Shown: one piece after another, positions 1 to 64,000 of the stretch
How positions within the stretch are numbered: the stretch's first letter is position 1
How the letters are laid out: every line of letters starts with the position of its first letter
Source: Hymenobacter sp. YIM 151858-1
GTDB lineage: Bacteria; Bacteroidota; Bacteroidia; Cytophagales; Hymenobacteraceae
Direction of reading: 5' to 3'
DNA length: 64,000 nt
Assembly: GCF_025979705.1 (NCBI RefSeq)
Contig: NZ_CP110136.1
Span: forward strand, 1,364,001-1,428,000
Program-made: the position numbers and the translations under genes
The notes under the pieces: generated by a model
The model's input: the letters and a program-made list of their open reading frames with translations, nothing else
Databases searched by the model: none
What the model was told of the DNA's origin: nothing

Positions 1-1
1 G

Positions 2-550
2 GCCGATTTGAAGGAGCGCGAGCAGCGCCTGGCCGAGCTGCAAACCAAACTGGCCGAAAAAGACCGCGCCGTGCAGGCTTTGCGCAAGCGCGTGGCCGAT
101 GCGCTCCTGGGGTTCAACGCCCAGGATTTGCAAGTGAACCTGCGCAACGGCAAAGTGTACGTGTCGTTGTCGGAGCAACTGCTGTTTAAATCGGGCTCGA
201 CGAAGGTAGACCCGCGCGGCCAGGAAGCCCTGCGCAAGCTGGCAACGGCCCTCAAAGGCAACCAGGACGTGAACGTGCTCGTGGAAGGCCACACCGACAA
301 CGTGCCCATCCTGAAGGGTACCGCCGGCATTCGCGACAACTGGGATTTGAGCGTGCTGCGCGCCACCGAAATCACGCGCATTCTCACCGAAGCCGGCATG
401 GCGCCGGGCCAGGTTACGCCCTCGGGCCGCTCGCAGTACGTGCCGGTAGCCCAAAACGATACCCCGCAAAACAAATCCCTGAACCGCCGCACCGAAATCA
501 TTCTCACGCCCAAGCTCGACGAGCTGTTCCAGATTCTGGAGCAGAACTAA
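2..550 (+). CDS. OmpA/MotB-family peptidoglycan-binding protein, C-terminal part (truncated by window start)
   Basis: The reading frame is open at the left edge, so the true start lies outside the window. The visible 182 residues begin with a charged, heptad-like helix of about 40 residues, probably coiled coil, followed by an OmpA-like domain. The domain shows EGHTDNVP, then NWDLSVLRA and the closing NRRTEI, the residues of this family that contact the diaminopimelate of peptidoglycan. The protein is probably an envelope anchor at the inner face of the outer membrane. The coiled coil before the domain resembles Bacteroidota OmpA proteins with long periplasmic stalks. Whether the missing N-terminus carries a signal peptide, lipobox or membrane helix cannot be seen. 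A CCTAGG motif starts one base after the TAA stop. Confidence 0.88.
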   Translation, partial: ADLKEREQRLAELQTKLAEKDRAVQALRKRVADALLGFNAQDLQVNLRNGKVYVSLSEQLLFKSGSTKVDPRGQEALRKLATALKGNQDVNVLVEGHTDNVPILKGTAGIRDNWDLSVLRATEITRILTEAGMAPGQVTPSGRSQYVPVAQNDTPQNKSLNRRTEIILTPKLDELFQILEQN

Positions 551-566
551 CCTAGGCGGCTTCAGC

Positions 567-607
567 AAAAACGCCGCGTGCCCAAATGGGTGCGCGGCGT
601 TTTTTTT
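567..607. terminator. Bidirectional intrinsic terminator
   Basis: The inverted repeat AACGCCGCG / CGCGGCGTT encloses a second short stem (CCCA/TGGG). It is flanked by A residues on the left and nine T residues on the right. It lies between two convergent genes and can serve both. Confidence 0.85.
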
Positions 608-625
608 AGTGATGGCAAGCTGCCG

Positions 626-1201
626 CTACTCGCGCCCTAGGTGAAACTCCTGCACGGGTTGCCACTGCCGCCCATCGTGGCGGAACAGCACCAGCGAGGT
701 TACTGGGAACGTGGCCGCGTAGCTGCGCTGGGCGAAGTCCTGCTTTAGCGCGGGCACTTGCTCGGGCGGCAAGTCGCGGGTGGCCAGCGTCATGTGGGGC
801 GTAAAGGGGCGCTTTTCGTGCGGAATGGCGGGCAGCTCGGCCTTGCAGTAGCGCACCAGCTCGGCGTGCAGGTGCTTAAGTGGCTCGGCCCCCGCCACGT
901 GCACAAACAAGGTGCGGTTGCCAAACCAGGCAAAATCGTGCAGCCCCACCTCCACCGCGGCGTGCGCGGCCGCAAAGCGGGCCAGCGCCGGCAGTGCCTG
1001 CGGCTCGAACTCGGCGGGCACCAGCCGAAAAGGCGGAATCAGGGTGATGTGCGGCGGCAGGCGCACGGCGTTGCATGAGCCGGTGCGGCGGTTTACTTCC
1101 TGCTTCAGGGCCCACACCTCCGAAAACACGGGCTCGGGCGGCAAGGTAGCCAACAGGTAAAGCGAAGGCGGCGTGCGAGTGGAGGTTGGCTGTTCGTTCA
1201 C
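626..1201 (-). CDS. 2'-5' RNA ligase-like 2H phosphoesterase
   Basis: The 191-residue protein has the two HxT motifs that define the 2H phosphoesterase superfamily: HIT at residues 51-53 (in PPHITLIPPF) and HMT at 136-138 (in FTPHMTLA), each followed by a hydrophobic strand. Members hydrolyse or ligate 2',5' or cyclic phosphodiester bonds in RNA or nucleotides; the substrate cannot be read from sequence. It has no signal peptide, so it is cytoplasmic. The start is GTG at 1201; no ATG lies nearby in frame. It converges on the OmpA gene and stands alone. A CCTAGG motif falls in its last codons. Confidence 0.85.
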   Translation of the reverse strand: MNEQPTSTRTPPSLYLLATLPPEPVFSEVWALKQEVNRRTGSCNAVRLPPHITLIPPFRLVPAEFEPQALPALARFAAAHAAVEVGLHDFAWFGNRTLFVHVAGAEPLKHLHAELVRYCKAELPAIPHEKRPFTPHMTLATRDLPPEQVPALKQDFAQRSYAATFPVTSLVLFRHDGRQWQPVQEFHLGRE

Positions 1202-1248
1202 AGCTACTCCAACGCACGCCGCCGGCTTCGGGGTTACAGCCCTAGGTA

Positions 1249-2646
1249 CTACAGGCCGTATTTGCTCAGCAGGTAAATCATGCTGGCCATGGCCGCGCCG
1301 CCCAGCTCCAGCTCGCGCTTGTGCACCTTATCGAAGGTATCGGCGGCGGTGTGGTGGATGTCGAAGTAGCGCTGCGAGTCGCAGTCGTAGCCGATCAGCA
1401 CCTTGGCCTGGTCTTTCAGGGGGCCGATATCGGTGCCGCCGTGGCCGGGCTGCAGGTTGCCCGCGTTGTAGGGCTGCAGCAGCGGGCTCCACTTCTGCAT
1501 TTGCGCAATAGTGGCTGTGTTGTTGGTTTCGAGGCCAAAGCCGCGCGGGGTAAAGCCGCCGCCATCCGACTCAATGGCCGCTAAGTGCTTTTCGCCGGCG
1601 GCTTTGGCCAGTTCGGCGTACTTAATGCCGCCGCGGTTGCCGTTTTCCTCGTTCATGAAGAGCACCGCCCGCACCGTGCGCTCGGGCCTCAGGCCCGAGG
1701 CCAGCAGCAGGCGCAAAGCCTCGATGCTTTGCACGCAGCCGGTGCCGTCGTCGTGGGCGCCCTGGGCCAGGTCCCAGGAGTCGAGGTGGCCGCCCACGGT
1801 TATGATTTCATCGGGCTGCTTGCTGCCCTTGATTTCGCCCACCACGTTGTAGGATTTCACGTCGGGCAGGGTTTGGCAGCCCATTTCCAGCTCAAATGTC
1901 AGGCCGGGCTCCTGCTTCAGCTGCTCGCTCAGGCGGTTGGCCGCCAGGGTGCTCAGGGCCGCGGCCGGCACCTGGGTTACACCCTCTTCGTAGCGCATGG
2001 TGCCGGTGTGGGGGTTGTCGTCGATGGCGCTGGTGAGCGAGCGAACCAGGGCCCCTACCGCGCCGCGCTTGGCAGCCTCCACGGCACCGCTGCGGCGCTG
2101 GTCGCCGGCGCCGCTGTAGGCGGCACCGGGCTCGATGAGCCGGTCGTCGAACGGGCGGTTGAAGAACACGAATTTGCCTTTTACCTTTTCGGCGGGCAGG
2201 TCGCGCAGCTCCTGCAGGCTGCGTACCTCTACCACCTCGGCCTTCAATTTGCCTTTGGTGCCCACCGAACCACCTAGGGCGCACACGGCTACGCTTTGGG
2301 CTTTGCCTTTGCCGACCTTAAAACTGCCCTTTTCCTTGGGGCCGCGCACCCAGTGGGGCACCATCACCTCCTGCAGGTACACGCGGTCGAAGCCCAGCTT
2401 CTCCATGGTTTGCTTGCCCCACTGCACGGCTTGCTCGGCCTGCGGCGAACCGCTTAGGCGGCTGCCGATACGGGTGCAGAGGTAACGCAGGTTTTCGTAG
2501 CTCTGGCCCCGCAGCAGGGCCTCGTCGTAAATTTTGCGGATGTTAACCGAATCGGTTTTAGCATCGGTGGTTTGGGCCATTGCCGGCGCAGCCAGGCCGG
2601 CCGTGAGCAGCATGGTCGTAGCCGCGGTAAGAAAACGGTGGAGCAT
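1249..2646 (-). CDS. Exported M28-family zinc metallopeptidase (carboxypeptidase Q-like)
   Basis: This 465-residue protein starts at the ATG at 2646, which opens a signal peptide (MLHRFLTAATTMLLTAGLA, cleavage after AMAQ); the longer frame to 2772 is rejected for this reason. Residues about 130-260 form a protease-associated-type insert. The catalytic core follows: GGHLDSWD near 286, HDDGTG near 298, NEEN near 332, ESDGGG near 359 and a C-terminal HHTAADT. These supply the two-zinc ligands and the general-base Glu of M28 peptidases. Layout and length match the carboxypeptidase Q (PGCP) subgroup, which releases single amino acids from small peptides. It should act in the periplasm or outside the cell. 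A CCTAGG copy lies a few bases past its stop. Confidence 0.9.
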   Translation of the reverse strand: MLHRFLTAATTMLLTAGLAAPAMAQTTDAKTDSVNIRKIYDEALLRGQSYENLRYLCTRIGSRLSGSPQAEQAVQWGKQTMEKLGFDRVYLQEVMVPHWVRGPKEKGSFKVGKGKAQSVAVCALGGSVGTKGKLKAEVVEVRSLQELRDLPAEKVKGKFVFFNRPFDDRLIEPGAAYSGAGDQRRSGAVEAAKRGAVGALVRSLTSAIDDNPHTGTMRYEEGVTQVPAAALSTLAANRLSEQLKQEPGLTFELEMGCQTLPDVKSYNVVGEIKGSKQPDEIITVGGHLDSWDLAQGAHDDGTGCVQSIEALRLLLASGLRPERTVRAVLFMNEENGNRGGIKYAELAKAAGEKHLAAIESDGGGFTPRGFGLETNNTATIAQMQKWSPLLQPYNAGNLQPGHGGTDIGPLKDQAKVLIGYDCDSQRYFDIHHTAADTFDKVHKRELELGGAAMASMIYLLSKYGL

Positions 2647-2753
2647 TGAGGAAACTGTGGATGGAAACGCCAACCGGGCGCCACGGGCACAGACACACGT
2701 TGTACCACCGGAGTTGCGCAGCTGAATCGGTGGCAGCGGCGGCGGCAAATAAA

Positions 2754-2801
2754 CGCCCGGCGCGGCGCCCAACCAAACCGTTGGGTACCGCGCCGGGCGC
2801 G
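2754..2801. terminator. GC-rich hairpin downstream of the UspA gene
   Basis: The inverted repeat CGCCCGGCGCGG / CGCGCCGGGCG, with an inner CCCAAC/GTTGGG stem, lies just past the 3' end of the leftward UspA gene and before the M28 gene. It has no strong T run. It is read as the uspA terminator. Confidence 0.6.
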
Positions 2802-2820
2802 TTGCAAAACCGCATTGAAA

Positions 2821-3681
2821 TTATACCAGCGGCACGAAGTAGGTATCGGCGGTTTTAGGCTCAGCGGCCACGGGCACCTCGTCGCCGGGCAGCAGCAGCA
2901 CCGGCACGTTGGTGCTGCGCAGCACCCGCGAGGTAACGCTGCGGTGGAACAGCTGCCCCAACAGGCTGCGCCGGCGGGCAATCATCACCAGCAGGTTGGC
3001 GCGCTGCTCGGCTACCACGCGCAAAATGCCTTCTTCGGGTGCTTTTACCACGGGCTGCTGGTAGTTGAGCTGCTGCTCGCCGCGCAGCAAGCCGCTGGCC
3101 TGCACCTGCTGCAAGGCCGCAATGCTGGCCTTGGCCGCCGAGCCAACCGTGTTTACCACCGTGGGGCTAACGGCCCAGGTGGTAAACACCTCATCGAGCA
3201 CGGCTGCGGCTGCCTGGGGCACGGTAAACGCCTCGCCATCAACGGCCAGCACCACACGATAGGGCGGCGTAAGGGCCGCCGATGCGGGCACCAGCACCAC
3301 GGGGCAAGCCCCGTAGCGTAGCATGTTCAGGGCGCGGTTCGAGAGCAGCGCTTCAAAGTAGCTGTTGGCCTGCGTGAGGCCCAGCACCAGCAGCATGGGG
3401 TTGTAGCGCTCGATAATCGCATCGATGTCTTCGTCGAAGTTGCCCTCTACCACCTCGGCGGTGGTGGGCACCAGCATTTCGTCGGCCAGGGCTTGCAGTT
3501 TGGCGGGCAGCGTGCGGCGTATTTCGGCCGAGGTTTCGGTGGCGTTGCTCGGCAGGGTCAGCTCCTGGCTGAGGTGTAGCAACACTACGCGGGCGCCCAG
3601 CGGGGCAGCAACCTGGGCGGCATAACGGCGGGCCTGCTCGGCGGCCGGCGACAAATCGGTAAGAACAACGATGGTGTCCAT
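2821..3681 (-). CDS. Universal stress protein, tandem UspA domains
   Basis: The 286-residue protein has two consecutive UspA folds, about residues 1-145 and 150-280. The first opens with the typical MDTIVVLTDLSPAAEQA strand-loop-helix; each half ends in a hydrophobic strand (CPVVLVPAS and VPVLLLPGD). The second half holds the more complete family-type loop, before VTSRVLRSTNVPVLL. There is no signal peptide, so it is cytoplasmic. Such proteins respond to starvation and stress and bind nucleotides in some cases. A -7-like CACCTTTG lies at 3713-3720 on the minus strand, which would give a leader of about 25 bases. It appears to be monocistronic. Confidence 0.9.
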   Translation of the reverse strand: MDTIVVLTDLSPAAEQARRYAAQVAAPLGARVVLLHLSQELTLPSNATETSAEIRRTLPAKLQALADEMLVPTTAEVVEGNFDEDIDAIIERYNPMLLVLGLTQANSYFEALLSNRALNMLRYGACPVVLVPASAALTPPYRVVLAVDGEAFTVPQAAAAVLDEVFTTWAVSPTVVNTVGSAAKASIAALQQVQASGLLRGEQQLNYQQPVVKAPEEGILRVVAEQRANLLVMIARRRSLLGQLFHRSVTSRVLRSTNVPVLLLPGDEVPVAAEPKTADTYFVPLV

Positions 3682-3873
3682 GGCGGGGTAATTCCTGGTT
3701 TCAGGTATGCCCCAAAGGTGCAGCCCCCGCCCAGCTTACTCCATGATGGATATCAGCCCCGGGCATGACATATCTCAGCCCGGAAATATTCTTGCCAGAC
3801 AGACAGCACATTGGCTTTCGGCTGCCTTGGGGCAACGGCTCTTCGCCCAAGCTAAATCACCTAAAAATGGAAA

Positions 3874-3904
3874 GGCCGCGAATCAGTTGGTCTGATTCGC
3901 GGCC
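3874..3904. terminator. 13-bp perfect inverted repeat, probable terminator
   Basis: GGCCGCGAATCAG at 3874-3886 is perfectly complementary to 3892-3904 with a 5-base loop. Read leftward it follows the stop of the histidine phosphatase gene and is followed by TTTCCATTTTT, so it fits a terminator for that gene. Confidence 0.7.
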
Positions 3905-3951
3905 TCTGCACATGCTATGGTTCGGCAGGCTTTCCCTAGGTGCCCCGGTGC

Positions 3952-4494
3952 CTACTTGCCGCCGCCATAGTGCCGGGCCGTGGCCGTGGCCGGGCCGCCG
4001 CTGGCGGGCAGCTTCACCTCCAGCAGGTAGCTGAACTCATCGTCGCCGATGGTGGGTACGGGGCGCGGCGCACCTAGGGCCTCCACGGTTTCCAGAATGG
4101 TATTGGAGTGCCCCACCACCAGCACGGCCTTGCCTTGCGGCGTTTGCCGGATGCGGGCGGCCAAAGCGGCTAAACCGGGCGCGTTGCCTTCGTAGGGCTC
4201 GATGGTGCGCTTTTTAGCCTCGGCCAGCGGCGTGGCAGTATCCTTGGTGCGGCGGGTGTTGGTGGAGTACACCGCCACGATGGGCGCCTTGCGCAGCACC
4301 TCGGCCAGAGCCCGGGCGCGGGCCTGGCCGGCGGGCGTCAGGGGCGGGTCTTGGGGGTTTTGCTCGGTGGCTTTTTCGGCGTGGCGCACCACGTACACGG
4401 TGGTAATTTTGGGTTTGGCGGGCTCGGGGGCCGTAGAGGCTACGGTGCCAAACAGCAGCGGCAACAGGCACATGGTGCGGAGCGCAGAAAACAT
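3952..4494 (-). CDS. Exported histidine phosphatase-superfamily protein (SixA/PGM-like)
   Basis: This 180-residue protein has an N-terminal signal-like hydrophobic stretch (residues 5-20). The phosphoglycerate-mutase fold follows: RHAE at 37-40 holds the phospho-accepting His, S77-T80 with R81/R82 matches the second Arg region, and VVGHSN near 127-132 supplies the second catalytic His. Members remove phosphate from small molecules or proteins. The small size resembles SixA, but the export signal argues against a phosphotransfer partner in the cytoplasm. The substrate is unknown. A CCTAGG copy lies inside the gene and another just after the stop. Confidence 0.85.
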   Translation of the reverse strand: MFSALRTMCLLPLLFGTVASTAPEPAKPKITTVYVVRHAEKATEQNPQDPPLTPAGQARARALAEVLRKAPIVAVYSTNTRRTKDTATPLAEAKKRTIEPYEGNAPGLAALAARIRQTPQGKAVLVVGHSNTILETVEALGAPRPVPTIGDDEFSYLLEVKLPASGGPATATARHYGGGK

Positions 4495-4554
4495 AGCGGT
4501 CAGTTTTTTTGGGGTATGGAACTCAACAGACGCAGCCGCCTGGGCCAGGACGCA

Positions 4555-5553
4555 TCATTTCAAGCGCAAAATTTGCTGCAGTTCCTGCGCCGACACTGTC
4601 AGCAGGCCTACTTTGGGCAGGCGCTCGGTGAGGGTGCGCCAGTTGGCATCTTGCTTAAAGATGGGCTGCAGCATCTTTTTGGCTTCGGCTACCTGGCCTT
4701 TGTTGGCCAGGGTAATGGCGTGCCAGTAGCGCATTTCGAGGTTCTGCGGAAAGGCCTGCTCGGCGGTTTGGTACTCGCGCACGGCCGTAGGCATGTCGTT
4801 TTTTTCCACGGCCAGGTCGCCGGCGTTCATGTGGTCGTAGGCCCGTTGCAGCCTCAGCAGGCGGCGCAGCTCTTTCAGCGGCTCGGGGTTGTCGTCGACG
4901 CGCAAATCCACGAGGCGGTCGTCCCAGGGCGTTTGGCTGGCCTGGCCGCGCACCACCAGCAAAGCCGCCGATTGCCGGCCCCGAATGTCGCCGCCTTGCG
5001 CCTGGGCGGCATCCAGGGCGGCCAGCATCCGCTCGGCCAGCGGCTGGCCTTCGCTCTGCTCAAAAGCCTTGGCCATGGCCGGCCATACTTTGTCGGAGAG
5101 CATCATGTTGGCCTGCACCGAAAATTGCTTGCCCTGCTGGTGGCCGGCCATATCAACGCATTTTTTGCCGGTGTGCGTGGCCACGTTGCCTTTGTTATCG
5201 ACGATGGCTACCTGGCGCACGTCGCGGCCTTCATCGGTCGAAAGCAGTTCGTCGAGGGCTTGCTGGGCCGTTTTGCCGCTTTTCAGCAAGGCCAACCCGC
5301 GCATGCCAAACGACTTGTTGGTGAACGACTGCGTGGCCACGGCGCCTACCCCGGCCTCGGCCCACGACACAGCTGTGCCCACCGAAAACCAGTGGCTTTG
5401 CACCGCCACGGCCAGGTCGCCGGTTTTGGGGTCGCGGGCCACAATGGAATAGGTATGCGCAAAGGGCTCTTGCTTCGAAAAAACCTGCTGGGCGTAACCG
5501 GTAAGGCTCAGCAGCAGCAAGCTAAAAAACGTGAATATGCCGCGGTGGAACAT
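4555..5553 (-). CDS. Exported DUF1028 protein
   Basis: The 332-residue protein has a signal peptide at the ATG at 5553 (MFHRGIFTFFSLLLLSLTG, cleavage after YAQ); the upstream frame to 5664 lacks one. Residues about 30-240 match DUF1028: HTYSIVARDPKTGDLAVAV, the conserved QSHWFSVG and the later NKSFGMRGL. This family has an Ntn-hydrolase-like fold but no fixed function. The C-terminal 100 residues are helical with a TPR-like look (EQAFPQNLEMRYWHAITLAN), seen in several members. Location is likely periplasmic or extracellular. It sits upstream of the histidine phosphatase on the same strand, about 60 bases apart, possibly co-transcribed. Confidence 0.85.
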   Translation of the reverse strand: MFHRGIFTFFSLLLLSLTGYAQQVFSKQEPFAHTYSIVARDPKTGDLAVAVQSHWFSVGTAVSWAEAGVGAVATQSFTNKSFGMRGLALLKSGKTAQQALDELLSTDEGRDVRQVAIVDNKGNVATHTGKKCVDMAGHQQGKQFSVQANMMLSDKVWPAMAKAFEQSEGQPLAERMLAALDAAQAQGGDIRGRQSAALLVVRGQASQTPWDDRLVDLRVDDNPEPLKELRRLLRLQRAYDHMNAGDLAVEKNDMPTAVREYQTAEQAFPQNLEMRYWHAITLANKGQVAEAKKMLQPIFKQDANWRTLTERLPKVGLLTVSAQELQQILRLK

Positions 5554-5734
5554 GTGCAGTGACTGATGGGAGAATGGGAAGGTGAAATGGCACCAAATGC
5601 CGGGCTGAAGATAGAAGCCAGGCGGGCATCGGCAACTACACGCCCGGGCTACTGCCCGCGCCAAACCAAAACACGCGCCTGCCTCGGGAGCAAGCGCGTG
5701 TAGCGTAAAGGGGGCCCGTGGCCCTAGGTGCCCA

Positions 5735-6607
5735 TTAGCCCTGCGGGTTGGCGGGGCCGTAGTCGCCGGGGCTTACGGGGTGCGGCTGGGCAGGCTCGGC
5801 CGGCGTGGGGCGGCCCGGCAGCTGCATTTGCCAGGCGGCGTGCAGGCTTTGCAGGTGGTGGTGGGCCGTCAGGTCGAACTGGCAGGGCACAATGCTGATG
5901 TAGTTGTGGGCCAGTGCCCACTCGTCGGTGTCCTCGCCGTGGTCTTCGTTCAGGAAGTTGCCCAGTACCCAGTAGTACGGCCGGTTGTAGGGGTCCTGGC
6001 GGGTGTCGAACTCCTCCTGCCACTTGGCTTTGGCTTGCCGGCACAGGCGGGCACCCACAATCGGGTCGTCCGATTTTTTGGGAATGTTTACGTTCAGGGC
6101 CGTACCCGCCGGAATGCCTTTGGCCAGGGCCTCGCGGGCAATGTGCTCAATCCAGGGCTCGGCGTGCGAGAAGTCGGCCTGGTGCGAAAAGTCGCACAAC
6201 GAGAAGCCGATAGCCGGCAGGCCTTCAATGGCCGCTTCAATAGCCGCCGACATGGTTCCGGAGTAAATTACGTTCACCGAGGCGTTCGAGCCGTGGTTCA
6301 CGCCCGATACTACGAGGTCGGGGCGGCGGTCCTTCAGCACCATGTGTTTGGCAATTTTTACGCAGTCGGCGGGCGTGCCCGAGCAAGTGTACGCCTCCAG
6401 CCCTGCGAAGAGGTGGCTGCGGTCGAGGCGCAGCGGCTCGGCCAGCGTAATGGCGTGGCCCATGCCCGATTGCGGCGAAGACGGCGCCACCACCACCACT
6501 TCGCCCAGGCGCTGCATCACGCGCACCAGCACGGCAATGCCCGGCGCCGCAATGCTGTCGTCGTTGGAAATCAGAATAAGCGGTATGGAAGGGGCAGCGT
6601 TACTCAC
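5735..6607 (-). CDS. surE: 5'/3'-nucleotidase SurE
   Basis: SurE dephosphorylates nucleoside 5'- and 3'-monophosphates and short polyphosphates in the cytoplasm. The N-terminal ILISNDDS holds the paired Asp metal ligands, followed by VVVVAPSSPQSGMGHAIT, then CSGTPADCVK and SGVNHGSN with the metal-binding Asn. At about 290 residues it has normal length plus a Pro-rich tail. The open frame reaches a TTG at 6646, but that region overlaps a TACCTTTG promoter element (6644-6651). The GTG at 6607 (VSNAAPSIPLILIS) is therefore preferred. The gene is monocistronic; CCTAGG lies 7 bases past the stop. Confidence 0.93.
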   Translation of the reverse strand: MSNAAPSIPLILISNDDSIAAPGIAVLVRVMQRLGEVVVVAPSSPQSGMGHAITLAEPLRLDRSHLFAGLEAYTCSGTPADCVKIAKHMVLKDRRPDLVVSGVNHGSNASVNVIYSGTMSAAIEAAIEGLPAIGFSLCDFSHQADFSHAEPWIEHIAREALAKGIPAGTALNVNIPKKSDDPIVGARLCRQAKAKWQEEFDTRQDPYNRPYYWVLGNFLNEDHGEDTDEWALAHNYISIVPCQFDLTAHHHLQSLHAAWQMQLPGRPTPAEPAQPHPVSPGDYGPANPQG

Positions 6608-6643
6608 GGCAAAAGCTTGGTTGGTCGGCACTAAATACGGCGG

Positions 6644-6651
6644 CAAAGGTA
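6644..6651 (-). promoter_or_regulatory. -7 promoter element of surE (TACCTTTG)
   Basis: The minus strand reads TACCTTTG, a match to the Bacteroidota TAnnTTTG element. It lies about 37 bases upstream of the preferred surE GTG start and rules out the longer reading frame. Confidence 0.6.
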
Positions 6652-6757
6652 GGCGCGGCTACCATACCGCCTGGTTACGGCTTTATTAAGCGCCTAGGTG
6701 CCGGCGCCAAGGGGAGCTGCAGGCAGCCAAACTCGCTCGGTTACGTAGGTTTGCGGC

Positions 6758-7405
6758 ATGCTACGTACCTCCACCTTGGCGACGGCAGCGCTGTTGCTCG
6801 CCGCCTGCCAGCCCGACCGCCAACCCACCACCCAACAAACCGCTGCCCCCGCCCAACAACCTACCCCAAGCCCTGCCTCGGATTCGGCCGTCGCTTCTGC
6901 TGCCATTCGGCCCAACACCGCCCCCACCGACAGCGCCTTTCTGATTCGGCGCGGCTACGTAGGCCCCTTGCGCCTGAACATGAAAGAGGGCGCTTTGCTG
7001 GCAGCTGTACCCGGCAGCAGCCTGCACAAAACCACCCGCACGCTCGAGGGCATTACCTACCCGGTGTACGAATACCGCGCTGCCGGCACCCCGGCCGGTA
7101 GTGCCCCGCTGCTGCTCGAAATGGTGGGCGACGACGAGGAAGGCTACCGCCTGTGGCGCGTGCAGGTGCGCGACGCGCGCTACCGCACCGCCGAGGCCAT
7201 TGGCGTGGGCGGCACCTACGGCGAAGCCCGCCGGGCCTACGGCATCCAGACGATCGAGCGGACGGAAGCGGGCGTGGTGGCCGTTTCGGAGCGGCTGAAC
7301 GCCAGCTGGGTGCTCGACGCCCGCAACCTGCCCGCCACGGGCCAATTGCGCAAAGAAGACATTCCGCCCGCCACGCCAATCGTTGGGGTTATACTTTTCC
7401 GCTAG
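6758..7405 (+). CDS. Predicted lipoprotein of unknown function
   Basis: The 215-residue product starts with a type II signal peptide (MLRTSTLATAALLLAAC) whose lipobox LAAC gives a lipidated Cys17. A Pro/Gln/Thr-rich linker to about residue 55 follows, then a compact domain with RRGYVGPLRLNMKEGALLA. The phrase GPLRLNMKE and the later GVGGTYGEARRAYGIQTIE resemble small periplasmic domains that measure residual function in Bacteroidota lipoproteins, but no named family was recognised. It is expected to be anchored at the periplasmic face of a membrane. The gene stands alone, ahead of the DoxX gene on the same strand. Confidence 0.75.
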   Translation: MLRTSTLATAALLLAACQPDRQPTTQQTAAPAQQPTPSPASDSAVASAAIRPNTAPTDSAFLIRRGYVGPLRLNMKEGALLAAVPGSSLHKTTRTLEGITYPVYEYRAAGTPAGSAPLLLEMVGDDEEGYRLWRVQVRDARYRTAEAIGVGGTYGEARRAYGIQTIERTEAGVVAVSERLNASWVLDARNLPATGQLRKEDIPPATPIVGVILFR

Positions 7406-7524
7406 GGTGCTAGGCCTGGGCGTGAGAATCAGCAAACGATTATGTACTTTGGCGGCGAAGGCCCTGCCAGAAGCACGCACAGTCGGGCAGCGCCGGGCGT
7501 TTACCACACCGCTTTTTTCACCTG

Positions 7525-7959
7525 ATGCCGCTGTTCGAAAACCGTTACCGCTACGCCGATATAGGCCTGCTGATCCTGCGCGTTGGCCTGGGCGTAATGT
7601 TCACCCTGCATGGCTACCCCAAGCTGATGGGCGGCCCCGAAAAATGGGTTGCCGTGGGCAGCGCCATGAAACACTTTGGCATTACCGTGGCCCCCGCCGC
7701 CTGGGGCTTTGCTGCCGCCGTAGCCGAAACCATCGGCGGGCAGCTGCTGGCGCTGGGGCTGTTGTTTCGGGTGGCGTGCGCAATGCTGCTGCTCACGATG
7801 GTGGTGGCCGCTTTCTCGCACATTGCTATGGGCGAGGGCTTCGCCGGCTACTCGCACGCCGTGGAGTCGGGCATCGTGTTTCTGGGGCTGCTGCTGATCG
7901 GGCCGGGCAAATACAGCGCCGATCAGATGCTGTTTCCGCCGCGCCGCCGCCTGTACTAA
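7525..7959 (+). CDS. DoxX-family integral membrane protein
   Basis: The 144-residue protein has four predicted membrane helices and the DoxX signature: LLILRVGLGVMFTLHGYPKL in the first helix, then a PEKW loop and a last helix with ESGIVFLGLLLIGPGKYSAD. DoxX proteins are small inner-membrane proteins; some take part in thiol or quinone redox processes, but for this subgroup the role is undefined. The ATG at 7525 places the first helix correctly. A TATGTACTTTG stretch at 7441-7451 may contain its promoter. A terminator hairpin follows at about 8012. Confidence 0.88.
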   Translation: MPLFENRYRYADIGLLILRVGLGVMFTLHGYPKLMGGPEKWVAVGSAMKHFGITVAPAAWGFAAAVAETIGGQLLALGLLFRVACAMLLLTMVVAAFSHIAMGEGFAGYSHAVESGIVFLGLLLIGPGKYSADQMLFPPRRRLY

Positions 7960-8011
7960 AGCTTCAGCTCCTGCCCAGCAAACAGTTTACTACTAAGGTT
8001 ATAACTAAAGC

Positions 8012-8045
8012 CAAAGCCTGCGCCTAGCGTGGGCTTTGTTTTTGA
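8012..8045 (+). terminator. Intrinsic terminator after the DoxX gene
   Basis: CAAAGCC and GGCTTTG form a stem around GCGCCTAGCG and are followed by TTTTT. It lies about 50 bases past the DoxX stop. Confidence 0.7.
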
Positions 8046-8146
8046 CGCCTCCCGGCTTCTGCCCGGCCATGGCCTACCTAGGGCTGCGCGCGGCCGCTGG
8101 TTTGCTGCAACCTTGGCATCTTGCCGCTTCCAACCTCCACTGCTCC

Positions 8147-9910
8147 ATGCTCACCACGCTGCTCCTGGCCGCGGGCCTGCTGGCCTCCTCCCCTGCTGCC
8201 GACCCCAAACCCGACTGGCGTACGCCTTTCGAAAAAGGCGACGGCAACACCACCGCTACCTACGCCGAGTGCATTGCCTACTACCAGCGGCTGGCCGCGG
8301 CTTACCCCGAAATAAAGGTGCGCGAAACCGGCTCGACCGACGTGGGCCTGCCCCTGCACGAGGTGGTGATTTCGGCCGACGGCGACGCCGACCCCGCCAG
8401 CACCCGCCAGAAAAACCGGCGCGTGCTGCTCATCCAGAACGGCATTCACCCGGGCGAGCCGGAGGGCATTGATGCCTCCATGATGCTGGCCCGCGACCTG
8501 GTGCAGCTGAAAAAGCTGCGCCCGCTGCTGCGAAACGTAACGGTGGTCATCATTCCCATCTACAACGTCGATGGCGCGCTCAGCCGCAACTCCACCACCC
8601 GGGCCAACCAAAACGGACCTAGGGAGTACGGTTTCCGGGGCAATGCCCGCAACCTCGATCTGAACCGCGACTACATCAAGCAGGATTCGCGCAATGCCCG
8701 CACGTTTGCCGAGCTGTTCCGGAAATGGCAGCCCGAGGTGTTCGTGGACACCCACACCTCCAACGGCGCCGACTATCAGTACACCATGACGCTGATTGCC
8801 ACGCAGAAAGACAAGCTGCACCCGGCCCTGAGCGAGTACCTGACCAAGCGCCTGTTGCCCGCGCTGTACGGCGGCATGGAAAAGAAAAAGTGGCCCCTCA
8901 CGCCCTACGTCGACTTTGAAGGCCGCACGCCCGATGCCCGCGGCTTGCAGGGCTTCCTGGAAACACCGCGCTACTCCACCGGCTACGCCACGCTTTTCAA
9001 CACGGTTGGTTTCGTTACCGAAACCCACATGCTGAAGGCCTACAAGCCGCGCGTGCAGGCCACGTACGACTTTCTGCAGGTGCTGCTCGGCCAGGTAAAC
9101 ACCGATGCGGCCGCCATTGCCACGGCCCGCGCCGAAGCCGACCGCCAAACCGCCGCGCAACGGCAGTTTGCCCTGGCCTGGCAGCTCGATACTACCCAGG
9201 CCGAAACCCTCAGCTTCCGGGGTTACGAAGGCAAAACCAAGCCCAGCGAGGTAAGCGGCCAGCCCCGCTTGTACTACGACCGCAAAGCCCCGTTCACGAA
9301 GGCCATACCTTACTACAACACCTTCCGCCCCACGGTGCAAGCCACGGCACCTAGGGCCTACCTGGTGCCGCAGGCCTGGGGCGAAGTAATTGAGCGGCTC
9401 CAACGCGGCGGCCTGCAGTTGCAGCGCCTCACCCGCGACACCACCCTTACCACGGAGGTGTACTTTATTGAGGATTATAAAACCGGTCAGCGCCCCTACG
9501 AGGGCCACTACGTGCACAACCAGGTGCGCGTGCGGCCCGCGCAGCGCAGCGTAGCCTTCCGCCGCGGCGACTACGTGGTGTGGCTGAACCAGCCCCAGAA
9601 CCGCCTGGCCGTGGAAACCCTGGAGCCGCAAGCCACCGACTCGTACTTCGCGTGGGGCTTCTTCGACAGCATTCTGCAGCAGAAGGAGTACTTCTCCGAC
9701 TATGTGTTTGAGGATGTAGCCGCCGAGCTGCTGCGCCAAAAGCCCGAGCTGCGCCAGCAGCTGGAAGCCCGCAAAAAAGCCGATCCGGCGTTTGCCCAAA
9801 GTGCGGCCGCGCAGCTCGACTGGGTATACCGCCAGTCCGCCAATTACGAGCCCACCCACCTGCGCTACCCCGTGGCCCGTTGGCAGGGCGGCAGCCTGCC
9901 CGTGGAGTAA
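8147..9910 (+). CDS. Exported M14-family zinc carboxypeptidase
   Basis: The 587-residue protein starts at the ATG at 8147, which opens a signal peptide (MLTTLLLAAGLLASSPAA); the in-frame ATG at 8036 does not. The M14 domain spans about residues 30-330. NGIHPGEPEG near 100 carries the zinc ligands of the HxxE motif, VDTHTSNG near 203 the third zinc His, and VTETHM near 292 the catalytic Glu. NLNRD-like NLDLNRDY near 171 includes the substrate-binding Arg region. The C-terminal 250 residues form an accessory beta-rich domain common in Bacteroidota members. It removes C-terminal residues from peptides outside the cytoplasm. Confidence 0.9.
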   Translation: MLTTLLLAAGLLASSPAADPKPDWRTPFEKGDGNTTATYAECIAYYQRLAAAYPEIKVRETGSTDVGLPLHEVVISADGDADPASTRQKNRRVLLIQNGIHPGEPEGIDASMMLARDLVQLKKLRPLLRNVTVVIIPIYNVDGALSRNSTTRANQNGPREYGFRGNARNLDLNRDYIKQDSRNARTFAELFRKWQPEVFVDTHTSNGADYQYTMTLIATQKDKLHPALSEYLTKRLLPALYGGMEKKKWPLTPYVDFEGRTPDARGLQGFLETPRYSTGYATLFNTVGFVTETHMLKAYKPRVQATYDFLQVLLGQVNTDAAAIATARAEADRQTAAQRQFALAWQLDTTQAETLSFRGYEGKTKPSEVSGQPRLYYDRKAPFTKAIPYYNTFRPTVQATAPRAYLVPQAWGEVIERLQRGGLQLQRLTRDTTLTTEVYFIEDYKTGQRPYEGHYVHNQVRVRPAQRSVAFRRGDYVVWLNQPQNRLAVETLEPQATDSYFAWGFFDSILQQKEYFSDYVFEDVAAELLRQKPELRQQLEARKKADPAFAQSAAAQLDWVYRQSANYEPTHLRYPVARWQGGSLPVE

Positions 9911-10033
9911 CCGCGTGCAGCGCTAAGCGTGGTGCGCCCGAAGCAGCCGGCCATGCAAAACAGCGCGGTACCGCACTGCCGCGTTTGGCGCCGAGCACCG
10001 CCATATAATTCCCATCACCTCAATTCCCCGCCA

Positions 10034-10945
10034 GTGGTTGCCGAATCTGTTCTCGACTTGCAGCACCTCTCCAAGCATTACGGCCGCACCAAAGCCCTGC
10101 ACGATCTAACGCTGGCCGTACCGCGGGGCAGCGTTTTTGGCTTGCTCGGGCCCAACGGCAGCGGCAAAACCACTACCCTGGGCATTGCCCTAGGTGTGCT
10201 GCATGCCTCGGCTGGCACCGTAAGCTGGTTTGGGCAGGCACCCACGGCGGCAGCCCGCCGGCGCGTGGGGGCGCTGCTCGAAACACCTAACTTTTTCCCG
10301 TACCTGAGCGCCCGGCAAAACCTGCAAATCGCCGCCGATATCAAGCGAGCCGGTGCGGCAGCCATTCAGGCAGCGCTGGAAACCGTGGAGCTGGCCAACC
10401 GCCAGCACGAGCCGGTGCGCGGGTTTTCGCTGGGCATGAAACAGCGCCTGGCTTTGGCCTCGGCATTGCTAGGCCACCCCGAGGTGCTGGTGCTCGACGA
10501 GCCCACCAACGGCCTCGATCCGCAGGGCATTGCCGATGTACGCGCGCTTATCCTGCGCCTGGCCGCCGAGGGCAAAACCATTATCCTGGCCAGCCACTTG
10601 CTCGATGAGGTGCAAAAAGTGTGTACCCACGTAGGCGTGATGCACCAAGGCCAGCTACGTGCCTCGGGCCCGGTGGGCAATATCCTGGCCGCTACCGACC
10701 GCGTGCACCTGCGCTTAGGTGCCGAGGCCGCGTCCGGAGCCTTGGCCCAAGCCCTGGCCAGCCTGCCCTTTGTGCACGATGTGCAAACCCTGCCCAACGG
10801 CGCCTGCAGCCTTGCCCTTGCCAACGGCTACTCCGCCGCCGACCTCAACCAGGCGCTCTTTACGCAAGGCCTGGTGCTGGCCCACCTCAGCACCGAGCGC
10901 CGCAGCCTCGAAGCCGAGTTCCTGCAGATCATCCAGAAATCCTAA
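10034..10945 (+). CDS. ABC transporter ATP-binding protein
   Basis: The protein (about 303 residues from GTG 10034) has Walker A GPNGSGKTT near 39-47, signature FSLGMKQRLALASALL, Walker B LVLDEP followed by TNGLDP and the switch His in ILASHLLDEV. The SLGMKQR form of the signature is typical of DrrA/NatA-like ATPases paired with single-subunit permeases. The open frame extends upstream to 9929, but those 35 residues are Arg/Pro/His-rich and unlike the family; GTG 10034 starts directly before the first strand. It is followed after 16 bases by its permease, so the two form an exporter with an unknown substrate. Confidence 0.88.
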   Translation: MVAESVLDLQHLSKHYGRTKALHDLTLAVPRGSVFGLLGPNGSGKTTTLGIALGVLHASAGTVSWFGQAPTAAARRRVGALLETPNFFPYLSARQNLQIAADIKRAGAAAIQAALETVELANRQHEPVRGFSLGMKQRLALASALLGHPEVLVLDEPTNGLDPQGIADVRALILRLAAEGKTIILASHLLDEVQKVCTHVGVMHQGQLRASGPVGNILAATDRVHLRLGAEAASGALAQALASLPFVHDVQTLPNGACSLALANGYSAADLNQALFTQGLVLAHLSTERRSLEAEFLQIIQKS

Positions 10946-10961
10946 CCCGGCCTTGCTTTTT

Positions 10962-11729
10962 ATGCTCCGAACCGAACTTCGCAAGCTGCTGCCCTACCGC
11001 ACGGCGTGGGTTATTTTGTTGCTGTTCAGCGCTTTGCTGGCCGCCACCGTGGCCGGCGCGGGCGGCGTTATGGTAAACGGCCAAACCCTAGGTGCCGCCC
11101 TGTACGCCTTGCCCGGCATGTGGGCCAAGCTGGCCTACATAGCCGGCTACTTCTCCTTGTTGCCGGCCTTTTTGCTGATTATGCTGATAACCGACGAGTT
11201 TCAGTACCGCACCTTCCGGCAGCAGCTTATCGATGGCACGTCGCGCGGGCAGTTACTGCTCGATAAGCTGCTGGTAGCCCTGCTGCTCACGCTGTGGGGT
11301 ATGCTTTCGGTACTCGGTGCGGGCGTGTTTTTCGGCCTCACGCGCAACCCCGATGCCACTATGGCCAACGTGTTGGTGGGCGCGGCCGAGCCCTTGGCGC
11401 TCTACGCCATCCAGCTACTGGGCTACCTTTCGATTGCGGCTTTGCTGGCCTTGCTTATCCGCAAAAGCACGCCGGCAATTGTGGCGCTGCTGCTGTACGT
11501 GTGGGTGGTGGAGCGGCTTATCCGATACTTTTTGCCCGATGCCATCGACCGCTTTCTGCCCATTAAGGCGCTGGATATGCTCACGCCCTCGCCGTTTGCG
11601 CAAGCCCTCGATACCATGCTTGGGCCCACGGGCGCTTTGCCTCCGGCGCAGGCAGCGGTAGTTGCCCTCGGTTATGTGGGGCTTTGCTGGCTGCTGGGGG
11701 CATATTTACTGCGCACCCGCGACCTTTAG
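10962..11729 (+). CDS. ABC transporter permease
   Basis: This 255-residue integral membrane protein starts MLRTELRKLLPYRTAWVILL, the usual short amphipathic lead-in and first helix of ABC-2-type permeases. It has about six hydrophobic segments. The conserved cytoplasmic ITDEFQYRTFRQQLIDGTSR after the second helix matches ABC-2 family permeases, where this loop contacts the ATPase. The ATG at 10962 lies 16 bases past the ATPase stop, so the two genes are one operon. The substrate cannot be inferred; DrrB-like pairs export hydrophobic compounds or help envelope protein or lipid traffic. Confidence 0.85.
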   Translation: MLRTELRKLLPYRTAWVILLLFSALLAATVAGAGGVMVNGQTLGAALYALPGMWAKLAYIAGYFSLLPAFLLIMLITDEFQYRTFRQQLIDGTSRGQLLLDKLLVALLLTLWGMLSVLGAGVFFGLTRNPDATMANVLVGAAEPLALYAIQLLGYLSIAALLALLIRKSTPAIVALLLYVWVVERLIRYFLPDAIDRFLPIKALDMLTPSPFAQALDTMLGPTGALPPAQAAVVALGYVGLCWLLGAYLLRTRDL

Positions 11730-11733
11730 CCCC

Positions 11734-11741
11734 TACCTTTA
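11734..11741 (+). promoter_or_regulatory. Possible -7 element of the TPR-protein gene (TACCTTTA)
   Basis: TACCTTTA differs from TAnnTTTG only at the last base and lies 27 bases before the ATG at 11769, just after the permease stop. Confidence 0.35.
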
Positions 11742-11768
11742 CGGCCTCACTTTTTCCTTCTTGCTGGT

Positions 11769-12545
11769 ATGCGTTTAGCAGCTTTACTCACGGGCACCTT
11801 GCTCACTGTTTCGCTCGCAGCGGCTGCGCAGGCCCCCGGCACGCCCGAGGCCGACCTGAAAGCAGGCCGCGAATTATTTGCTGCCAAAAACTTCGACAAC
11901 GCCGCCCGCCGCTTCGAGGCCGTAAGCCGCAGCGCACCCAACCATGCCGAGGCGCAGCTGCTCCTGGGCCAGTGCTACACCGAGCTGGGCCGCTATGCCG
12001 AAGCCCGCACCGCCCTGGCCAAAGCTACCGAGCTCGACGCCGGCCTGAAACCCCGCGCTACCGAGTACCTGGCCCTGATTGACACCCGCGAAAAAGGCGC
12101 CGATGGTGCCCGCAGCAAGGCCGAGGCCGAGGCGGCGGCCGTGCGCGCACGTGCGGCCGCCGCCCTCCGCGCCCGCGCCGAGGCCGAAGCCGCGGCCAGA
12201 AACACCGCCTTCAGCGCGCCCGTGGCCGCCGCGCCGCTGGTGTACGGCGTGTATACCTGCTCTTTCGACAACTGGGACGCCGCCAGCCAACGCTTTACCT
12301 CCGTACCCAAAGGCGCGTTCGAGCTGAATGCCAACGGTACCTACCGCTACCTCGATGGCAGCGCCAGCGGCCGCTACACCTACAACGCCCAAACTCGCCA
12401 GCTCATCTGGATTACCGGCTACTTCGCCGAAGCCGGCAAGCCCAAAACCACCTTCGCGCCGGGCGAGAAAGTGTCGCAGCTGAACATCGAGTTCAGCACC
12501 GATAAAGGCCCGCAGCGTTGGTCGTGCGGGTGCAACAGCAAGTAA
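11769..12545 (+). CDS. Exported TPR protein with Ala-rich helix and C-terminal beta domain
   Basis: The 258-residue protein has a signal peptide (MRLAALLTGTLLTVSLAAAA) and two TPR repeats at about 30-100, including AEAQLLLGQCYTELGRYAEA. A highly charged Ala/Glu/Arg helix covers 115-155. A beta-rich C-terminal domain of about 90 residues follows (ELNANGTYRYLDGSASGRY), ending in a CGC motif. TPR domains bind proteins; the C-terminal domain resembles small domains that describe a scaffold or lipocalin-like strand set but was not identified. It is probably periplasmic. A perfect hairpin containing two CCTAGG motifs terminates it. Confidence 0.72.
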   Translation: MRLAALLTGTLLTVSLAAAAQAPGTPEADLKAGRELFAAKNFDNAARRFEAVSRSAPNHAEAQLLLGQCYTELGRYAEARTALAKATELDAGLKPRATEYLALIDTREKGADGARSKAEAEAAAVRARAAAALRARAEAEAAARNTAFSAPVAAAPLVYGVYTCSFDNWDAASQRFTSVPKGAFELNANGTYRYLDGSASGRYTYNAQTRQLIWITGYFAEAGKPKTTFAPGEKVSQLNIEFSTDKGPQRWSCGCNSK

Positions 12546-12547
12546 CC

Positions 12548-12592
12548 CCAAACACAAAGCCCTAGGTTGTTCACCTAGGGCTTTGTGTTTGG
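12548..12592. terminator. 20-bp perfect terminator stem built on two CCTAGG copies
   Basis: Bases 12548-12567 and 12573-12592 are perfectly complementary around a 5-base loop. The upper stem is CCCTAGGT/ACCTAGGG and the lower stem is CCAAACACAAAG/CTTTGTGTTTGG. It lies between convergent genes and can end both transcripts. Confidence 0.8.
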
Positions 12593-12620
12593 AGCAGGCA
12601 ACGAAGCCGTTTGTGCCCGG

Positions 12621-13385
12621 CTATTCGTTTTTGGCGCTTGCCGCCAGCGAGTTCGAATAGGCAATGATCTGCGCTAGGTGGTGCGGGAATACAAAAGTGA
12701 GGTTGTTTGCCCGGGCGTACTGAATCAATTGCTTGGCCTGCTGGCCGTAGTGTTTTTTTAGTTGACTTTTGGGGTGCACCAGCTGCACAAATTTATCCTT
12801 GGTGTACAGGTACAATTTCGGCCTGGTTTCGCCGGCCATCGGCATCTTGGCACGCGCGACGGAGTAAAGGCCATTCGGGTTGCCCAACACCAACATCTCG
12901 CGTTGCAACAGGCTAACAGGGCCGGTTACCAGTTCTTCGAAAAAGACCGGCGTTGGCCGCGTGTATGCCCGCTTTTTCTGCCACAAATACGTCCGGTAAA
13001 CGCGAACTTCGGTTGTATCAAACTTACCTATGTGGTGTTTGGGAATGAATGCCGGATGATCGGCCGTCATTTCCCAAGGCGAGCCGCCACGCATCTGCCG
13101 GTTAAGCTGCTTGGATTGAGGATCAGCATTGTAATGCGACAGGCTACCTTTTACGGCAAACACCGCTATTGACGAAGCTGGAAAGGTTTTGATGGCCCCG
13201 TCCGGCATGGTTACCATCAGCACGTTTTTATCAACGTGCAGCACCAGTGGCCCGCGCAGGGTGTCGCCAGTGGTGGTGATAACCGTTGAGCCGGCAAAGT
13301 GCTGAATCAGCTGCGTTTGGGCACAAACCCTGGCGCTGCATAAAGCCAACCCGCTAAGCAATAGAAAAGTAAACGTTTGACGCAT
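12621..13385 (-). CDS. Exported protein of unknown function, paralogue A of a tandem pair
   Basis: The 254-residue product has a signal peptide (MRQTFTFLLLSGLALCSARV, cleavage near VCAQ). It shares a clear pattern with the next gene: GDTLRGPLVLHVDKNVL followed by TMPDG, then VRVYRTYLW, FFEELVTGPVSLLQRE and a C-terminal QLIQYARANNLTF...IIAYSNSL. This marks a tandem duplication. The first domain looks like a small beta-barrel seen in Bacteroidota exported proteins that carry a 'GDTLRG' strand; no named function was recognised. It is notably less GC-rich than its neighbour, so the copies have diverged in composition as well as sequence. Confidence 0.75.
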   Translation of the reverse strand: MRQTFTFLLLSGLALCSARVCAQTQLIQHFAGSTVITTTGDTLRGPLVLHVDKNVLMVTMPDGAIKTFPASSIAVFAVKGSLSHYNADPQSKQLNRQMRGGSPWEMTADHPAFIPKHHIGKFDTTEVRVYRTYLWQKKRAYTRPTPVFFEELVTGPVSLLQREMLVLGNPNGLYSVARAKMPMAGETRPKLYLYTKDKFVQLVHPKSQLKKHYGQQAKQLIQYARANNLTFVFPHHLAQIIAYSNSLAASAKNE

Positions 13386-13518
13386 AAGCGAGCTTAGTAT
13401 TGAGGTATTGAAGGTAAAAACGTAATTAAACTAAGCTCAACAATAGTGCCATGCGTACCGCATTGGTTTCGCTAATGGGCCCGCCGCAGCTGCTCATCCG
13501 GAGTTAAACGCTCGTCAC

Positions 13519-14334
13519 CTAGGGCGCCGGGTGGCGCAGCGAGTTGGCGTAGTTCACGATAAACGCCAGCTCGTGGGCCTCGCTAAAGCTGAGGCGGTGT
13601 TGTTTGGCGTAACGCTCGATGCGGTCGGCTTCGGGCCGAAAATAGGCCAGCAAATCGCGCCGGGGGTTGCGCAGCATCACCACGTTACCCTCGGGCGTGC
13701 CCAGGAAAAACTGGTCGCGGATGGTGGTGTAGTAGCCCATGGTGCCCCGCGGCAACGCCGCTATGGGCGCGTAAGCGTAGTAGGGCCGAAACATGGGGTC
13801 GGCGGCGGAAACGGGGCGTTCGATGAGGGACTCGCGGCGCAGGAGCAGCACCGGGCCGCGGCTCAGCTGCTCGAAAAAGGCCGGCGAACGGAAATCGGAG
13901 TAATCGTTGCCGCGGTTCCAGCGGAAGGTCCGGAACACCCGTACCCGGGCCGTATCGGGCCGTTGGTGGCGGGCTTGCACGGGCAGTGGCCCCCAGCCCG
14001 GGTTGCCGTAGAAATACCCGCGCCGGGCGTCGTAAAAGTCGTAGTACTGATCGAAGTAGTTAGCCGGCTGGGCTTGCTCGCCGCGGGTAGCAAAGCTGGT
14101 TACGGCCAGCGCCGCCACCGTGCGTACCGAGTTGTCGGGCATACTCATCAGCAGCACGTCGCGGTCGGTGTGCAGGGCGGCGGGGCCGCGCAAAGTGTCG
14201 CCGGAGGTAAGCACTACCGTAGCGGCATCAAACTGCTGCACCAGGTTGCGCTGACCTAGGGCACGGGGCGCAGCCAACCAGCCAGCTAAACAGAGCACCC
14301 CCAAAAGGCGCGCGGGTAGGCGGAGCGTTTTCAT
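13519..14334 (-). CDS. Exported protein of unknown function, paralogue B of a tandem pair
   Basis: The 271-residue protein starts at the ATG at 14334, giving a signal peptide (MKTLRLPARLLGVLCLAGWL). It aligns along its length with paralogue A: GDTLRGPAALHTDRDVLLMS, VRVFRTFRW, FFEQLSRGPVLLLRRE and RIERYAKQHRLSF...IVNYANSL. It differs by a Tyr/Gly-rich insert near 100-125 (NYFDQYYDFYDARRGYFYG). The stop TAG lies inside a CCTAGG motif. The start codon and first codons form one arm of a perfect 23-bp inverted repeat with the sequence upstream, which could hide the translation start. The gene follows ribBA in the same direction. Confidence 0.78.
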   Translation of the reverse strand: MKTLRLPARLLGVLCLAGWLAAPRALGQRNLVQQFDAATVVLTSGDTLRGPAALHTDRDVLLMSMPDNSVRTVAALAVTSFATRGEQAQPANYFDQYYDFYDARRGYFYGNPGWGPLPVQARHQRPDTARVRVFRTFRWNRGNDYSDFRSPAFFEQLSRGPVLLLRRESLIERPVSAADPMFRPYYAYAPIAALPRGTMGYYTTIRDQFFLGTPEGNVVMLRNPRRDLLAYFRPEADRIERYAKQHRLSFSEAHELAFIVNYANSLRHPAP

Positions 14335-14379
14335 AGCAGTATTAATATACAACAAAGAAAACGCTCCGCCTACCCGCGC
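14310..14379. repeat. Perfect 23-bp inverted repeat spanning a start codon
   Basis: Bases 14310-14332 are exactly complementary to 14357-14379, with a 24-base AT-rich loop. The left arm encodes the first signal-peptide residues of paralogue B, including two bases of its start codon. The right arm lies just past the ribBA stop and could act as the ribBA terminator. Confidence 0.85.
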
Positions 14380-14400
14380 TGGGGTGAGTTGGATATGGAA

Positions 14401-15654
14401 TTACTCGGCCGGCAGCGCTTCGGCGGCCGCCTGGGCCGGGTGCGGGCCGCGGTCCTTGGTCAGGATGGTATGGCCCAGCTTGTCGCGCTTGGTGGTCAGG
14501 TACCGCTCGTTGTGTTCGTTGGGCGTTACTTCAATGGCCACCGTGTCCACGATTTCGAGGCCGTAGCCGATGAGGCCGGTGCGCTTGCGGGGGTTGTTGG
14601 TGAGCAGGTGCAGCTTGTGCAGGCCCAGGTCGCGCAGGATTTGGGCGCCCACGCCGTAGTCACGCTCATCCATGCCGAAGCCCAGCTCCAGGTTGGCCTC
14701 CACGGTGTCGCGGCCTTGCTCCTGCAGCTTGTAGGCGCGCAGCTTGTTGAGCAAGCCAATGCCGCGGCCCTCCTGGTTCATGTACAGCAACACGCCGCGG
14801 CCTTCGCGCTCAATCTGCTCCATGGCGTGGTGCAGCTGCGGGCCGCAGTCGCAGCGGCACGAGCCGAAGATGTCGCCGGTTACGCACGAGGAGTGCACGC
14901 GCACGAGCACCGGCTCGTCGCCCGAAATGTCGCCTTTTACCAGGGCCAGGTGCTGGGCGCCGGTGCTGCGCTGGGTGTAGGCAATCAGGTCGAAGTCGCC
15001 CCACTGGGTGGGCATCTTCACCGAAATTTCGCGGTCGATGAGGCTTTCCTGCTTGAGGCGGTACTGAATCAGGTCTTGCACCGAAATCAGCTTCAGCCCC
15101 CAGCGGTTGGCAATTTCGCGCAGCTCGGCCAGGCGGGCCATTTCGCCGTCCTCCTTCAGGATTTCCACCAGCACCCCGGCCGGCTCGAAACCCGCCAGGC
15201 GGGCCAGGTCGATGGCGGCTTCGGTGTGGCCGGCGCGGCGCAGCACGCCTTCTTTGCGGGCTTTCAGCGGAAAAATGTGCCCCGGCTTGCCCAGCTCCTC
15301 GGGCTTGGTGTCGGGGTCGATGAGGGCCAGGATGGTTTTGCTGCGGTCGGAGGCCGAAATGCCGGTGGTTACGCCGTTTTTCAGCAAATCCACGGATACC
15401 GTGAAGGGCGTGGCGTGCAGCGCCGTGTTGCGGCCTACCATCAGCTCCAGCCCCAGCTCCTCGCAACGGTCTTCAATTAGCGGGGCACACACCAGGCCGC
15501 GGCCGTGGGTGGCCATAAAGTTGATGACTTCGGGCGTGGCGCAACGGGCTGCGCAAATAAAGTCGCCTTCATTCTCGCGGTCTTCGTCGTCCACAACTAC
15601 TACCACTTTACCGGCGCGGATGTCGGCAATGGCGTCTTCGATGGGGTCAAGCAT
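14401..15654 (-). CDS. ribBA: Bifunctional DHBP synthase / GTP cyclohydrolase II
   Basis: RibBA supplies both precursors of riboflavin in the cytoplasm. The N-terminal half makes 3,4-dihydroxy-2-butanone 4-phosphate from ribulose 5-phosphate. The C-terminal half opens GTP to the pyrimidine precursor. The start at ATG 15654 ([16 protein letters not shown]) gives 417 residues. [10 protein letters not shown] near 23-32 holds the acidic metal site of RibB. In the RibA half, [18 protein letters not shown] carries the three zinc Cys, and EGRGIGL with DTVEAN follows. Both halves keep their catalytic motifs. No FMN riboswitch was seen upstream. Confidence 0.96.
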
Positions 15655-15804
15655 GGCTTGCAGGATATGAGCGGCCGGCCCCGGGGAACCGGTCGGAAGT
15701 GGTTTTCGGGCTGACAACCATCAGCGGCCGGGCGAAGTTACACAGGCGCCGCCTTTGTCATCGTTTGGGCGGGCGTTTCGGTTCCCGAAAACTGCGCCCT
15801 GCGG

Positions 15805-15843
15805 CCTAGGTGCCCGGGCTTATGTTGCGGCCGGGCACCTAGG
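15805..15843. terminator. Hairpin with CCTAGG at both stem bases
   Basis: CCTAGGTGCCCGG (15805-15817) pairs with CCGGGCACCTAGG (15831-15843) around a 13-base loop. It lies downstream of the leftward glycosyltransferase operon and may terminate it, although no T run follows. Confidence 0.6.
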
Positions 15844-15895
15844 GACGCGGGCCCGACCAAGGCTACGCGCCGAAAATCAGCCGCAAAGCCCTGCC

Positions 15896-17089
15896 CTACC
15901 TCGCCTGCTGAAAGCGCTGCGTGGGCTGCCACACCGTTGTCCGAATGCCGCGCACGTAGCGCCAGAAACCCAGGGCCAGCGCCGCGTTCATGCTGTAGAA
16001 GTGCGTGATGAAGCGCAACAGCCGCAAGTGCACGCCCGCTTGCTTCAGGGCCTTATCGAGCAGCAGCAGCAAGGGCAGCGCCAGCTGGCCGGCCAGCATC
16101 AGGCCATAAAACCAATGCGCGCCCCGCGCCACCAGCAGCGCGTTGGCACCTAGGGCCAGCAGCAGCAGCAGCGGCGTAAGCCAGCGCAGTACCTTATGCG
16201 ACCAGAACGCGAACGGAATGCCGCGCCACACCGGCCACAGCAGGCCGGCAAACGCGCGCAGGTTCTGGAAGTTGCCGGCCGCAATGCGGGCTTTGCGCCG
16301 GAACTCCTCGGGCAGGTGGTCCGATACGTCCTCGTAGCACACCGCCTCCAGCTCGTTAATGGCCTGGTACCCATCGCGCAGCACGGCCATGGTAATGTAG
16401 AAGTCATCGACCAGGAAAGCCTGCGGCGCGGGGTGGTAGCAGGCGCGGCGCACGGCAAAACAGCCGCCGAACGCGCCCATCATGCCGCCCCACACTACGC
16501 CCTCCTGGTATTTAATCAGGTTTTCGCGCTCGAGGTAGGCTTTTTCCTGGCCCGAAATGCCCTCGGCCCGGTGCTCGGGGTTGATGATGTTGCCGCCCAC
16601 CAGCCCGATTCGCGGGTTTTGGAAGTGCTTGACGAGGTGGTACAGCGTATCGGGTGCAAAAAACACGTTGGCATCGGTTAGCACCAGCACCGGGGCGGTG
16701 GCCTGCCGCGACAACGCATCAATTACACCGGGCTTGCCCTGCCGCTGCGTGTAGGCCTCGAAGCGCAACTGCGGAAACTCGGCCTGCAGCTTGGTTACTA
16801 GGGCGTTGGTGCCGTCGGAGGAGCAATCGGAGCCGATGAAGAACGTAAGCCGATCGAGCGGGTACGTGGTACGGAAAGTGCTGCGGATTTTTTCCTCAAT
16901 TACTTGCTCCTCGTTGTGCACGGCCAGCAGCACATCCACCGCCGGCAGTTCAGCACTTTGCGGCGCATACACTTGCTGGTTTTGCCTGCGGCCCCGGGCC
17001 AGGCGGCTCAGCAACACCGGAAACAGCACGTAGGTGTGCGCTACCAGCACAATGCTCACCCACAACAGGATGGCCAGGGCTAGGTTCAT
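15896..17089 (-). CDS. Membrane-bound family 2 glycosyltransferase
   Basis: The 397-residue protein has one N-terminal membrane helix (residues 1-25), a GT-A domain at about 50-280 and three C-terminal helices. The GT2 motifs are VDVLLAVHNEE near 50, the acidic pair in VLVLTDANVFF, and LVDDFYITMAVLRDGY, followed by an Arg/Lys-rich stretch (EEFRRKARIAAGN) in the place of the usual QxxRW. It probably transfers a sugar to a growing envelope polysaccharide at the inner membrane. Its start overlaps the stop of the upstream glycosyltransferase by 4 bases (ATGA), so they are translationally coupled. Confidence 0.88.
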   Translation of the reverse strand: MNLALAILLWVSIVLVAHTYVLFPVLLSRLARGRRQNQQVYAPQSAELPAVDVLLAVHNEEQVIEEKIRSTFRTTYPLDRLTFFIGSDCSSDGTNALVTKLQAEFPQLRFEAYTQRQGKPGVIDALSRQATAPVLVLTDANVFFAPDTLYHLVKHFQNPRIGLVGGNIINPEHRAEGISGQEKAYLERENLIKYQEGVVWGGMMGAFGGCFAVRRACYHPAPQAFLVDDFYITMAVLRDGYQAINELEAVCYEDVSDHLPEEFRRKARIAAGNFQNLRAFAGLLWPVWRGIPFAFWSHKVLRWLTPLLLLLALGANALLVARGAHWFYGLMLAGQLALPLLLLLDKALKQAGVHLRLLRFITHFYSMNAALALGFWRYVRGIRTTVWQPTQRFQQAR

Positions 17090-18309
17090 GCCAGGGGGGT
17101 GGCGGGCGCCAGCACGCGTTGGTACAGCTCCACAAAGCGCTGCACCACGCGGTCGTTGTCGTAAATGGTGGTGGCGGTGCGGCGGGCTTCGGCCCCGATG
17201 CGCTGGTGGTCGAGGCTGCCCTCGGCGTAGCGGCCGATGGCCTCAATCCACTGCGCGGGCGTATCGGCCAGCACAATGTCGTGCTCGGGCTGGCAGGCAA
17301 TGCCCTCGGCACCTAGGGCGGTGCTCAGGATGCACTTGCCCATGGCCATGCCCTCGATGATTTTCACGCGCATGCCGCCGCCCGACAGCAGCGGCACAAT
17401 CATCAGCTCGTGCGCTTGCATAAACTGCGGGGCCGACTCCACGAAGCCGCGCATGTGCACGCCCGGCAGCTGCCGGCGCATCAGCGGCTCGGGGGCGTTT
17501 TTGCCGGCCACGTGCAGCTGCAGCGCGGGGTAGCGGCGCTGCACCTCGGGCCACACCTGCTCCAGAAACCACAGCAGCCCCTCCTGGTTGGGCATCCAAT
17601 CGAGCGAACCCAGGAAGAACAGGGTTTTGGGCTGGGGCTGCAGGCTGGCATCGGGGTTAAGGCGCAACAGGTTTACGCCCGCGGGCACAAACACCACCGG
17701 CTCGGGGCAGCCCAGCTGCAGCAGGCGCTGGCGGTCGGGCTCGGTGATGGAGGCAATGGCCGAAAAGCGCGGCAGGTAGTTTTGCTCGAAGCGGCGCAGG
17801 CGGCGGGCCAGGTGGCGCAGGTAGCCGGCCTTCAGCGTCGAACGCTCGTTGGCGGCCAGCTGGTGCCAGATTTCGTGCTCCACGTTGTGGGCCCGGAGCA
17901 CCACCGGCACCTGCGGCGCCACGCGCCGCACGGCCTCCACGTACCACGACACGAACGTGCCTTCGATCTGCACCACATCAAACACCTCCTGCTGCAGCAG
18001 CTCCGCCAGACGCGCTTCCAGATCGGGCGAAATAAACCGCTCCACGTTGTAGGGCTTGCGGCTGAACAGCAGGTTGCGCAGCGCCGCAAACGGCGACAGG
18101 CGCGTGTCCACGTCCACCGTTACCAGGCGCACGTTGGGCCCTAGGTGCGCCAGCACGTTATCGGACTGGTGATGCTTGGGGGTGTTGGCTGCCAGCACCG
18201 TTACGCGGTGCCCCGCCCGCGTTAGGCCCGCCGCCACGTCGTACATGGCAATGGCGCCGCCATCGGTAGGCGGAAAGGGCACTCGCGGACAGATTTGCAG
18301 GATATTCAA
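17086..18309 (-). CDS. Family 4 glycosyltransferase (GT-B)
   Basis: The protein begins ILQICPRVPFPPTDGGAIAM, the usual N-terminal loop of GT4 enzymes with its Gly-Gly that contacts the acceptor. A Rossmann-like C-terminal half has ILFFLGSLDWMPN-type text (TLFFLGSLDWMPNQEGL), then VHMRGFVES and the ExxExxG-like VPLLSGGGMRVKIIEGMA that binds the donor sugar nucleotide. The longest frame starts at 18351, but a TACCTTTG element lies in it at 18334-18341. The TTG at 18309 (LNILQICPRV) is therefore the probable start. It is coupled to the downstream GT2 enzyme. Both likely serve surface polysaccharide synthesis. Confidence 0.85.
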   Translation of the reverse strand: MNILQICPRVPFPPTDGGAIAMYDVAAGLTRAGHRVTVLAANTPKHHQSDNVLAHLGPNVRLVTVDVDTRLSPFAALRNLLFSRKPYNVERFISPDLEARLAELLQQEVFDVVQIEGTFVSWYVEAVRRVAPQVPVVLRAHNVEHEIWHQLAANERSTLKAGYLRHLARRLRRFEQNYLPRFSAIASITEPDRQRLLQLGCPEPVVFVPAGVNLLRLNPDASLQPQPKTLFFLGSLDWMPNQEGLLWFLEQVWPEVQRRYPALQLHVAGKNAPEPLMRRQLPGVHMRGFVESAPQFMQAHELMIVPLLSGGGMRVKIIEGMAMGKCILSTALGAEGIACQPEHDIVLADTPAQWIEAIGRYAEGSLDHQRIGAEARRTATTIYDNDRVVQRFVELYQRVLAPATPLA

Positions 18310-18333
18310 GACTAGGCACAGCTGTTCAGATGC

Positions 18334-18341
18334 CAAAGGTA
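18334..18341 (-). promoter_or_regulatory. -7 promoter element of the glycosyltransferase pair (TACCTTTG)
   Basis: The minus strand reads TACCTTTG, 25 bases before the proposed TTG start. It decides against the longer reading frame. Confidence 0.6.
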
Positions 18342-18471
18342 ACGAGCCCAAGCGAACGAATGCGCCACGCCCTACCTAGGCAACCATTTCCGAAAACACG
18401 GCTGATAACGCGCAACGGGCCTCCGGCATTATTCCAGAGGCCAGCCAATGCCGCCACCGGCACCGCGCCGC

Positions 18472-19494
18472 TTACCCGCGGTACTCAATAACGGAGCGCC
18501 GGATTTGCTCGTCGGTGCCGAGCAGCAGCAGCACGTCGCCGGGGCCGGGGCGCGTGTCGGCGCTGGGGCTGACGAGGAAATGCCCGGCGGCGTCTTTCAG
18601 GCCGATAACGGTGGCGCCGGTGCGCGAGCGGATGTCCAGCTCGCGGATGGAGCGGCCGCGCAGCTCATGCCGTAAGTCGGTAAACGTCAGCTCCTCCAGG
18701 CGCAGGCGGTTCGGGCCCAAGCCGTTGATCATGTCGAGGAAGCGAATGACCTCGGGGCGCATCACCAGGTTGGCCATGTGCGAGCCGCCAATCTCGTCGG
18801 GCATCACCACCGAGTCGGCGCCGGCGCGCATCAGCTTGCTTTCGGAGGTTTTCAGCGAAGCCCGCGAAATGATTTTCAGGCGCGGGTTCAGCTCGCGGGC
18901 CGTAAGCGTAACGAACACGTTGTCGGCATCCTTGGGCAGGGCCGAAATAAGGGCGCGGGCCCGCTCGATGCCGGCTTGGCGCAGGGTTTCGTCGAGGGTG
19001 GCGTCGCCGAACACCACGGGCACGGCGTTATCGCCCAGGGTTTCGGCCGCGAGGCGCATCAGCTCCTGGTTTTGCTCCACCACCACCACTTTGGCCCCGC
19101 TGGCGCGCAGCTCATGAAACGCCTTGCTGCCGTTGCGCCCAAAGCCGCACACAATCACGTGGTCCTGAAAAGCGCGGATTTCCTGATCGGTCATAAACAT
19201 CTTGAACAAGTTGCGCAGCTCGCCATCAAACAAATACTGCGTCAGCACCGACACCAGGTACGCCACCATCAGCAGGTTGTACATGATGTAGCCCGACACG
19301 AACAGCCGGCCGGCATCGGAAAGCGGCCGCACCTCCCCGAAACCCGTGGTGGAGATGGTGATGATGGTCATGTAAAACGCCTCGAGCCAGTTGTACTGCT
19401 CGATGTACATGAAGCCCGCCATGCCAATGCCCAAACTGAGCACCGACAACACAATGGCCAGCATGAGGCGGCGGAGGTTGGCGCGTTTCCACAT
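18472..19494 (-). CDS. Two-helix potassium channel with RCK/TrkA domains
   Basis: The protein of about 340 residues has two membrane helices (near 10-30 and 65-90) around a pore loop with the selectivity filter TTGFGEV at 49-55. A RCK N domain follows, with the nucleotide-binding VIVCGFGRNG near 113, then VVFGDATLDETLRQAGIE. A RCK C domain ends the protein (RPGPGDVLLLLGTDEQ). This is the MthK/YugO-like channel layout, gated by ligand binding at the RCK domain. A GTG lies at 19506, but it coincides with a TACCTTCG promoter element, so the ATG at 19494 is chosen. It appears to be monocistronic. Confidence 0.92.
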   Translation of the reverse strand: MWKRANLRRLMLAIVLSVLSLGIGMAGFMYIEQYNWLEAFYMTIITISTTGFGEVRPLSDAGRLFVSGYIMYNLLMVAYLVSVLTQYLFDGELRNLFKMFMTDQEIRAFQDHVIVCGFGRNGSKAFHELRASGAKVVVVEQNQELMRLAAETLGDNAVPVVFGDATLDETLRQAGIERARALISALPKDADNVFVTLTARELNPRLKIISRASLKTSESKLMRAGADSVVMPDEIGGSHMANLVMRPEVIRFLDMINGLGPNRLRLEELTFTDLRHELRGRSIRELDIRSRTGATVIGLKDAAGHFLVSPSADTRPGPGDVLLLLGTDEQIRRSVIEYRG

Positions 19495-19505
19495 AATGCG
19501 TGGCA

Positions 19506-19513
19506 CGAAGGTA
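19506..19513 (-). promoter_or_regulatory. Possible -7 element of the K+ channel gene (TACCTTCG)
   Basis: The minus strand reads TACCTTCG, one base from TAnnTTTG, 11 bases upstream of the chosen ATG. Confidence 0.45.
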
Positions 19514-19648
19514 GCGGGCGGAGGCGCTTATGCACACGCCCGGCTGATCGGTTCTGGCTAAGGCTTGCGCCGAGGCGGGGCCGCGCACTTGCCGCATTTA
19601 TGCTTATCTCGCAGCCAAGCTCCTTATCTATACCGATACGTTACCTGA

Positions 19649-20824
19649 ATGGCCTTTAAACCCAAACGTGCGCTGCTTGCGCTGGCTGCGGCTTATTTCC
19701 TGTACCTGGCCGGCGGGCTCGCGCTGGCCTCGCAAGCCGTTATCGACCGCGTTTACTTTTTCCCCGGTTTCTCCATCAAACGCCCGATTCCCGACAACTC
19801 GGGCTTTTCGCCCGACGGGCCGGTGGTGCAGTACCTGCCCGATGGCACGGCCCTCAGCCGCCGCATCGTGCCCGGCCACCTAGGCCATGCGCTGCAAACC
19901 GATACGCTCCGCCGCGCCACCGATTCGCTTAGCTGCTTTGTGCAGGAAACCGGCCTTACGTTCCGGTTTCCGCGGCACCCGTTTCCGGCCGTCGAGCCGG
20001 CCGAGTACCCCGCGCCCGCCCGCATGCTGGTGCTGTCGGACATCGAAGGCAACTTCCGGGGCTTGCAACAGTTGCTGCAGGGCGCCGGCGTGATGGATGC
20101 GCAAACCCGCTGGCGTTTTGGCACCGGCCACCTGGTGTTTGTGGGCGATATGTTCGACCGCGGCCTGCAGGTTACCGAGTGCCTGTGGCTGCTGTACAAG
20201 CTGGAGCACGAGGCCGCGCAAGCCGGTGGCAAGGTCCACTTCATTTTGGGCAACCACGAGGTAATGAACCTCACGGGCCACCACAAGTACCTGCGCCGCA
20301 AGTACCGCCACAACGCCGATTCGCTGGGCCTCGACTACGCCCGCTGGTACGCCCCCGATACCGAGCTGGGCCGCTGGCTGCGCTCCAAAAACGTGGTGGA
20401 GCGCATCGGCCCCACGCTGTTCGTGCACGGCGGCATCAGCCCCGAGGTAGCCGCGCTACGCCTGCCCCTTGCGCAGCTCAATGCGCTGACGCGCCGTAGC
20501 CTCGATGCCCCCCAACCCGCCGCGCCCAGCCCCGCCGAGCAGCTGGTGCGCAACCCCAAGCTCAGCCCCGATTGGTACCGCGGCATTGCGCAGGAAGAAG
20601 CCCCGGCGGCGCACGTAGCGGCGGTGCTGCGGCAATACAGCGCCACCCGAATGGTTATTGCCCACACGCCCGTCGAGAAAATTACGCCGCTTTACGACGG
20701 GCAGGTCGTTGCCATCGACTTACCGCACCAGGAGCACACGAAGCAAGGCTTCATGCAGGCGCTGTGGGTTGAAGGCGGGAAGTTTTCGGTCGTCGACAAC
20801 CTAGGGCGCAAGCAGGCGTTGTAG
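19649..20824 (+). CDS. Calcineurin-like metallophosphoesterase
   Basis: The 391-residue protein has an N-terminal membrane anchor or uncleaved signal (residues 8-28) and a metallophosphoesterase domain from about 125. Its motifs are LVLSDIEGN (127-135), GDMFDRG (166-172), GNHEV (201-205), VHGG and IAHTP, which give the two-metal centre. The first motif has Glu where DxH is usual, as in Shewanella-like protein phosphatases (SLP). These act on phosphoproteins or small phosphates. The protein probably faces the periplasm. It is divergent from the K+ channel gene. Confidence 0.88.
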   Translation: MAFKPKRALLALAAAYFLYLAGGLALASQAVIDRVYFFPGFSIKRPIPDNSGFSPDGPVVQYLPDGTALSRRIVPGHLGHALQTDTLRRATDSLSCFVQETGLTFRFPRHPFPAVEPAEYPAPARMLVLSDIEGNFRGLQQLLQGAGVMDAQTRWRFGTGHLVFVGDMFDRGLQVTECLWLLYKLEHEAAQAGGKVHFILGNHEVMNLTGHHKYLRRKYRHNADSLGLDYARWYAPDTELGRWLRSKNVVERIGPTLFVHGGISPEVAALRLPLAQLNALTRRSLDAPQPAAPSPAEQLVRNPKLSPDWYRGIAQEEAPAAHVAAVLRQYSATRMVIAHTPVEKITPLYDGQVVAIDLPHQEHTKQGFMQALWVEGGKFSVVDNLGRKQAL

Positions 20825-20878
20825 GCACCAGCAGCGGGTTCTCGCTGAGGTGCGCCGAGGGTGGCGCGCGCGGTTCGG

Positions 20879-22939
20879 TTACCGCGAAACAATCGTGCCC
20901 AGCAGCCCGGCCAGCTGCATATCCAGCTGCTTCAGGCTTTTGAAAATGGCCATCTGCGCCAGGTACTCCTCCACGTTGTTCGGGTCGAGGGCGTTCATGG
21001 CGTTCAGGCAGTCGGTCAGCTCGCGCTCCACGTTGCACTTGTTCAGGCGCAGAATGGCGTTGTCGCAGGCTTCCTGCAGCATATCCAGCTCGCGGGGCAC
21101 GTAAATGCTGTGCGTAATCCAGTTCGGGCTGAGCTCGTGCGGCTCCGTTACCAGGTCAGTAATCACGGCCCGGATGTCGCTGCGCTCGTGGCGCACCAGC
21201 TCCCGGGCATCGGGGAAGCGGCCGGCACCTAGGGCCTCGCGGCACAGGTGCAGGAGGTCGGCGTAGATGGGCGTGCGGAAAGGCGTTTCGTCGGTTTGGC
21301 TCAGCAGGTATTCGGCCACGGTGTGCTCGTTGGCCAGCTGCTGCGCCGGGTAGTTCAGGATCAGGCGCACCACTTCTTTTTCGCAGGCCTGCTGCACGTC
21401 GGGCACCGGTTCGTCCTCCGTTCCGTCTTCGGTGGGCTCGTCGCCCATAAAGCCGTAGGCCTCGTCGGGGATGGCGTCGTCGTACTGGGGCTGTGGGCGC
21501 GGCGGTTGCTGGCCCAGGCCCGTGAGCTGGCCGCCGGGCTGCACGGCCGCGGTGCTGCTGTGGCCGCGGGTGCTGCCGGCCGCTCCGCCCCCACTGCCAC
21601 CGCTGCCCGACGACCTAGGGGCGCCCTGCTTCACGAGCTTGTTGTACTCCGAAATGAGCACCTGCTCGTCGATGTGGAAAGTGGCAGCGGTTTGCTGCAG
21701 AAACACCTGCCGCTTCAGCGGGTCGGGCACTTTGGCAATGCTCTGCAGCACGTCGCGAATGGCCTCGGCTTTCTTTACCGGGTCGTTGGCGGCTTCGCGG
21801 GCGGCGAGCTTGGTTTTAAAGGAAATGAAATCCTGGCTGTTGGCCTCTACAAACTCCTGGAAGCGCTTGTCGCCCACCTTGCGGATGTAACTGTCGGGGT
21901 CGTCGCCGTCGGGAAACAGCACCACGCGCACGTTCAGGCCGTTTTCCAGGATGATATCAAGCCCGCGCAACGCCGCCCGAATACCGGCCGCGTCGCCATC
22001 GTAGAGCACCGTTACGTTGTCGGTGTAGCGGGCAATCAGCCGTATCTGGCCTTCCGTCAGCGACGTACCCGACGAAGCCACCACGTTTTTGATGCCGCCC
22101 TGGTGCAGGCTGATCACATCGAGGTAGCCCTCCACGAGGTAGCACAGCTCCTCCTGCCGAATGGCCTGCTTGGCCTGGTACAGGCCGTACAATACATCCG
22201 ATTTGTGGTATATCTCCGATTCGGGCGAGTTCAGGTACTTGGCCCCGGCCTTTTCGTCGCGGCGCAGGGTGCGGGCGCCAAAGCCCACTACGCGGCCCGA
22301 TATGTTATGAATCGGGAACATCACGCGGCCCCGGAACCGGTCGTAGCGGCGGCCGTCTTCCTCGCGCTTAATCACGAGGCCGGTTTTCTCGAGGTACTTC
22401 ACGTCGAAGCCCGCCTTTTGGGCCTCGTTCAGCACGTCGTCCCACTTGTCGAGCGAGTAGCCCAGCTCGAAAGTTTCGATGGTGGCTTGGTTCAGGCCGC
22501 GCTCCTTGAGGTAGGCCCAGCCAATGCTCTCCCCTTCTTCCGACTCCTGCAGCAGCTTTTTGTAGCGGTTTTTCGCCCAATCCGATACGATGTACTGCGA
22601 GTCGCGCTCATTCTGGGCCAGCTGCTGCTCCGGCGTCTTCTCCTCTTCCTTAATCTCGATGCCGTACTTCTTGGCCAGCCACTTAATGGCCTCGGGGTAG
22701 CTCACCGATTCCACGTCCATCACGAAGCGCACCACGTCGCCGGCCTTGCCGCAGCCAAAGCACTTGTATATGCCCTTGGCCGGCGCTACCGAAAACGAGG
22801 GGGACTTTTCGTGGTGAAATGGGCAGCAGGCCCACAGGTTCTGGCCTTTTTTCTTGAGCGTGACGAAGTCGCCTACTACCTCCACAATGTCGGCGTAGTG
22901 CAATACCTGGTCGATGGTTTCCTTCGGAATAAGAGCCAC
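20879..22939 (-). CDS. dnaG: DNA primase
   Basis: DnaG lays the RNA primers of DNA replication. The zinc-binding domain is complete (CCPFHHEKSPSF...YKCFGCG, ligands near 39, 42, 60 and 63). The TOPRIM core shows VEGYLDVISLH near 269-279 and VLYDGDAAG near 312-320. A Gly/Ser/Pro-rich linker around 445-500 leads to the helical C-terminal helicase-binding domain. Length is about 686 residues, normal for Bacteroidota. The longest frame starts at a TTG (22954); the GTG at 22939 (VALIPKETIDQVL) fits the family N-terminus better and lies 25 bases after a TACCTTCG element. The gene stands alone, without rpoD or rpsU beside it. Confidence 0.95.
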   Translation of the reverse strand: MALIPKETIDQVLHYADIVEVVGDFVTLKKKGQNLWACCPFHHEKSPSFSVAPAKGIYKCFGCGKAGDVVRFVMDVESVSYPEAIKWLAKKYGIEIKEEEKTPEQQLAQNERDSQYIVSDWAKNRYKKLLQESEEGESIGWAYLKERGLNQATIETFELGYSLDKWDDVLNEAQKAGFDVKYLEKTGLVIKREEDGRRYDRFRGRVMFPIHNISGRVVGFGARTLRRDEKAGAKYLNSPESEIYHKSDVLYGLYQAKQAIRQEELCYLVEGYLDVISLHQGGIKNVVASSGTSLTEGQIRLIARYTDNVTVLYDGDAAGIRAALRGLDIILENGLNVRVVLFPDGDDPDSYIRKVGDKRFQEFVEANSQDFISFKTKLAAREAANDPVKKAEAIRDVLQSIAKVPDPLKRQVFLQQTAATFHIDEQVLISEYNKLVKQGAPRSSGSGGSGGGAAGSTRGHSSTAAVQPGGQLTGLGQQPPRPQPQYDDAIPDEAYGFMGDEPTEDGTEDEPVPDVQQACEKEVVRLILNYPAQQLANEHTVAEYLLSQTDETPFRTPIYADLLHLCREALGAGRFPDARELVRHERSDIRAVITDLVTEPHELSPNWITHSIYVPRELDMLQEACDNAILRLNKCNVERELTDCLNAMNALDPNNVEEYLAQMAIFKSLKQLDMQLAGLLGTIVSR

Positions 22940-22963
22940 GGCGGAGCTGAGCAATTTGGCCCG

Positions 22964-22971
22964 CGAAGGTA
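22964..22971 (-). promoter_or_regulatory. Possible -7 element of dnaG (TACCTTCG)
   Basis: The minus strand reads TACCTTCG directly upstream of the dnaG start region. It is one base from TAnnTTTG and identical to the element before the K+ channel gene. Confidence 0.45.
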
Positions 22972-22977
22972 CGAACT

Positions 22978-23031
22978 CCCCTCCTCAGATGAGGAGGGGA
23001 TGTTGCGCCTTCGGCGCAACAGGGGTGGTTG
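22978..23031 (+). repeat. Two-hairpin interspersed repeat, copy 1
   Basis: A perfect stem CCCCTCCTC/GAGGAGGGG (22978-22999) is followed by a second stem GTTGCGCC/GGCGCAAC and then GGGGTGGTTG. The same order occurs inverted at 23379-23431. The loop and second-stem sequence differ while pairing is kept. Confidence 0.8.
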
Positions 23032-23099
23032 ACCGCCGTTGCGGGCGTTGGGCGGGGTGTAGGCTAAAGTTGACCGTCGTTGGTTACCGTTGTGTAAAC

Positions 23100-23284
23100 T
23101 GTCATTCTGAGGCGCCAGCCGAAGAACCTTATCACGCGGGAACGTCGGCCCTAGGTCGTTGTCATGCCGAGCTGGTCGAGGCATCTCGCGTGCTGACCCC
23201 AAATACGAACCGCTCCCCTATCTTTTGGAGAGGGGCTGGGGGTGAGGTTCGCGGTAGAGATGCTTCGACTTCGCTCAGCATGAC
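23100..23284. repeat. Cluster of short palindromic intergenic repeats
   Basis: Three units are visible. TGTCATTCTGAGG...GAAGAACCTT is at 23100-23130. GTCATGCCGAGCTGG...GCATCTCGCG is at 23161-23190, with an inverted, diverged partner at 23254-23284 (GTAGAGATGCTTCG...AGCATGAC). CTCCCCTATCTTTTGGAGAG plus GGGTGAGGT is at 23213-23249. All are of the REP-like kind familiar from Bacteroidota intergenic spaces. Confidence 0.65.
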
Positions 23285-23378
23285 GTTCATTTATCCGTCG
23301 AGCAGACGTGCGAAGGTCCTGTGTCAGGATGCCAGACGCGAGCAACGGACTCAGTCCAACAACATCAGCAACGATTGT

Positions 23379-23431
23379 CAACCACCCCAGCGGCAGTAAA
23401 CTGCCGCGTCCCCTCCTCAGCTGAGGAGGGG
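23379..23431 (-). repeat. Two-hairpin interspersed repeat, copy 2 (inverted)
   Basis: Read on the minus strand it gives CCCCTCCTC/GAGGAGGGG, then the stem CGGCAG/CTGCCG, then GGGGTGGTTG, the same order as copy 1. Together the copies bracket the repeat cluster between dnaG and mrp. Confidence 0.8.
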
Positions 23432-23507
23432 AGTTTGCGGTTCTGGGCCGTCGAGCAAACTCCGACTGCGTTTTGCGGGTTTTCAGCTTCGGCCACCGAA
23501 TCACAAT

Positions 23508-23515
23508 TACCTTTG
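23508..23515 (+). promoter_or_regulatory. -7 promoter element of the mrp-nifU pair (TACCTTTG)
   Basis: TACCTTTG matches TAnnTTTG, 34 bases before the mrp ATG at 23550. A TTTTGC stretch lies further upstream, but the -33 element is not clear. Confidence 0.65.
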
Positions 23516-23549
23516 CCAACGCAGCGGCCAAGCCCGCCCTTCTACCCCT

Positions 23550-24647
23550 ATGAGCATTACCCAAGAAGCTGTACTGAAAGCCCTGAGCTACGTGGAGGAA
23601 CCCGACCTAGGGAAAGACCTCGTGACGCTCAATATGATTGAGGACGTGCAGATTGACGGACTGAAGGTTTCCTTCACCGTGATTCTGACCACGCCCGCCT
23701 GCCCGCTCAAAGACCTCATCCGCAACGCCTGCGTGCGCGCCATCCAGACGATGGTAGACAAAGACGCCGAGGTGACCGTGAACATGACCTCGCGCGTGAC
23801 GACCATGCGCCAGAACCGCGACATCCTGCCCGGCGTGAAGAACATCGTGGCCATTGCCTCGGGCAAAGGCGGCGTGGGCAAAAGCACCGTTACGGCCAAC
23901 CTGGCCGTGGCGCTGGCCCGCTCGGGTGCCAAAGTAGGCATTGTGGATGCCGACATTTCGGGCCCCTCCATGCCCGTGATGTTTGGCGTAGAGGATGCCC
24001 GCCCGCACGTATTCCAGACGCCCGACGGCCGCAACCTCATCGAGCCCATCGAGCGGTTCGGCGTGAAAATCATGAGCATAGGCTTTTTGGCCCCGGCCGA
24101 ATCGGCCATTGTGTGGCGCGGCCCCATGGCTTCGTCGGCCCTGAAGCAGTTTATTACCGAAGTCGACTGGGGTGAGCTGGACTACCTGCTGCTCGACATG
24201 CCCCCCGGCACCTCGGATATTCACCTGACGATGGTGCAAACGGTGCCCGTAACCGGCGCCGTAATTGTAACCACGCCGCAAAAAGTAGCCTTGGCCGACG
24301 CGCAGAAAGGCTTGCAGATGTTCCGCCAGCCGCAGATTAACGTGCCGGTGCTGGGCGTAATCGAGAACATGGCGTGGTTTACGCCCGCCGAGCTGCCCGA
24401 AAACAAGTACTACATCTTCGGGCAGGGCGGTGGCCACGAGCTGGCGCGCAAGCACCAGGTGCCGCTGCTGGGCGAAATTCCGCTGGTGCAGGGCATCCGC
24501 GAAAACGGCGACGCCGGCATTCCGGTGGTGCTGCAAAGCACCGCGGCGGTGGCCCCGGCCTTCGAGCAATTGGCCGAGAACCTGGCCCAGCAGGTGTCGA
24601 TCCGCAACAACATCGCGCCGCGCACGCAGGTGGTGGAAGTGAAGTAA
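23550..24647 (+). CDS. mrp: Mrp/ApbC-family Fe-S cluster carrier ATPase
   Basis: Mrp/ApbC proteins carry Fe-S clusters to apoproteins in the cytoplasm. Residues 1-90 form a MIP18/DUF59 domain that includes TTPACPLKD; the P-loop domain follows with the deviant Walker A SGKGGVGKST (104-113), VGIVDADISGPS and DMPPGTSD. It has 365 residues. The CxxC pair that binds the cluster in many Mrp proteins is absent; the equivalent stretch reads NMAWFTPAELPENKYY, the usual Bacteroidota form. The next gene encodes a NifU-like scaffold, so the two probably form an Fe-S maturation operon. Confidence 0.93.
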   Translation: MSITQEAVLKALSYVEEPDLGKDLVTLNMIEDVQIDGLKVSFTVILTTPACPLKDLIRNACVRAIQTMVDKDAEVTVNMTSRVTTMRQNRDILPGVKNIVAIASGKGGVGKSTVTANLAVALARSGAKVGIVDADISGPSMPVMFGVEDARPHVFQTPDGRNLIEPIERFGVKIMSIGFLAPAESAIVWRGPMASSALKQFITEVDWGELDYLLLDMPPGTSDIHLTMVQTVPVTGAVIVTTPQKVALADAQKGLQMFRQPQINVPVLGVIENMAWFTPAELPENKYYIFGQGGGHELARKHQVPLLGEIPLVQGIRENGDAGIPVVLQSTAAVAPAFEQLAENLAQQVSIRNNIAPRTQVVEVK

Positions 24648-24706
24648 AGCCGACCCGTTTGCGGCGAAAGTGCGAACTTCGCCCTAAGGTCAAGTGTCTA
24701 GTAACT

Positions 24707-25036
24707 ATGTCAGCGTCTGCCACTCTCCTCGAACACCCCTTGCTGCCTCGCATCGAGAAAGCTCTCGACAGCATTCGTCCGTACCTGGAAGCCGACGGCG
24801 GCAACGTGCGCGTGCTCGAGATTACCGACGATATGGTGCTCCGCCTGGAGCTGATGGGTGCCTGCGGTACCTGCCCCATGTCGCCGATGACGCTGAAAGC
24901 CGGCGTTGAAGAATCGGTGAAGAAGGCGGTGCCCGAGATTTTGGCCGTAGAGGCCGTAAACGGTATTACGGCGCCGCAGCCGGCCGGCCAGGTTGGCCGC
25001 CCTGTGCAGCCGAACCCGGTGCCTACGCCTAATTAA
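24707..25036 (+). CDS. NifU-like Fe-S scaffold (Nfu-type domain)
   Basis: The 109-residue protein is one NifU C-terminal domain: PRIEKALDSIRPYLEADGG, then MGACGTCPMSPMTLK with the cluster-binding CxxC at 53-56. Such proteins carry a 4Fe-4S cluster between two protomers and pass it to targets. The C-terminal 20 residues are a Pro/Gly-rich tail. The ATG at 24707 is chosen because the longer frame to 24374 lies inside mrp in another frame. It sits 59 bases after mrp and is probably co-transcribed with it. Confidence 0.92.
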   Translation: MSASATLLEHPLLPRIEKALDSIRPYLEADGGNVRVLEITDDMVLRLELMGACGTCPMSPMTLKAGVEESVKKAVPEILAVEAVNGITAPQPAGQVGRPVQPNPVPTPN

Positions 25037-25087
25037 GATTCGTTTTTTGTTGTTGGTTTTTCGTTTTTCGGAAGCACCAACAGCAGC

Positions 25088-25135
25088 GCGCCCCGCTTCT
25101 GCCGATTTCGGCGGAGGCGGGGCGCGGTGGTTTTT
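25088..25135. terminator. Terminator between the nifU-like gene and the low-GC gene
   Basis: GCGCCCCGC...GCCG pairs with CGGC...GCGGGGCGC around 25105-25108 and is followed by GGTGGTTTTTGG. It lies between convergent genes. Confidence 0.75.
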
Positions 25136-25154
25136 GGTTTCGTAGCCGTAAGAT

Positions 25155-25910
25155 TTATTTACGTCTTAGGTTAATTTCTTTCATATCGAAATAGCACTGC
25201 TCACATACCGGTCTGATGTTAGCAAAAGCCATAGAACTGTCATTCCACTCACCTTCTCGCTCCCTAACTTTCTCGCATTCATCACACCATGCTTGAAGAT
25301 CATCTTCAAGGTCTAATTCCATGTTTTCATACGTTTCAAAAGCCTCCTCAAACCCAACTTTTGAATCACGATTCAGGTGTTGGCACACAAACGCTCTTCT
25401 TCGGCATTCGTGTAACCCACACTCGACGTACTTATTTTTAATTTCCTGAGCAGTTTCATTATCGACCACATCTAGCACTACCAAAAAACTTAACAAATGC
25501 TCGCATACTGGCCTGTATATTCCTATGCCATTAAGCAAATAGACTGCTATTGCACTTAGTTGCCATGCTTCCTCTTCGGAGCTTTCAAAGTATCCAGTAA
25601 TAAGCTTATCAAACGCGGCTTGCTCTCCAAAGTCTTTTATAGCTTCAATCTCTTCCTCGCCCTTTGAAAAAACGGATTCTTTGTCCCACGCCCATTGCCA
25701 AGTATTAGTGTTTCTAGAATAAGTACCTGCCAACACGAATCGGAAATTGATTTCTTCCTCTCCCGTCGAAAAGGTTAATAAACCTGTGACATTATCATAA
25801 AACCAGTTCTCATAAGAATTAATGTCATAGTCTGTTATGAATTGTTCTTGTAATAATTGCAAGTCGTGCAGGCATTGATCAGCAAATCCACTGTATTCTA
25901 ATTTACTCAT
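25155..25910 (-). CDS. DUF6882-like protein with C-terminal Cys cluster, low GC
   Basis: This 251-residue protein is clearly AT-richer than everything around it and uses codons such as TTA, AAT and AGA that neighbours avoid. It contains NTNTWQWAWDKESVFSK near 68-84, which resembles the TWxWAW core of the DUF6882 family. Near the end come CDECEKV and RPVCEQCYF, two CxxC pairs that could bind zinc. A further CxLHECRRRAFVCQH stretch lies near 166. There is no signal peptide or membrane helix. Proteins of this kind often occur beside polymorphic toxins as candidate immunity proteins, but no toxin gene is visible here. The function is unknown and transfer from elsewhere is likely. Confidence 0.6.
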   Translation of the reverse strand: MSKLEYSGFADQCLHDLQLLQEQFITDYDINSYENWFYDNVTGLLTFSTGEEEINFRFVLAGTYSRNTNTWQWAWDKESVFSKGEEEIEAIKDFGEQAAFDKLITGYFESSEEEAWQLSAIAVYLLNGIGIYRPVCEHLLSFLVVLDVVDNETAQEIKNKYVECGLHECRRRAFVCQHLNRDSKVGFEEAFETYENMELDLEDDLQAWCDECEKVREREGEWNDSSMAFANIRPVCEQCYFDMKEINLRRK

Positions 25911-25998
25911 GATTTTATCTGGATTGGGAACCTGAAGGTAGCCAACACAGTGTAAGCAGGCAAACTGCTTAGATACCCTGCTTTTCCGCTTCGGCTTC

Positions 25999-26006
25999 TA
26001 CCTTTG
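25999..26006 (+). promoter_or_regulatory. -7 promoter element of the fumarylacetoacetase gene (TACCTTTG)
   Basis: TACCTTTG lies 28 bases before the ATG at 26034 and overlaps the longer frame's start at 26004, which it rules out. Confidence 0.65.
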
Positions 26007-26033
26007 CCCGCAATCCACCCTGTTTTCAAACAT

Positions 26034-27314
26034 ATGGCCAACCCAAACGACCCCTCCCTGCACTCCTGGATTGACATTGCGCCCAACAGCGACTTTCCTA
26101 TCCAGAACCTGCCGTTTGGCGTGTTCGAAACGGAGGAGCGCGGTACGCGGGTGGGCGTGGCCATTGGCGAGTACGTGCTCGATTTGTACGCCGTAAGCCA
26201 ATTCGGCTTCTTCCGCGGGCTCGATCTGCCTTCGGAGCCGCGGGTATTCCGCCGTCGTTCGCTCAACGCCTTTATTAAGCTGGGCCGGCCGGTGTGGCGG
26301 GCCGTGCGGCAGCGCGTAAGCCAGCTGCTGCGCCACGACAATACCGAGCTGCGCGACAACGAGGAGGCCATGCGCACCTGCCTGGTACGCCAGCGCGACG
26401 TGCGCATGCTGCGCCCCGTAAAGCCCAACAATTACACCGACTTTTACAGCAGCATCGAGCACGCCACCAACGTGGGCACCATGTTCCGCGACCCGGCCAA
26501 CGCCCTGCTGCCCAACTGGAAGTGGATACCCATTGGCTACCACGGCCGCACGAGCAGCATCGTGGTCAGCGGCACCGATATTCGCCGGCCCCTAGGCCAA
26601 CGGAAGGCGCCCGATGCCCAGGTGCCCACCTTCGGCCCCTCGCAGCAGCTCGACTTTGAGCTGGAAGTATCGATGGTGGTGGGCCAGGGCACCGCGCTGG
26701 GCGAAACCGTGCCGCTGGAGCAAGCCGAAGAGCACATTTTTGGCCTGCTGTTGTTCAACGACTGGAGCGCCCGCGACCTGCAAAGCTGGGAGTACGTGCC
26801 CCTAGGTCCGTTTTTGGGCAAGAACTTCGGCAGCAGCGTGTCGCCGTGGGTGGTTACGCTGGATGCGCTGGAGCCTTTCCGGGTAACCGGCCCCGAGCAA
26901 GAACCCGAGCCCCTGCCCTACCTGCACCAGGTGGGCGCCCACAACTTTGATATTCAGCTGGAGGTAAGCCTGCAGCCGCAGGGCGGCGACGAAAACGTCA
27001 TCTGCCGCTCCAACTTCAAGTACATGTACTGGAGCATGGCGCAGCAGCTCACGCACCACGCCTCCAACGGCTGCCCGCTGGAGGTAGGCGACCTGTACGC
27101 CTCGGGCACCATTTCGGGTGCCACGCCCGATTCGTACGGCTCGATGCTGGAGCTGAGCTGGCGCGGTACCAAGCCCCTGACCTTGTCGGATGGCACGCAG
27201 CGCAAGTTTATCCAGGACGGCGACACCGTGATTATGCGCGGTTTCTGCGAGCAGAACGGCCTGCGCATCGGCTTTGGCGAAGTGCGCGGCACCGTGCTGC
27301 CGGCGGCAGAGTAG
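26034..27314 (+). CDS. fahA: Fumarylacetoacetase
   Basis: Fumarylacetoacetase splits fumarylacetoacetate into fumarate and acetoacetate, the last step of tyrosine degradation in the cytoplasm. The 426-residue product has the N-terminal domain opened by DPSLHSWIDIAPNSDFPIQN. The catalytic domain shows GYHGRTSSIVVSG, then FELEVSMVVG, the metal-binding FNDWSARDLQSWEY and SSVSPWVV. This is the full-length eukaryote-like form, not a short FAH-fold isomerase. The start at ATG 26034 follows the promoter at 25999. The gene is monocistronic here; other tyrosine-pathway genes are not in the window. Confidence 0.95.
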   Translation: MANPNDPSLHSWIDIAPNSDFPIQNLPFGVFETEERGTRVGVAIGEYVLDLYAVSQFGFFRGLDLPSEPRVFRRRSLNAFIKLGRPVWRAVRQRVSQLLRHDNTELRDNEEAMRTCLVRQRDVRMLRPVKPNNYTDFYSSIEHATNVGTMFRDPANALLPNWKWIPIGYHGRTSSIVVSGTDIRRPLGQRKAPDAQVPTFGPSQQLDFELEVSMVVGQGTALGETVPLEQAEEHIFGLLLFNDWSARDLQSWEYVPLGPFLGKNFGSSVSPWVVTLDALEPFRVTGPEQEPEPLPYLHQVGAHNFDIQLEVSLQPQGGDENVICRSNFKYMYWSMAQQLTHHASNGCPLEVGDLYASGTISGATPDSYGSMLELSWRGTKPLTLSDGTQRKFIQDGDTVIMRGFCEQNGLRIGFGEVRGTVLPAAE

Positions 27315-27324
27315 CCGTTGGGCT

Positions 27325-27450
27325 TGTAGCGCGGAAATCCGTTCCGCGACGCGCCTAAAGCGCGTATGTGGTGCTGCGCGGTACCGAATACGCGCTTTAG
27401 GCGCGTCGCGGAACCGAAGGTCGGCGTAGCCAACGGATTTCCGCGCTACA
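27325..27450. mobile_element. 126-bp MITE-like hairpin element
   Basis: The ends form a perfect 19-bp inverted repeat (27325-27343 and 27432-27450, TGTAGCGCGGAAATCCGTT). Inside, 24 bases at 27344-27367 pair perfectly with 27388-27411, leaving a 20-base unpaired stretch on the right arm. The element has no reading frame. It fills the space between two convergent genes, so it may also end transcription. Confidence 0.75.
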
Positions 27451-27453
27451 TCT

Positions 27454-29046
27454 TTAGGTCAGCAGGTAGCCTTGTGCCAAGGCCGTAAAGCTGCGCACTT
27501 GCTCGCGTTGCCATTCCGCGGAGCGGCCTAATTCCTGGGCCAGCAACTCCGCCACTTGGGGTGCCATGCGTTGGGCAGCGCGGGCATCGAGGAACAGCAC
27601 GCGCAGGCGGCGGGCCAGCACGTCTTCCACGGTGCGGGCCATTTCGTGGCGGGCCGCCCACACTACCTCGCCCTGCACGTATTCGAAAGTTGCATCCAAG
27701 GGCTTGGCCCAGGCGGGGTTTTCGGCAATTAACCGGCGCAGGGCGGGCAGGTCGCTGCCGTAAACGCCTAGGTGCCCGGGCTCCTGGCTATGATAAGGAG
27801 CCGACTGCGCGCCGTGAATGGGAAGCTCGGCGCTTCGGCTGGGGCGGTCGGGCAATTTGCCGAGGGCAACGGCTTGGTCGAGCACGTCTTCGCCCATCTG
27901 CCGGAAGGTCGTCCATTTGCCACCGGTAATCGTGAGCAGCCCCGAGGCCGAAACGCGGATGTAGTGCCGGCGCGAAATGTTTTTGGTGGCGTTGTTCCCT
28001 TTGCTGGTGGCTGCCAACGGCCGAAGCCCGGCAAATACGCTGAGCACGTCGGCGCGGGTGGGCGCCTCCTGCAGGTAGCGGGCGGCGGTGTTCAGAATAA
28101 AGTTGACCTCCTGCTCGAGCGCCCTGGGTTCGGGGCTGGCCTGGGGCAGCGGGGTATCGGTGGTGCCTAGCACTACGCGGCCATACCACGGCACGGCAAA
28201 CAGCACCCGGCCATCGTCGGTACGCGGAATGAGCAGGGCTGCCGAACCCGGCAGAAACCGGCGCGGCAGCACCAGGTGCACGCCCTGGCTGGGCCTTACC
28301 AACGGGACCTGGGAAGGCTCGTCGAGGCGCAGAACTTCGTCCACAAACACCCCGGTGGCGTTTACCACTACGTGGCCCAAGGCCTGGTGCCGGGCGCCGG
28401 TTTCGGCATCCACCAGCTCCACGCCTATTACCTGGCCTAGGTCGTTTTTCAGCAGGGCCGTTACGGGGGCGTAGTTCAGCACGGTGGCACCGCGCTCGGC
28501 GCAGGTTTGGGCGAGGTTCAGGGCCAGGCGGGCGTCGTCGAACTGGCCGTCGTGGTACAGCACACCGCCGCGCAGGCCCTCGGCGCGCAGGTTGCTGCCG
28601 AGGTAGCCGAGGGCTTGCGCGGCGGTCAGCATCTGCGAGGAGCCCAGGCCGAGCCGGCCGGCCAGCACGTCGTAAAGCTTCAGGCCCAGCGCGTAATACG
28701 GGCGGCTAAGCCGGTTGTAGGCCGGAATAACGAAGGTTTGGTTGTGCACGAGGTGCGGGGCGTTGCGCAGCAGCAGGCCCCGCTCGCGCAGCGCTTCGCG
28801 CACGAGGCCTAGGTCGCCTTGCGCCAGGTAGCGCACGCCGCCGTGCACCAGCTTGGTGCTGCGGCTGGAGGTGCCTTTGGCAAAATCGACTTGCTCGAGC
28901 ACCAACACCGAAAAGCCCCGACTTACGGCATCGAGCGCGACGCCCAGGCCGGTGGCCCCGCCGCCTACCACCACCACATCCCAACGCGTAGTGGCGGCCA
29001 GTTGCCGGAGTTGGGCCTCTCGGCTGAATGCGGCTGCAGTGGGCAT
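27454..29046 (-). CDS. glpD: Glycerol-3-phosphate dehydrogenase (FAD-dependent)
   Basis: GlpD oxidises sn-glycerol 3-phosphate to dihydroxyacetone phosphate at the inner membrane and passes electrons to quinone. The 530-residue protein starts at ATG 29046; the longer frame adds a sequence unlike the family. The FAD-binding VVVVGGGATGLGVALDA is at 24-40, then SSRSTKLVHGGVRYL (the DAO-family Arg/Lys/His-rich loop), and VNATGVFVD in the middle. The C-terminal region matches the DAO_C cap (EVVWAARHEMARTVEDVLARR). No glpK or glpF is adjacent. Convergent with fahA across the hairpin element. Confidence 0.93.
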   Translation of the reverse strand: MPTAAAFSREAQLRQLAATTRWDVVVVGGGATGLGVALDAVSRGFSVLVLEQVDFAKGTSSRSTKLVHGGVRYLAQGDLGLVREALRERGLLLRNAPHLVHNQTFVIPAYNRLSRPYYALGLKLYDVLAGRLGLGSSQMLTAAQALGYLGSNLRAEGLRGGVLYHDGQFDDARLALNLAQTCAERGATVLNYAPVTALLKNDLGQVIGVELVDAETGARHQALGHVVVNATGVFVDEVLRLDEPSQVPLVRPSQGVHLVLPRRFLPGSAALLIPRTDDGRVLFAVPWYGRVVLGTTDTPLPQASPEPRALEQEVNFILNTAARYLQEAPTRADVLSVFAGLRPLAATSKGNNATKNISRRHYIRVSASGLLTITGGKWTTFRQMGEDVLDQAVALGKLPDRPSRSAELPIHGAQSAPYHSQEPGHLGVYGSDLPALRRLIAENPAWAKPLDATFEYVQGEVVWAARHEMARTVEDVLARRLRVLFLDARAAQRMAPQVAELLAQELGRSAEWQREQVRSFTALAQGYLLT

Positions 29047-29604
29047 CGCGGGGCAAGTAATTTGAGTGGGTGCTGAAGTTCGCAATGCCCGCTGAGCTTT
29101 CCTATCGGCCAAGGCAAAGCTGGGCCGCGAGGTAACTGCGGTTACCGTCCGTCAAGCCAATACCCACAGGAAAACCGGAAGCCACAAGTATTCGGTTCGA
29201 AAGTAAACCTGATGACCAAACCTGAAAATCTTATTCAACCAAGAATGCCAGGATTAGTAAACCTGGTTAGCATCATTCAGCTGAGTCAGGCAGCACCATT
29301 GATATACGCTTTTACTATCGATCTATTCGGCCTCGCCTCGGTTGATTCGGGCTTGCCCTAGGTGAAAAGCGGGCTTTAGTGACAAGCAACCGGGCAAACG
29401 GCGCAACGCTCCGGCACGCGTGGCTACTGCCGTGATTGACAGCAGATTTACCGACCGGATCTGGATTAATCCGCAACCTAAACGGCGCAGGACAGTACTC
29501 TATGCTTGTCCGCTGAAGTTCTATTTGAAATAGCGTGGGTGCAAAACCCCGCGGCGGGCGCCTTGCTCACCCATGCATTCCATGCACCTAAAAACCCGAT
29601 TCGT
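29047..29604. other. Intergenic region without a recognisable gene
   Basis: About 560 bases lie between the divergent glpD and alcohol dehydrogenase genes. The sequence is less GC-rich than the neighbouring genes and holds one CCTAGG at 29357-29362. Promoters for both genes must lie here, but no exact TAnnTTTG was placed with confidence. Confidence 0.5.
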
Positions 29605-30759
29605 ATGTTAGCTATGGACTACCGGGGCCCGAAAAGGGTCCGCGCCACGCAAAAACCCATGCCGGAAATCGAGCACCCCGAGGATGCCATCGTGCGCGTA
29701 ACGCGCTCCTGCATCTGCGGCTCCGATTTGCACCTCTACAACGGCAACGTGCCCGACACCCGCGTGGGCACCACGTTCGGGCACGAGTTTGTGGGCGAAG
29801 TAGTGGAAATCGGCTCCGAGGTAACCAAGCTAAAGGTAGGCGACCAGGTGCTGGTGCCCTTCAACATCTCCTGCGGCCGCTGCCACTTCTGCCAGCAGGG
29901 CCTCTACGGCAACTGCCACGAGTCGAACCCGATGGCCACGGCCGTGGGCGGCATCTACGGCTACTCGCACACGGCCGGCGGCTACCACGGCGGCCAGGCC
30001 GAGTACGTGCGCGTGCCCTACGCCAACCTCAACCCCACCGTGATTCCGCCCGGCATGGACCTCGACGACGCCGTGCTCCTCACCGACGTGGTGCCCACGG
30101 GCTACCAGGCCGCCGAAATGGCCGGTATTCAGCCCGGCAATACCGTTGTAGTTTTTGGGGCTGGCCCGGTGGGCATTATGGCCGCCAAATCGGCGTGGCT
30201 GTTTGGCGCGGGCCGCGTAATCGTGCTCGATAAGGAAGACTACCGCCTGGAGTTCGTGCGCAACTACGCCCCCTGCGAGGCCTACAACTTCGAGAAGGAC
30301 ATGGACGACCCGGTGCTGTTCATCAAAAAGCAAACCGACTGGATGGGCGCCGACTGCGTGATTGACGCCGTGGGGGCCGAGGCGGCCGGCGACGTGCTGC
30401 AAACCATTACCGGGCGCAAGCTGCTGATTCAGGCCGGCTCGGCTACGGCCATGCACTGGGCCATCAACTCCGTTAAAAAGGGCGGCGTTGTGTCGTGCGT
30501 GGGCGTGTACGGCCCCACCGACAACCTCATTCCGATGGGCAACGTGCTGAACAAGGGCCTGACCATCCGGGCCAACCAAACCGCCGTGAAGCGCCACCTG
30601 CCGCGCCTGATCGAGCACGTGATGAACGGCGTCATCAAGCCCAAGGAAATCATTACGCACCGCATTCCGCTGGAGGATATTGCCGATGGCTACCGCATTT
30701 TCTCCGACAAGCTCGACAACTGCATCAAACCGGTGCTCATCATGCCGAATGCCCGCTAA
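29605..30759 (+). CDS. Zinc-dependent alcohol dehydrogenase
   Basis: The 384-residue protein is a medium-chain dehydrogenase. Catalytic zinc ligands are C38 in CICGSDLH and the FGHEF pair at 59-62. Structural zinc Cys are at 90, 93, 96 and 104 (SCGRCHFCQQGLYGNC). The NAD-binding GAGPVGIMAA is near 174. The long insert after the Cys cluster (GYSHTAGGYHGGQAEYVRVP) is shared with glutathione-independent formaldehyde dehydrogenases and related enzymes. The true substrate is open. The ATG at 29605 (MLAMDYRGPKRVRA) is the family start; 33 codons upstream are not conserved in character. A membrane-protein gene follows after 19 bases. Confidence 0.88.
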   Translation: MLAMDYRGPKRVRATQKPMPEIEHPEDAIVRVTRSCICGSDLHLYNGNVPDTRVGTTFGHEFVGEVVEIGSEVTKLKVGDQVLVPFNISCGRCHFCQQGLYGNCHESNPMATAVGGIYGYSHTAGGYHGGQAEYVRVPYANLNPTVIPPGMDLDDAVLLTDVVPTGYQAAEMAGIQPGNTVVVFGAGPVGIMAAKSAWLFGAGRVIVLDKEDYRLEFVRNYAPCEAYNFEKDMDDPVLFIKKQTDWMGADCVIDAVGAEAAGDVLQTITGRKLLIQAGSATAMHWAINSVKKGGVVSCVGVYGPTDNLIPMGNVLNKGLTIRANQTAVKRHLPRLIEHVMNGVIKPKEIITHRIPLEDIADGYRIFSDKLDNCIKPVLIMPNAR

Positions 30760-30778
30760 CCCCCTAGCCTACTGACCC

Positions 30779-31369
30779 ATGCAAAAGCACGTAATTGACC
30801 CCAAGAGCGTTCCGGGCTGGGGCATCGACGCCGACCCGAACAACGACCCCACCTACCCCATGAAGCCCAACCGCACCGACCTGGAGATGCAGGGCTACAA
30901 CTGGCAGCGGCCCCCGCAGCAGCCCGCTGAGGTTGAGGTGCTGCACTCCAACGAGCGGCCCAACCTGACGGCCGTGTTCGGCACCGCCTCGCCGCCCATG
31001 GGCCTGAGCGGCATGATTCGGCGCTGGGCATTCCGGTGGAGCGAAAACGAGTACAACCACTGGCTGCCGCTGGTGCTGGCCGACCGCGTGAACGTGGTGG
31101 AAGGCGTACTGGAGGACATTGCCCACGGCAAGTTCCCGAACATCTGGAAGGAAAAAGGCTACAACGCCTCCTGGAAGCACGACCGCACCAGCCTGATTTT
31201 GCGCCTTTCGGCCTTTGCCGCCGTATCGGCCGGCCTGGTACTCTGGCTCACCTCGGGCGACGACAACAAAGGCTCGCGCAAAAAGAAAAAGAACAAGAAG
31301 AAAGCGCGGTACTACGATGAAAACGAGTACTACGCCGACGACCGTTACTACGACGAGAACCAGTACTAG
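30779..31369 (+). CDS. Unknown protein with one membrane helix and Tyr/Asp-rich tail
   Basis: The 196-residue product is soluble over its first 135 residues, including IDPKSVPGWGIDADPNNDPT and RPPQQPAEVEVLHSNERPN. A single hydrophobic helix covers about 140-160 (LSAFAAVSAGLVLWLTS). A Lys run follows (RKKKKNKKK) and the end is a repeated YYDENEYY/YYADD/YYDENQY tail. It lies 19 bases after the alcohol dehydrogenase and is very probably co-transcribed with it, so it may tether the enzyme or belong to the same stress response. The family was not recognised. Confidence 0.72.
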   Translation: MQKHVIDPKSVPGWGIDADPNNDPTYPMKPNRTDLEMQGYNWQRPPQQPAEVEVLHSNERPNLTAVFGTASPPMGLSGMIRRWAFRWSENEYNHWLPLVLADRVNVVEGVLEDIAHGKFPNIWKEKGYNASWKHDRTSLILRLSAFAAVSAGLVLWLTSGDDNKGSRKKKKNKKKARYYDENEYYADDRYYDENQY

Positions 31370-31394
31370 GCGCGCCCTAGGTACGCAACCACAG

Positions 31395-31430
31395 AAAAGC
31401 GCCGGCCCAATTGGGCCGGCGCTTTTGCTT
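31395..31430. terminator. Bidirectional terminator
   Basis: AAAAGCGCCGGCCCAA pairs with TTGGGCCGGCGCTTTT and is followed by GCTTT. It lies between the convergent dehydrogenase operon and acs. Confidence 0.85.
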
Positions 31431-31449
31431 TGTCAGAGTTGCGAATAGG

Positions 31450-33447
31450 CTACTTCCGCCCGCCAATGATTTCATCCACCACAGCGGGGTCGAGCAGCGT
31501 GGTGGTGTCGCCTAGGTTGCTGGTTTCGCCTTCGGCTACTTTGCGCAGGATGCGGCGCATGATTTTGCCGGAGCGCGTTTTGGGCAGGCCCGATACAATC
31601 TGAATTTTATCGGGCTTGGCGATTTTGCCGATTTCGGCCACTACGGTTTCGATGATGCTGGCCTCCAGGTGGTGGCGCTCCGCTTCGGTGTTGCCTTCGC
31701 CCTGATGGCAAATCACGTAGGCGTAGATGCCCTGGCCTTTCACATCGTGCGGGTAGCCCACCACGGCCGACTCCACCACGTGCGGGTTCTGGTTGATGGC
31801 GTTTTCGATTTCGGCGGTGCCGAAGCGGTGGCCCGATACGTTAATCACGTCATCCACGCGGCCGATGATGCGGTAGAGGCCGTTCTCGTCGCGGCGGGCG
31901 CCGTCGCCGGTAAAGTAGTAGCCGGGGTACGGCGCAAAGTACGTCTGGCGGGCGCGCTCATGGTCGCCGTAAGTGGTGCGGATTACGCCTGGCCACGAGG
32001 CCTTCAGGGCAAGGTAGCCTTCCTGGTCGTTGCCCTCAATCTCCTGGCCTTCCTGCGTAAGCAGCACGGGCTGCACGCCCGGCAACGGCAAGCCGGCGTG
32101 GGCGGGTTTGCTGGGCGTAATGCCCGCCAGCGCCGAAATCATGATGCCGCCGGTTTCCGTCTGCCACCAGGTATCTACCACCGGGCAACGCTCCTTGCCC
32201 ACGTGCTGGTAGTACCAATACCAAGCCTCCTCGTTGATGGGCTCCCCTACCGAACCTAGCACGCGCAGTGAGTCGAGCGAGTAGCTGAGCACGTTATCGA
32301 GCGGGGCGGCCATGAGCGAGCGAATGGCCGTGGGCGCGGTGTAGAAGATGGTAACCGAGTGCTTATCGCACACCTGCCAGAAGCGGCCCGCATCGGGGTA
32401 CGTGGGCACGCCCTCGAACATAAGCGTGGTGGCACCGGCCAGCAGCGGCCCGTAGAGCAGGTACGAGTGGCCGGTAACCCAACCCACGTCGGCGGTGCAC
32501 CAGTACACGTCGTTTTCCTCTACCTGAAACACGTTGCGGTAGGTGTAATCGGCCCACACCATGTAGCCGGCGGTGCTGTGCACCACGCCTTTGGGCTTGC
32601 CCGTAGAGCCCGAGGTGTAGAGGATGAACAGCGGGTCTTCGGCGTCCATCTCCTCGGCGGTGCAGGTTTTGCCGGCTTCTTTTACCTCCTCGTGGTACCA
32701 CACGTCGCGGCCTTCATGCATGTGCACGGGCCAGCCCAGGTGCTCAATCACCAGCACCTTGCGCACCGAGGGGCAGTGCTCCAGGGCCTCGTCTACCACG
32801 CGCTTCACGGGTATTTGCTTGGGGCCGCGGTTCAGGCCATCGGCGGTAATCACGAAGGCGGCCTCGGCATCGTTCACGCGGTCGGCAATGGCTGTGGCCG
32901 AGAAGCCAGCAAAGATGACGGAGTGAATGGCCCCGATGCGCGCACAGGCCAGCACGGCAATAGCCAACGACGGAATCATGGGCATGTAGAGGCACACCCG
33001 GTCGCCCTTCTCCACGCCTAGGTTGTGCAGCACGTTCGCGAACTTGCACACTTCGTTGTACAGCTCGCGGTACGTGAGGCGCAAGTGGCGCTCCTTCGGG
33101 TCGTTGGGCTCCCAGATGATGGCCAGCTTGTTGCCGCGGGCGGCCAGGTGGCGGTCGAGGCAGTTTTCGGTGATGTTCAGCTTGGCCCCCTCAAACCACG
33201 TCGATTGGCCCGCGGGCGAAAAGGCGCCGCCGCGCACCTTGTTCCACTTGCGGCGCCAGGTAAACGGCTCGGCTACTTCGGCCCAAAACGCGTCGGGGTC
33301 TTCTACGCTTTTGCGGTATGCCTCGTGGTAGTCTTCGAGGGAGCGAATGCGGGCGTGGCTCGGAATGGTGGCTGGCATGGCGGGCGGAGCCGGATTGGTG
33401 GGAAGCGTACCGTTTTCGGAAGTACGCGCAGCGGGCGAAGTGAGCAT
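31450..33447 (-). CDS. acs: Acetyl-CoA synthetase
   Basis: Acs makes acetyl-CoA from acetate, ATP and CoA through acetyl-AMP in the cytoplasm. The 665-residue protein has the N-terminal ACAS domain (SLEDYHEAYRKSVEDPDAFW), the AMP-binding P-loop YTSGSTGKPKGV, then VDTWWQTETGG. The C-terminal GLPKTRSGKIMRRILRK holds the Lys acylated in regulation. All key residues are present. It starts at ATG 33447; an in-frame ATG at 33378 (MPATIPSHARIR) is the alternative. It is the last gene of the leftward acetate/propionate cluster, 90 bases after prpE. Confidence 0.95.
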   Translation of the reverse strand: MLTSPAARTSENGTLPTNPAPPAMPATIPSHARIRSLEDYHEAYRKSVEDPDAFWAEVAEPFTWRRKWNKVRGGAFSPAGQSTWFEGAKLNITENCLDRHLAARGNKLAIIWEPNDPKERHLRLTYRELYNEVCKFANVLHNLGVEKGDRVCLYMPMIPSLAIAVLACARIGAIHSVIFAGFSATAIADRVNDAEAAFVITADGLNRGPKQIPVKRVVDEALEHCPSVRKVLVIEHLGWPVHMHEGRDVWYHEEVKEAGKTCTAEEMDAEDPLFILYTSGSTGKPKGVVHSTAGYMVWADYTYRNVFQVEENDVYWCTADVGWVTGHSYLLYGPLLAGATTLMFEGVPTYPDAGRFWQVCDKHSVTIFYTAPTAIRSLMAAPLDNVLSYSLDSLRVLGSVGEPINEEAWYWYYQHVGKERCPVVDTWWQTETGGIMISALAGITPSKPAHAGLPLPGVQPVLLTQEGQEIEGNDQEGYLALKASWPGVIRTTYGDHERARQTYFAPYPGYYFTGDGARRDENGLYRIIGRVDDVINVSGHRFGTAEIENAINQNPHVVESAVVGYPHDVKGQGIYAYVICHQGEGNTEAERHHLEASIIETVVAEIGKIAKPDKIQIVSGLPKTRSGKIMRRILRKVAEGETSNLGDTTTLLDPAVVDEIIGGRK

Positions 33448-33537
33448 CGAAGTAGGGTGTTTGGAGTTGAAGAGAATTCTAAGAAGAGGCAGACTAGCTG
33501 CGCGTTGGCGGTGGCACCCAATGGCTGGTAAGCCGAC

Positions 33538-35502
33538 CTAGGCCTGCGGAGCCGGCACGGGCAGCAAATCGGCCGCAGGCTCGAAGGCCCGGCCAATGCC
33601 CCGGGCGGCCATAGCGGCCTTTATTTCGTCCAGGATCAGCGGGTCGTCGATGGTGGAAGGCGTGCTGAACGCTTCGCCATCGGCCAGTTGGCGCATGGTT
33701 TTGCGCAGGATTTTGCCCGAGCGGGTTTTGGGCAGGCGCTTCACCACCAGCACCTGCCGGAAGCACGCTACCGCCCCAATCTGCTCGCGGATGCGCTGCA
33801 CCAGCTCGGTTTCGAGCTGGGCTTCGCCGATGGTTTGGCCATCCTTCAGCACCACCAGGCCCACGGGCCGCTGCCCGCGCAGCTCGCAGGCAATGCCCAG
33901 CACGGCGCACTCGGCCACGGCGGGATGCGCGGCCAGCAGCTCTTCCATTTCGCCGGTGCTCAGCCGGTGGCCCGCCACGTTAATCACGTCATCGACGCGG
34001 CCCATGATGTAGAGGTAGCCTTCGGCATCCTGGTAGCCGCCGTCGCCGGAAAGGTAGTACCCCGGGAAGGTGCTCAGGTAGGATTGCCGAAACCGTTCGT
34101 CGTCGTTCCAGAGCGTGGGCAGGCAGCCGGGCGGTAGCGGCAGGCGCACGGCCACCAAGCCGGTAGTACCGGCAGGCACGGGCTGGCCGGCCTCGTCGAG
34201 GATCTGCACATCGTAGCCCGGCACCGGGTGGCCGGCCGAGCCGGCACGCGGCGCGGGCATGTCGGCCAGGCCTACCATGGTAGCCAGCATGGGCCAGCCC
34301 GATTCGGTTTGCCACCAGTGGTCGATTACCGGCACGCCCAGGTGCGCACCGGCCCACTCGTAGGTGGCAGGGTCGCACCGCTCGCCGGCCAGAAACAGGT
34401 GGCGCAGCGTGGGCAATTTGTACTGCTTTAGCAATAAGCCTTCGGGGTCTTCTTTCTTGATGGCCCGAATGGCCGTGGGCGCCGTGAACAGCACGCTTAC
34501 TCCGTGTTGCTGAATTACGCGCCAGAAGGCCCCGGCATCGGGAGTGCGCACGGGCTTGCCCTCGTAGAGCACCGAGCTGCAGCCGTGCAGCAACGGCCCG
34601 TACACAATATAGCTGTGCCCCACGGCCCAGCCAATGTCGGAGGCGGCCCAAAACGTTTCGCCGGGCTGCACGCCGTAAATGGCGCTCATGCTATACTTAA
34701 GGGCCACGGCATGGCCGCCGTTGTCGCGCACTACGCCTTTGGGCTTGCCGGTGGTGCCGCTGGTATACAGAATGTACAACGGGTCGGTGGCCGCCACGGG
34801 CACGCAATCGGCCGGCGCGACTTGGAGCAGCGTTTGGTAGTCCACGTCGCGACCGGGTTGCATGTGGGCGTGCACGCTGTGGGCAATGGCTTCGCGCTGC
34901 AGCACCACCACGTGCTTGGGCTTGTGGTTGGCCTGCTCAATAGCGGCATCAACCAGCGGTTTGTACGGGATTATTTTATCGATTTCGATGCCGCCCGAGG
35001 CTGATACTATCACCTTCGGCTGGGCATCGTTGATGCGCACGGCCAGCTCGTGCGGCGCAAAGCCCCCAAACACCACCGAGTGCACGGCACCTAGGCGGGC
35101 ACAGGCCAGCATGGCTATTACCGCCTCGGGCACGTTGGGCATGTAGATGATAACCCGGTCGCCTTTGGCCACGCCTAGGTCGCGCAGGCCGCCAGCAAAG
35201 CGGGCCGTAAGCTCGAGCAGCTCGCGGTAGGTAAACCGCCGCACCGTGTTGGTTACCGGCGAATCCTGAATCAGCGCCACTTGCTCGGCCCGGCCGTTGG
35301 CTACGTGGTAATCGAGGCACAAGTAGCACGTATTCAGTTGGCCACCAATAAACCAGCGGTACAAGCCACCTTGCTGAGCCAGCACTTGCGTGGGCTGCTC
35401 GAACCACTGAATGGCCTGGGCTTGCTCCGCCCAAAAACCGGCCGGGGTGGCAAGACTGGCGGCATGCGCCGCGGCATAGGTTGGGGCGGGAGCTGGTTTC
35501 AT
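33538..35502 (-). CDS. prpE: Propionyl-CoA synthetase
   Basis: The 654-residue protein is an ANL-family acyl-CoA synthetase with YTSGTTGKPKGV and the C-terminal LPKTRSGKILRKTMRQL. The acyl-pocket region reads VIDHWWQTESGWPM, with Ser-Gly-Trp where acs has Thr-Gly-Gly, the usual sign of PrpE over Acs. The N-terminus (PAGFWAEQAQAIQWFEQP) also matches propionate-type enzymes. It activates propionate in the cytoplasm, with acetate as a slower substrate. The TAG stop lies inside CCTAGG. Its neighbours acs, the receiver protein and the symporter-kinase support a role in short-chain fatty acid use. Confidence 0.9.
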   Translation of the reverse strand: MKPAPAPTYAAAHAASLATPAGFWAEQAQAIQWFEQPTQVLAQQGGLYRWFIGGQLNTCYLCLDYHVANGRAEQVALIQDSPVTNTVRRFTYRELLELTARFAGGLRDLGVAKGDRVIIYMPNVPEAVIAMLACARLGAVHSVVFGGFAPHELAVRINDAQPKVIVSASGGIEIDKIIPYKPLVDAAIEQANHKPKHVVVLQREAIAHSVHAHMQPGRDVDYQTLLQVAPADCVPVAATDPLYILYTSGTTGKPKGVVRDNGGHAVALKYSMSAIYGVQPGETFWAASDIGWAVGHSYIVYGPLLHGCSSVLYEGKPVRTPDAGAFWRVIQQHGVSVLFTAPTAIRAIKKEDPEGLLLKQYKLPTLRHLFLAGERCDPATYEWAGAHLGVPVIDHWWQTESGWPMLATMVGLADMPAPRAGSAGHPVPGYDVQILDEAGQPVPAGTTGLVAVRLPLPPGCLPTLWNDDERFRQSYLSTFPGYYLSGDGGYQDAEGYLYIMGRVDDVINVAGHRLSTGEMEELLAAHPAVAECAVLGIACELRGQRPVGLVVLKDGQTIGEAQLETELVQRIREQIGAVACFRQVLVVKRLPKTRSGKILRKTMRQLADGEAFSTPSTIDDPLILDEIKAAMAARGIGRAFEPAADLLPVPAPQA

Positions 35503-35556
35503 GGCGTAGGTTGTGGGAAAGAGGGTTGGCGGGTAAGCGGCAGTTGGGGCGCAGCC

Positions 35557-35946
35557 CTAGGTGGTAATGGGTGCCAGCTCCCGAACTTTATCGAGCAGCT
35601 GGCGCGTAGAGAAGGGTTTGGTGAGGTACAAATCGGCGCCGGCTTCGTAACCCTTCTGGATATCGGCTTCGCGGCTTTTGGCCGACAAAAAGATGACTTT
35701 GGTATCCTGGTGCGCGGGCAGCTGGCGCAGGTGGCGGCACACGTGGTAGCCATCCACGTCGGGCATCATGATATCGAGCAGCACCACGCCGAACGGCTCC
35801 CGCTCGATGGCCTCGAGGGCCTCGGTGCCGTTGCGGGCAATGCTCACGACATAGCCGGCTTTGCGCAGCAAAAATTCCAGCGACATCACGATGTTCGGTT
35901 CGTCGTCGACCACCAGTACTTTATGAGCAGCTTCGGTTGTTTTCAT
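35557..35946 (-). CDS. Single-domain response regulator (CheY-like)
   Basis: The 129-residue protein is one receiver domain with nothing else: acidic pair at 14-16 (VVDDEP), phospho-acceptor D58 (VVLLDIMMP), switch Ser in FLSAK and K110 in YLTKPF. It lacks a DNA-binding part, so it must act through a partner protein. It sits 87 bases downstream of the symporter-histidine kinase on the same strand and is its obvious phosphorylation target. Stop TAG lies inside CCTAGG. In the comparable CrbS/CrbR acetate system of proteobacteria the regulator has a DNA-binding domain, which this one does not. Confidence 0.9.
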   Translation of the reverse strand: MKTTEAAHKVLVVDDEPNIVMSLEFLLRKAGYVVSIARNGTEALEAIEREPFGVVLLDIMMPDVDGYHVCRHLRQLPAHQDTKVIFLSAKSREADIQKGYEAGADLYLTKPFSTRQLLDKVRELAPITT

Positions 35947-36033
35947 GGGTGTGGGGTAAGCGGTAGTGGAGCAAGAGCAATGACGCGAAAAACGATGTGT
36001 GGTGCACCCCTACCGTAAAGCAGGGCGTGCGCC

Positions 36034-38817
36034 CTAGGTACTAACGAGCGGCGGCGCGGCGGGCAGCTCCACCCAAAAGCGGGCGCCCTGCTGCGGCGCG
36101 CTTACCACCCCAATGCGGCCGGCGTGCAGCTCCACAATTTTCTTGGTAATGGCGAGGCCCAGGCCCGAGCCTTCGGGCTTGCGCATGGTTTGGTTTTTGG
36201 CCTGAAAGAACTTGTCGAAAATGAGTTCGTGATAAGCCGGGTCGATGCCCTTGCCGTTGTCGCTGACGGTGATGCGCACTACCCCACCGGCCGCGGCTTC
36301 GGCGGCAATGCCGATGCGCCCTTCGCCGGGCTTGCACGATTTCACGGCGTTGGACAACAGGTTCACGAGTACCTGCATCAGCCGGTCGCGGTCGGCGGGT
36401 ACGGGCGGCAAGCCAGGCGGCACCACCACATCGAGGGTAAGCTGCTTGTCGCGCACCAGCTGCCCCACAGCTTCGGTGGCGTCGTTAATGATTTCGGCTA
36501 CATCCTCGGGCGTGCGCTCCAGGGTAGCCTTGCCCGATTCAAACTTCTCCAGATCGAGCACCAGCGTAATCAGGCGGCTGAGGCGCTCGGCTTCTTTGGT
36601 GATGGTGCTCTGAAAACGGAAGCGTTCTTCCTCGTCGATGTCGGGGTTGTCGGCCAGGATTTCCGATAGGGCCCGAATGCTGGTAAGCGGCGTGCGCAGC
36701 TCGTGCGTTACGGTGTACAGAAACTCGTCTTTCTGCTGATCCAGCTCGCGCAGGCGGTCGTAGGCGCCTTGCAGCTCCTCGGTGAGGCGCTGCAGCTGCT
36801 GCGATTGTTTGCGCAGCTTGCGGTTGGCCTCAAGCAGCTGCTGCGACTCGCGCAGCACGCCCACCACGTTGTCGAAACTCATTTCCTCCACGCCTACCGA
36901 AGTAGCCAGCAGCAACCGCGCCGACGCGGGCCCAATAGTGCCTGCCAGCAGGGTTTCGGCGTAGGCCAGCAACCTAGGGTCGGCGTGGGCTACGGGGGTG
37001 CCGTCGGCGGCGTGCACCGCGGCATCGGGGTAGCGCTCCTCAAACTGCCGCAGGGCTTGGTTGGCTCGCTTACGACCCAGGAAGCCCACCAGCAACGCGC
37101 GCAAATCGGGCATGGGTGCGGCGCCCTTCCAGGTGGCGGGCGCATCGGCCGGGCTGCCCACCCGAAACACATCCACAAAGGCATCGGCCTGGCGCTGCTC
37201 GGTAGCCGTGGGCCGGCCGGCCAGCGACACCCCCACGTACAGGCCAATGTTCAGCAGCCAGCTCCAAAACAAGCCGTGCGGCAGCGGATCGAGCCCTTCG
37301 AGGCCCATAAAGGCTTCGGGCCGCAACTCGGCCACAGCACCAGCCCCTTGGGTAAGCACCGAGGCGGGCACCATGTGGGTACCGCCAACCGTGGGCAGCA
37401 CCAAGGTAAAAAACCACGCCGCGAAGCCGCCAATTAGGCCGGCCGTGGCGCCCATGCGGGTGCCGCCCTTCCAGTACAAGCCGCCCAGCACGGCCGGCGC
37501 CAGCTGCGCCACCGCCGCAAACGACACCAAGCCGATGTTGACGAGCGGCAGCTGCCGCCCCACGGTGGCGTAGTACACGTAGGCCAGCAGCAGCACCAGC
37601 ACCACCGCCGCGCGGCGGCTGTGCAGCACCACGCGCCCTAGGTAGGCAAACCACCGCGGCTGCAGCTGGGGCCGCGAGGCGGGTATGCGCACCAGCAGCG
37701 GCATGAGCAGGTGGTTGCTGATCATCACGCCCAAGGCAATGGTTTCCACGATAATCATGGAGCTGGCCGCCGACACGCCGCCCAGGTAGGTGAGCAGCGC
37801 CAGGCCCGTGTGCCCGCTGCTCAGGGGCAGGGCCAGCACAAAGGTGTCGGCATCGGGGCCGCCTACCCCCAGGCCAAAGCGCAAGGCGCCACCTAGGGCC
37901 ACCGGCAGCACAAACACGTTGATGACAATGAGGTAGAGCGGAAACAGCCACATGGCTTTGCGCAGGTGGTCTTCGCTGGCATTTTCTACCACGGCCACCT
38001 GAAACTGCCTCGGCAGCAGCAAAATGGCGGCGCCGCTGAGCAACAGCAGCGTAAGCCACTGCGAGGGGCTGGTACCGGCGCCCTGCAGGGTAAACAGGCG
38101 CTGCAACGCCGGTACGGCCTCGGCTTGGTTAAACACGTCGGTGAAGCCGCCGAACAAGCCGAACGTCACAAAGGCCCCCACCGCAAGGAACGCCACAAGC
38201 TTGATCAGCGACTCCAACGCAATAGCCAGCACAATGCCCTCGTGCCGCTCGGTAGCCTCTACCGAGCGCACGCCAAATATGATGGTGAAAAAGGCCAGTG
38301 CGGCAGTAGTATAAAAGGCAGTGCTTTGCGCCAGCGCGCCGCCTGCCGGCGGCAGCGCGGAAAGCGAGGCGGCACCCTGCGTCAGGATGTCAAACGACTG
38401 CGCAATGGCCTTGATCTGCAGCGCGATATAAGGCACTACCCCCAGCACGCACAGCACCGTAACCAAGGCACCCAGCGAAGCGCTTTTGCCGTAACGCGCC
38501 GACACAAAATCGGCCAGCGAAGTGAGGCTTTGCTGCCGGCAAATGCGGATGATTTTGCGCAGCACCAGCCACCACACCGGGGCCAGCAAGGTGGGCCCCA
38601 GGTAAATCGTGACAAACTCCAGCCCCGAGTGCACGGCCCGCCCCACCGAGCCGTAGTACGTCCAGGCGGTGCAGTACACGGCCATGCTCAGGGCGTACAC
38701 GTAGGGGTTGCTCACAAGGCTGCGCCGCCGCGCCGAGCGGTGCTCCGCGGCGTAGGCCACTGCAAACAAAAGCAGCAGGTAGCCCAGCGAACAGCCTATA
38801 ACAAGCAACTTGGACAT
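36034..38817 (-). CDS. SSF-type sodium/solute symporter fused to a histidine kinase
   Basis: This 927-residue inner-membrane protein has an SLC5/SSF transporter fold with about 13 helices (residues 1-560), including TAWTYYGSVGRA and SLTSLADFVSARYGKS. A linker with a STAC-like segment and coiled coil (630-690) leads to HisKA, with the phospho-His in VTHELRTPL near 703. The ATPase domain has the N box NLLSNAVKSC near 818, G1 DNGKGID near 860 and GSGLGLAITKK near 885. The layout matches CbrA/CrbS sensors, which read amino acid or acetate uptake. The neighbouring acs and prpE suggest it senses acetate or propionate. Stop TAG lies inside CCTAGG. Confidence 0.92.
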   Translation of the reverse strand: MSKLLVIGCSLGYLLLLFAVAYAAEHRSARRRSLVSNPYVYALSMAVYCTAWTYYGSVGRAVHSGLEFVTIYLGPTLLAPVWWLVLRKIIRICRQQSLTSLADFVSARYGKSASLGALVTVLCVLGVVPYIALQIKAIAQSFDILTQGAASLSALPPAGGALAQSTAFYTTAALAFFTIIFGVRSVEATERHEGIVLAIALESLIKLVAFLAVGAFVTFGLFGGFTDVFNQAEAVPALQRLFTLQGAGTSPSQWLTLLLLSGAAILLLPRQFQVAVVENASEDHLRKAMWLFPLYLIVINVFVLPVALGGALRFGLGVGGPDADTFVLALPLSSGHTGLALLTYLGGVSAASSMIIVETIALGVMISNHLLMPLLVRIPASRPQLQPRWFAYLGRVVLHSRRAAVVLVLLLAYVYYATVGRQLPLVNIGLVSFAAVAQLAPAVLGGLYWKGGTRMGATAGLIGGFAAWFFTLVLPTVGGTHMVPASVLTQGAGAVAELRPEAFMGLEGLDPLPHGLFWSWLLNIGLYVGVSLAGRPTATEQRQADAFVDVFRVGSPADAPATWKGAAPMPDLRALLVGFLGRKRANQALRQFEERYPDAAVHAADGTPVAHADPRLLAYAETLLAGTIGPASARLLLATSVGVEEMSFDNVVGVLRESQQLLEANRKLRKQSQQLQRLTEELQGAYDRLRELDQQKDEFLYTVTHELRTPLTSIRALSEILADNPDIDEEERFRFQSTITKEAERLSRLITLVLDLEKFESGKATLERTPEDVAEIINDATEAVGQLVRDKQLTLDVVVPPGLPPVPADRDRLMQVLVNLLSNAVKSCKPGEGRIGIAAEAAAGGVVRITVSDNGKGIDPAYHELIFDKFFQAKNQTMRKPEGSGLGLAITKKIVELHAGRIGVVSAPQQGARFWVELPAAPPLVST

Positions 38818-38941
38818 CGGGAGTTAAGGAAGAAGGAAGATCGAAGAAGGATGATTAACAGGGAAGCTTGAAGCGCAACGGGACAAATGGAAAAGGCCTG
38901 GCGCGGCGGCCGGATCCAGGCCCAAAGGCCTGCTTCCTTCC

Positions 38942-39172
38942 TCATTCATCATTCCCCCTTCGCCGAACCAGCCAGCCGGTTAGCAGCACCACCAGCACCC
39001 ACACGGCCAGCACGTAGAGGTATAGCACCGGCACCCCGGCCACGCGCAGGGGCCTGTCGACGATGGCCAAGAGCGGAAACGTGAGCAGCACCGTGCACAG
39101 CACGGCTACAAACAGCAGGCGCTGGCCGCGGCGTTGTTCGGCTTGCTCCGAGGGGGCTGAGGGATGTTGCAT
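38942..39172 (-). CDS. Small two-helix membrane protein beside the symporter-kinase
   Basis: The 76-residue product has two membrane helices (about 18-37 and 47-67) joined by IVDRPLRVAGVPVLYLY. The end is basic (WLVRRRGNDE). This shape matches small accessory proteins encoded beside SSF transporters. The ATG at 39172 gives this compact form; the longer frame to 39265 adds a sequence without support. A CCTAGG copy lies 2 bases upstream of the start codon. It may be a subunit of the adjacent symporter part, but this is inferred from position only. Confidence 0.7.
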   Translation of the reverse strand: MQHPSAPSEQAEQRRGQRLLFVAVLCTVLLTFPLLAIVDRPLRVAGVPVLYLYVLAVWVLVVLLTGWLVRRRGNDE

Positions 39173-39343
39173 ACCTAGGGCGATAATCGCGCTGACAAAA
39201 GCTACCGAAATTTCGAGGTAAGGGAAAGTCCGCCGCCCCAACGGAACGGCGGACATTGTTTCCAAACCAACTTTAAAATGAGCGTTGCGGCGGCTTTTGG
39301 CCTGTGAGCGAGCCTGCCCGCCGCCGCGGTGGGCTGTTGCGAC

Positions 39344-40864
39344 CTAGGCGTTTTCGGGCTGCTCTTCCATCAGCTTCACGTTGCGCACGTCCTTCATCAG
39401 GGCCATGCCAATCAGCCAGCAGATGAGGGCAATGCCCACGGGGTACACCAGGCCGGCCAGGAAGCTGTGCTCCTTGATGAAAGGCGCATCGGCGGCGGCG
39501 GCACGCAGCGTAAGGGCCGTGGCAATCAGCGGCACAAAGCCCCCAAATACGCCGTTGCCGATGTGGTAGGGCAACGACAGCGAGGTGTAGCGCACTTTGG
39601 TGGGGAACAGCTCTACGAGGTAAGCCGCAATCGGGCCGTAGGCCATCGTCACGAACAGCACCAGGCAGAACACCAGCGCCGTCATCGGAATAATCTGCGG
39701 CGAGAGGGCTTTCATCACGGCCGGTACGGCTTTGCCGGCGGCATCAACGGTAGCGGGCGTAACCTCGGTAATGGGCCCGGCAAACTCCTTGAGGCCGTAG
39801 AAGATGGGCATGGTGAAGAGCGCGCCGCACAGCAAACCCATCATGATGATCTTTTTGCGGCCAATGCGGTCCGACAGCGAGCCGAAGTACACAAAGAACG
39901 GCGTGGCCAGCAGCAAAGCCATGCACAGCACCAGGCTGGCATCCACGATGTCCATCTTCAGGGTGTTCTGCATGAAGGAATAGGCGTAGAACTGGCCCGT
40001 GTACCACACTACCCCCTGCCCCATGGTGGCGCCAAACAGCGAAATGAGCACCAGGCGGCGGTTTACGGGGTTCAGGAACGACTCCTTCAGCGGGTTTTGG
40101 GTGGTTTTGCCCTCGGCTTTGGCCTTGGCGAACAGCGGCGACTCGTGCAGCTTGCGGCGGATGTAGTACGAGGCCACTACCAGGAAGCCCGACAGCAGAA
40201 ACGGAATGCGCCAGCCCCACTCCTTAAACTCCACCTCGCCCATAATCTTGCGGGTGGCAATGATTACCAGAATGCTCAGGAACAAACCCGCTGTGGCCGT
40301 AATCTGAATAAACGAGGTGTAGAAACCGCGCTGCTTATCGGGCGAGTGCTCGGCCACGTAGGTGGTGGCGCCGCCGTACTCGCCGCCCAGGGCCAAGCCC
40401 TGCAACAGGCGCAGCACCAGCACGATAAGCGGGGCGGCCAGGCCAATCTGGTCGTGGCTCGGGATGAGGCCCGTTACGAAGGTGGCGCCGCCCATAATCA
40501 GCAGCGTAAGCAGGAAGGTGTACTTGCGGCCGATCATGTCGCCGATGCGGCCGAACACGAGCGCGCCGAACGGGCGCACCACAAAGCCGGCCCCAAACAC
40601 GGCCAGCGCCCCCAGAATAGTATCCTCGATTTTGCCGGACGAGCCGAACAGCACCGGCCCGATAATGGCCGCCAGCGAGCCGAAGATGTAGAAGTCGTAC
40701 CACTCGATAACGGTACCCACCGACGAGGCCGTGATGACCTGCCAGATCTTGCTTTTCGACACCGTGTTGTTATCGTGGGCCAGGGGCTCGGCGGCCACGC
40801 CGCCCGGGTTGCCCGCCAGGGCGGCCGTGGCAGCGGCGTCGCGGTTAGGAAGGTTCTGTGCCAT
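39344..40864 (-). CDS. MHS-family MFS transporter (metabolite:H+ symporter)
   Basis: The 506-residue protein has 12 membrane helices. The MHS signature ASSVGTVIEWYDFYIFGSLA follows an N-terminal tail of 40 residues. The MFS loop motif VFGRIGDMIGRKYTFLLTL lies between helices 2 and 3, and a second copy (SLSDRIGRKKII) is in the other half. MHS members (ProP, KgtP, ShiA) carry compatible solutes and carboxylates with protons. Placement between acs/prpE and a porin suggests uptake of a carboxylate. Stop TAG lies inside CCTAGG. Confidence 0.9.
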   Translation of the reverse strand: MAQNLPNRDAAATAALAGNPGGVAAEPLAHDNNTVSKSKIWQVITASSVGTVIEWYDFYIFGSLAAIIGPVLFGSSGKIEDTILGALAVFGAGFVVRPFGALVFGRIGDMIGRKYTFLLTLLIMGGATFVTGLIPSHDQIGLAAPLIVLVLRLLQGLALGGEYGGATTYVAEHSPDKQRGFYTSFIQITATAGLFLSILVIIATRKIMGEVEFKEWGWRIPFLLSGFLVVASYYIRRKLHESPLFAKAKAEGKTTQNPLKESFLNPVNRRLVLISLFGATMGQGVVWYTGQFYAYSFMQNTLKMDIVDASLVLCMALLLATPFFVYFGSLSDRIGRKKIIMMGLLCGALFTMPIFYGLKEFAGPITEVTPATVDAAGKAVPAVMKALSPQIIPMTALVFCLVLFVTMAYGPIAAYLVELFPTKVRYTSLSLPYHIGNGVFGGFVPLIATALTLRAAAADAPFIKEHSFLAGLVYPVGIALICWLIGMALMKDVRNVKLMEEQPENA

Positions 40865-40912
40865 GAGGTTTCGGGAAGTAGAGAGGTTGAAAAGGCGTTT
40901 CGGTTGAGAGGC

Positions 40913-42547
40913 TTACAAGAAAACCTGGGTTTGCAGGGTGATTTCGGGGCGGTACTTCACGCCGTTCACGCGGGCGGGCCCATCGGGCGTGGCGGTTTGG
41001 TTGCTGAAGTCGGGCCGGTGGCGGTAGTTGAGGGTGAACTTGGCGTTGTGCCCGTCGAGGTAAAAGTTGGCGCCCGCGTCGAGGATGTTCACGTTCTGGA
41101 TGTTGCCGTTGGGCTTGCGCAGGCCCTCGTAGCTGGCCAGCAGGTACGAGGCATAGGGCTGCAAGCGCACCTTGGGGCCCAGGGTGTTTTTGGGCAGCAG
41201 GTAGCCCGTTTCCACGAAGCCGATGTTGCCCGTGCCGGAGTGCGGCACCGCGTTGCCGCGTAGCGCGCTGGCGCCGTAGCCCGGGTTGGAGGCCCCGATG
41301 TAGCGCACGTGGTTCGGCCCGAAGTTGTATTTGTAGTACACGCCGTACACGGTAAAGGCCGTGCCTTTGTCCTTGTTGAGGGGCGTGTCGAAAAACACGT
41401 CGGCCGAGAGCAGCGCGATGTCGTGCTTGCGCGTCGGAATCAGATCGAAAACGTTGGCGCCCGGCTGCCCGGCCGCGGTCATCACGGGGCCGTTTACCAC
41501 GCTGGAGGTAGCCCGCGAGTACATGCCGTCGGCGTTGTACAAAAAGCCCCCGCCTAGGTTAAACACGCGCTTGGTGCCCAGGTAGGTGCCCACGTTAAAG
41601 GGCAGCAGGTTCGATTCCTGATCCAGAAACTCCCAGCTCAGGTACCCCTGAAAGATGTGCTTGGTGCTCTGGGGGTTGTACTGCGCTACGTTGGTGCCGG
41701 TACTGATGGCCGCCGGGCCGGTGCCCGTCGTCACGCCCAACGATAGCGGCGTGCTGGCCTGGTTCGTCAGGAAGGTTTCGTTGACCGAAAAAGCGTAATC
41801 GAGCTTTTTCACGCGGCCTTTGGCGTAGGCCCCGATGCCGCGCGCAAACTGGTCGGCGGTTTCGATGATGGGCCAGTTGGTCAGCGGGGCATCCAGCGTG
41901 AGGAAGTTGAGGGTGCTGGAGCGCGTGAGGCGCGAAAGGCCGTTTTGGTAGTGCATGCCCGAGCCCAGGCTCAGGTACTTGTTCACTTTAAATTCTACCA
42001 CGGCCTCGTGTACAAACAACTGCGGCTTTTTGCCGTCGGCGGTGGGGTTTACGCCCCCGCTCACGGCTGTTTGGTTGTTGATGCCGATGTGGGTGTAAAT
42101 CAGGAAGCGCGGGTTCAGCTGCGACAGAATGATGAGGCGGGAGCGGCGAACGGCAAAGTCAACCTGCTCGGCCTGGGGTTTGCCCGGGGCCCGCAGCGTG
42201 CCGGTGTTGTTTTGGGTATAGCGCGTCCAGATCTGGTGCCAGGTAATAAACCGCAGGTACTTCGAGCCATCGGGCGAGAGGTTCACCTTCATACCCGCGC
42301 CGTACGGCACCGACTCGGCCGGGGGCGGTGGCGGCGCTACCGGCTGCTGCGACTGCGCAGCCGGCGCGGGCACGCCGGCCGGAACCGACTGCGGTGCGGG
42401 TGCCGGCGCAGTTTCGGTGGGGCTTGCAGGCACCGGCGGCGTAGGTGTCGTGGGCGTGGTAGGCTGCGCCGGCGGCGTAACCTGTGCCGAAGCACCTGCA
42501 CTGGCAAGCAAGGCACTCAATACCAATGCGTAGCGAGCTTTCTGCAT
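40913..42547 (-). CDS. Outer-membrane porin-like beta-barrel
   Basis: The 544-residue protein starts at ATG 42547 with a signal peptide (MQKARYALVLSALLASAGAS, cleavage after ASAQ). A Pro/Thr/Ala-rich linker covers about 23-85, which could cross the peptidoglycan or carry glycans. A barrel follows with alternating aromatic strands (KYLRFITWHQIWTRYTQN, FAVRRSRLIILSQLNPRF) and ends in a strand with terminal Phe-Leu. It resembles phosphate-selective porin O/P-type barrels common in this group. It is 48 bases upstream of the MHS transporter on the same strand and probably gives its solute entry through the outer membrane. Confidence 0.82.
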   Translation of the reverse strand: MQKARYALVLSALLASAGASAQVTPPAQPTTPTTPTPPVPASPTETAPAPAPQSVPAGVPAPAAQSQQPVAPPPPPAESVPYGAGMKVNLSPDGSKYLRFITWHQIWTRYTQNNTGTLRAPGKPQAEQVDFAVRRSRLIILSQLNPRFLIYTHIGINNQTAVSGGVNPTADGKKPQLFVHEAVVEFKVNKYLSLGSGMHYQNGLSRLTRSSTLNFLTLDAPLTNWPIIETADQFARGIGAYAKGRVKKLDYAFSVNETFLTNQASTPLSLGVTTGTGPAAISTGTNVAQYNPQSTKHIFQGYLSWEFLDQESNLLPFNVGTYLGTKRVFNLGGGFLYNADGMYSRATSSVVNGPVMTAAGQPGANVFDLIPTRKHDIALLSADVFFDTPLNKDKGTAFTVYGVYYKYNFGPNHVRYIGASNPGYGASALRGNAVPHSGTGNIGFVETGYLLPKNTLGPKVRLQPYASYLLASYEGLRKPNGNIQNVNILDAGANFYLDGHNAKFTLNYRHRPDFSNQTATPDGPARVNGVKYRPEITLQTQVFL

Positions 42548-42691
42548 AACGTTTTGGTTGGCTGATGTGGGATGGGATACACACAAACCGCACACCGGGG
42601 TGACACTCACGGCGCGGCCCAACCAAGTAGGCAAATCCAGCGGGCTAAGTCACGCCCGTGCTATCGTTCTGCTAATTATATAGCTCGGCAC

Positions 42692-43114
42692 CTAGGCGTG
42701 CTTAAACCGCTCCCACCTAATCAGCATGAATTTGTCGCCCAGCTCGGTTACCACCAGCCCCGCCCCTTTTAGGTTTTTGGGGTCCTGAAAAAACACGGTC
42801 AGCTCTTTCTGATTGAGAATCTGGTAGGTTGGGTGGTACTCAGTTTGCCTGGGCGCCTTCACGCCGTACTTTTTCACCCAGTTCATCACCGATACGTGGC
42901 TGACTCCCAGCAAACGTTCAATTTCGCGGTAGCTCACGCCCTCGATGTACAATTGCAGGGCCTTGATAACGTAGTACGAGTTAATCTCCCGTCCTACCTT
43001 CGCCACCGTGAAATGGTACCCGCAGTTTTTGCACTTATACCGCTGCCTGTCGCCGATAACGCCGCTTTTGGTAGCATCCGTGGAGTCGCATTTAGGACAA
43101 GGCGGCTTGTTCAT
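42692..43114 (-). CDS. IS1 InsA-like zinc-ribbon/HTH DNA-binding protein
   Basis: The 140-residue protein starts with a zinc ribbon (Cys 6, 9, 28 and 31; CPKCDS...RQRYKCKNCGYHF) and a helix-turn-helix at about 60-82 (SYREIERLLGVSHVSVMNWV). Both match the InsA part of IS1-type transposases. There is no DDE catalytic half, frameshift site or terminal repeat; a further domain of 50 residues (QKELTVFFQDPKNLKGAGL to FMLIRWERF) replaces it. It therefore looks like a transposase DNA-binding domain adopted as a regulator. It heads the porin-transporter-kinase-acs cluster, and repeated sequences precede its start. Stop TAG lies in CCTAGG. Confidence 0.75.
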   Translation of the reverse strand: MNKPPCPKCDSTDATKSGVIGDRQRYKCKNCGYHFTVAKVGREINSYYVIKALQLYIEGVSYREIERLLGVSHVSVMNWVKKYGVKAPRQTEYHPTYQILNQKELTVFFQDPKNLKGAGLVVTELGDKFMLIRWERFKHA

Positions 43115-43119
43115 GGTAA

Positions 43120-43186
43120 GTATAGCAGCTGAGGTTGGCTTGCTATACCTAGTTAGCAAACATATAGTTAATTAGCAAAGTATAGC
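43120..43186. promoter_or_regulatory. Repeat-rich putative operator of the InsA-like gene
   Basis: GTATAGC (43120-43126) and GCTATAC (43142-43148) form an inverted pair. TTAGCAAACATATAG (43153-43167) and TTAGCAAAGTATAGC (43172-43186) are direct repeats 19 bases apart. A TATGTTTG on the minus strand fits TAnnTTTG. The region is AT-rich and lies 6-72 bases before the gene. Confidence 0.55.
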
Positions 43187-43232
43187 TGAAATCGCATTTG
43201 TTCGCAGCATCCAGTTGCTCATTTACTGCCGC

Positions 43233-44156
43233 TTACATCCGCAGCAGCGTAGCCAACACGGCATCAACGGCCAGGGCCATGCGGCCGAAATCCAGCTTCT
43301 CAATGCTGTCGGTGGCGTGGTGATAGTTGCGGTTGCGGAAGAAAGCCGTGTCCGTGAGCATCAGCGCCGAGTAGCCGAATTGCCAGTAGTTCAGGTGGTC
43401 GGAGAAGTCGATGCCGGGCAGCGCGGCTGGCGCCTGAAAGCGGCGCACCGGCAGCTGGGCCATGCGTTTGTAGGTGCGGGCAAAAGGCCTGCTGAAGCTA
43501 CCGTTGCCAAATTTGCGCACGGTGGTTACGTAGTTGCCGCGGCTGCCGTACACCAGCTTTAGCGGGCCAAACGGGTAGTGCTGCGAGCCTTTGCGCTCAT
43601 CGAAATACCCCAGCATCTCCAACGAAACCATACCGAGTACCGGCACCTTCGCATCATGCAACGACTTGGCGTGCACGTAGCTGCCCATGTGCTTGGTGCG
43701 GAAGTAAGGCGGCTCTTCGAGGGTGTAGGCTACCAGATCGATGCGGTGGCGGAGTTGGCTTTGCTGGCCGAGCAGGCGAGCCAATTCAAGCAAGCTCGCC
43801 ACGCCCGAGCCGTTGTCGTCGGCGCCGGGTTGGGTACCGCACACATCGTAGTGGGCACCAACAATTATCCTAGGGGCATCGGCGGGCCCAAAGGAGCCGA
43901 CAACGTTGCGGTAGGTGTTGCCGGCCACCTGGTAAGGCTGCTCGCTCACGCGGGCCCCGGCCGCTTGCAACTGCCGCCCTAGGTACGCGGCTACGCTGTC
44001 GAGCACAGGCACCTGCTCGTGGTTGCGGGGCTGGGGTGTGCTAATGAGGTACGCGAGGTGCTTGCGTAGCCGGGCCGAGTCGGCCGACATGCCCATGGTA
44101 TCTACCACAAATCCGCTAACCAGCATGCCGGTAAGCACCAATGCCCGAAAATGCAT
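43233..44156 (-). CDS. Exported M28-family metallopeptidase
   Basis: The 307-residue protein starts at ATG 44156 with a signal-like segment (MHFRALVLTGMLVSGFVVDT). The M28 core shows IVGAHYDVCG followed by GADDNGSGVASLLELARLL, then YTLEEPPYFRTKHMGSY with the catalytic Glu pair, and DHLNYWQFGYSALMLTDTAF with a late His ligand. This is the short aminopeptidase form, without the protease-associated insert seen in the M28 gene at 1249-2646, so the two are only distant relatives. It acts outside the cytoplasm on peptide N-termini. It is leftward, upstream of the InsA-like gene. Confidence 0.88.
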   Translation of the reverse strand: MHFRALVLTGMLVSGFVVDTMGMSADSARLRKHLAYLISTPQPRNHEQVPVLDSVAAYLGRQLQAAGARVSEQPYQVAGNTYRNVVGSFGPADAPRIIVGAHYDVCGTQPGADDNGSGVASLLELARLLGQQSQLRHRIDLVAYTLEEPPYFRTKHMGSYVHAKSLHDAKVPVLGMVSLEMLGYFDERKGSQHYPFGPLKLVYGSRGNYVTTVRKFGNGSFSRPFARTYKRMAQLPVRRFQAPAALPGIDFSDHLNYWQFGYSALMLTDTAFFRNRNYHHATDSIEKLDFGRMALAVDAVLATLLRM

Positions 44157-44218
44157 AAACTGCGAAGCTATTATTGCTAAAGAATTCGGCTTTGAAGTTA
44201 TCCATTCGGCGCGCATCC

Positions 44219-44752
44219 ATGACGCGTATTTTCCTTGTGCTACTCGCAGTGCTTGTTTACTTCCACACCGAAGCAAGCGAACCAATGCTGATCTGGTTTC
44301 AGCTGCTAGCCAGTTTGCCAGTAGCCGCGGTGTACGCGCTGCTTGACCTCACCCTACCAAGGTACTCCCTTGCAATCCGACGTCTTTTTTGGCCTTTGCT
44401 CAGCGCTCTGTTCATAAGTATTCCGTTGATGCTCCCAATTTGTAGTGTACAGTCGTACATCACGAAGCAGCGGGCTAACCTCATTATCGATCAGCTGGAG
44501 CTGTTCCGCAAGGAGCGCGGCTACTACCCCGATTCGCTGGCCACGCTGGTACCTGCATATCTGCCCAAAGTACCGAGCACGGCGGAAGGCTTGCTAAACG
44601 CTCGGCCGTTTGTATACCGTGTGCCGCCCAACTCCTCGTTTCCGGGCGAAGCGAAACCCCGTGCTACCAGCTATTCGCTGGGATATTACGCCGGCACGAT
44701 GGTCGATGCCACTTACAGCAGCACCACCCGCGAGTGGCATTCGGAGGACTAG
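44219..44752 (+). CDS. Membrane protein with a pilin-like C-terminal segment, unknown function
   Basis: The 177-residue protein starts at ATG 44219 and has three hydrophobic helices (about 3-20, 25-45 and 50-80). The rest is soluble: RANLIIDQLELFRKERGYYP followed by DSLATLVPAYLPKVP strongly resembles the helix-to-loop region of GspG pseudopilins and related DUF proteins. It then has Tyr/Ser-rich strands (RATSYSLGYYAGTMVDATYS). A pilin role is unlikely because the helices are not at a prepilin site. It stands between a divergent M28 gene and the flavin reductase gene. Confidence 0.65.
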   Translation: MTRIFLVLLAVLVYFHTEASEPMLIWFQLLASLPVAAVYALLDLTLPRYSLAIRRLFWPLLSALFISIPLMLPICSVQSYITKQRANLIIDQLELFRKERGYYPDSLATLVPAYLPKVPSTAEGLLNARPFVYRVPPNSSFPGEAKPRATSYSLGYYAGTMVDATYSSTTREWHSED

Positions 44753-44808
44753 CAGCAATGAATTCCCCGCAAAGCCAGAACTTCGGGCGCAAATACTGAC
44801 TGCCGTTC

Positions 44809-45741
44809 ATGCCCAACTCTGCTCCCACCGCTTCGTTTCGCACCATCACGCCCGGCACGCTTAAAGGCCCCGAGTGGCACCAGTTTATGCTGGGCGCCGT
44901 GGCACCCAGGCCCATTGCTTTCGTGAGCACCATTGACCGCGAAGGCAACGTGAACCTGAGCCCGTTCTCTTTTTTCAACGTGTTCAGCTCCAACCCGGCC
45001 ACGCTCATCTTCTCGCCGGCCAACCGCGTGCGCGACAACACCCAGAAGCACACCCTCTACAACGTGCGCGACGAGGTGCCCGAGTGCGTCATCAACATCT
45101 GCGACTACCCGCTGGTCGAGCAAATGTCGCTGGCCTCAACGGAGTACGAGCGCAGCGTCAACGAATTCCGAAAAGCGGGGCTTACGGAGCTGAAATCCGA
45201 TATGGTGCGGCCGCCGCGCGTGGCCGAGTGCCCGGTGTCGTTTGAGTGCGTGGTGGAGCAGGTAATTGCCATTGGCAACGAGCACGGCGGCGGCAACCTG
45301 GTGGTGTGCCGCGTGGTGCAGTCGCACTTCCGCGAGGATATTCTGCTGCCCGGCAACGGAGGCGTCGATCCGCACAAGTTCGATGCGGTGGCGCGCCTCG
45401 GCGGCGACTGGTACTCGCGCGTTATCCCCGAAAGCTTGTTTGAAGTGCCCAAGCCCAACCGCAACAAAGGCATCGGCATCGACCAGCTGCCCGCGCACAT
45501 CCGCACCAGCGACGTGCTTACCGGCAACAACCTAGGGCGCCTCGGCAACATCGAGCAAGAGGCCCTGCCCACGCCCGAGGCCGTGGCTGCGTTCCGCGAC
45601 GAGCCGTTGGTGGCCTACACCCTCAACAAGTACCGCGACAACCCCGCCGCACAACGACAGCAGCTGGTGCTGCTCGGCAAAACGATGTTGGAAGAAGGCC
45701 GCCTGCTGGACGCCTGGAAAGTGCTGCTGCTGGCCGGCTAA
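44809..45741 (+). CDS. Flavin reductase-like FMN-binding protein
   Basis: The 310-residue protein carries the flavin reductase-like split-barrel domain in its first 200 residues: LGAVAPRPIAFVSTIDREGN, LSPFSFFNVFSSNPATLIFS, and then the FMN-contacting VRDEVPECVINIC. The C-terminal 100 residues (HIRTSDVLTGNNLGRLGNIE onward) are a helical extension common in this subgroup. Members reduce flavins or carry out FMN-dependent reactions. The substrate is unknown and no oxygenase partner is adjacent. The start at 44809 (MPNSAPTASFRTI) fits the family. Confidence 0.85.
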   Translation: MPNSAPTASFRTITPGTLKGPEWHQFMLGAVAPRPIAFVSTIDREGNVNLSPFSFFNVFSSNPATLIFSPANRVRDNTQKHTLYNVRDEVPECVINICDYPLVEQMSLASTEYERSVNEFRKAGLTELKSDMVRPPRVAECPVSFECVVEQVIAIGNEHGGGNLVVCRVVQSHFREDILLPGNGGVDPHKFDAVARLGGDWYSRVIPESLFEVPKPNRNKGIGIDQLPAHIRTSDVLTGNNLGRLGNIEQEALPTPEAVAAFRDEPLVAYTLNKYRDNPAAQRQQLVLLGKTMLEEGRLLDAWKVLLLAG

Positions 45742-45769
45742 TAGGCCGCGCCACCTAGGGCCCTCACGC

Positions 45770-45804
45770 AAAGCGGCGCCCGGAGCAATCCGGGCGCCGC
45801 TTTT
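45770..45804. terminator. Terminator between convergent genes
   Basis: AAAGCGGCGCCCGG pairs with CCGGGCGCCGCTTTT around an AGCAAT loop and is followed by GTGTGG. It lies between the flavin reductase and lipoprotein genes, 30 bases after the first stop. Confidence 0.8.
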
Positions 45805-45821
45805 GTGTGGCAGTGGGGCAG

Positions 45822-46934
45822 CTAGCCGCAGTGCCGCGTGCCTAGGTTGCCGTTGTTGTAGCTATCGAGGCGGCTGGTGAGGGTGCTGGTAGCCGACGGC
45901 GCCAGGGAGCCCGAGCCGCCGACTATAAGCCCACCGATCAGCGCATCGGCCTGCGAAATCGTGTTGGCCACGGGCGAAACGCCGTTGCAGTTGGCCGCGT
46001 TCAGCTTGGCCGCAATCAGCTGGTGCGCCAGCGAAATCAGGCCGTTGCCGCGTACGGGGGTGTTCAGGATTTCGAGCAGTTGGGCTTTGGTGTAGGTGCG
46101 GCTGCCCAGGGTCAGGCTGCTCACCGGCCAGGCCTCGGGGTGGTTTTTCCAGTAGCCTTGGGTATAGGTGCAGCAGTTGCTGGGCGGGGCCGTGCGGCAG
46201 AAGGTGAGGTCGTCGATGCCCATGGAGCCGCCTACAATTACCCGAATGGAGGTAACATTCGGCACGTTCCCTAGGTCGACGACGGCCACCCCGTTCGAGC
46301 CGGTGCTCGGGAACACAACGGTGCTGAGCAAAGTAGCCCCGTTGTAGAGCAGCGCACGGCCGTACTCGCTTTCCGCGGCTTCGATGTCGATTACCGTGAT
46401 GGACTTAGCCGTAACCGAGCCCACGCTGCTGAAGTCGAACGTAATGGTACCGTAATCCGAAGCGGTGCCGTTGAAATCGTCGTCGTTGGGCTGCGAAACC
46501 GGGTACTCCCGGTAGTTGTGCAACACCAGGATGTTGCCCAGCGGTTTGTCGTTAATGTAAGGCCCGCTGATGCCCGCGTCGCCGGTGCCGGTGCCGCCAT
46601 TCTCCCAGTTCGGGGTGCCCAGGTCGTTGTCTTCGGAGCTCGAAAGCGGGTTGGTGCTGAACACAATGGCCTCGTTGGCCTGCGAGTAGTGCGGGTTGTC
46701 GGCCCGCACGCCCACCGAAACGCCGTTGGTGCTGCTGATGGTGCTGCCGGCGGCCCCCAGCAGCGTACCCGCCGACACGTTGTTGAAAGTAACCTTGTCT
46801 TCGACGCAGACGGTGGTAATGTCGCTGGCGGCAATGTTGGCGGCCGGCGTTCGGCTGGGCTCCAAATCGTTTTTCTGGCAGCTTGTAACCAGCAACAAGC
46901 TGGTAGCCAGCAAGGTGATACCGTAATGTTTCAT
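45822..46934 (-). CDS. Surface lipoprotein with a TQGYWKNH-type domain
   Basis: The 370-residue protein has a lipoprotein signal peptide ending in TSC (Cys19). The middle (35-250) is Ser/Thr/Gly-rich beta sequence, including the phrase YGTITFDFSSVGSVTAKSIT, like Bacteroidota extracellular beta domains. The C-terminal region starts CCTYTQGYWKNHPEAWP near 255; this TQGYWKNH pattern marks a small extracellular domain in many exported bacterial proteins. It then has LGSRTYTKAQLLEILNTPV and an Ile/Ala-rich helix (ISLAHQLIAAKLNAANC). It is probably surface-exposed. Function is unknown. A CCTAGG lies in its last codons. Confidence 0.78.
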   Translation of the reverse strand: MKHYGITLLATSLLLVTSCQKNDLEPSRTPAANIAASDITTVCVEDKVTFNNVSAGTLLGAAGSTISSTNGVSVGVRADNPHYSQANEAIVFSTNPLSSSEDNDLGTPNWENGGTGTGDAGISGPYINDKPLGNILVLHNYREYPVSQPNDDDFNGTASDYGTITFDFSSVGSVTAKSITVIDIEAAESEYGRALLYNGATLLSTVVFPSTGSNGVAVVDLGNVPNVTSIRVIVGGSMGIDDLTFCRTAPPSNCCTYTQGYWKNHPEAWPVSSLTLGSRTYTKAQLLEILNTPVRGNGLISLAHQLIAAKLNAANCNGVSPVANTISQADALIGGLIVGGSGSLAPSATSTLTSRLDSYNNGNLGTRHCG

Positions 46935-47220
46935 GTGATAGGTGTGAAGTGAGGTGATGTGCGTGCAATCGAAATCACGTTTTCGGCAGGCGGAGTACCA
47001 ATCTCACCACTTAAGGCGCAGGGGGCTCATTGGAGGAGTAATAGTTAATCTATAAATGATCCTGTTGCTTACCAAGCTCGTCCCGCTTCAAGCTGGAGTA
47101 TGGTTTATGGGCGCTACCTCACAACCAATTTTTATAAAACTCTGCATTTCTGATACTTACCCTTTTGATCAAATAGCATATTGCGCTAATATTTTTTCAA
47201 AGAACTTTACCTGCCGCGCA
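46935..47220. other. AT-rich intergenic region, no gene recognised
   Basis: The sequence between the lipoprotein start and the ald terminator is locally AT-rich (for example ATTTTTATAAAACTCTGC). No open frame with family character, RNA fold or repeat was found. Confidence 0.45.
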
Positions 47221-47268
47221 CAAACGGCCCGGCCCGGATGCACAGGTGCATCCGGGCCGGGCCGTTTG
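47221..47268 (-). terminator. Perfect 23-bp hairpin ending the tsaE-ald operon
   Basis: CAAACGGCCCGGCCCGGATG plus CAC (47221-47243) is exactly complementary to 47246-47268. It lies 18 bases past the leftward ald stop. The stem is very long for a terminator and its loop is only two bases. Confidence 0.75.
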
Positions 47269-47286
47269 TAAAGCATAGCTGTAAGC

Positions 47287-48522
47287 CTAATTCCGCACGG
47301 CAATCATCAGCCCCAGCTCCTTATAGCGCAGGTTGAAGCGGCGGGCAATGGTGGCGTTGGTGAGCGAGCCTTTGTAGAGGTACACGCCCGAGCGGAAATG
47401 CTCGTCGGCAAACAGGGCTTCGTTGATGCCGCCGTGCTGGCTGATTTCCTGCAAAATGGGCATGAAAATATTGCTCAGGGCATTGGTTGCGGTGCGGGGC
47501 ACGCGCGAGGCAATGTTGGGCACGCAGTAGTGAATCACGTCGTACTTGCGGAACACGGGCTTGCTGTGCGTCGTGATTTCGCTTGTCATAAAGCAGCCGC
47601 CCTGGTCGATGCTCACGTCGATGATGACGGAGCCCGGCGCCATGGTGCTCACCACGTCCTCCGACACCATAAAAGGCACGCGGCCTTCCTCGGCGTTCAG
47701 GGCGCCGATTACCACGTCGGCGCGGCGAATTTGCTGGTTGAGCGTGAAGCCGTCGAACGTGCTGGTGAACAGCTGGGGCGCGCCCAGGTTTTGCTTGAGG
47801 CGACGCAGTTTGTAGAGGTGGTTATCGAACACCTTCACATCGGCCCCCAGGCCAATGGCGGCGCGGGCAGCATATTCGGCCACGGTGCCGGCGCCCAGGA
47901 TTACCACCTGCGAGGGCGGCACGCCCGTAATGCCACCCAGGATAATGCCTTTGCCTTCGTTGGAGCGGGCCAGGTATTCGGCCGCAATCAGCATCACCGT
48001 TGAGCCGGCAATTTCGCTCATGGCCCGCACCACCGGCTTGGCGCCCGAGGGGTCCTTGATGAGCTCGAAGCTGATGGCGTTGATCTTTTTGCGCTGCAGG
48101 GCCGTGAGGTACTCCACCGTGAGCGAGCCAAACTGCAGCGCCGAAATCAGGGTTTGCCCGGCGTGCATGTGCTCCATTTCGTCGAGCGTGGGCGGGGCAA
48201 TTTTTAGCACCACATCGGCCTCGTACACCTCCTTGGCGGTGTACACCACGCTGGCGCCGGCTTCGGAGTAGTCGTGGTCGGAGTACTTGCTTGGTTCGCC
48301 GGCCCCGCTCTCCATTACTACCTCGTGGCCCTCGTTTACGAGGTGCTTTACGGCCTCGGGCGTGAGGCCGAGGCGGTTTTCCTGCAGGGAGGTTTCGCGG
48401 GGTAACCCAATGAACAGCTTGCGGCGGCGGGTTTCAATTGCCAGCATGGATTCCTGGGGCACGTAGGCGCGGCCAGGGTTCGTCGCCAACGACGAAAAGC
48501 CGGGTGGTAGCTGTTCGGGCAT
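47287..48522 (-). CDS. ald: Alanine dehydrogenase
   Basis: Ald interconverts L-alanine and pyruvate with NAD+ and ammonia in the cytoplasm. The 411-residue protein has the AlaDh/PNT N-terminal domain (KLFIGLPRETSLQENRLGLT, holding the substrate Arg and Lys) and the NAD domain VVILGAGTVAEYAARAAIGL. The later VIIDVSIDQGGCF and VIHYCVPNIASRVPRTAT complete the site. The N-terminus carries about 25 extra residues. It is the second gene of the tsaE-ald pair; the gap is 52 bases. The tsaE-ald order is common in Bacteroidota. Confidence 0.93.
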   Translation of the reverse strand: MPEQLPPGFSSLATNPGRAYVPQESMLAIETRRRKLFIGLPRETSLQENRLGLTPEAVKHLVNEGHEVVMESGAGEPSKYSDHDYSEAGASVVYTAKEVYEADVVLKIAPPTLDEMEHMHAGQTLISALQFGSLTVEYLTALQRKKINAISFELIKDPSGAKPVVRAMSEIAGSTVMLIAAEYLARSNEGKGIILGGITGVPPSQVVILGAGTVAEYAARAAIGLGADVKVFDNHLYKLRRLKQNLGAPQLFTSTFDGFTLNQQIRRADVVIGALNAEEGRVPFMVSEDVVSTMAPGSVIIDVSIDQGGCFMTSEITTHSKPVFRKYDVIHYCVPNIASRVPRTATNALSNIFMPILQEISQHGGINEALFADEHFRSGVYLYKGSLTNATIARRFNLRYKELGLMIAVRN

Positions 48523-48574
48523 TCTTGCGGGGGAGTGGTAGCTCGGTTAGGCGGAGTGGGCAGATGCGGGTGGC

Positions 48575-49012
48575 CTAGGTCGTTTCGCGCTGCACCTGCA
48601 CCCGGCGCGACTCGGGCCCGGTTACCTCCACGGTAACAAGCAGCCGATCCGGCGGTAGCAGCGGCCCGACGCGACTCGGCCACTCTATCAGGCAAAGATA
48701 ACCAGAATCGAAGTACTCCTGTGCCCCAATTCGTTCGGCTTCTTCAACCGAATCGATGCGGTAAAAATCGAAGTGATAGACGGGGCGGTTGCGGGCGTCG
48801 CGGTACTCGTTCACGAGCGAGAAGGTGGGGCTGCTCACCTCATCGGACACTCCCAGAGCTTTGCACAAGGCCCGGATCAGGGTGGTTTTGCCGGCGCCCA
48901 TCTCCCCTTCCAGCAGTACAATGGGGCAGCGCTCAGCCTCCAGGGCGGCCTGCAGCTGCGCGGCGGCAGCGGGCAACGCCTGCAGCGTGGGTATCTCGAT
49001 AGTAATCGGCAT
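48575..49012 (-). CDS. tsaE: tRNA t6A biosynthesis ATPase TsaE
   Basis: TsaE binds the TsaB-TsaD complex and hydrolyses ATP during formation of N6-threonylcarbamoyladenosine at A37 of tRNAs. The 145-residue protein has Walker A LEGEMGAGKTTLIRALCKAL (36-43 core), then SSPTFSLVNEY, YHFDFYRID and the final CLIEWPSRV. Starting at ATG 49012 gives the normal family length. A TACTTTTG element lies only 5 bases upstream of the ATG, so the mRNA may start at or next to the start codon. Stop TAG lies inside CCTAGG. Confidence 0.95.
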   Translation of the reverse strand: MPITIEIPTLQALPAAAAQLQAALEAERCPIVLLEGEMGAGKTTLIRALCKALGVSDEVSSPTFSLVNEYRDARNRPVYHFDFYRIDSVEEAERIGAQEYFDSGYLCLIEWPSRVGPLLPPDRLLVTVEVTGPESRRVQVQRETT

Positions 49013-49016
49013 AGGG

Positions 49017-49024
49017 CAAAAGTA
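49017..49024 (-). promoter_or_regulatory. -7 promoter element next to the tsaE start codon (TACTTTTG)
   Basis: The minus strand reads TACTTTTGCCCTATG. TACTTTTG matches TAnnTTTG, and the start codon follows after four bases, so a leaderless transcript is likely. Confidence 0.6.
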
Positions 49025-49138
49025 CGGCCCGGCGCTGGCCCTAGGTAGCGCGGCGGCAAAAACCAACCACCCACCTAACTTGCAGCGCCGCAGCCCGGCC
49101 GGGGCGCCGCATCTCTGCACCTGCTGAACTCCAACTCC

Positions 49139-50395
49139 ATGCAAGTTTCCAAAATGGCCGGCAGCCTGATCGGCTCCGAAATCATCAAAATCGGCAACGA
49201 AGTAAACGACATGATCCGGAAGGGGGAGCAAATCTGCAACCTCACCATCGGCGACTTCGACCCGAGCATTTACCCGATTCCGGCTGAGCTGGCCACTGAA
49301 ATAACCCAGGCCTACCAAGCGGGCAACACCAACTACCCGCCCGCCAACGGCGTGGCCGAGCTGCGCCAGAGCGCGGCCGAGTTTCTGCGGAGCCGCCTAG
49401 GTCTCGATTACTCCCCCAACGATATTCTGGTGGCCGGCGGCTCGCGTCCGCTCATCTACGCCACCTACATGGCCCTCGTCGACCCCGGCGACAAGGTGGT
49501 GTTTCCGGTACCCTCCTGGAACAACAACCACTACTGCCACCTCTCGGGCGCCGAGGGCGTGCTGGTAGAAACCTCGCCCGAAAACAACTTTATGCCCACC
49601 GCGGCCGAGGTAGCGCCGCACCTGCCGGGGGCTACGCTGCTGGCCCTTTGCTCGCCGCTGAACCCCACGGGCACCATGTTCGCGCAGAAAGACCTGGAGG
49701 AAATTTGCGACCTGGTAATTGCCGAAAACAAGCGCCGCGGCCCCCACGAGAAGCCGCTGTACATCATGTACGACCAGATTTACTGGCTGCTCACCTTCGG
49801 CAACACCGCGCACTACGACCCCGTGAACCTGCGCCCCGAGCTGCGCGACTATGTTATTTACATCGACGGCATTTCGAAGGCGCTGGCGGCTACCGGCGTG
49901 CGCGTGGGCTACGCCTTCGGCCCCAGCAACGTCATCGATAAGATGAAGGCCATCCTAGGTCATATCGGGGCCTGGGCACCCAAGGCCGAACAAATGGCCA
50001 CGGCGCACTACCTGCCCCAGCAAGCCGCCGTCGATAGCTACGTGGGCAGCTTCCGCGAGAAAATTCAGCAGAGCCTGGATGCGCTTTACCAAGGCCTGAA
50101 GGAGCTGCAGCAGCAGGGCTACGCCGTTGATGCCATTGTGCCCATGGGTGCTATCTACCTCACCATCAAGCTCGATGTACTGGGCAAGCGTACGCCCGCC
50201 GGGCAGGTGCTCAGCTCCACCAAGGAACTTACCTCGTACCTCATCAGCGAAGCGCGCGTGGCGCTGGTGCCGTTCAGCGCGTTTGGCTCCGAAGACACGG
50301 CGCCGTGGTTCCGGGCCTCGGTTGGCGGGGCCTCGCTCGAAGCTATTCAGGCCGCCCTGCCGCGCCTGCAAGCCGCCCTGGACAAGCTGCAATAA
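49139..50395 (+). CDS. Pyridoxal-phosphate-dependent class I/II aminotransferase
   Basis: The 418-residue protein is a fold-type I aminotransferase. It shows GDFDPSIYPIPAEL, GNTNYPPANGVAELRQSAAEF, then LCSPLNPTGTMF and MYDQIYWLLTFG. The PLP Lys is K247 in IDGISKALAATGVRVGYAFG, followed by the phosphate-binding Arg. It most resembles aspartate/aromatic-type aminotransferases. The amino donor cannot be specified. It starts at ATG 49139, divergent from tsaE. A strong hairpin terminates it. Confidence 0.9.
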   Translation: MQVSKMAGSLIGSEIIKIGNEVNDMIRKGEQICNLTIGDFDPSIYPIPAELATEITQAYQAGNTNYPPANGVAELRQSAAEFLRSRLGLDYSPNDILVAGGSRPLIYATYMALVDPGDKVVFPVPSWNNNHYCHLSGAEGVLVETSPENNFMPTAAEVAPHLPGATLLALCSPLNPTGTMFAQKDLEEICDLVIAENKRRGPHEKPLYIMYDQIYWLLTFGNTAHYDPVNLRPELRDYVIYIDGISKALAATGVRVGYAFGPSNVIDKMKAILGHIGAWAPKAEQMATAHYLPQQAAVDSYVGSFREKIQQSLDALYQGLKELQQQGYAVDAIVPMGAIYLTIKLDVLGKRTPAGQVLSSTKELTSYLISEARVALVPFSAFGSEDTAPWFRASVGGASLEAIQAALPRLQAALDKLQ

Positions 50396-50424
50396 GGTAT
50401 TTATAGCTCTGAGAGCGAGCAAAC

Positions 50425-50469
50425 GCAAACGACAACAGCCCGGGCCGTGCCTGGGCTGTTGTCGTTTGC
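50425..50469 (+). terminator. Terminator after the aminotransferase gene
   Basis: GCAAACGACAACAGCCC (50425-50441) pairs perfectly with GGGCTGTTGTCGTTTGC (50453-50469), 30 bases past the stop. Confidence 0.8.
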
Positions 50470-50472
50470 AAG

Positions 50473-50488
50473 CCTAGGTGCACCTAGG
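50473..50488. repeat. 16-bp perfect palindrome of two CCTAGG copies
   Basis: CCTAGGTGCACCTAGG reads the same on both strands. It lies directly after the aminotransferase terminator; a third CCTAGG follows at 50507-50512. Confidence 0.85.
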
Positions 50489-50514
50489 GGATAAAGCAAC
50501 AGAGGACCTAGGAT

Positions 50515-50829
50515 TTACTGCGGGGCGGTGCCGGCATCGGCGGCTTTTTGGTTATCGGCGCGGCGCTGGCGCACCAATTCGCGGGCGCGGGTATCGATGT
50601 AGAGCTGCTCCACTTTCTCGCGGGCCCAGGGCGTGCGGCGCAAAAAGTTGAGGCTTGACTTTTTGGTGGGGTTGTTGGCGAAGCAGTTGATGCGGATGCG
50701 GTCGTCCAGCTCCGCCCAGCTGTAGTGCGCCAAAAGATAATCCAGTATCTGCACGAGCGTAACGCCGTGCAGCTCGCGCACGAGGTACCCGTTGTCTTCG
50801 CGTACCTCGGAGTAATTGATGTATGCCAT
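50515..50829 (-). CDS. VF530 (DUF2132) DNA-binding-type protein
   Basis: The 104-residue protein matches the VF530 family over residues 18-78: ELHGVTLVQILDYLLAHYSW, then CFANNPTKKSSLNFLRRTPW and AREKVEQLYID. The family has a small all-helical fold proposed to bind DNA; its role is unknown. The C-terminal 25 residues are a charged Arg/Ala/Gln tail. It is cytoplasmic and stands alone, divergent from the MarR gene. CCTAGG ends 3 bases beyond its stop codon. Confidence 0.9.
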   Translation of the reverse strand: MAYINYSEVREDNGYLVRELHGVTLVQILDYLLAHYSWAELDDRIRINCFANNPTKKSSLNFLRRTPWAREKVEQLYIDTRARELVRQRRADNQKAADAGTAPQ

Positions 50830-51146
50830 TGTGCTACAAAGAACGCTAACGCTGCAGATACGGCCACCCCGAGGGTTCGTTTTCGAACACTGCGTCCGGA
50901 AACGGACAGATTATTTGCAGCACAAGCAAGTCAATTACCAGCAATAATCTGACTAACAATCATTTACCAATATGGCATTCTTATTGGCCACATAGCAGCA
51001 CGCCGCCGCCCGGCGCGATAAAACCGAACAGCCGTTTGCGTTTACACTTTGTAGCCAGATACTTACCTTAAGCAAAGCGCTTCATCGATGCAACTTCTAT
51101 GATATGTCATAGTCTTTGCACCAGCCGACCTCAGAACACCGCCGCC
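50830..51146. other. Intergenic region between divergent VF530 and MarR genes
   Basis: About 317 bases, AT-rich in the middle. It should carry promoters for both genes, but no exact TAnnTTTG was placed. The TACGAA-type half-sites found downstream of marR were not seen here. Confidence 0.4.
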
Positions 51147-51578
51147 ATGCTCTCCAACATCGTTTTCTACTCGCTCGACAAAGCCATCCGGAGCTACCGC
51201 CGCATGGCGCAGGCCAACATCGATCGGGCGGGCATCAACATCACCATCGATCAGTGGCTGGTGTTGCGGGTGCTGCTGGAGCACGACGACCTCACGCAAA
51301 ACGAAATTGCGGAGCGCGTTTTCAAGGACCAGGCCTCGGTAGCCCGCATTCTGGCGCTGCTCACCCAGCGCGGCCTGCTCTCCGCCGTGCCCCTGCCGCA
51401 CGATGGCCGCCGCACCCAGCTGCGGGTAACCGAAGAAGGGCACCGCATTCTGGACGCGGTGCAGCCCATCGTGAACGAGAACCGCAAAACCGCCCTGGCC
51501 GGTATTTCTGAAGATGAACTGGGCCAGCTGCGCAGCCTGCTCGAGCGCATTACCCAAAACTGCCACTCTCCTACCTGA
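51147..51578 (+). CDS. MarR-family transcriptional regulator
   Basis: The 143-residue protein is a winged helix-turn-helix regulator. It has INITIDQWLVLRVLLEHDD, the DNA-reading LTQNEIAERVFKDQASVARI, and the wing GLLSAVPLPHDGRRTQLRVT, with dimer helices at both ends. MarR proteins usually repress a neighbouring gene and release DNA when bound by small ligands. The ATG at 51147 starts the first dimer helix; a frame reaches 51099. Two copies of a perfect palindrome lie between it and the TonB receptor gene downstream, the probable target. Confidence 0.92.
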   Translation: MLSNIVFYSLDKAIRSYRRMAQANIDRAGINITIDQWLVLRVLLEHDDLTQNEIAERVFKDQASVARILALLTQRGLLSAVPLPHDGRRTQLRVTEEGHRILDAVQPIVNENRKTALAGISEDELGQLRSLLERITQNCHSPT

Positions 51579-51649
51579 GCGCCTGATTCATTGACCATGA
51601 ATCAGTTAGCGGCCTCCTGAAATTTTCTTGCCGCATCGAATACAAGAAA

Positions 51650-51688
51650 TACGAACACCTTCGTACGTTTACTACGAAATAATTCGTA
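51650..51688. promoter_or_regulatory. Two tandem palindromes TACGAA-N4-TTCGTA, candidate MarR operators
   Basis: TACGAACACCTTCGTA (51650-51665) and TACGAAATAATTCGTA (51673-51688) have identical half-sites and 4-base spacers. Their centres are 23 bases apart, about two helical turns. They lie between the MarR gene and the TonB receptor start at 51737. Confidence 0.75.
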
Positions 51689-51736
51689 TTGCAACACACA
51701 CCTTCTCCTCAGCTCAACAGCCAACCCCTTTCAGCT

Positions 51737-54223
51737 ATGAACCTTCCGCTACCCTATGCCACGGCCCTAGGTCCGCGCGTGGCTTTGCTGCTACTCGCCG
51801 GCCTGGCCAGCCACCGTTCGGTTCAGGCCCAAAACGCAGCTAGCGTAAGCGGCAGCGTGCGTGCGGCGGCCGGCCCGGCCATCGACTACGCCACCGTTAC
51901 GCTGCACCGCGCCGCCGACTCCACGGTGGTAAAAACCGAATTCAGCGACGACAAAGGAGCCTTCCGGTTCGAGCAGGCGGCAGCGGGCAAGTACCTGATT
52001 TCGGCTTCGCAGCTGGGTTTTGTGCGGCAATGGTCGCAGCCGTTTGAGGTAGCTGGCGAAAGCGTGCAAGTGCCTGCTCTTACGTTGCCAGCCAGCGCCA
52101 CTACCCAGCTGAAGGAGGTGAAAGTAACGGGCCAGCGCCCCACGTTTGAGCGCGAAGCCGACCGCACCATTGTGAACGTGGAAGGCAGCACCCTCGCTGC
52201 TGGCAACACCGCCCTGGAGGTGCTGCGCCGCTCGCCCAACGTAACCGTTGATAACAGCGACAACATTGCCCTGCGCGGCCGCCAAGGCGTGATGGTGCTC
52301 ATTGATGGCCGCCGCATGCCCATGACGGGCCAAGAGTTGGCCGACTACCTGCGCGCCCTGCCAGCCGAGCAAGTGAAGAACATCGAGCTGATTACCAACC
52401 CGCCGGCCAAATACGAGGCGGCTGGTTCGGCGGGCATCATCAGCATCAACCTCAAGAAAGACCAGCGCCTAGGTACCAACGGCACTTTTACGGGCAGCTA
52501 CGGCCGCAGCATCTACAACAAGTTCAACACAGGCCTAAGCCTGAACCACCGCCGCAAGGGCGCAAACGTGTTCGGCTCGCTGAACGCCTCCGACCGCGAA
52601 GGCATTGCCAAGCTCGACATCACTCGCAACTTCTACCGCGAAGGTGACCGGCTGACGCCCGGCGCGCTGCCCTTCCGCATCACGGAGCAGCAAAACCGCA
52701 GCCCCCTCGACCTCCGCTCGCTGAGCTGGAAAGGCGGCCTCGATTACAACCTAGGCGAGCGTACAGTAATTGGCGGCGTGGTAAGCGGCCTCACCAACCG
52801 TGTAATTCAGGATGGCAGCAACCTGACCACCATCTACGGCTCGACGCGCGCCCAGCAAACCGACCGGTTCCGGGCCGATAACTACCGCAATTCCACGAGC
52901 CCCAACTTCGCCGGTAACCTCAACTTCCGCCACACCTTTAAGGACTCGTTGGGCGTGCGCGAACTGACGGCCGACGCCGACTTCGCCCGCTACATTACCG
53001 ACCGCCGCCAGGAGCTGCGCATCTTCCGCGACAACCAACTGGGCGAAGTAACCCTAGGTGACCAGGACGGCCGCCTCACCATTCAGTCGGCGAAGGTGGA
53101 CTACGTGCAGCCGCTGAGCAAGGCGCTGCGCTTCGAGGGCGGCGGCAAAATCAGCCACGTGTACAGCGACAACAACGTGGTGTTTACCGACGGCGAGGGC
53201 AACATCGACCTAGGGCGCACCAACCGTTTCCGCTACGACGAGAAGATTTATGCCGGCTACGTCAACTTCAACTACACCGCCGATAAGTACACCCTGCAGG
53301 GCGGCCTGCGCGCCGAGGGCACTGATGCCGAAGGCAAGCAGGAAGTGATTCAGGAAGGCGTTGACCCCGATTTCGAGCGCAACTACTTCCAGCTGTTTCC
53401 AAGCGCGGCCCTCAAGCGCAAGTTTTCCGACAAGCACGAGACTTCGCTTTCGCTTAGTCGCCGCATCGACCGACCTTCGTACGGGCAGCTCAACCCCTTC
53501 CGGGTTATCATCGACGCCAATACCCGCGGCGAAGGCAACCCCGAGCTGTTGCCCCAAACCAGCTACAACACGGAGCTGACCCACACCTTCAAGCAGAAGT
53601 ACAGCGTAGGGCTGAGCTACAGCATCACCGATAACCCCATGGTGGGCGTGGTGCGGCCCGAGTCGGCTACGAGCGTGAACGTGGTTTCGACCACCAACAA
53701 CCTAGATAAGCAGTTCTACTACGCCCTGACGCTAACGGCGCCCGTGGAAATTGCCAAGTGGTGGAATATGTACAACAACGCCGTGTTCTACTACTCGCGC
53801 TTCAAGGGCAACCTGGTGGGCACCAACCTGAACGCCGGCCGCATGACGTACACCCTGAGCTCGAACCACAACTTCCTGATTGGCAAAGGCTGGAGCGCCG
53901 AGCTGAATGGCAACTACCAGGCGCGCGAGCTGTACGGCTTCCTGGATGTGCAGCCCCTAGGTCAGGTAGCGGCCGGTGTTCAGAAGAGCCTGTGGGATAA
54001 GAAGGCGAATGTGAAGCTGAGCGTTTCGGATATCTTCTTCACCTCGCCGGTGCGGGCTACCTCTACCTACGCCAACTACGTCGAGAACTTCTACCAGCGG
54101 CAGGACTCGCGCCAGGCTACGCTGTCGTTTACCTACCGCTTCGGCAACGATAAAGTGGCGCCCACCAAGCGCCGCTCGGGTGGCGCCGAAGACGAAAAGC
54201 GCCGCGCTGGCGGGGGCAGCTAA
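51737..54223 (+). CDS. TonB-dependent outer-membrane receptor
   Basis: The 828-residue protein starts at ATG 51737 with a signal peptide (VALLLLAGLASHRSVQAQ). A carboxypeptidase-regulatory-like beta domain covers about 33-115 (SVSGSVRAAAGPAIDYATVT). A plug with KEVKVTGQRPTFEREADRTI follows and holds NIALRGRQGVMVLIDGRR and KYEAAGSAGIISINLKK. The rest is a 22-strand barrel of the OMP_b-brl_3 type, ending with a Lys/Arg/Gly-rich tail rather than an aromatic residue. The ligand is unknown. The upstream MarR gene and operators suggest ligand-responsive control. Confidence 0.92.
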   Translation: MNLPLPYATALGPRVALLLLAGLASHRSVQAQNAASVSGSVRAAAGPAIDYATVTLHRAADSTVVKTEFSDDKGAFRFEQAAAGKYLISASQLGFVRQWSQPFEVAGESVQVPALTLPASATTQLKEVKVTGQRPTFEREADRTIVNVEGSTLAAGNTALEVLRRSPNVTVDNSDNIALRGRQGVMVLIDGRRMPMTGQELADYLRALPAEQVKNIELITNPPAKYEAAGSAGIISINLKKDQRLGTNGTFTGSYGRSIYNKFNTGLSLNHRRKGANVFGSLNASDREGIAKLDITRNFYREGDRLTPGALPFRITEQQNRSPLDLRSLSWKGGLDYNLGERTVIGGVVSGLTNRVIQDGSNLTTIYGSTRAQQTDRFRADNYRNSTSPNFAGNLNFRHTFKDSLGVRELTADADFARYITDRRQELRIFRDNQLGEVTLGDQDGRLTIQSAKVDYVQPLSKALRFEGGGKISHVYSDNNVVFTDGEGNIDLGRTNRFRYDEKIYAGYVNFNYTADKYTLQGGLRAEGTDAEGKQEVIQEGVDPDFERNYFQLFPSAALKRKFSDKHETSLSLSRRIDRPSYGQLNPFRVIIDANTRGEGNPELLPQTSYNTELTHTFKQKYSVGLSYSITDNPMVGVVRPESATSVNVVSTTNNLDKQFYYALTLTAPVEIAKWWNMYNNAVFYYSRFKGNLVGTNLNAGRMTYTLSSNHNFLIGKGWSAELNGNYQARELYGFLDVQPLGQVAAGVQKSLWDKKANVKLSVSDIFFTSPVRATSTYANYVENFYQRQDSRQATLSFTYRFGNDKVAPTKRRSGGAEDEKRRAGGGS

Positions 54224-54275
54224 GCCGCCGCGGCAAGGCTGGGCTTTGGCCTAAGCCAGCGCCCTTGCGTATAGG

Positions 54276-54337
54276 AAACCGTGCCTGAGCCGGCAGCTGC
54301 AGCCCACGTTGCAGCGCCGCACCGGGCACGGTTTTTT
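54276..54337 (+). terminator. Long terminator after the TonB receptor gene
   Basis: AAACCGTGCC pairs with GGCACGGTTT across an inner stem (CAGCTGCAG.../...TTGCAGC) and is followed by TTTTTT. It sits about 50 bases past the receptor stop. Confidence 0.75.
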
Positions 54338-54349
54338 ACTGCCCGCCCT

Positions 54350-54862
54350 ATGCCTCACCTCGCCCGCACCTACCTAGGCGCTGTGCTCTGCAGCTTGTGC
54401 TTCGGCACGGCTTCGGCCCAAAGCCTCACTATTTCGCCTAATGCCAATGCGCACATCAGCCAGGCATTTGGCGCCCAAACTACCGCGCCAAGCAGCAACA
54501 AGCCTCCGCTGGTGTTCTACAACGGGGTGCTGCTGCAGCCTGCCGCCGCGGCCGCCCTGCAGCCCACCGATGTGCTGCGCACGCGCACGCTCAACCCCGC
54601 GCAGGCCCGCAAAAAAATTGGCGCTACGGGCGTGGAGGTAGTGTGCGTGGAGGGCGCCAGCCCGCGGGTGCTCGAGCTGATGGTGAACTACCTGCAGGCC
54701 CCGGTACCGCCCGCAACCAGCACCGAGGCGCTGTTCGACTACGAAACGGCTTTTTACGCCAGCACTACGCCGCACTACCGCGCCAAGCTGGTGAAGCACC
54801 TCTACCGCCAGCACGAGCTAAACCAACGCAAGCAGCAGCGGCAAAGCCTGGCCCTGCGCTAG
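54350..54862 (+). CDS. Exported plug-domain-like protein
   Basis: The 170-residue protein has a signal peptide (MPHLARTYLGAVLCSLCFGT, cleavage near ASAQ). Residues 50-110 (KPPLVFYNGVLLQPAAAAAL to RKKIGATGVEVVCVEG) follow the pattern of a TonB-receptor plug: strand, Gly turn, helix, GATG turn and closing strand. No barrel follows. The remaining 60 residues are helical with a basic Gln/Arg-rich end. It lies between two TonB receptor genes, rightward after the first. It could be a periplasmic protein related to receptor plugs; this is pattern-based only. Confidence 0.6.
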   Translation: MPHLARTYLGAVLCSLCFGTASAQSLTISPNANAHISQAFGAQTTAPSSNKPPLVFYNGVLLQPAAAAALQPTDVLRTRTLNPAQARKKIGATGVEVVCVEGASPRVLELMVNYLQAPVPPATSTEALFDYETAFYASTTPHYRAKLVKHLYRQHELNQRKQQRQSLALR

Positions 54863-54866
54863 GTGC

Positions 54867-57497
54867 TTAGTTGATTCCGTAGCTGATGGCAGCGTAGTAC
54901 AAGCCGCCCACGCTTGGCCCGCCCAAAAACGACACGTAGTACCGATTAAGCAAATTGGTGGCGCCTACCTTCAGGCGTACGTTGGGTTTTTGTGCTTGGT
55001 AGGTTAGCTGCGCATCAAGAGTGGCGTAAGCCGGCACCGTGCCGGTTACCAGAAAAGTTTGCGAGTAGTAGCTCGCCTGCCAGCGGTAGTTCAGGCCGAA
55101 GCCTAGGCCGCGGTAGGCGTTTTCGTTGCCCAAGCTCAGGTTGTAAATCCAGCGCGGGGTGTTGAAGCCGTCCTCCAGCCCGTCGCCCGATTCAATGCGG
55201 TCGAGGCGGGCGTAGGTAAGGTTGGCACCGGCCAGGTAGCCGCCCGGCAGCTCGTAGCGCCCGCCCGCCGAGCCGCCGTAGTTGTACACTTGGGTTTGCG
55301 AGTTGGTCCAGAGGCGGTAGCGGTTTTGGGTCGCGCGGTTGCTGAGGTAAATCGCGGCCGAATCGGGGTTGTTGGTTTTGGGCACGTAGGCCTCCACTTG
55401 CGCAATAAAATCGCGGTAGCGGTTGTAGTAAAAGTCGACATCGAGCAGCAGCCGGCCTTGGGGCAGCAGCGCAGCTTTGTAGCCCAGCTCGAGCGAACGG
55501 ATATGCTCGGGCCGCAGGTACGTGTACGGGTTGCGGCGCAGCAACCCTTTGTTGTTTTCGATGGCTACGCGGCGCTTTTCGGCGGCCGGCGCCGGGCTGG
55601 TGTTAGCATTTACCGCGGCCGTAACGGCGGCGTTGAATGCATCGATGCTGCTGCGCAGGTAGCTGTTCTCAAACACGCCATCCGACATTACGCGCAACCC
55701 GCCAATGCGCTTCACCTGCCCGCTGTTTACGTTCGAAAACCCCTCGAACAAACTCGGAAAACGGTAGCCGCTCTGGTAGCTTACCCGGAAGTTGTGCTGC
55801 TGCGTGGGCGACATTACCGCCGTAAATCGCGGGTTCAGGCGCAAGCTGAAGTAGTCGTTTTTGTCGACGCGCAGTGTGGCCGTTAGCCGCACGGCATCGC
55901 GCCACAACCGGGCGCCGCCTTGCACAAAGCCACCCGTTTTGCGGTAAGTGAGGTTGCTGAACTGATCTTTTTTTGGATCGGGGTTGATGAAGTAATTGCT
56001 ATCGGGCACGATAATGTAGGTGCGGTGGTCGAGCCCGGCGCGCAGGTCAAGGAATGCTGGCAGGCGCGGCAGCAGGTTGTTGTGCAAGGCGCGCCCTAGG
56101 TCGGCTTGGGCTTCGGCGTGCAGCAGATCGGCCCGCACGCGGAGGGCCGCGCCTTGGTCCCAGTTGTTAATGTCTTGCAGCTCGCGCAGCTTTTGCCGAA
56201 AGGCCTCGGTGCCCGGTTGCAAGCGGCCGGCATCGGCCTCGGCGCGGGCCGTGGCGTGGGCTTCGGCTACCGATTGGCCGGTTTGCACGGCCGCGTTCCA
56301 GGCAGCGGTGTAGTCGCGGTTCCACTGGGCATCGGGCTTGTAGCTGCGGTCGAGGTTTTCGGCCATGCTGCGCAGGTTGTAGCTACGGCCGGTGTTTTCG
56401 CGCGTCAGGTAAGCCCGGGCTTGCACAATGGGCGTTGTGAGGACCAGCGCGTGTTGCTGCAGTACGTAATCCTGCAGCCGAAAGCGGTTCGAGCGTTGGT
56501 ACACATTGTCCAGCTCGGCTACGCGGTAGGTATAGGCCAGCTCGGTGCGGGCGTTTGGCCGAAAGTGCAGCGCCGCGTCGGCTTTCAGGTTGCGCAGGCG
56601 GTAGTCCACCACGTCTTTTTCGAGGTAGCCAGTGCGCGCCACCGCGTAGCTTTTGCCGCCTAGGCTCAAGGTGTTCCTATTCGACGACTCGTTGCCGTAG
56701 CCGTTCACGGGGTCGTAGGCGGGGTTGGTGGGGCCGCCGGACAGCCCGGCCGTGGCGTTGCCCTGCGGGTACAGGTCGGTTTGATCGTTGGCTATCCAAT
56801 CGTAGCCGCGGGTATAGGTGCCGTTAAGCTTAAAGGCCCACCGGGCACCTAGGGCCCGGGCGTAGCGCAGGCTAGTTTCGGAGTACAGCTTGGCCGCGCT
56901 GCTGGCATCGCCTAGATGGTTGACGCCGGTTTTCTGCTGTAGGCTCAGTCCTTCGGAGGTGAAAGGATTTTTGGTGCTGAAGTTGGCCAGCCCGTTGATG
57001 GCGTTCAGCCCGTAAAGCGCCGCAGCCGTGCCGGGCACAATTTCCACGCTAGCCACATCCAGGTCGCTCGGACCTAGGGCGTTGCCGATAGGTCCGCCGA
57101 TGTGTGGTGCCTGGTTGTCGATGCCATCTACCAGTTGCGCAAACCGCACGTTGGTGGTGTTGGCAAAGCCCCGGGCGTTTATCACCTTAAACCCAAGGCT
57201 GGGCGTAATCACCTGCACGCTCTTCACATTCTCTATGGCCTCGAAAAACGACGGAGCCGGCGCCAGGCGCAGGTCGCGGGCGCCAAGCTTCTCCACCGTC
57301 ACCGGCGACTTCAGCAGGCTCTCCTCTACCCTCGACGCCGCTACCACCACTTCACCTAGGGCAATGTGCCGGCGGGTGGTGTCGGGTGCGGTGCCTTTGG
57401 CTGGCTCTACTGTTTGCGCTTCAGCAACTCGTAAAGGCCAAGGCGCCAGCAAGCAAGCTGCGGCTACAGGCCAAAACAGGTGTAAAGGTTTCTTCAT
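54867..57497 (-). CDS. TonB-dependent outer-membrane receptor, plug-barrel type
   Basis: The 876-residue protein has a signal peptide (MKKPLHLFWPVAAACLLAPW to AEAQ), a TonB-box-like IALGEVVVAASRVEESL and then a plug: KVINARGFANTTNVRFAQLV, DGIDNQ, VEIVPGTAAALYGLNAINGL. The barrel fills residues 170-876. Unlike the receptor at 51737 it lacks the carboxypeptidase-regulatory domain. It has a large charged extracellular loop near 390-430 (QTGQSVAEAHATARAEADAG). The last strand ends YAAISYGIN. The ligand is unknown. Its stop is 5 bases from the stop of the plug-like gene. Confidence 0.92.
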   Translation of the reverse strand: MKKPLHLFWPVAAACLLAPWPLRVAEAQTVEPAKGTAPDTTRRHIALGEVVVAASRVEESLLKSPVTVEKLGARDLRLAPAPSFFEAIENVKSVQVITPSLGFKVINARGFANTTNVRFAQLVDGIDNQAPHIGGPIGNALGPSDLDVASVEIVPGTAAALYGLNAINGLANFSTKNPFTSEGLSLQQKTGVNHLGDASSAAKLYSETSLRYARALGARWAFKLNGTYTRGYDWIANDQTDLYPQGNATAGLSGGPTNPAYDPVNGYGNESSNRNTLSLGGKSYAVARTGYLEKDVVDYRLRNLKADAALHFRPNARTELAYTYRVAELDNVYQRSNRFRLQDYVLQQHALVLTTPIVQARAYLTRENTGRSYNLRSMAENLDRSYKPDAQWNRDYTAAWNAAVQTGQSVAEAHATARAEADAGRLQPGTEAFRQKLRELQDINNWDQGAALRVRADLLHAEAQADLGRALHNNLLPRLPAFLDLRAGLDHRTYIIVPDSNYFINPDPKKDQFSNLTYRKTGGFVQGGARLWRDAVRLTATLRVDKNDYFSLRLNPRFTAVMSPTQQHNFRVSYQSGYRFPSLFEGFSNVNSGQVKRIGGLRVMSDGVFENSYLRSSIDAFNAAVTAAVNANTSPAPAAEKRRVAIENNKGLLRRNPYTYLRPEHIRSLELGYKAALLPQGRLLLDVDFYYNRYRDFIAQVEAYVPKTNNPDSAAIYLSNRATQNRYRLWTNSQTQVYNYGGSAGGRYELPGGYLAGANLTYARLDRIESGDGLEDGFNTPRWIYNLSLGNENAYRGLGFGLNYRWQASYYSQTFLVTGTVPAYATLDAQLTYQAQKPNVRLKVGATNLLNRYYVSFLGGPSVGGLYYAAISYGIN

Positions 57498-57729
57498 AAG
57501 AAGCTAGCTCCTAGGTGCTGAATGCGGCTGCCGCACATGGGCAAGTCATATGATCGGAAAAAGCCCCAATTGATATGCAACGGTGCACTAAAGAAGGCTT
57601 CGGGTTATCAATTGAGTTATTCCTTCCAGGCAACAATACAGCCCTCATTTCAATTAAAGCCAGTGGCCAGCTTATGCAATTATGTCTCCCGATGCATCCA
57701 TTGGTTAAATCAACCTATCAGCCAGTGTA

Positions 57730-58092
57730 ATGAAAATTTCAACCGCACGGAGTACTCTCCGTTCCAAAATACACCTGCTGTTAGCGGCAACTCTCAGCTT
57801 ATCCGGATCAGCAACTGCACAGCGCCTCATTGCGGCACCTCAGCAGGACTCAGTCCGAAAAGCTGGTCTTAAAATGATCAGCGCCAGCACAATCAACCCG
57901 GGTACAGAGCCTTTGTATATCCTCGACGGCCGCACTATTTCAGCCGAAAAATTCAAGCTCCTCAACCCCGACGGATTCAAGCGTATACGTGTACTGCACG
58001 GACCCAGCGCAACAGCCCTTTACGGCACCCGTGCCATCAACGGAGCCGTGCTGGTTACTTCTAAAAAGCAAAGGCATTTAAGAATGCGATAA
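57730..58092 (+). CDS. Standalone TonB-receptor plug-like protein
   Basis: The 120-residue protein has a signal peptide (HLLLAATLSLSGSATAQ). The rest matches the end of a receptor plug: EPLYILDGRTISAEKFKLLN, then RIRVLHGPSATALYGTRAIN and GAVLVTSK. No barrel follows and the frame is closed by TAA, so this is a complete small gene, not a truncated receptor. Similar plug-like modules occur in Bacteroidota attached to BlaR1-type peptidases and in small periplasmic proteins. It could compete for TonB or bind a receptor; both are inference. A strong terminator follows. Confidence 0.72.
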   Translation: MKISTARSTLRSKIHLLLAATLSLSGSATAQRLIAAPQQDSVRKAGLKMISASTINPGTEPLYILDGRTISAEKFKLLNPDGFKRIRVLHGPSATALYGTRAINGAVLVTSKKQRHLRMR

Positions 58093-58104
58093 TACTGACG
58101 CCAA

Positions 58105-58140
58105 CAAAAAGGGCCGGCTACATACGTAGCCGGCCCTTTT
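58105..58140. terminator. Terminator between convergent genes
   Basis: AAAAAGGGCCGGCTAC pairs with GTAGCCGGCCCTTTT around ATAC. It serves the plug-like gene and, leftward, porX. Confidence 0.85.
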
Positions 58141-58159
58141 GCTTGAAACACGTTTTGCC

Positions 58160-59731
58160 TTACGCGCCCTTCGGCGAAAGCGTGATGTACGGAATGATAA
58201 CTTCCTCCAGCGAGATACCGCCGTGCTGGAAGGTATCCTTGTAGAAGTTGACGTAGTAGTTGTAGTTGTTGGGGTAGGCGAAGAAGTAGTCGCCCAGGGT
58301 AAATACGTACGCCGTCGACACGTTTTCGCGGGGCAGAAACACGCGCTCGGGCTTGCGCACCACGTACACGTCGCGCGACTCATCGAAGCCCAGGTTTTTG
58401 CCGTGCTTGTAGCGCAGGTTGGTGTTGGTGTTCCGGTCGCCCACAATCTTGTAGGGGCGCTTGCAGCGGATGGTGCCGTGGTCGGTGGTGATGATGAGCT
58501 TGCCTTTTTTGTCGGCAATCTGCTGCAGCATCTCGTACAGCGGCGAGTGCAGGAACCACGAGCGGGTAATGCTGCGGTACGCCGATTCGTCGGCGGCTAG
58601 CTCCCGGATCATGGCCATGTCGGTGCGGGCGTGCGAAAGCATGTCCACGAAATTGTAGACGATGACGTTCAGCTTATAATTGTTGTGCAGGTTGGCCATT
58701 TTGCCCAGCAAATCCTTGCCGGCCTGCAGGTTGGTTACCTTGTTGTAGCTGTACTTGTGCTTCTGGTTGGCCCGCTGAAACATGATTTCCATGAACTCGG
58801 CCTCGTGCAGGTTCTTGCCCTCGTCGTCGTCGTCCCACACCCACAGGTTGGGGTACTTCTTCTGGATTTCGCCCGGCATCATGCCCGAGAAAATGGCGTT
58901 GCGAGCGTACGCCGTGGTGGTAGGCAGAATGGAGTAGTACATCTCCTCCTGATCTACCGTGAACATTTCAGCGATAATAGGCTCGAGCACCTTCCACTGG
59001 TCGTAGCGCAGGTTGTCGATGAGCACGAAGTACACGGGCTGGTCGCCGGTTTCCTTGAGCAGCGGAAACACGCGCTCTTTAAAGAGCTGGTGCGACATCA
59101 GCGGCGCGTCGTCCGACTCGTTGTTTACCCACTCCTCGTAGTTCTCCGTGATGAAGCGCCCGAAGTAGGTGTTGGCCTCGTCTTTCTGCATGTTGAAGAC
59201 GTCGGCCATGCTCTTGCCCTCCGTCTCGTTTATTTCCAGCTCCCAGTATACCAGCTTCTTGTACACATCGGCCCACTCCGAGGGCGAGAGGCGGTCGGAA
59301 AGCTGCATGCCCAGCTGGCGGAAATCGCGCTGGTACGAGCTGTTGGTTTTCTCCGATACCAGGCGGTTGTAATCGAGCACCTTTTTCACCGACAGCAGAA
59401 TCTGGTTCGGGTTCACGGGCTTGATCAGGTAATCGGCAATCTTCGAGCCGATGGCCTCCTCCATGATGTGCTCCTCCTCGCTTTTGGTAATCATGATTAC
59501 CGGCAAGGTGGGCCGCGCCGCTTTAATCTCCGACAGCGCTTCGAGGCCCGTAATGCCGGGCATGTTCTCGTCGAGGAACACCAGGTCGTAGTTCTGCGCC
59601 TGCACCTCTTCAATGGCATCGGCGCCGGAGTTCACCCCGGTTACGTCGTAGCCGCGCTCCTTCAGAAACAGGATGTGCGGTTTTAACAGATCGATTTCGT
59701 CGTCGGCCCAGAGGATATTGTAGCGTTGCAT
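58160..59731 (-). CDS. porX: PorX: response regulator with PglZ effector domain
   Basis: PorX with the kinase PorY controls type IX secretion genes in Bacteroidota. The 523-residue protein starts at ATG 59731 (MQRYNILWADDEIDLLKPHI). The receiver has the acidic pair D10/D11, phospho-acceptor D54 (LVFLDENMPG) and the Lys in LIKPVNPNQ. A helical linker covers about 125-200. The PglZ/alkaline-phosphatase-like domain follows: VLIDNLRYDQWKV, YYSILPTTTAYARNAIFSGM, and IITTDHGTIRCKRP with metal-binding residues. No DNA-binding domain is present; the effector domain is reported to act on nucleotides. It sits near HD and lpxD genes. Confidence 0.93.
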   Translation of the reverse strand: MQRYNILWADDEIDLLKPHILFLKERGYDVTGVNSGADAIEEVQAQNYDLVFLDENMPGITGLEALSEIKAARPTLPVIMITKSEEEHIMEEAIGSKIADYLIKPVNPNQILLSVKKVLDYNRLVSEKTNSSYQRDFRQLGMQLSDRLSPSEWADVYKKLVYWELEINETEGKSMADVFNMQKDEANTYFGRFITENYEEWVNNESDDAPLMSHQLFKERVFPLLKETGDQPVYFVLIDNLRYDQWKVLEPIIAEMFTVDQEEMYYSILPTTTAYARNAIFSGMMPGEIQKKYPNLWVWDDDDEGKNLHEAEFMEIMFQRANQKHKYSYNKVTNLQAGKDLLGKMANLHNNYKLNVIVYNFVDMLSHARTDMAMIRELAADESAYRSITRSWFLHSPLYEMLQQIADKKGKLIITTDHGTIRCKRPYKIVGDRNTNTNLRYKHGKNLGFDESRDVYVVRKPERVFLPRENVSTAYVFTLGDYFFAYPNNYNYYVNFYKDTFQHGGISLEEVIIPYITLSPKGA

Positions 59732-60194
59732 GCAGTTGTTTTCAAGTGTGGTTTGTGAGGGCCAGCCGGCCCGGTGCGGCACGAATGCGCAAAGCCCCTA
59801 GGGCAGCTTGCACCGCGCAACCTAACGCATAGTGGCGTATTAATGATACAGTCGCTGAGGCGCTGCAGTGGGTTGCTCTAAGCTTAGCTAACCACGATTG
59901 GCGCCTAAGGGTTGCATTGCCAATGTGTTGGACCAACAGCCAAGCCCAAAGTTTACTCGGCAGCTGCCTCGAAAATTAGCCTTGCCATATGCTTGCCAAG
60001 GGCCCTAGGTGCTTCGGCAAGGGCTTGGCTCCGGCAAGCCCTGGGGGCTTTTGCCACCTAGGGTTGCGTAGGCAATGGCCGCTTGCAACGAGCAGCAGCG
60101 TTCCTGAAAAATGAATGAGCGCAGCCCTTCGCCGCGTATTTGCGTTAGGTATGCCGTACTTTTCGCCGGCTATTCCGGTCCTTCCTCCTGCTGC
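59732..60194. other. Intergenic region with a structured, CCTAGG-flanked segment
   Basis: About 460 bases lie between the divergent porX and HD genes. Between CCTAGG copies at 60004 and 60057 the sequence repeats CTTGCCAAGGGC, TTCGGCAAGGGC, CCGGCAAGCCC and TTTTGCCACC, so several stems can form. No reading frame is supported. An expressed RNA cannot be shown. Confidence 0.5.
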
Positions 60195-61427
60195 GTGAAC
60201 AAGCGTAAAATTCTCAACGACCCCGTTTACGGGTTTGTATCGGTACCCACCGACCTGATCTTCGACCTTATCGAACACCGCTATTTCCAGCGGTTACGCC
60301 GCATTAAGCAGCTGGGCCTGACCGATTTTGTGTACCCCGGCGCCCTGCATACGCGCTTTCACCACGCCCTGGGTGCCATGCACCTGATGTCGCTGGCCCT
60401 GCGCACCCTCAAAGACAAAGGCGTACGCATCACGGCGCAGGAGGGCGAGGCAGCCCAAATAGCCATTCTGCTGCACGACATTGGCCACGGCCCCCTCTCC
60501 CACGCCCTCGAGCACGCCCTGTTCGAGGATGTGCCGCACGAGCAGATTTCCTTGCACCTTATGGAGCTGCTGAACGTGGAGTTTGAGGGGCGTCTGCAGC
60601 TGGCCATCGATATCTTCCGGGGTACCTACCCGCGGCCGTTCTTCCATCAGCTGGTAAGCAGCCAGCTCGATATGGACCGCCTCGACTACCTCAACCGCGA
60701 CTCGTTTTACTCCGGCGTAAAAGAGGGCCAGCCCGGGGCCGACCGCCTCATCAAGATGCTCACCGTGAGCCCCGACGAGCGTTTGGTGCTGGAGGAAAAA
60801 GCCGTGTACAGCATCGAAAATTTCCTGGTGAGCCGCCGCGTGATGTACTGGCAGGTGTACATGCACAAAGCCGTCACGTCGGCCGAGCAAATGGTTATTC
60901 GCATCATGGAGCGGGCCCGCGACCTGGCCCGCGCCGGGGTGCAGGTACCGGCCTCGCCCGAGCTGGGGTATTTTTTGGCCAGCCCTGTGCAGATGCTCGA
61001 CTTCGAGCAGGATGCCAGCATCATTCAGCGCTTCGTACGCCTTGATGACGTGGATATTTGGGCCGCGGTGAAAGTATGGGCATCCCATCCCGATTTCGTG
61101 CTGTCCTTCCTGGCGCACAGCCTGCTCGAGCGGCATTTGTTTAAAATCACCTTGTCCTCGGAGCCCATTGATGAGGATTTGCGCCTAGGTGTGGTGGAGC
61201 TGATTGCCGAGCATTTCCGGCTGCCCATGAACGAGGCCGCCCAGCTCATGATAGAAGGGCGCATCAGCAACAACGCCTACGACGCCGGCGGCGACACCAT
61301 TAATGTGCTTACCAAGCGCGGCCATGTGATTGACGTAGCCGAGGCATCGGATTTGCCAAACATCCGCTCGCTCAGCAAGCGCGTCGAAAAGTACTACGTC
61401 TGCTACCCCAAGGAAATAACCTCGTAG
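60195..61427 (+). CDS. HD-domain phosphohydrolase
   Basis: The 410-residue protein starts at GTG 60195 (VNKRKILNDPVYGFVSVPTD), since the upstream 28 codons are Cys/Ser-rich and unlike the family. The HD domain shows RIKQLGLTDFVYPGALHTRF with metal His, HHALG, then LLHDIGHGPLSHALE (HD pair at 94-95) and the second Asp in SQLDMDRLDYLNRD. The C-terminal half is helical. The family is related to dGTP triphosphohydrolases and YwfO-type nucleotide hydrolases. The substrate is unknown. It precedes the GT-C gene and lpxD on the same strand. Confidence 0.88.
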   Translation: MNKRKILNDPVYGFVSVPTDLIFDLIEHRYFQRLRRIKQLGLTDFVYPGALHTRFHHALGAMHLMSLALRTLKDKGVRITAQEGEAAQIAILLHDIGHGPLSHALEHALFEDVPHEQISLHLMELLNVEFEGRLQLAIDIFRGTYPRPFFHQLVSSQLDMDRLDYLNRDSFYSGVKEGQPGADRLIKMLTVSPDERLVLEEKAVYSIENFLVSRRVMYWQVYMHKAVTSAEQMVIRIMERARDLARAGVQVPASPELGYFLASPVQMLDFEQDASIIQRFVRLDDVDIWAAVKVWASHPDFVLSFLAHSLLERHLFKITLSSEPIDEDLRLGVVELIAEHFRLPMNEAAQLMIEGRISNNAYDAGGDTINVLTKRGHVIDVAEASDLPNIRSLSKRVEKYYVCYPKEITS

Positions 61428-61459
61428 CGCCGCCGCGCGGCGGGTAAGCCGCGCGTGGC

Positions 61460-61467
61460 TAGCTTTG
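61460..61467 (+). promoter_or_regulatory. -7 promoter element of the GT-C gene (TAGCTTTG)
   Basis: TAGCTTTG matches TAnnTTTG, 46 bases before the ATG at 61513. Confidence 0.5.
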
Positions 61468-61512
61468 GTCGCTCCTCGGAGCGCCTATTTGGCGCCGCCG
61501 TGCCCAAAACCT

Positions 61513-63324
61513 ATGCGTTTCGCTTTCCCCAAACCCGACACGGCTTCGGCCCCTACCATTGCCCCCGGTGCGCAGCCAGGCCTGCATTCGCCGGGGGCGC
61601 TGGCGTTGTTTTTTTTGCTGCTTAGCGCGGGCCTTTTGCTGCTGTATGGCCCCACCTCGGGCGCCGAGCTGCAGGCATTGCGCAGCGTGCTATACGGCCG
61701 CAACGAAATGCCCGAGTTTGTGCTGCAGGCTACGCCCGCGCGGCTGGCTGTGCTGCGCGCCGTGTTGGCCGGGGCCACTGCGTTGGCCGCTGGCGTGTTG
61801 CTGCAGTGCGGGCGGGCGGGCCGGCTTCTGCCCGAGCTTAGGCACCTAGGGCTGGCGCTGCGCCGGTTGCTCGCGGGCCTGGCCGAAACCGTACGGGCGC
61901 TATCGGGCGCCGAGCGGCTGGTGGCTGCGCTGCTGCTCGCGGGCCTGCTGGCATTGCGCATCCATTACCTGCGCGTGCACGCCCTAGGCACCGACGAAAT
62001 AGCCACCTACGACTACTTTGTACGGGGCGGCCCGCTGGCCATTACGGGCTTCTATCCCATCCCCAACAACCACGTGCTGTTCAGCCTGCTCAGCTACCCG
62101 CTCGTGGGGCTCGGCATCCGGCACGATGTGCTGGTGCTGCGCTTGCCCACCTTGCTGATCAGCAGTGCCGGCACCGTGCTGCTGTACGCCATGCTGGCGC
62201 GGGTGCTCACCTTTCGGGTGGCTACGCTGGCCGTGGGGCTGTTTTGCCTGGCCCCGTTGGCGCTGTACTATTCGGTAGCGGGCCGCGGCTATTTTTTGCT
62301 GGTGAACCTGGCGGCCGGGCAGTTTTTTGCCATGCTGGCCGTGCTGCATTACTCGCATTACCAGCGGCTGGGCTGGCTGGCGTTTGTGATGCTGGGCGTG
62401 CTGGGCCTCTACACCATTCCTACCTACGCCTATGTGCTGGTGTCGGTGGGAGGCTGGCTGGCGCTGAGCTTCGGGGCTGCGCGCCGGTGGCGGGCCCTAG
62501 GTGCTTTGGCCACGGCGGCCGGCCTGATCGGCGCCGGAGCCGCGCTGGCCTACGCGCCCATTGTGTGCGTATCGGGGCTGCCGGCCCTCACGGCCAACCA
62601 GTACATTGCCCCGCAAACCCAGGCCGAGTTTTGGGGCGCGTACGGGGCTTTTCTGCTGAAGCCCGCGCGCGAGCTGTTCGGCCACGACACCCTCGCCGAC
62701 GAGCTGTTTATTGGGGCAGTGCTGGCGTGCCTGCTCTCGTTGCGCTGGTTGCCCGCCCGGTGGCGCCGCGTGGGGGCGCCATGCCTGTTCGTGGTACTGC
62801 TGCCCTTCGTGCTGATGCCGCTGCAGCGCGTGTACGCGCCCTCGCGGGTGCTGCTCTACGCCTCGTTGTTTTTCTTCGTGGCGGCGGTGCTGGCTGGTGA
62901 GTGGGTGCTGCTTCGGTTGCGCCTGGCCGCCCGTACCGGCTGGGCGCTAGGGCTGCTGTTGCTGGCGGGCTACGCGTGGTTTCAGGTGGTGCATTTCCGG
63001 CACCATATCGGCCGTGCTGCCCACACCGATGCCTACCTGCGCCGCGCCTATGCCTGGCTGCGGCCCCGGCAGCCGCAGCGGGTGTACTTTGCCGCACCGT
63101 TCCACAAACTATATTTCCATCACTACGCCACCATCGAGCAGTACCCGCTGCAGCTGTTCGAGGCCGCCTCGGCGCAGGGCCAGCAGTACGATTTTTTGGT
63201 GGTAGCGCACGATCAGCCGCCCGCCCCGCGCTGGGTGCGCGCCCCCGCCTACCGCCCCGTATACACCGACGCGGAGGTGACCATTTTCGCAGCGGGCCGA
63301 GCCGCCCCAAACCGGGCCAAGTAG
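61513..63324 (+). CDS. Multi-span GT-C glycosyltransferase (PMT/ArnT-like)
   Basis: The 603-residue inner-membrane protein has about 12 hydrophobic segments. The first periplasmic loop contains LGTDEIATYDYFVRGG; its DE pair and the following PNNHVLFSLLSY correspond to the catalytic acidic motif and acceptor-side loop of GT39/GT83-type enzymes, which use polyprenyl-phosphate sugars. The C-terminal 90 residues lie outside the membrane (RPRQPQRVYFAAPFHKLYFH). It probably glycosylates a lipid or envelope protein. The start at ATG 61513 gives a 30-residue Pro-rich lead before the first helix. Confidence 0.8.
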   Translation: MRFAFPKPDTASAPTIAPGAQPGLHSPGALALFFLLLSAGLLLLYGPTSGAELQALRSVLYGRNEMPEFVLQATPARLAVLRAVLAGATALAAGVLLQCGRAGRLLPELRHLGLALRRLLAGLAETVRALSGAERLVAALLLAGLLALRIHYLRVHALGTDEIATYDYFVRGGPLAITGFYPIPNNHVLFSLLSYPLVGLGIRHDVLVLRLPTLLISSAGTVLLYAMLARVLTFRVATLAVGLFCLAPLALYYSVAGRGYFLLVNLAAGQFFAMLAVLHYSHYQRLGWLAFVMLGVLGLYTIPTYAYVLVSVGGWLALSFGAARRWRALGALATAAGLIGAGAALAYAPIVCVSGLPALTANQYIAPQTQAEFWGAYGAFLLKPARELFGHDTLADELFIGAVLACLLSLRWLPARWRRVGAPCLFVVLLPFVLMPLQRVYAPSRVLLYASLFFFVAAVLAGEWVLLRLRLAARTGWALGLLLLAGYAWFQVVHFRHHIGRAAHTDAYLRRAYAWLRPRQPQRVYFAAPFHKLYFHHYATIEQYPLQLFEAASAQGQQYDFLVVAHDQPPAPRWVRAPAYRPVYTDAEVTIFAAGRAAPNRAK

Positions 63325-63333
63325 ATAATTCCC

Positions 63334-63341
63334 TACTTTTG
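63334..63341 (+). promoter_or_regulatory. -7 promoter element next to the lpxD start codon (TACTTTTG)
   Basis: TACTTTTG matches TAnnTTTG and the ATG follows after six bases. The same element, with a four-base gap, precedes tsaE. A leaderless or near-leaderless transcript is likely. Confidence 0.6.
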
Positions 63342-63347
63342 CCGCCT

Positions 63348-64000
63348 ATGGAATTCACGGTAGGCCAGATTGCGGGCATTTTGAACGGCACGGTAGAAGG
63401 TGATTCTGCCCTGCGCGTCGACCGGCTGGCAAAAATCGAAGAGGCCCGCACGGGCGCCGTGGCCTTTCTGGCCAACTCCAAGTACGAGCCCCATCTGTAC
63501 ACCACCGAAGCCTCGGCGGTTATCGTAAGCAAAACCCTCGAGCTCAAGCAGCCCGTGCACGCGGCCCTCATTCGGGTTGATGACCCTTACCTAGGGTTCA
63601 CGATGCTGCTCGAGTTTTACCAGCAGTTCACGAGGGCTGGCAAGCGCGGCGTAGAGCAACCCTCGTTTGTGGGCCAGGGCTGTGAGCTAGGCGACGAGGG
63701 CTACCGCGGTGCTTTCTCCTACGTGGGCGAAAACTGCCAGATTGCCAAAGGTGTGCTGATTTTCCCGCACGCTACCATTGGCGACCGGGTGCGCATTGGC
63801 GAGGGCACCATCATCTACGCCGGTGCCAAAATCTACGCCGACACCGTTATCGGGGCGCGCTGTGTAATTCATGCCGGGGCCGTTATCGGCTCCGATGGTT
63901 TTGGCTTTGCCCCCCAACCCGATGGCTCGTACCGCCCTATTCCGCAGATCGGCAACGTGGTACTCGAAGACAACGTGAGCGTAGGTGCCAACGCCACCAT
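63348..64000 (+). CDS. lpxD: UDP-3-O-acylglucosamine N-acyltransferase LpxD (truncated by window end)
   Basis: LpxD adds the second hydroxyacyl chain in lipid A synthesis on the cytoplasmic side. The start ATG 63348 gives MEFTVGQIAGILNGTVEGDS, the usual LpxD N-terminal domain that binds the uridine part. The hexapeptide-repeat helix begins near residue 100 (QPSFVGQGCELGD) and runs to the window end, with HAGAVIGSDGFGFAPQPDGS conserved. The catalytic His of the family lies beyond the edge. 217 residues are visible. lpxA/lpxC usually follow in Bacteroidota; this cannot be checked here. Confidence 0.95.
   Translation, partial: MEFTVGQIAGILNGTVEGDSALRVDRLAKIEEARTGAVAFLANSKYEPHLYTTEASAVIVSKTLELKQPVHAALIRVDDPYLGFTMLLEFYQQFTRAGKRGVEQPSFVGQGCELGDEGYRGAFSYVGENCQIAKGVLIFPHATIGDRVRIGEGTIIYAGAKIYADTVIGARCVIHAGAVIGSDGFGFAPQPDGSYRPIPQIGNVVLEDNVSVGANAT

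Follow-up and report, generated by a model that had tools for sequence, protein, structure and literature searches.

Why should the first codons of a gene form one half of a perfect hairpin, the other half of which lies in the spacer behind a neighboring gene? This question is raised by ribBA and the gene that follows it, here called gene B, in Hymenobacter sp. YIM 151858-1. The window analyzed is a stretch of 64,000 nucleotides from the genome of this strain (the source genome, G000). The answer that we favor, with moderate confidence and on the basis of sequence comparison and folding, is that the hairpin silences gene B in RNA that reads through from ribBA, and leaves the transcript from gene B's own promoter readable. 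The parts of the locus are the following.

14401 to 15654, minus strand: ribBA, the upstream gene, of vitamin B2 synthesis, encoding DHBP synthase plus GTP cyclohydrolase II (Pfam PF00926 and PF00925); stop codon at 14401-14403, putative start giving 417 amino acids.
14357 to 14379, minus strand: 5′ hairpin arm, located between ribBA and gene B and recognized by the exact repeat, folding, covariation with the coding arm and conservation.
14333 to 14356, minus strand: loop of 24 nt, in which lie a promoter-like box and the first two letters, A and U, of the start codon.
14342 to 14349, minus strand: TATATTAA, a candidate box resembling the Bacteroidota -7 element (consensus TAHHTTTG), proposed from counts in orthologues.
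14310 to 14332, minus strand: 3′ hairpin arm, made up of coding bases of gene B that run from the G of its start codon through the first base of codon 9; recognized from sequence and folding.
13519 to 14334, minus strand: gene B, an open reading frame of 271 amino acids with a signal-peptide-like N terminus and no match in Pfam or NCBIfam.
12621 to 13385, minus strand: paralogue A, the next gene downstream of B, with a weaker 9-bp inverted repeat of its own just ahead of the ATG.

The arms 14310-14332 and 14357-14379 are exact reverse complements at all 23 positions, which confirms the 23-bp repeat described in a sequence-only reading of this DNA. The placement given there is also correct. One arm encodes the first codons of gene B, starting with the third base of the ATG (14334-14332, minus strand), with the stem covering codons 1 to 8 (MKTLRLPA), and the other begins 21 nt past the ribBA stop, in a ribBA-B spacer of 66 nt. 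Extended without gaps, the pairing of the arms reaches 33 nt at 88%. Taken as RNA, the plus-strand letters of 14280-14420 fold at -69.3 kcal/mol (z = -7.0, equaled by none of 200 dinucleotide shuffles). On the minus strand, that of ribBA and gene B, the 70-nt hairpin amounts to -53.9 kcal/mol, and the region from -60 to +40 around the gene B ATG gives z = -10.1 against 100 mononucleotide shuffles. When loops of 3-60 nt were allowed, the longest perfect inverted repeat measured 10 to 15 bp in 30 windows drawn from a first-order Markov model, and 27 bp in the real one. Two further repeats in the window are at least as long as that at gene B, at 27341-27414 (27 bp) and at 47220-47269 (23 bp), both away from gene starts. 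The former, a perfect repeat with a loop of 20 nt and no T-run, sits between convergent genes. Elsewhere in the window, a single 10-bp palindrome occurs twice, at 22977-23000 and 23409-23432 (TCCCCTCCTC and GAGGAGGGGA), 432 bp apart.

Long perfect stems are frequent in the source genome, in which 121 repeats of at least 14 bp were counted in 864 kb, 52 of them between convergent genes. Thus, the length of the stem is not special by itself. What is special here is its position and its build: a gene start supplies one of the arms, and the A-T pairs and a long loop are on the inside. We rejected the idea of a mobile or repeated element, such as a REP-like sequence or an IS end, because the arms are single-copy; a search of the source genome allowing up to three mismatches returned the two arms only. 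A known RNA family was likewise rejected, since none of the 13 matches obtained with Rfam 15 over positions 13300-16000 reached the curated score of its family. Those sub-threshold matches that fall over the hairpin are miRNA-shaped.

A scan for stems spanning start codons among 1,061 open reading frames (a 1.264-Mb sample of the source genome, window included) ranked the gene B hairpin highest. The two runners-up that were inspected, at loci L111 and L034, are spacer hairpins ahead of a likely true start. The scan is incomplete, in that the known case in a related genome, G001 (locus L133, in the sample), is not listed, probably because a longer antisense frame displaced its open reading frame. 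At L034 (8244-8333, at roughly 1.208 Mb on contig C1 of the source genome), some 20 pairs form a stem around a 50-nt loop, with the 3′ arm just ahead of the likely start; judging from the protein letters, we take the frame behind this spacer to be hisH-like and the upstream frame to be hisB-like. At L111 (about 18600-18700), a 22-bp hairpin is followed directly by a promoter-like TATAC stretch, between what are presumably an outer-membrane-barrel-like gene and a short-chain dehydrogenase gene. L036, another high scorer, is terminator-like in the list of genome repeats. In addition, a scattered family of palindromic repeats, GTCATGCTGAGC...GAAGCATCTC, occurs in spacers of the source genome and of G001 (L028, L036, L044, L063, L109 and L131).

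Among the paralogues of gene B, the repeat ahead of paralogue A, GAGCTTAGT...ACTAAGCTC (window 13390-13438; L017, L018), has other letters in G004 yet still pairs there, and it is disrupted in G005, whose copy of gene A contains an in-frame TAG. At 9 bp, this repeat is too short to count as evidence. A hairpin shared with paralogue C was considered and is unproven: G005 shows a moderate start stem there, and no such fold was found in G000, G004 or G001.

ribBA is present in all eight same-genus genomes searched (G000-G007, where G005 is Solirubrum puertoriconensis), and, counting paralogues, 156 of 200 genomes of the family have a homologue of gene B. Gene B lies directly after ribBA, at a distance of 45 to 66 nt, in four of the eight (G000, G004, G005 and G001), and each of these four has the hairpin. 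Their start regions fold with z of -7.0 to -10.1 (mononucleotide shuffles), and the energy of the stem is about -42 to -54 kcal/mol across the four species. In G007, gene B follows ribBA after 362 nt, behind a terminator-like hairpin (AAAAAGCCC...GGGCTTTTT, a stack of 10 pairs). In G002 and G006 a convergent frame faces ribBA, and hairpins of 39 pairs (G002, L099) and 24 pairs (G006, L097), each including one G-U, immediately follow the ribBA stop. In G003 a co-directional paralogue lies 106 nt behind ribBA, and the 130 nt after the stop hold no stack of more than 6 pairs.

The sequence-only reading had looked to relatives that keep gene B and lack the upstream arm, with expression unchanged, as evidence against its proposal. 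As far as sequence is concerned, such relatives are common: 33 of the 37 gene B loci examined are without the hairpin (z -3.4 to +2.0). They include all seven tightly spaced ribBA-B junctions of another genus, g5 (z -2.6 to +1.5), of which at least three are near-copies of one another; one junction counted as tight, L079, has a ribBA gap of -3 by one measure and of 39 by another. These seven junctions argue most strongly against the hairpin being generally required. In the count of loci, L022 was omitted as a duplicate of L002, and L005 was included; both were omitted from the count of promoter-like boxes given below.

Where the hairpin does occur, it is kept while its letters change. In the alignment of the four species, 95.7% of the 92 cells over the 23 pairs are paired, and 8 of the 23 pairs show changes on both sides, values that none of 500 shuffles matched; controls with slid partners gave 0 to 3 double-sided changes. 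The number of further pair types was equaled by 42 of the 500 shuffles. About seven of the eight double changes are meaningful, because columns 2/69 sit in the outer part of the stem, in which G001 is not truly paired (three of its four cells in the four outermost columns are mismatched). G001, the most divergent of the four and with a B protein that is about 60% identical, has a perfect 24-bp stem of its own, with other letters and with the whole ATG now inside. Its inner 19 aligned pairs are Watson-Crick throughout, and in four of these both letters have been replaced; a G001 arm set against the partner of another species forms 13 to 15 Watson-Crick pairs, versus 20 with its own. Relative to G000, the coding arm of G005 carries four C-to-T changes, each of which alters an amino acid (MKTLRLPAR to MKMLRLSVC). 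Two of them are matched by changes in the spacer arm and two become G-U; no pair is lost and all 23 stay. Two more G-U pairs in G005 stem from changes in the spacer arm, and G004 has one A-C mismatch. The five one-sided changes comprise four G-U and one A-C (binomial ~0.19), a proportion that leans toward pairing in RNA over DNA and is not decisive. Among G000, G004 and G005, 19 to 21 of the 23 positions of the 5′ arm are identical; the 24 nt immediately upstream of it show 11 to 14 matches in 24 to 26 aligned columns. That is, the noncoding arm is better conserved than the adjoining upstream bases, which have decayed.

The proposed division of labor between two transcripts depends on where the message of gene B begins. 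The first base of TATATTAA lies 15 nt before the ATG, in the loop. The motif TANNTT begins exactly at -15 in 19 of 36 gene B orthologues, some of which are near-copies, and between -21 and -11 in 23 of the 36, compared with a mean of 1.5 and a maximum of 6 in mononucleotide shuffles. In the source genome, the box reads TATATTAA, not TATATTTG. Over 554 open reading frames of that genome, each taken from its first ATG, boxes show only a mild rise near -17 to -12, perhaps owing to poor start calls; the argument for a promoter is therefore drawn from the gene B orthologues alone. A scan for sigma-70 promoters over 12500-16000 found none (mean of 0.7 in shuffles). For Flavobacterium johnsoniae, PMC6847099 places the -7 element, TAHHTTTG, so that it begins 12 nt before the transcription start, and reports that 87% of leaders exceed 10 nt. 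With this spacing, the gene B mRNA is predicted to start near 14337, about 3 nt before the ATG and past the 5′ arm; given the leader lengths, so nearly leaderless a start would belong to a minority type in F. johnsoniae. Gene B's own mRNA should, accordingly placed, begin beyond the 5′ arm. When the predicted own transcripts were folded from -3 over 63 nt, the AUG was unpaired in G000, G005 and G001, and the A of the AUG was paired in G004.

The hairpin would thereby sort RNAs by their place of origin, acting as a lock on RNA that started upstream and on no other. We infer that some RNA begun at or before ribBA reads through into gene B. Such RNA would carry both arms and fold, hiding the region of the gene B start codon and the first eight codons, and ribosomes could then not start at B. 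RNA from gene B's own promoter, presumably started by the box in the loop, would be without the 5′ arm, stay open, and be translated nearly leaderless.

Might the hairpin instead terminate transcription of ribBA, its 3′ half falling within gene B, with gene B's own transcripts escaping for want of the 5′ arm? This explanation, which we judge unlikely, differs from a block on translation only in the step that is blocked, and both could act. Terminator-like hairpins do follow ribBA in G006, G002 and G007, and a simple terminator scan found no other site in the 66-nt spacer, but the same scan yields a weak site (7 pairs) at 14311-14295, within gene B and right after the 3′ arm. In G001, TTTTT comes immediately after the stem; in G000, G004 and G005, however, GCC intervenes, followed by T-runs of 4, at most 2, and 4, respectively. 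Over the first 8 nt after the stem, the number of T is 4 in G000, 3 in G004, 4 in G005 and 6 in G001. Because only 26 of the 52 convergent-gene repeats of the source genome have a T-run of at least 4, the weak T-run is no strong objection to a terminator. The build of the hairpin fits less well, in that the A-T pairs stand at the loop end of the stem, not at its outer end, and in that a loop of 24 nt is long for a terminator (45 of the same 52 repeats have loops of at most 15 nt, and 4 have loops above 24 nt). As three of the four species are without a good U-tract, a block on translation seems likelier than termination. The sequence-only reading had proposed that the stem ends the ribBA transcript or blocks translation from it, and that a shorter transcript would be open; covariation in four species and the promoter-like box 15 nt before the ATG support the block and the open transcript, and the T counts make the ending of transcription the weaker part.

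The repeat could also be a functionless DNA palindrome, in which the first bases of gene B were copied into the spacer and perfection was maintained by template switching during replication. The perfect 24-bp repeat of G001, with its changed letters, is what such a process might produce, and the two origins allowed by the ribBA tree would agree with it. The coding arm also seems the older of the two, with the spacer arm having followed, because the coding start ATGAAAACGCTCCGCCT occurs in the hairpin-less locus L071 as well. This is compatible with the idea, raised from the sequence at the outset, that coding sequence was copied into the spacer, but the arms have since changed together, and the spacer holds no frozen copy. 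Moreover, the 23 pairs kept by G005 include four G-U, which are mismatches at the level of DNA, though G004 has one A-C, and the repeat stays at the start codon in four genomes, although the adjoining flank has decayed; we consider a functionless palindrome quite improbable. RNase III cuts long duplexes, and the length and perfection of this one would suit a processing site that separates the ribBA and gene B messages. Processing would leave unexplained why, in each of the four species, the start codon is found either within the stem or at the edge of the loop, and we give it very little credence. Finally, RNA thermometers hold a start site in a hairpin, as is the case here, and a switch responding to temperature, a ligand or a protein might open to express gene B from the ribBA transcript. 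Yet at -42 to -54 kcal/mol the stem would probably not melt under conditions that permit life, and no Rfam family was matched at its curated score; such a switch is, in our estimation, scarcely credible.

Silencing of gene B in ribBA read-through RNA thus remains our preferred explanation, and it invites the question of how the hairpin arose. In a tree of the ribBA protein, G001 is separate from G000, G004 and G005, and the hairpin label changes twice; because of these two label changes, two origins are possible, and a single origin is also compatible. A T-rich element, GCGTTTTC, lies ahead of the box and is also found in the hairpin-less loci L069 and L079. Being complementary to GAAAACGC, which lies at the gene B start, it could have seeded the stem. 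We offer, as a speculation that we judge unlikely, that the hairpin arose twice at the ribBA-B junction, once in the line of G000, G004 and G005 and once in that of G001, as the spacer was made complementary to an existing gene B start from the small seed GCGTTTTC, which already matched ATGAAAACGC. If so, Bacteroidota promoters beside MK(T) starts may be a nursery for self-sorting hairpins that silence read-through over leaderless genes. The locus would illustrate compactly how, in a phylum whose genes lack Shine-Dalgarno starts, packed neighbors may be kept apart with coding sequence as half of the lock. A noncoding sequence here tracks amino-acid replacements in the first residues of a putative signal peptide, a relationship that will be easy to check as genomes accrue.

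Among the literature matches listed, none described such a hairpin linked to ribBA. Its build can be compared with that of better-known systems. It shares with the terminator-like stems of the source genome the long perfect stem that is common in spacers, and differs from them in the length of the loop, the weak U-tract in three species, the A-T pairs on the loop side and the overlap with the next gene. In the protection of IS10-type transposases, the transposase start site is covered by a fold in read-through RNA from outside, and the arms derive from the ends of the mobile element. The likeness lies in the start site being folded in read-through RNA; the difference is that the arms at gene B are single-copy. 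For phage T4, long early transcripts of gene e (lysozyme), soc, 49 and I-TevI sequester the start region, and late promoters just upstream of the binding site of gene e produce RNA without the 5′ strand, which is well translated (PMC3014915). In Bacillus subtilis, a hairpin in read-through RNA has been proposed for sigG, and RNA made from the sigG promoter itself is described as unable to form it (PMC5942855). The T4 case turns on the timing of early and late phage promoters, whereas ribBA and gene B are chromosomal neighbors and the promoter of B is presumably an ordinary one. sigG is preceded by a leader and a ribosome-binding site and belongs to sporulation, whereas gene B, for which a Shine-Dalgarno sequence is not to be expected, has a predicted leader of about 3 nt; unlike that of sigG, moreover, the 3′ arm at gene B is coding sequence from the start codon on. 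Taken together, the gene B hairpin is of like build to those of T4 gene e and sigG, and differs in offering no Shine-Dalgarno target, in having a coding-sequence arm and in its predicted near-leaderless message. With its functional features being predicted ones, it resembles, and would belong with, the known start hairpins that silence read-through RNA.
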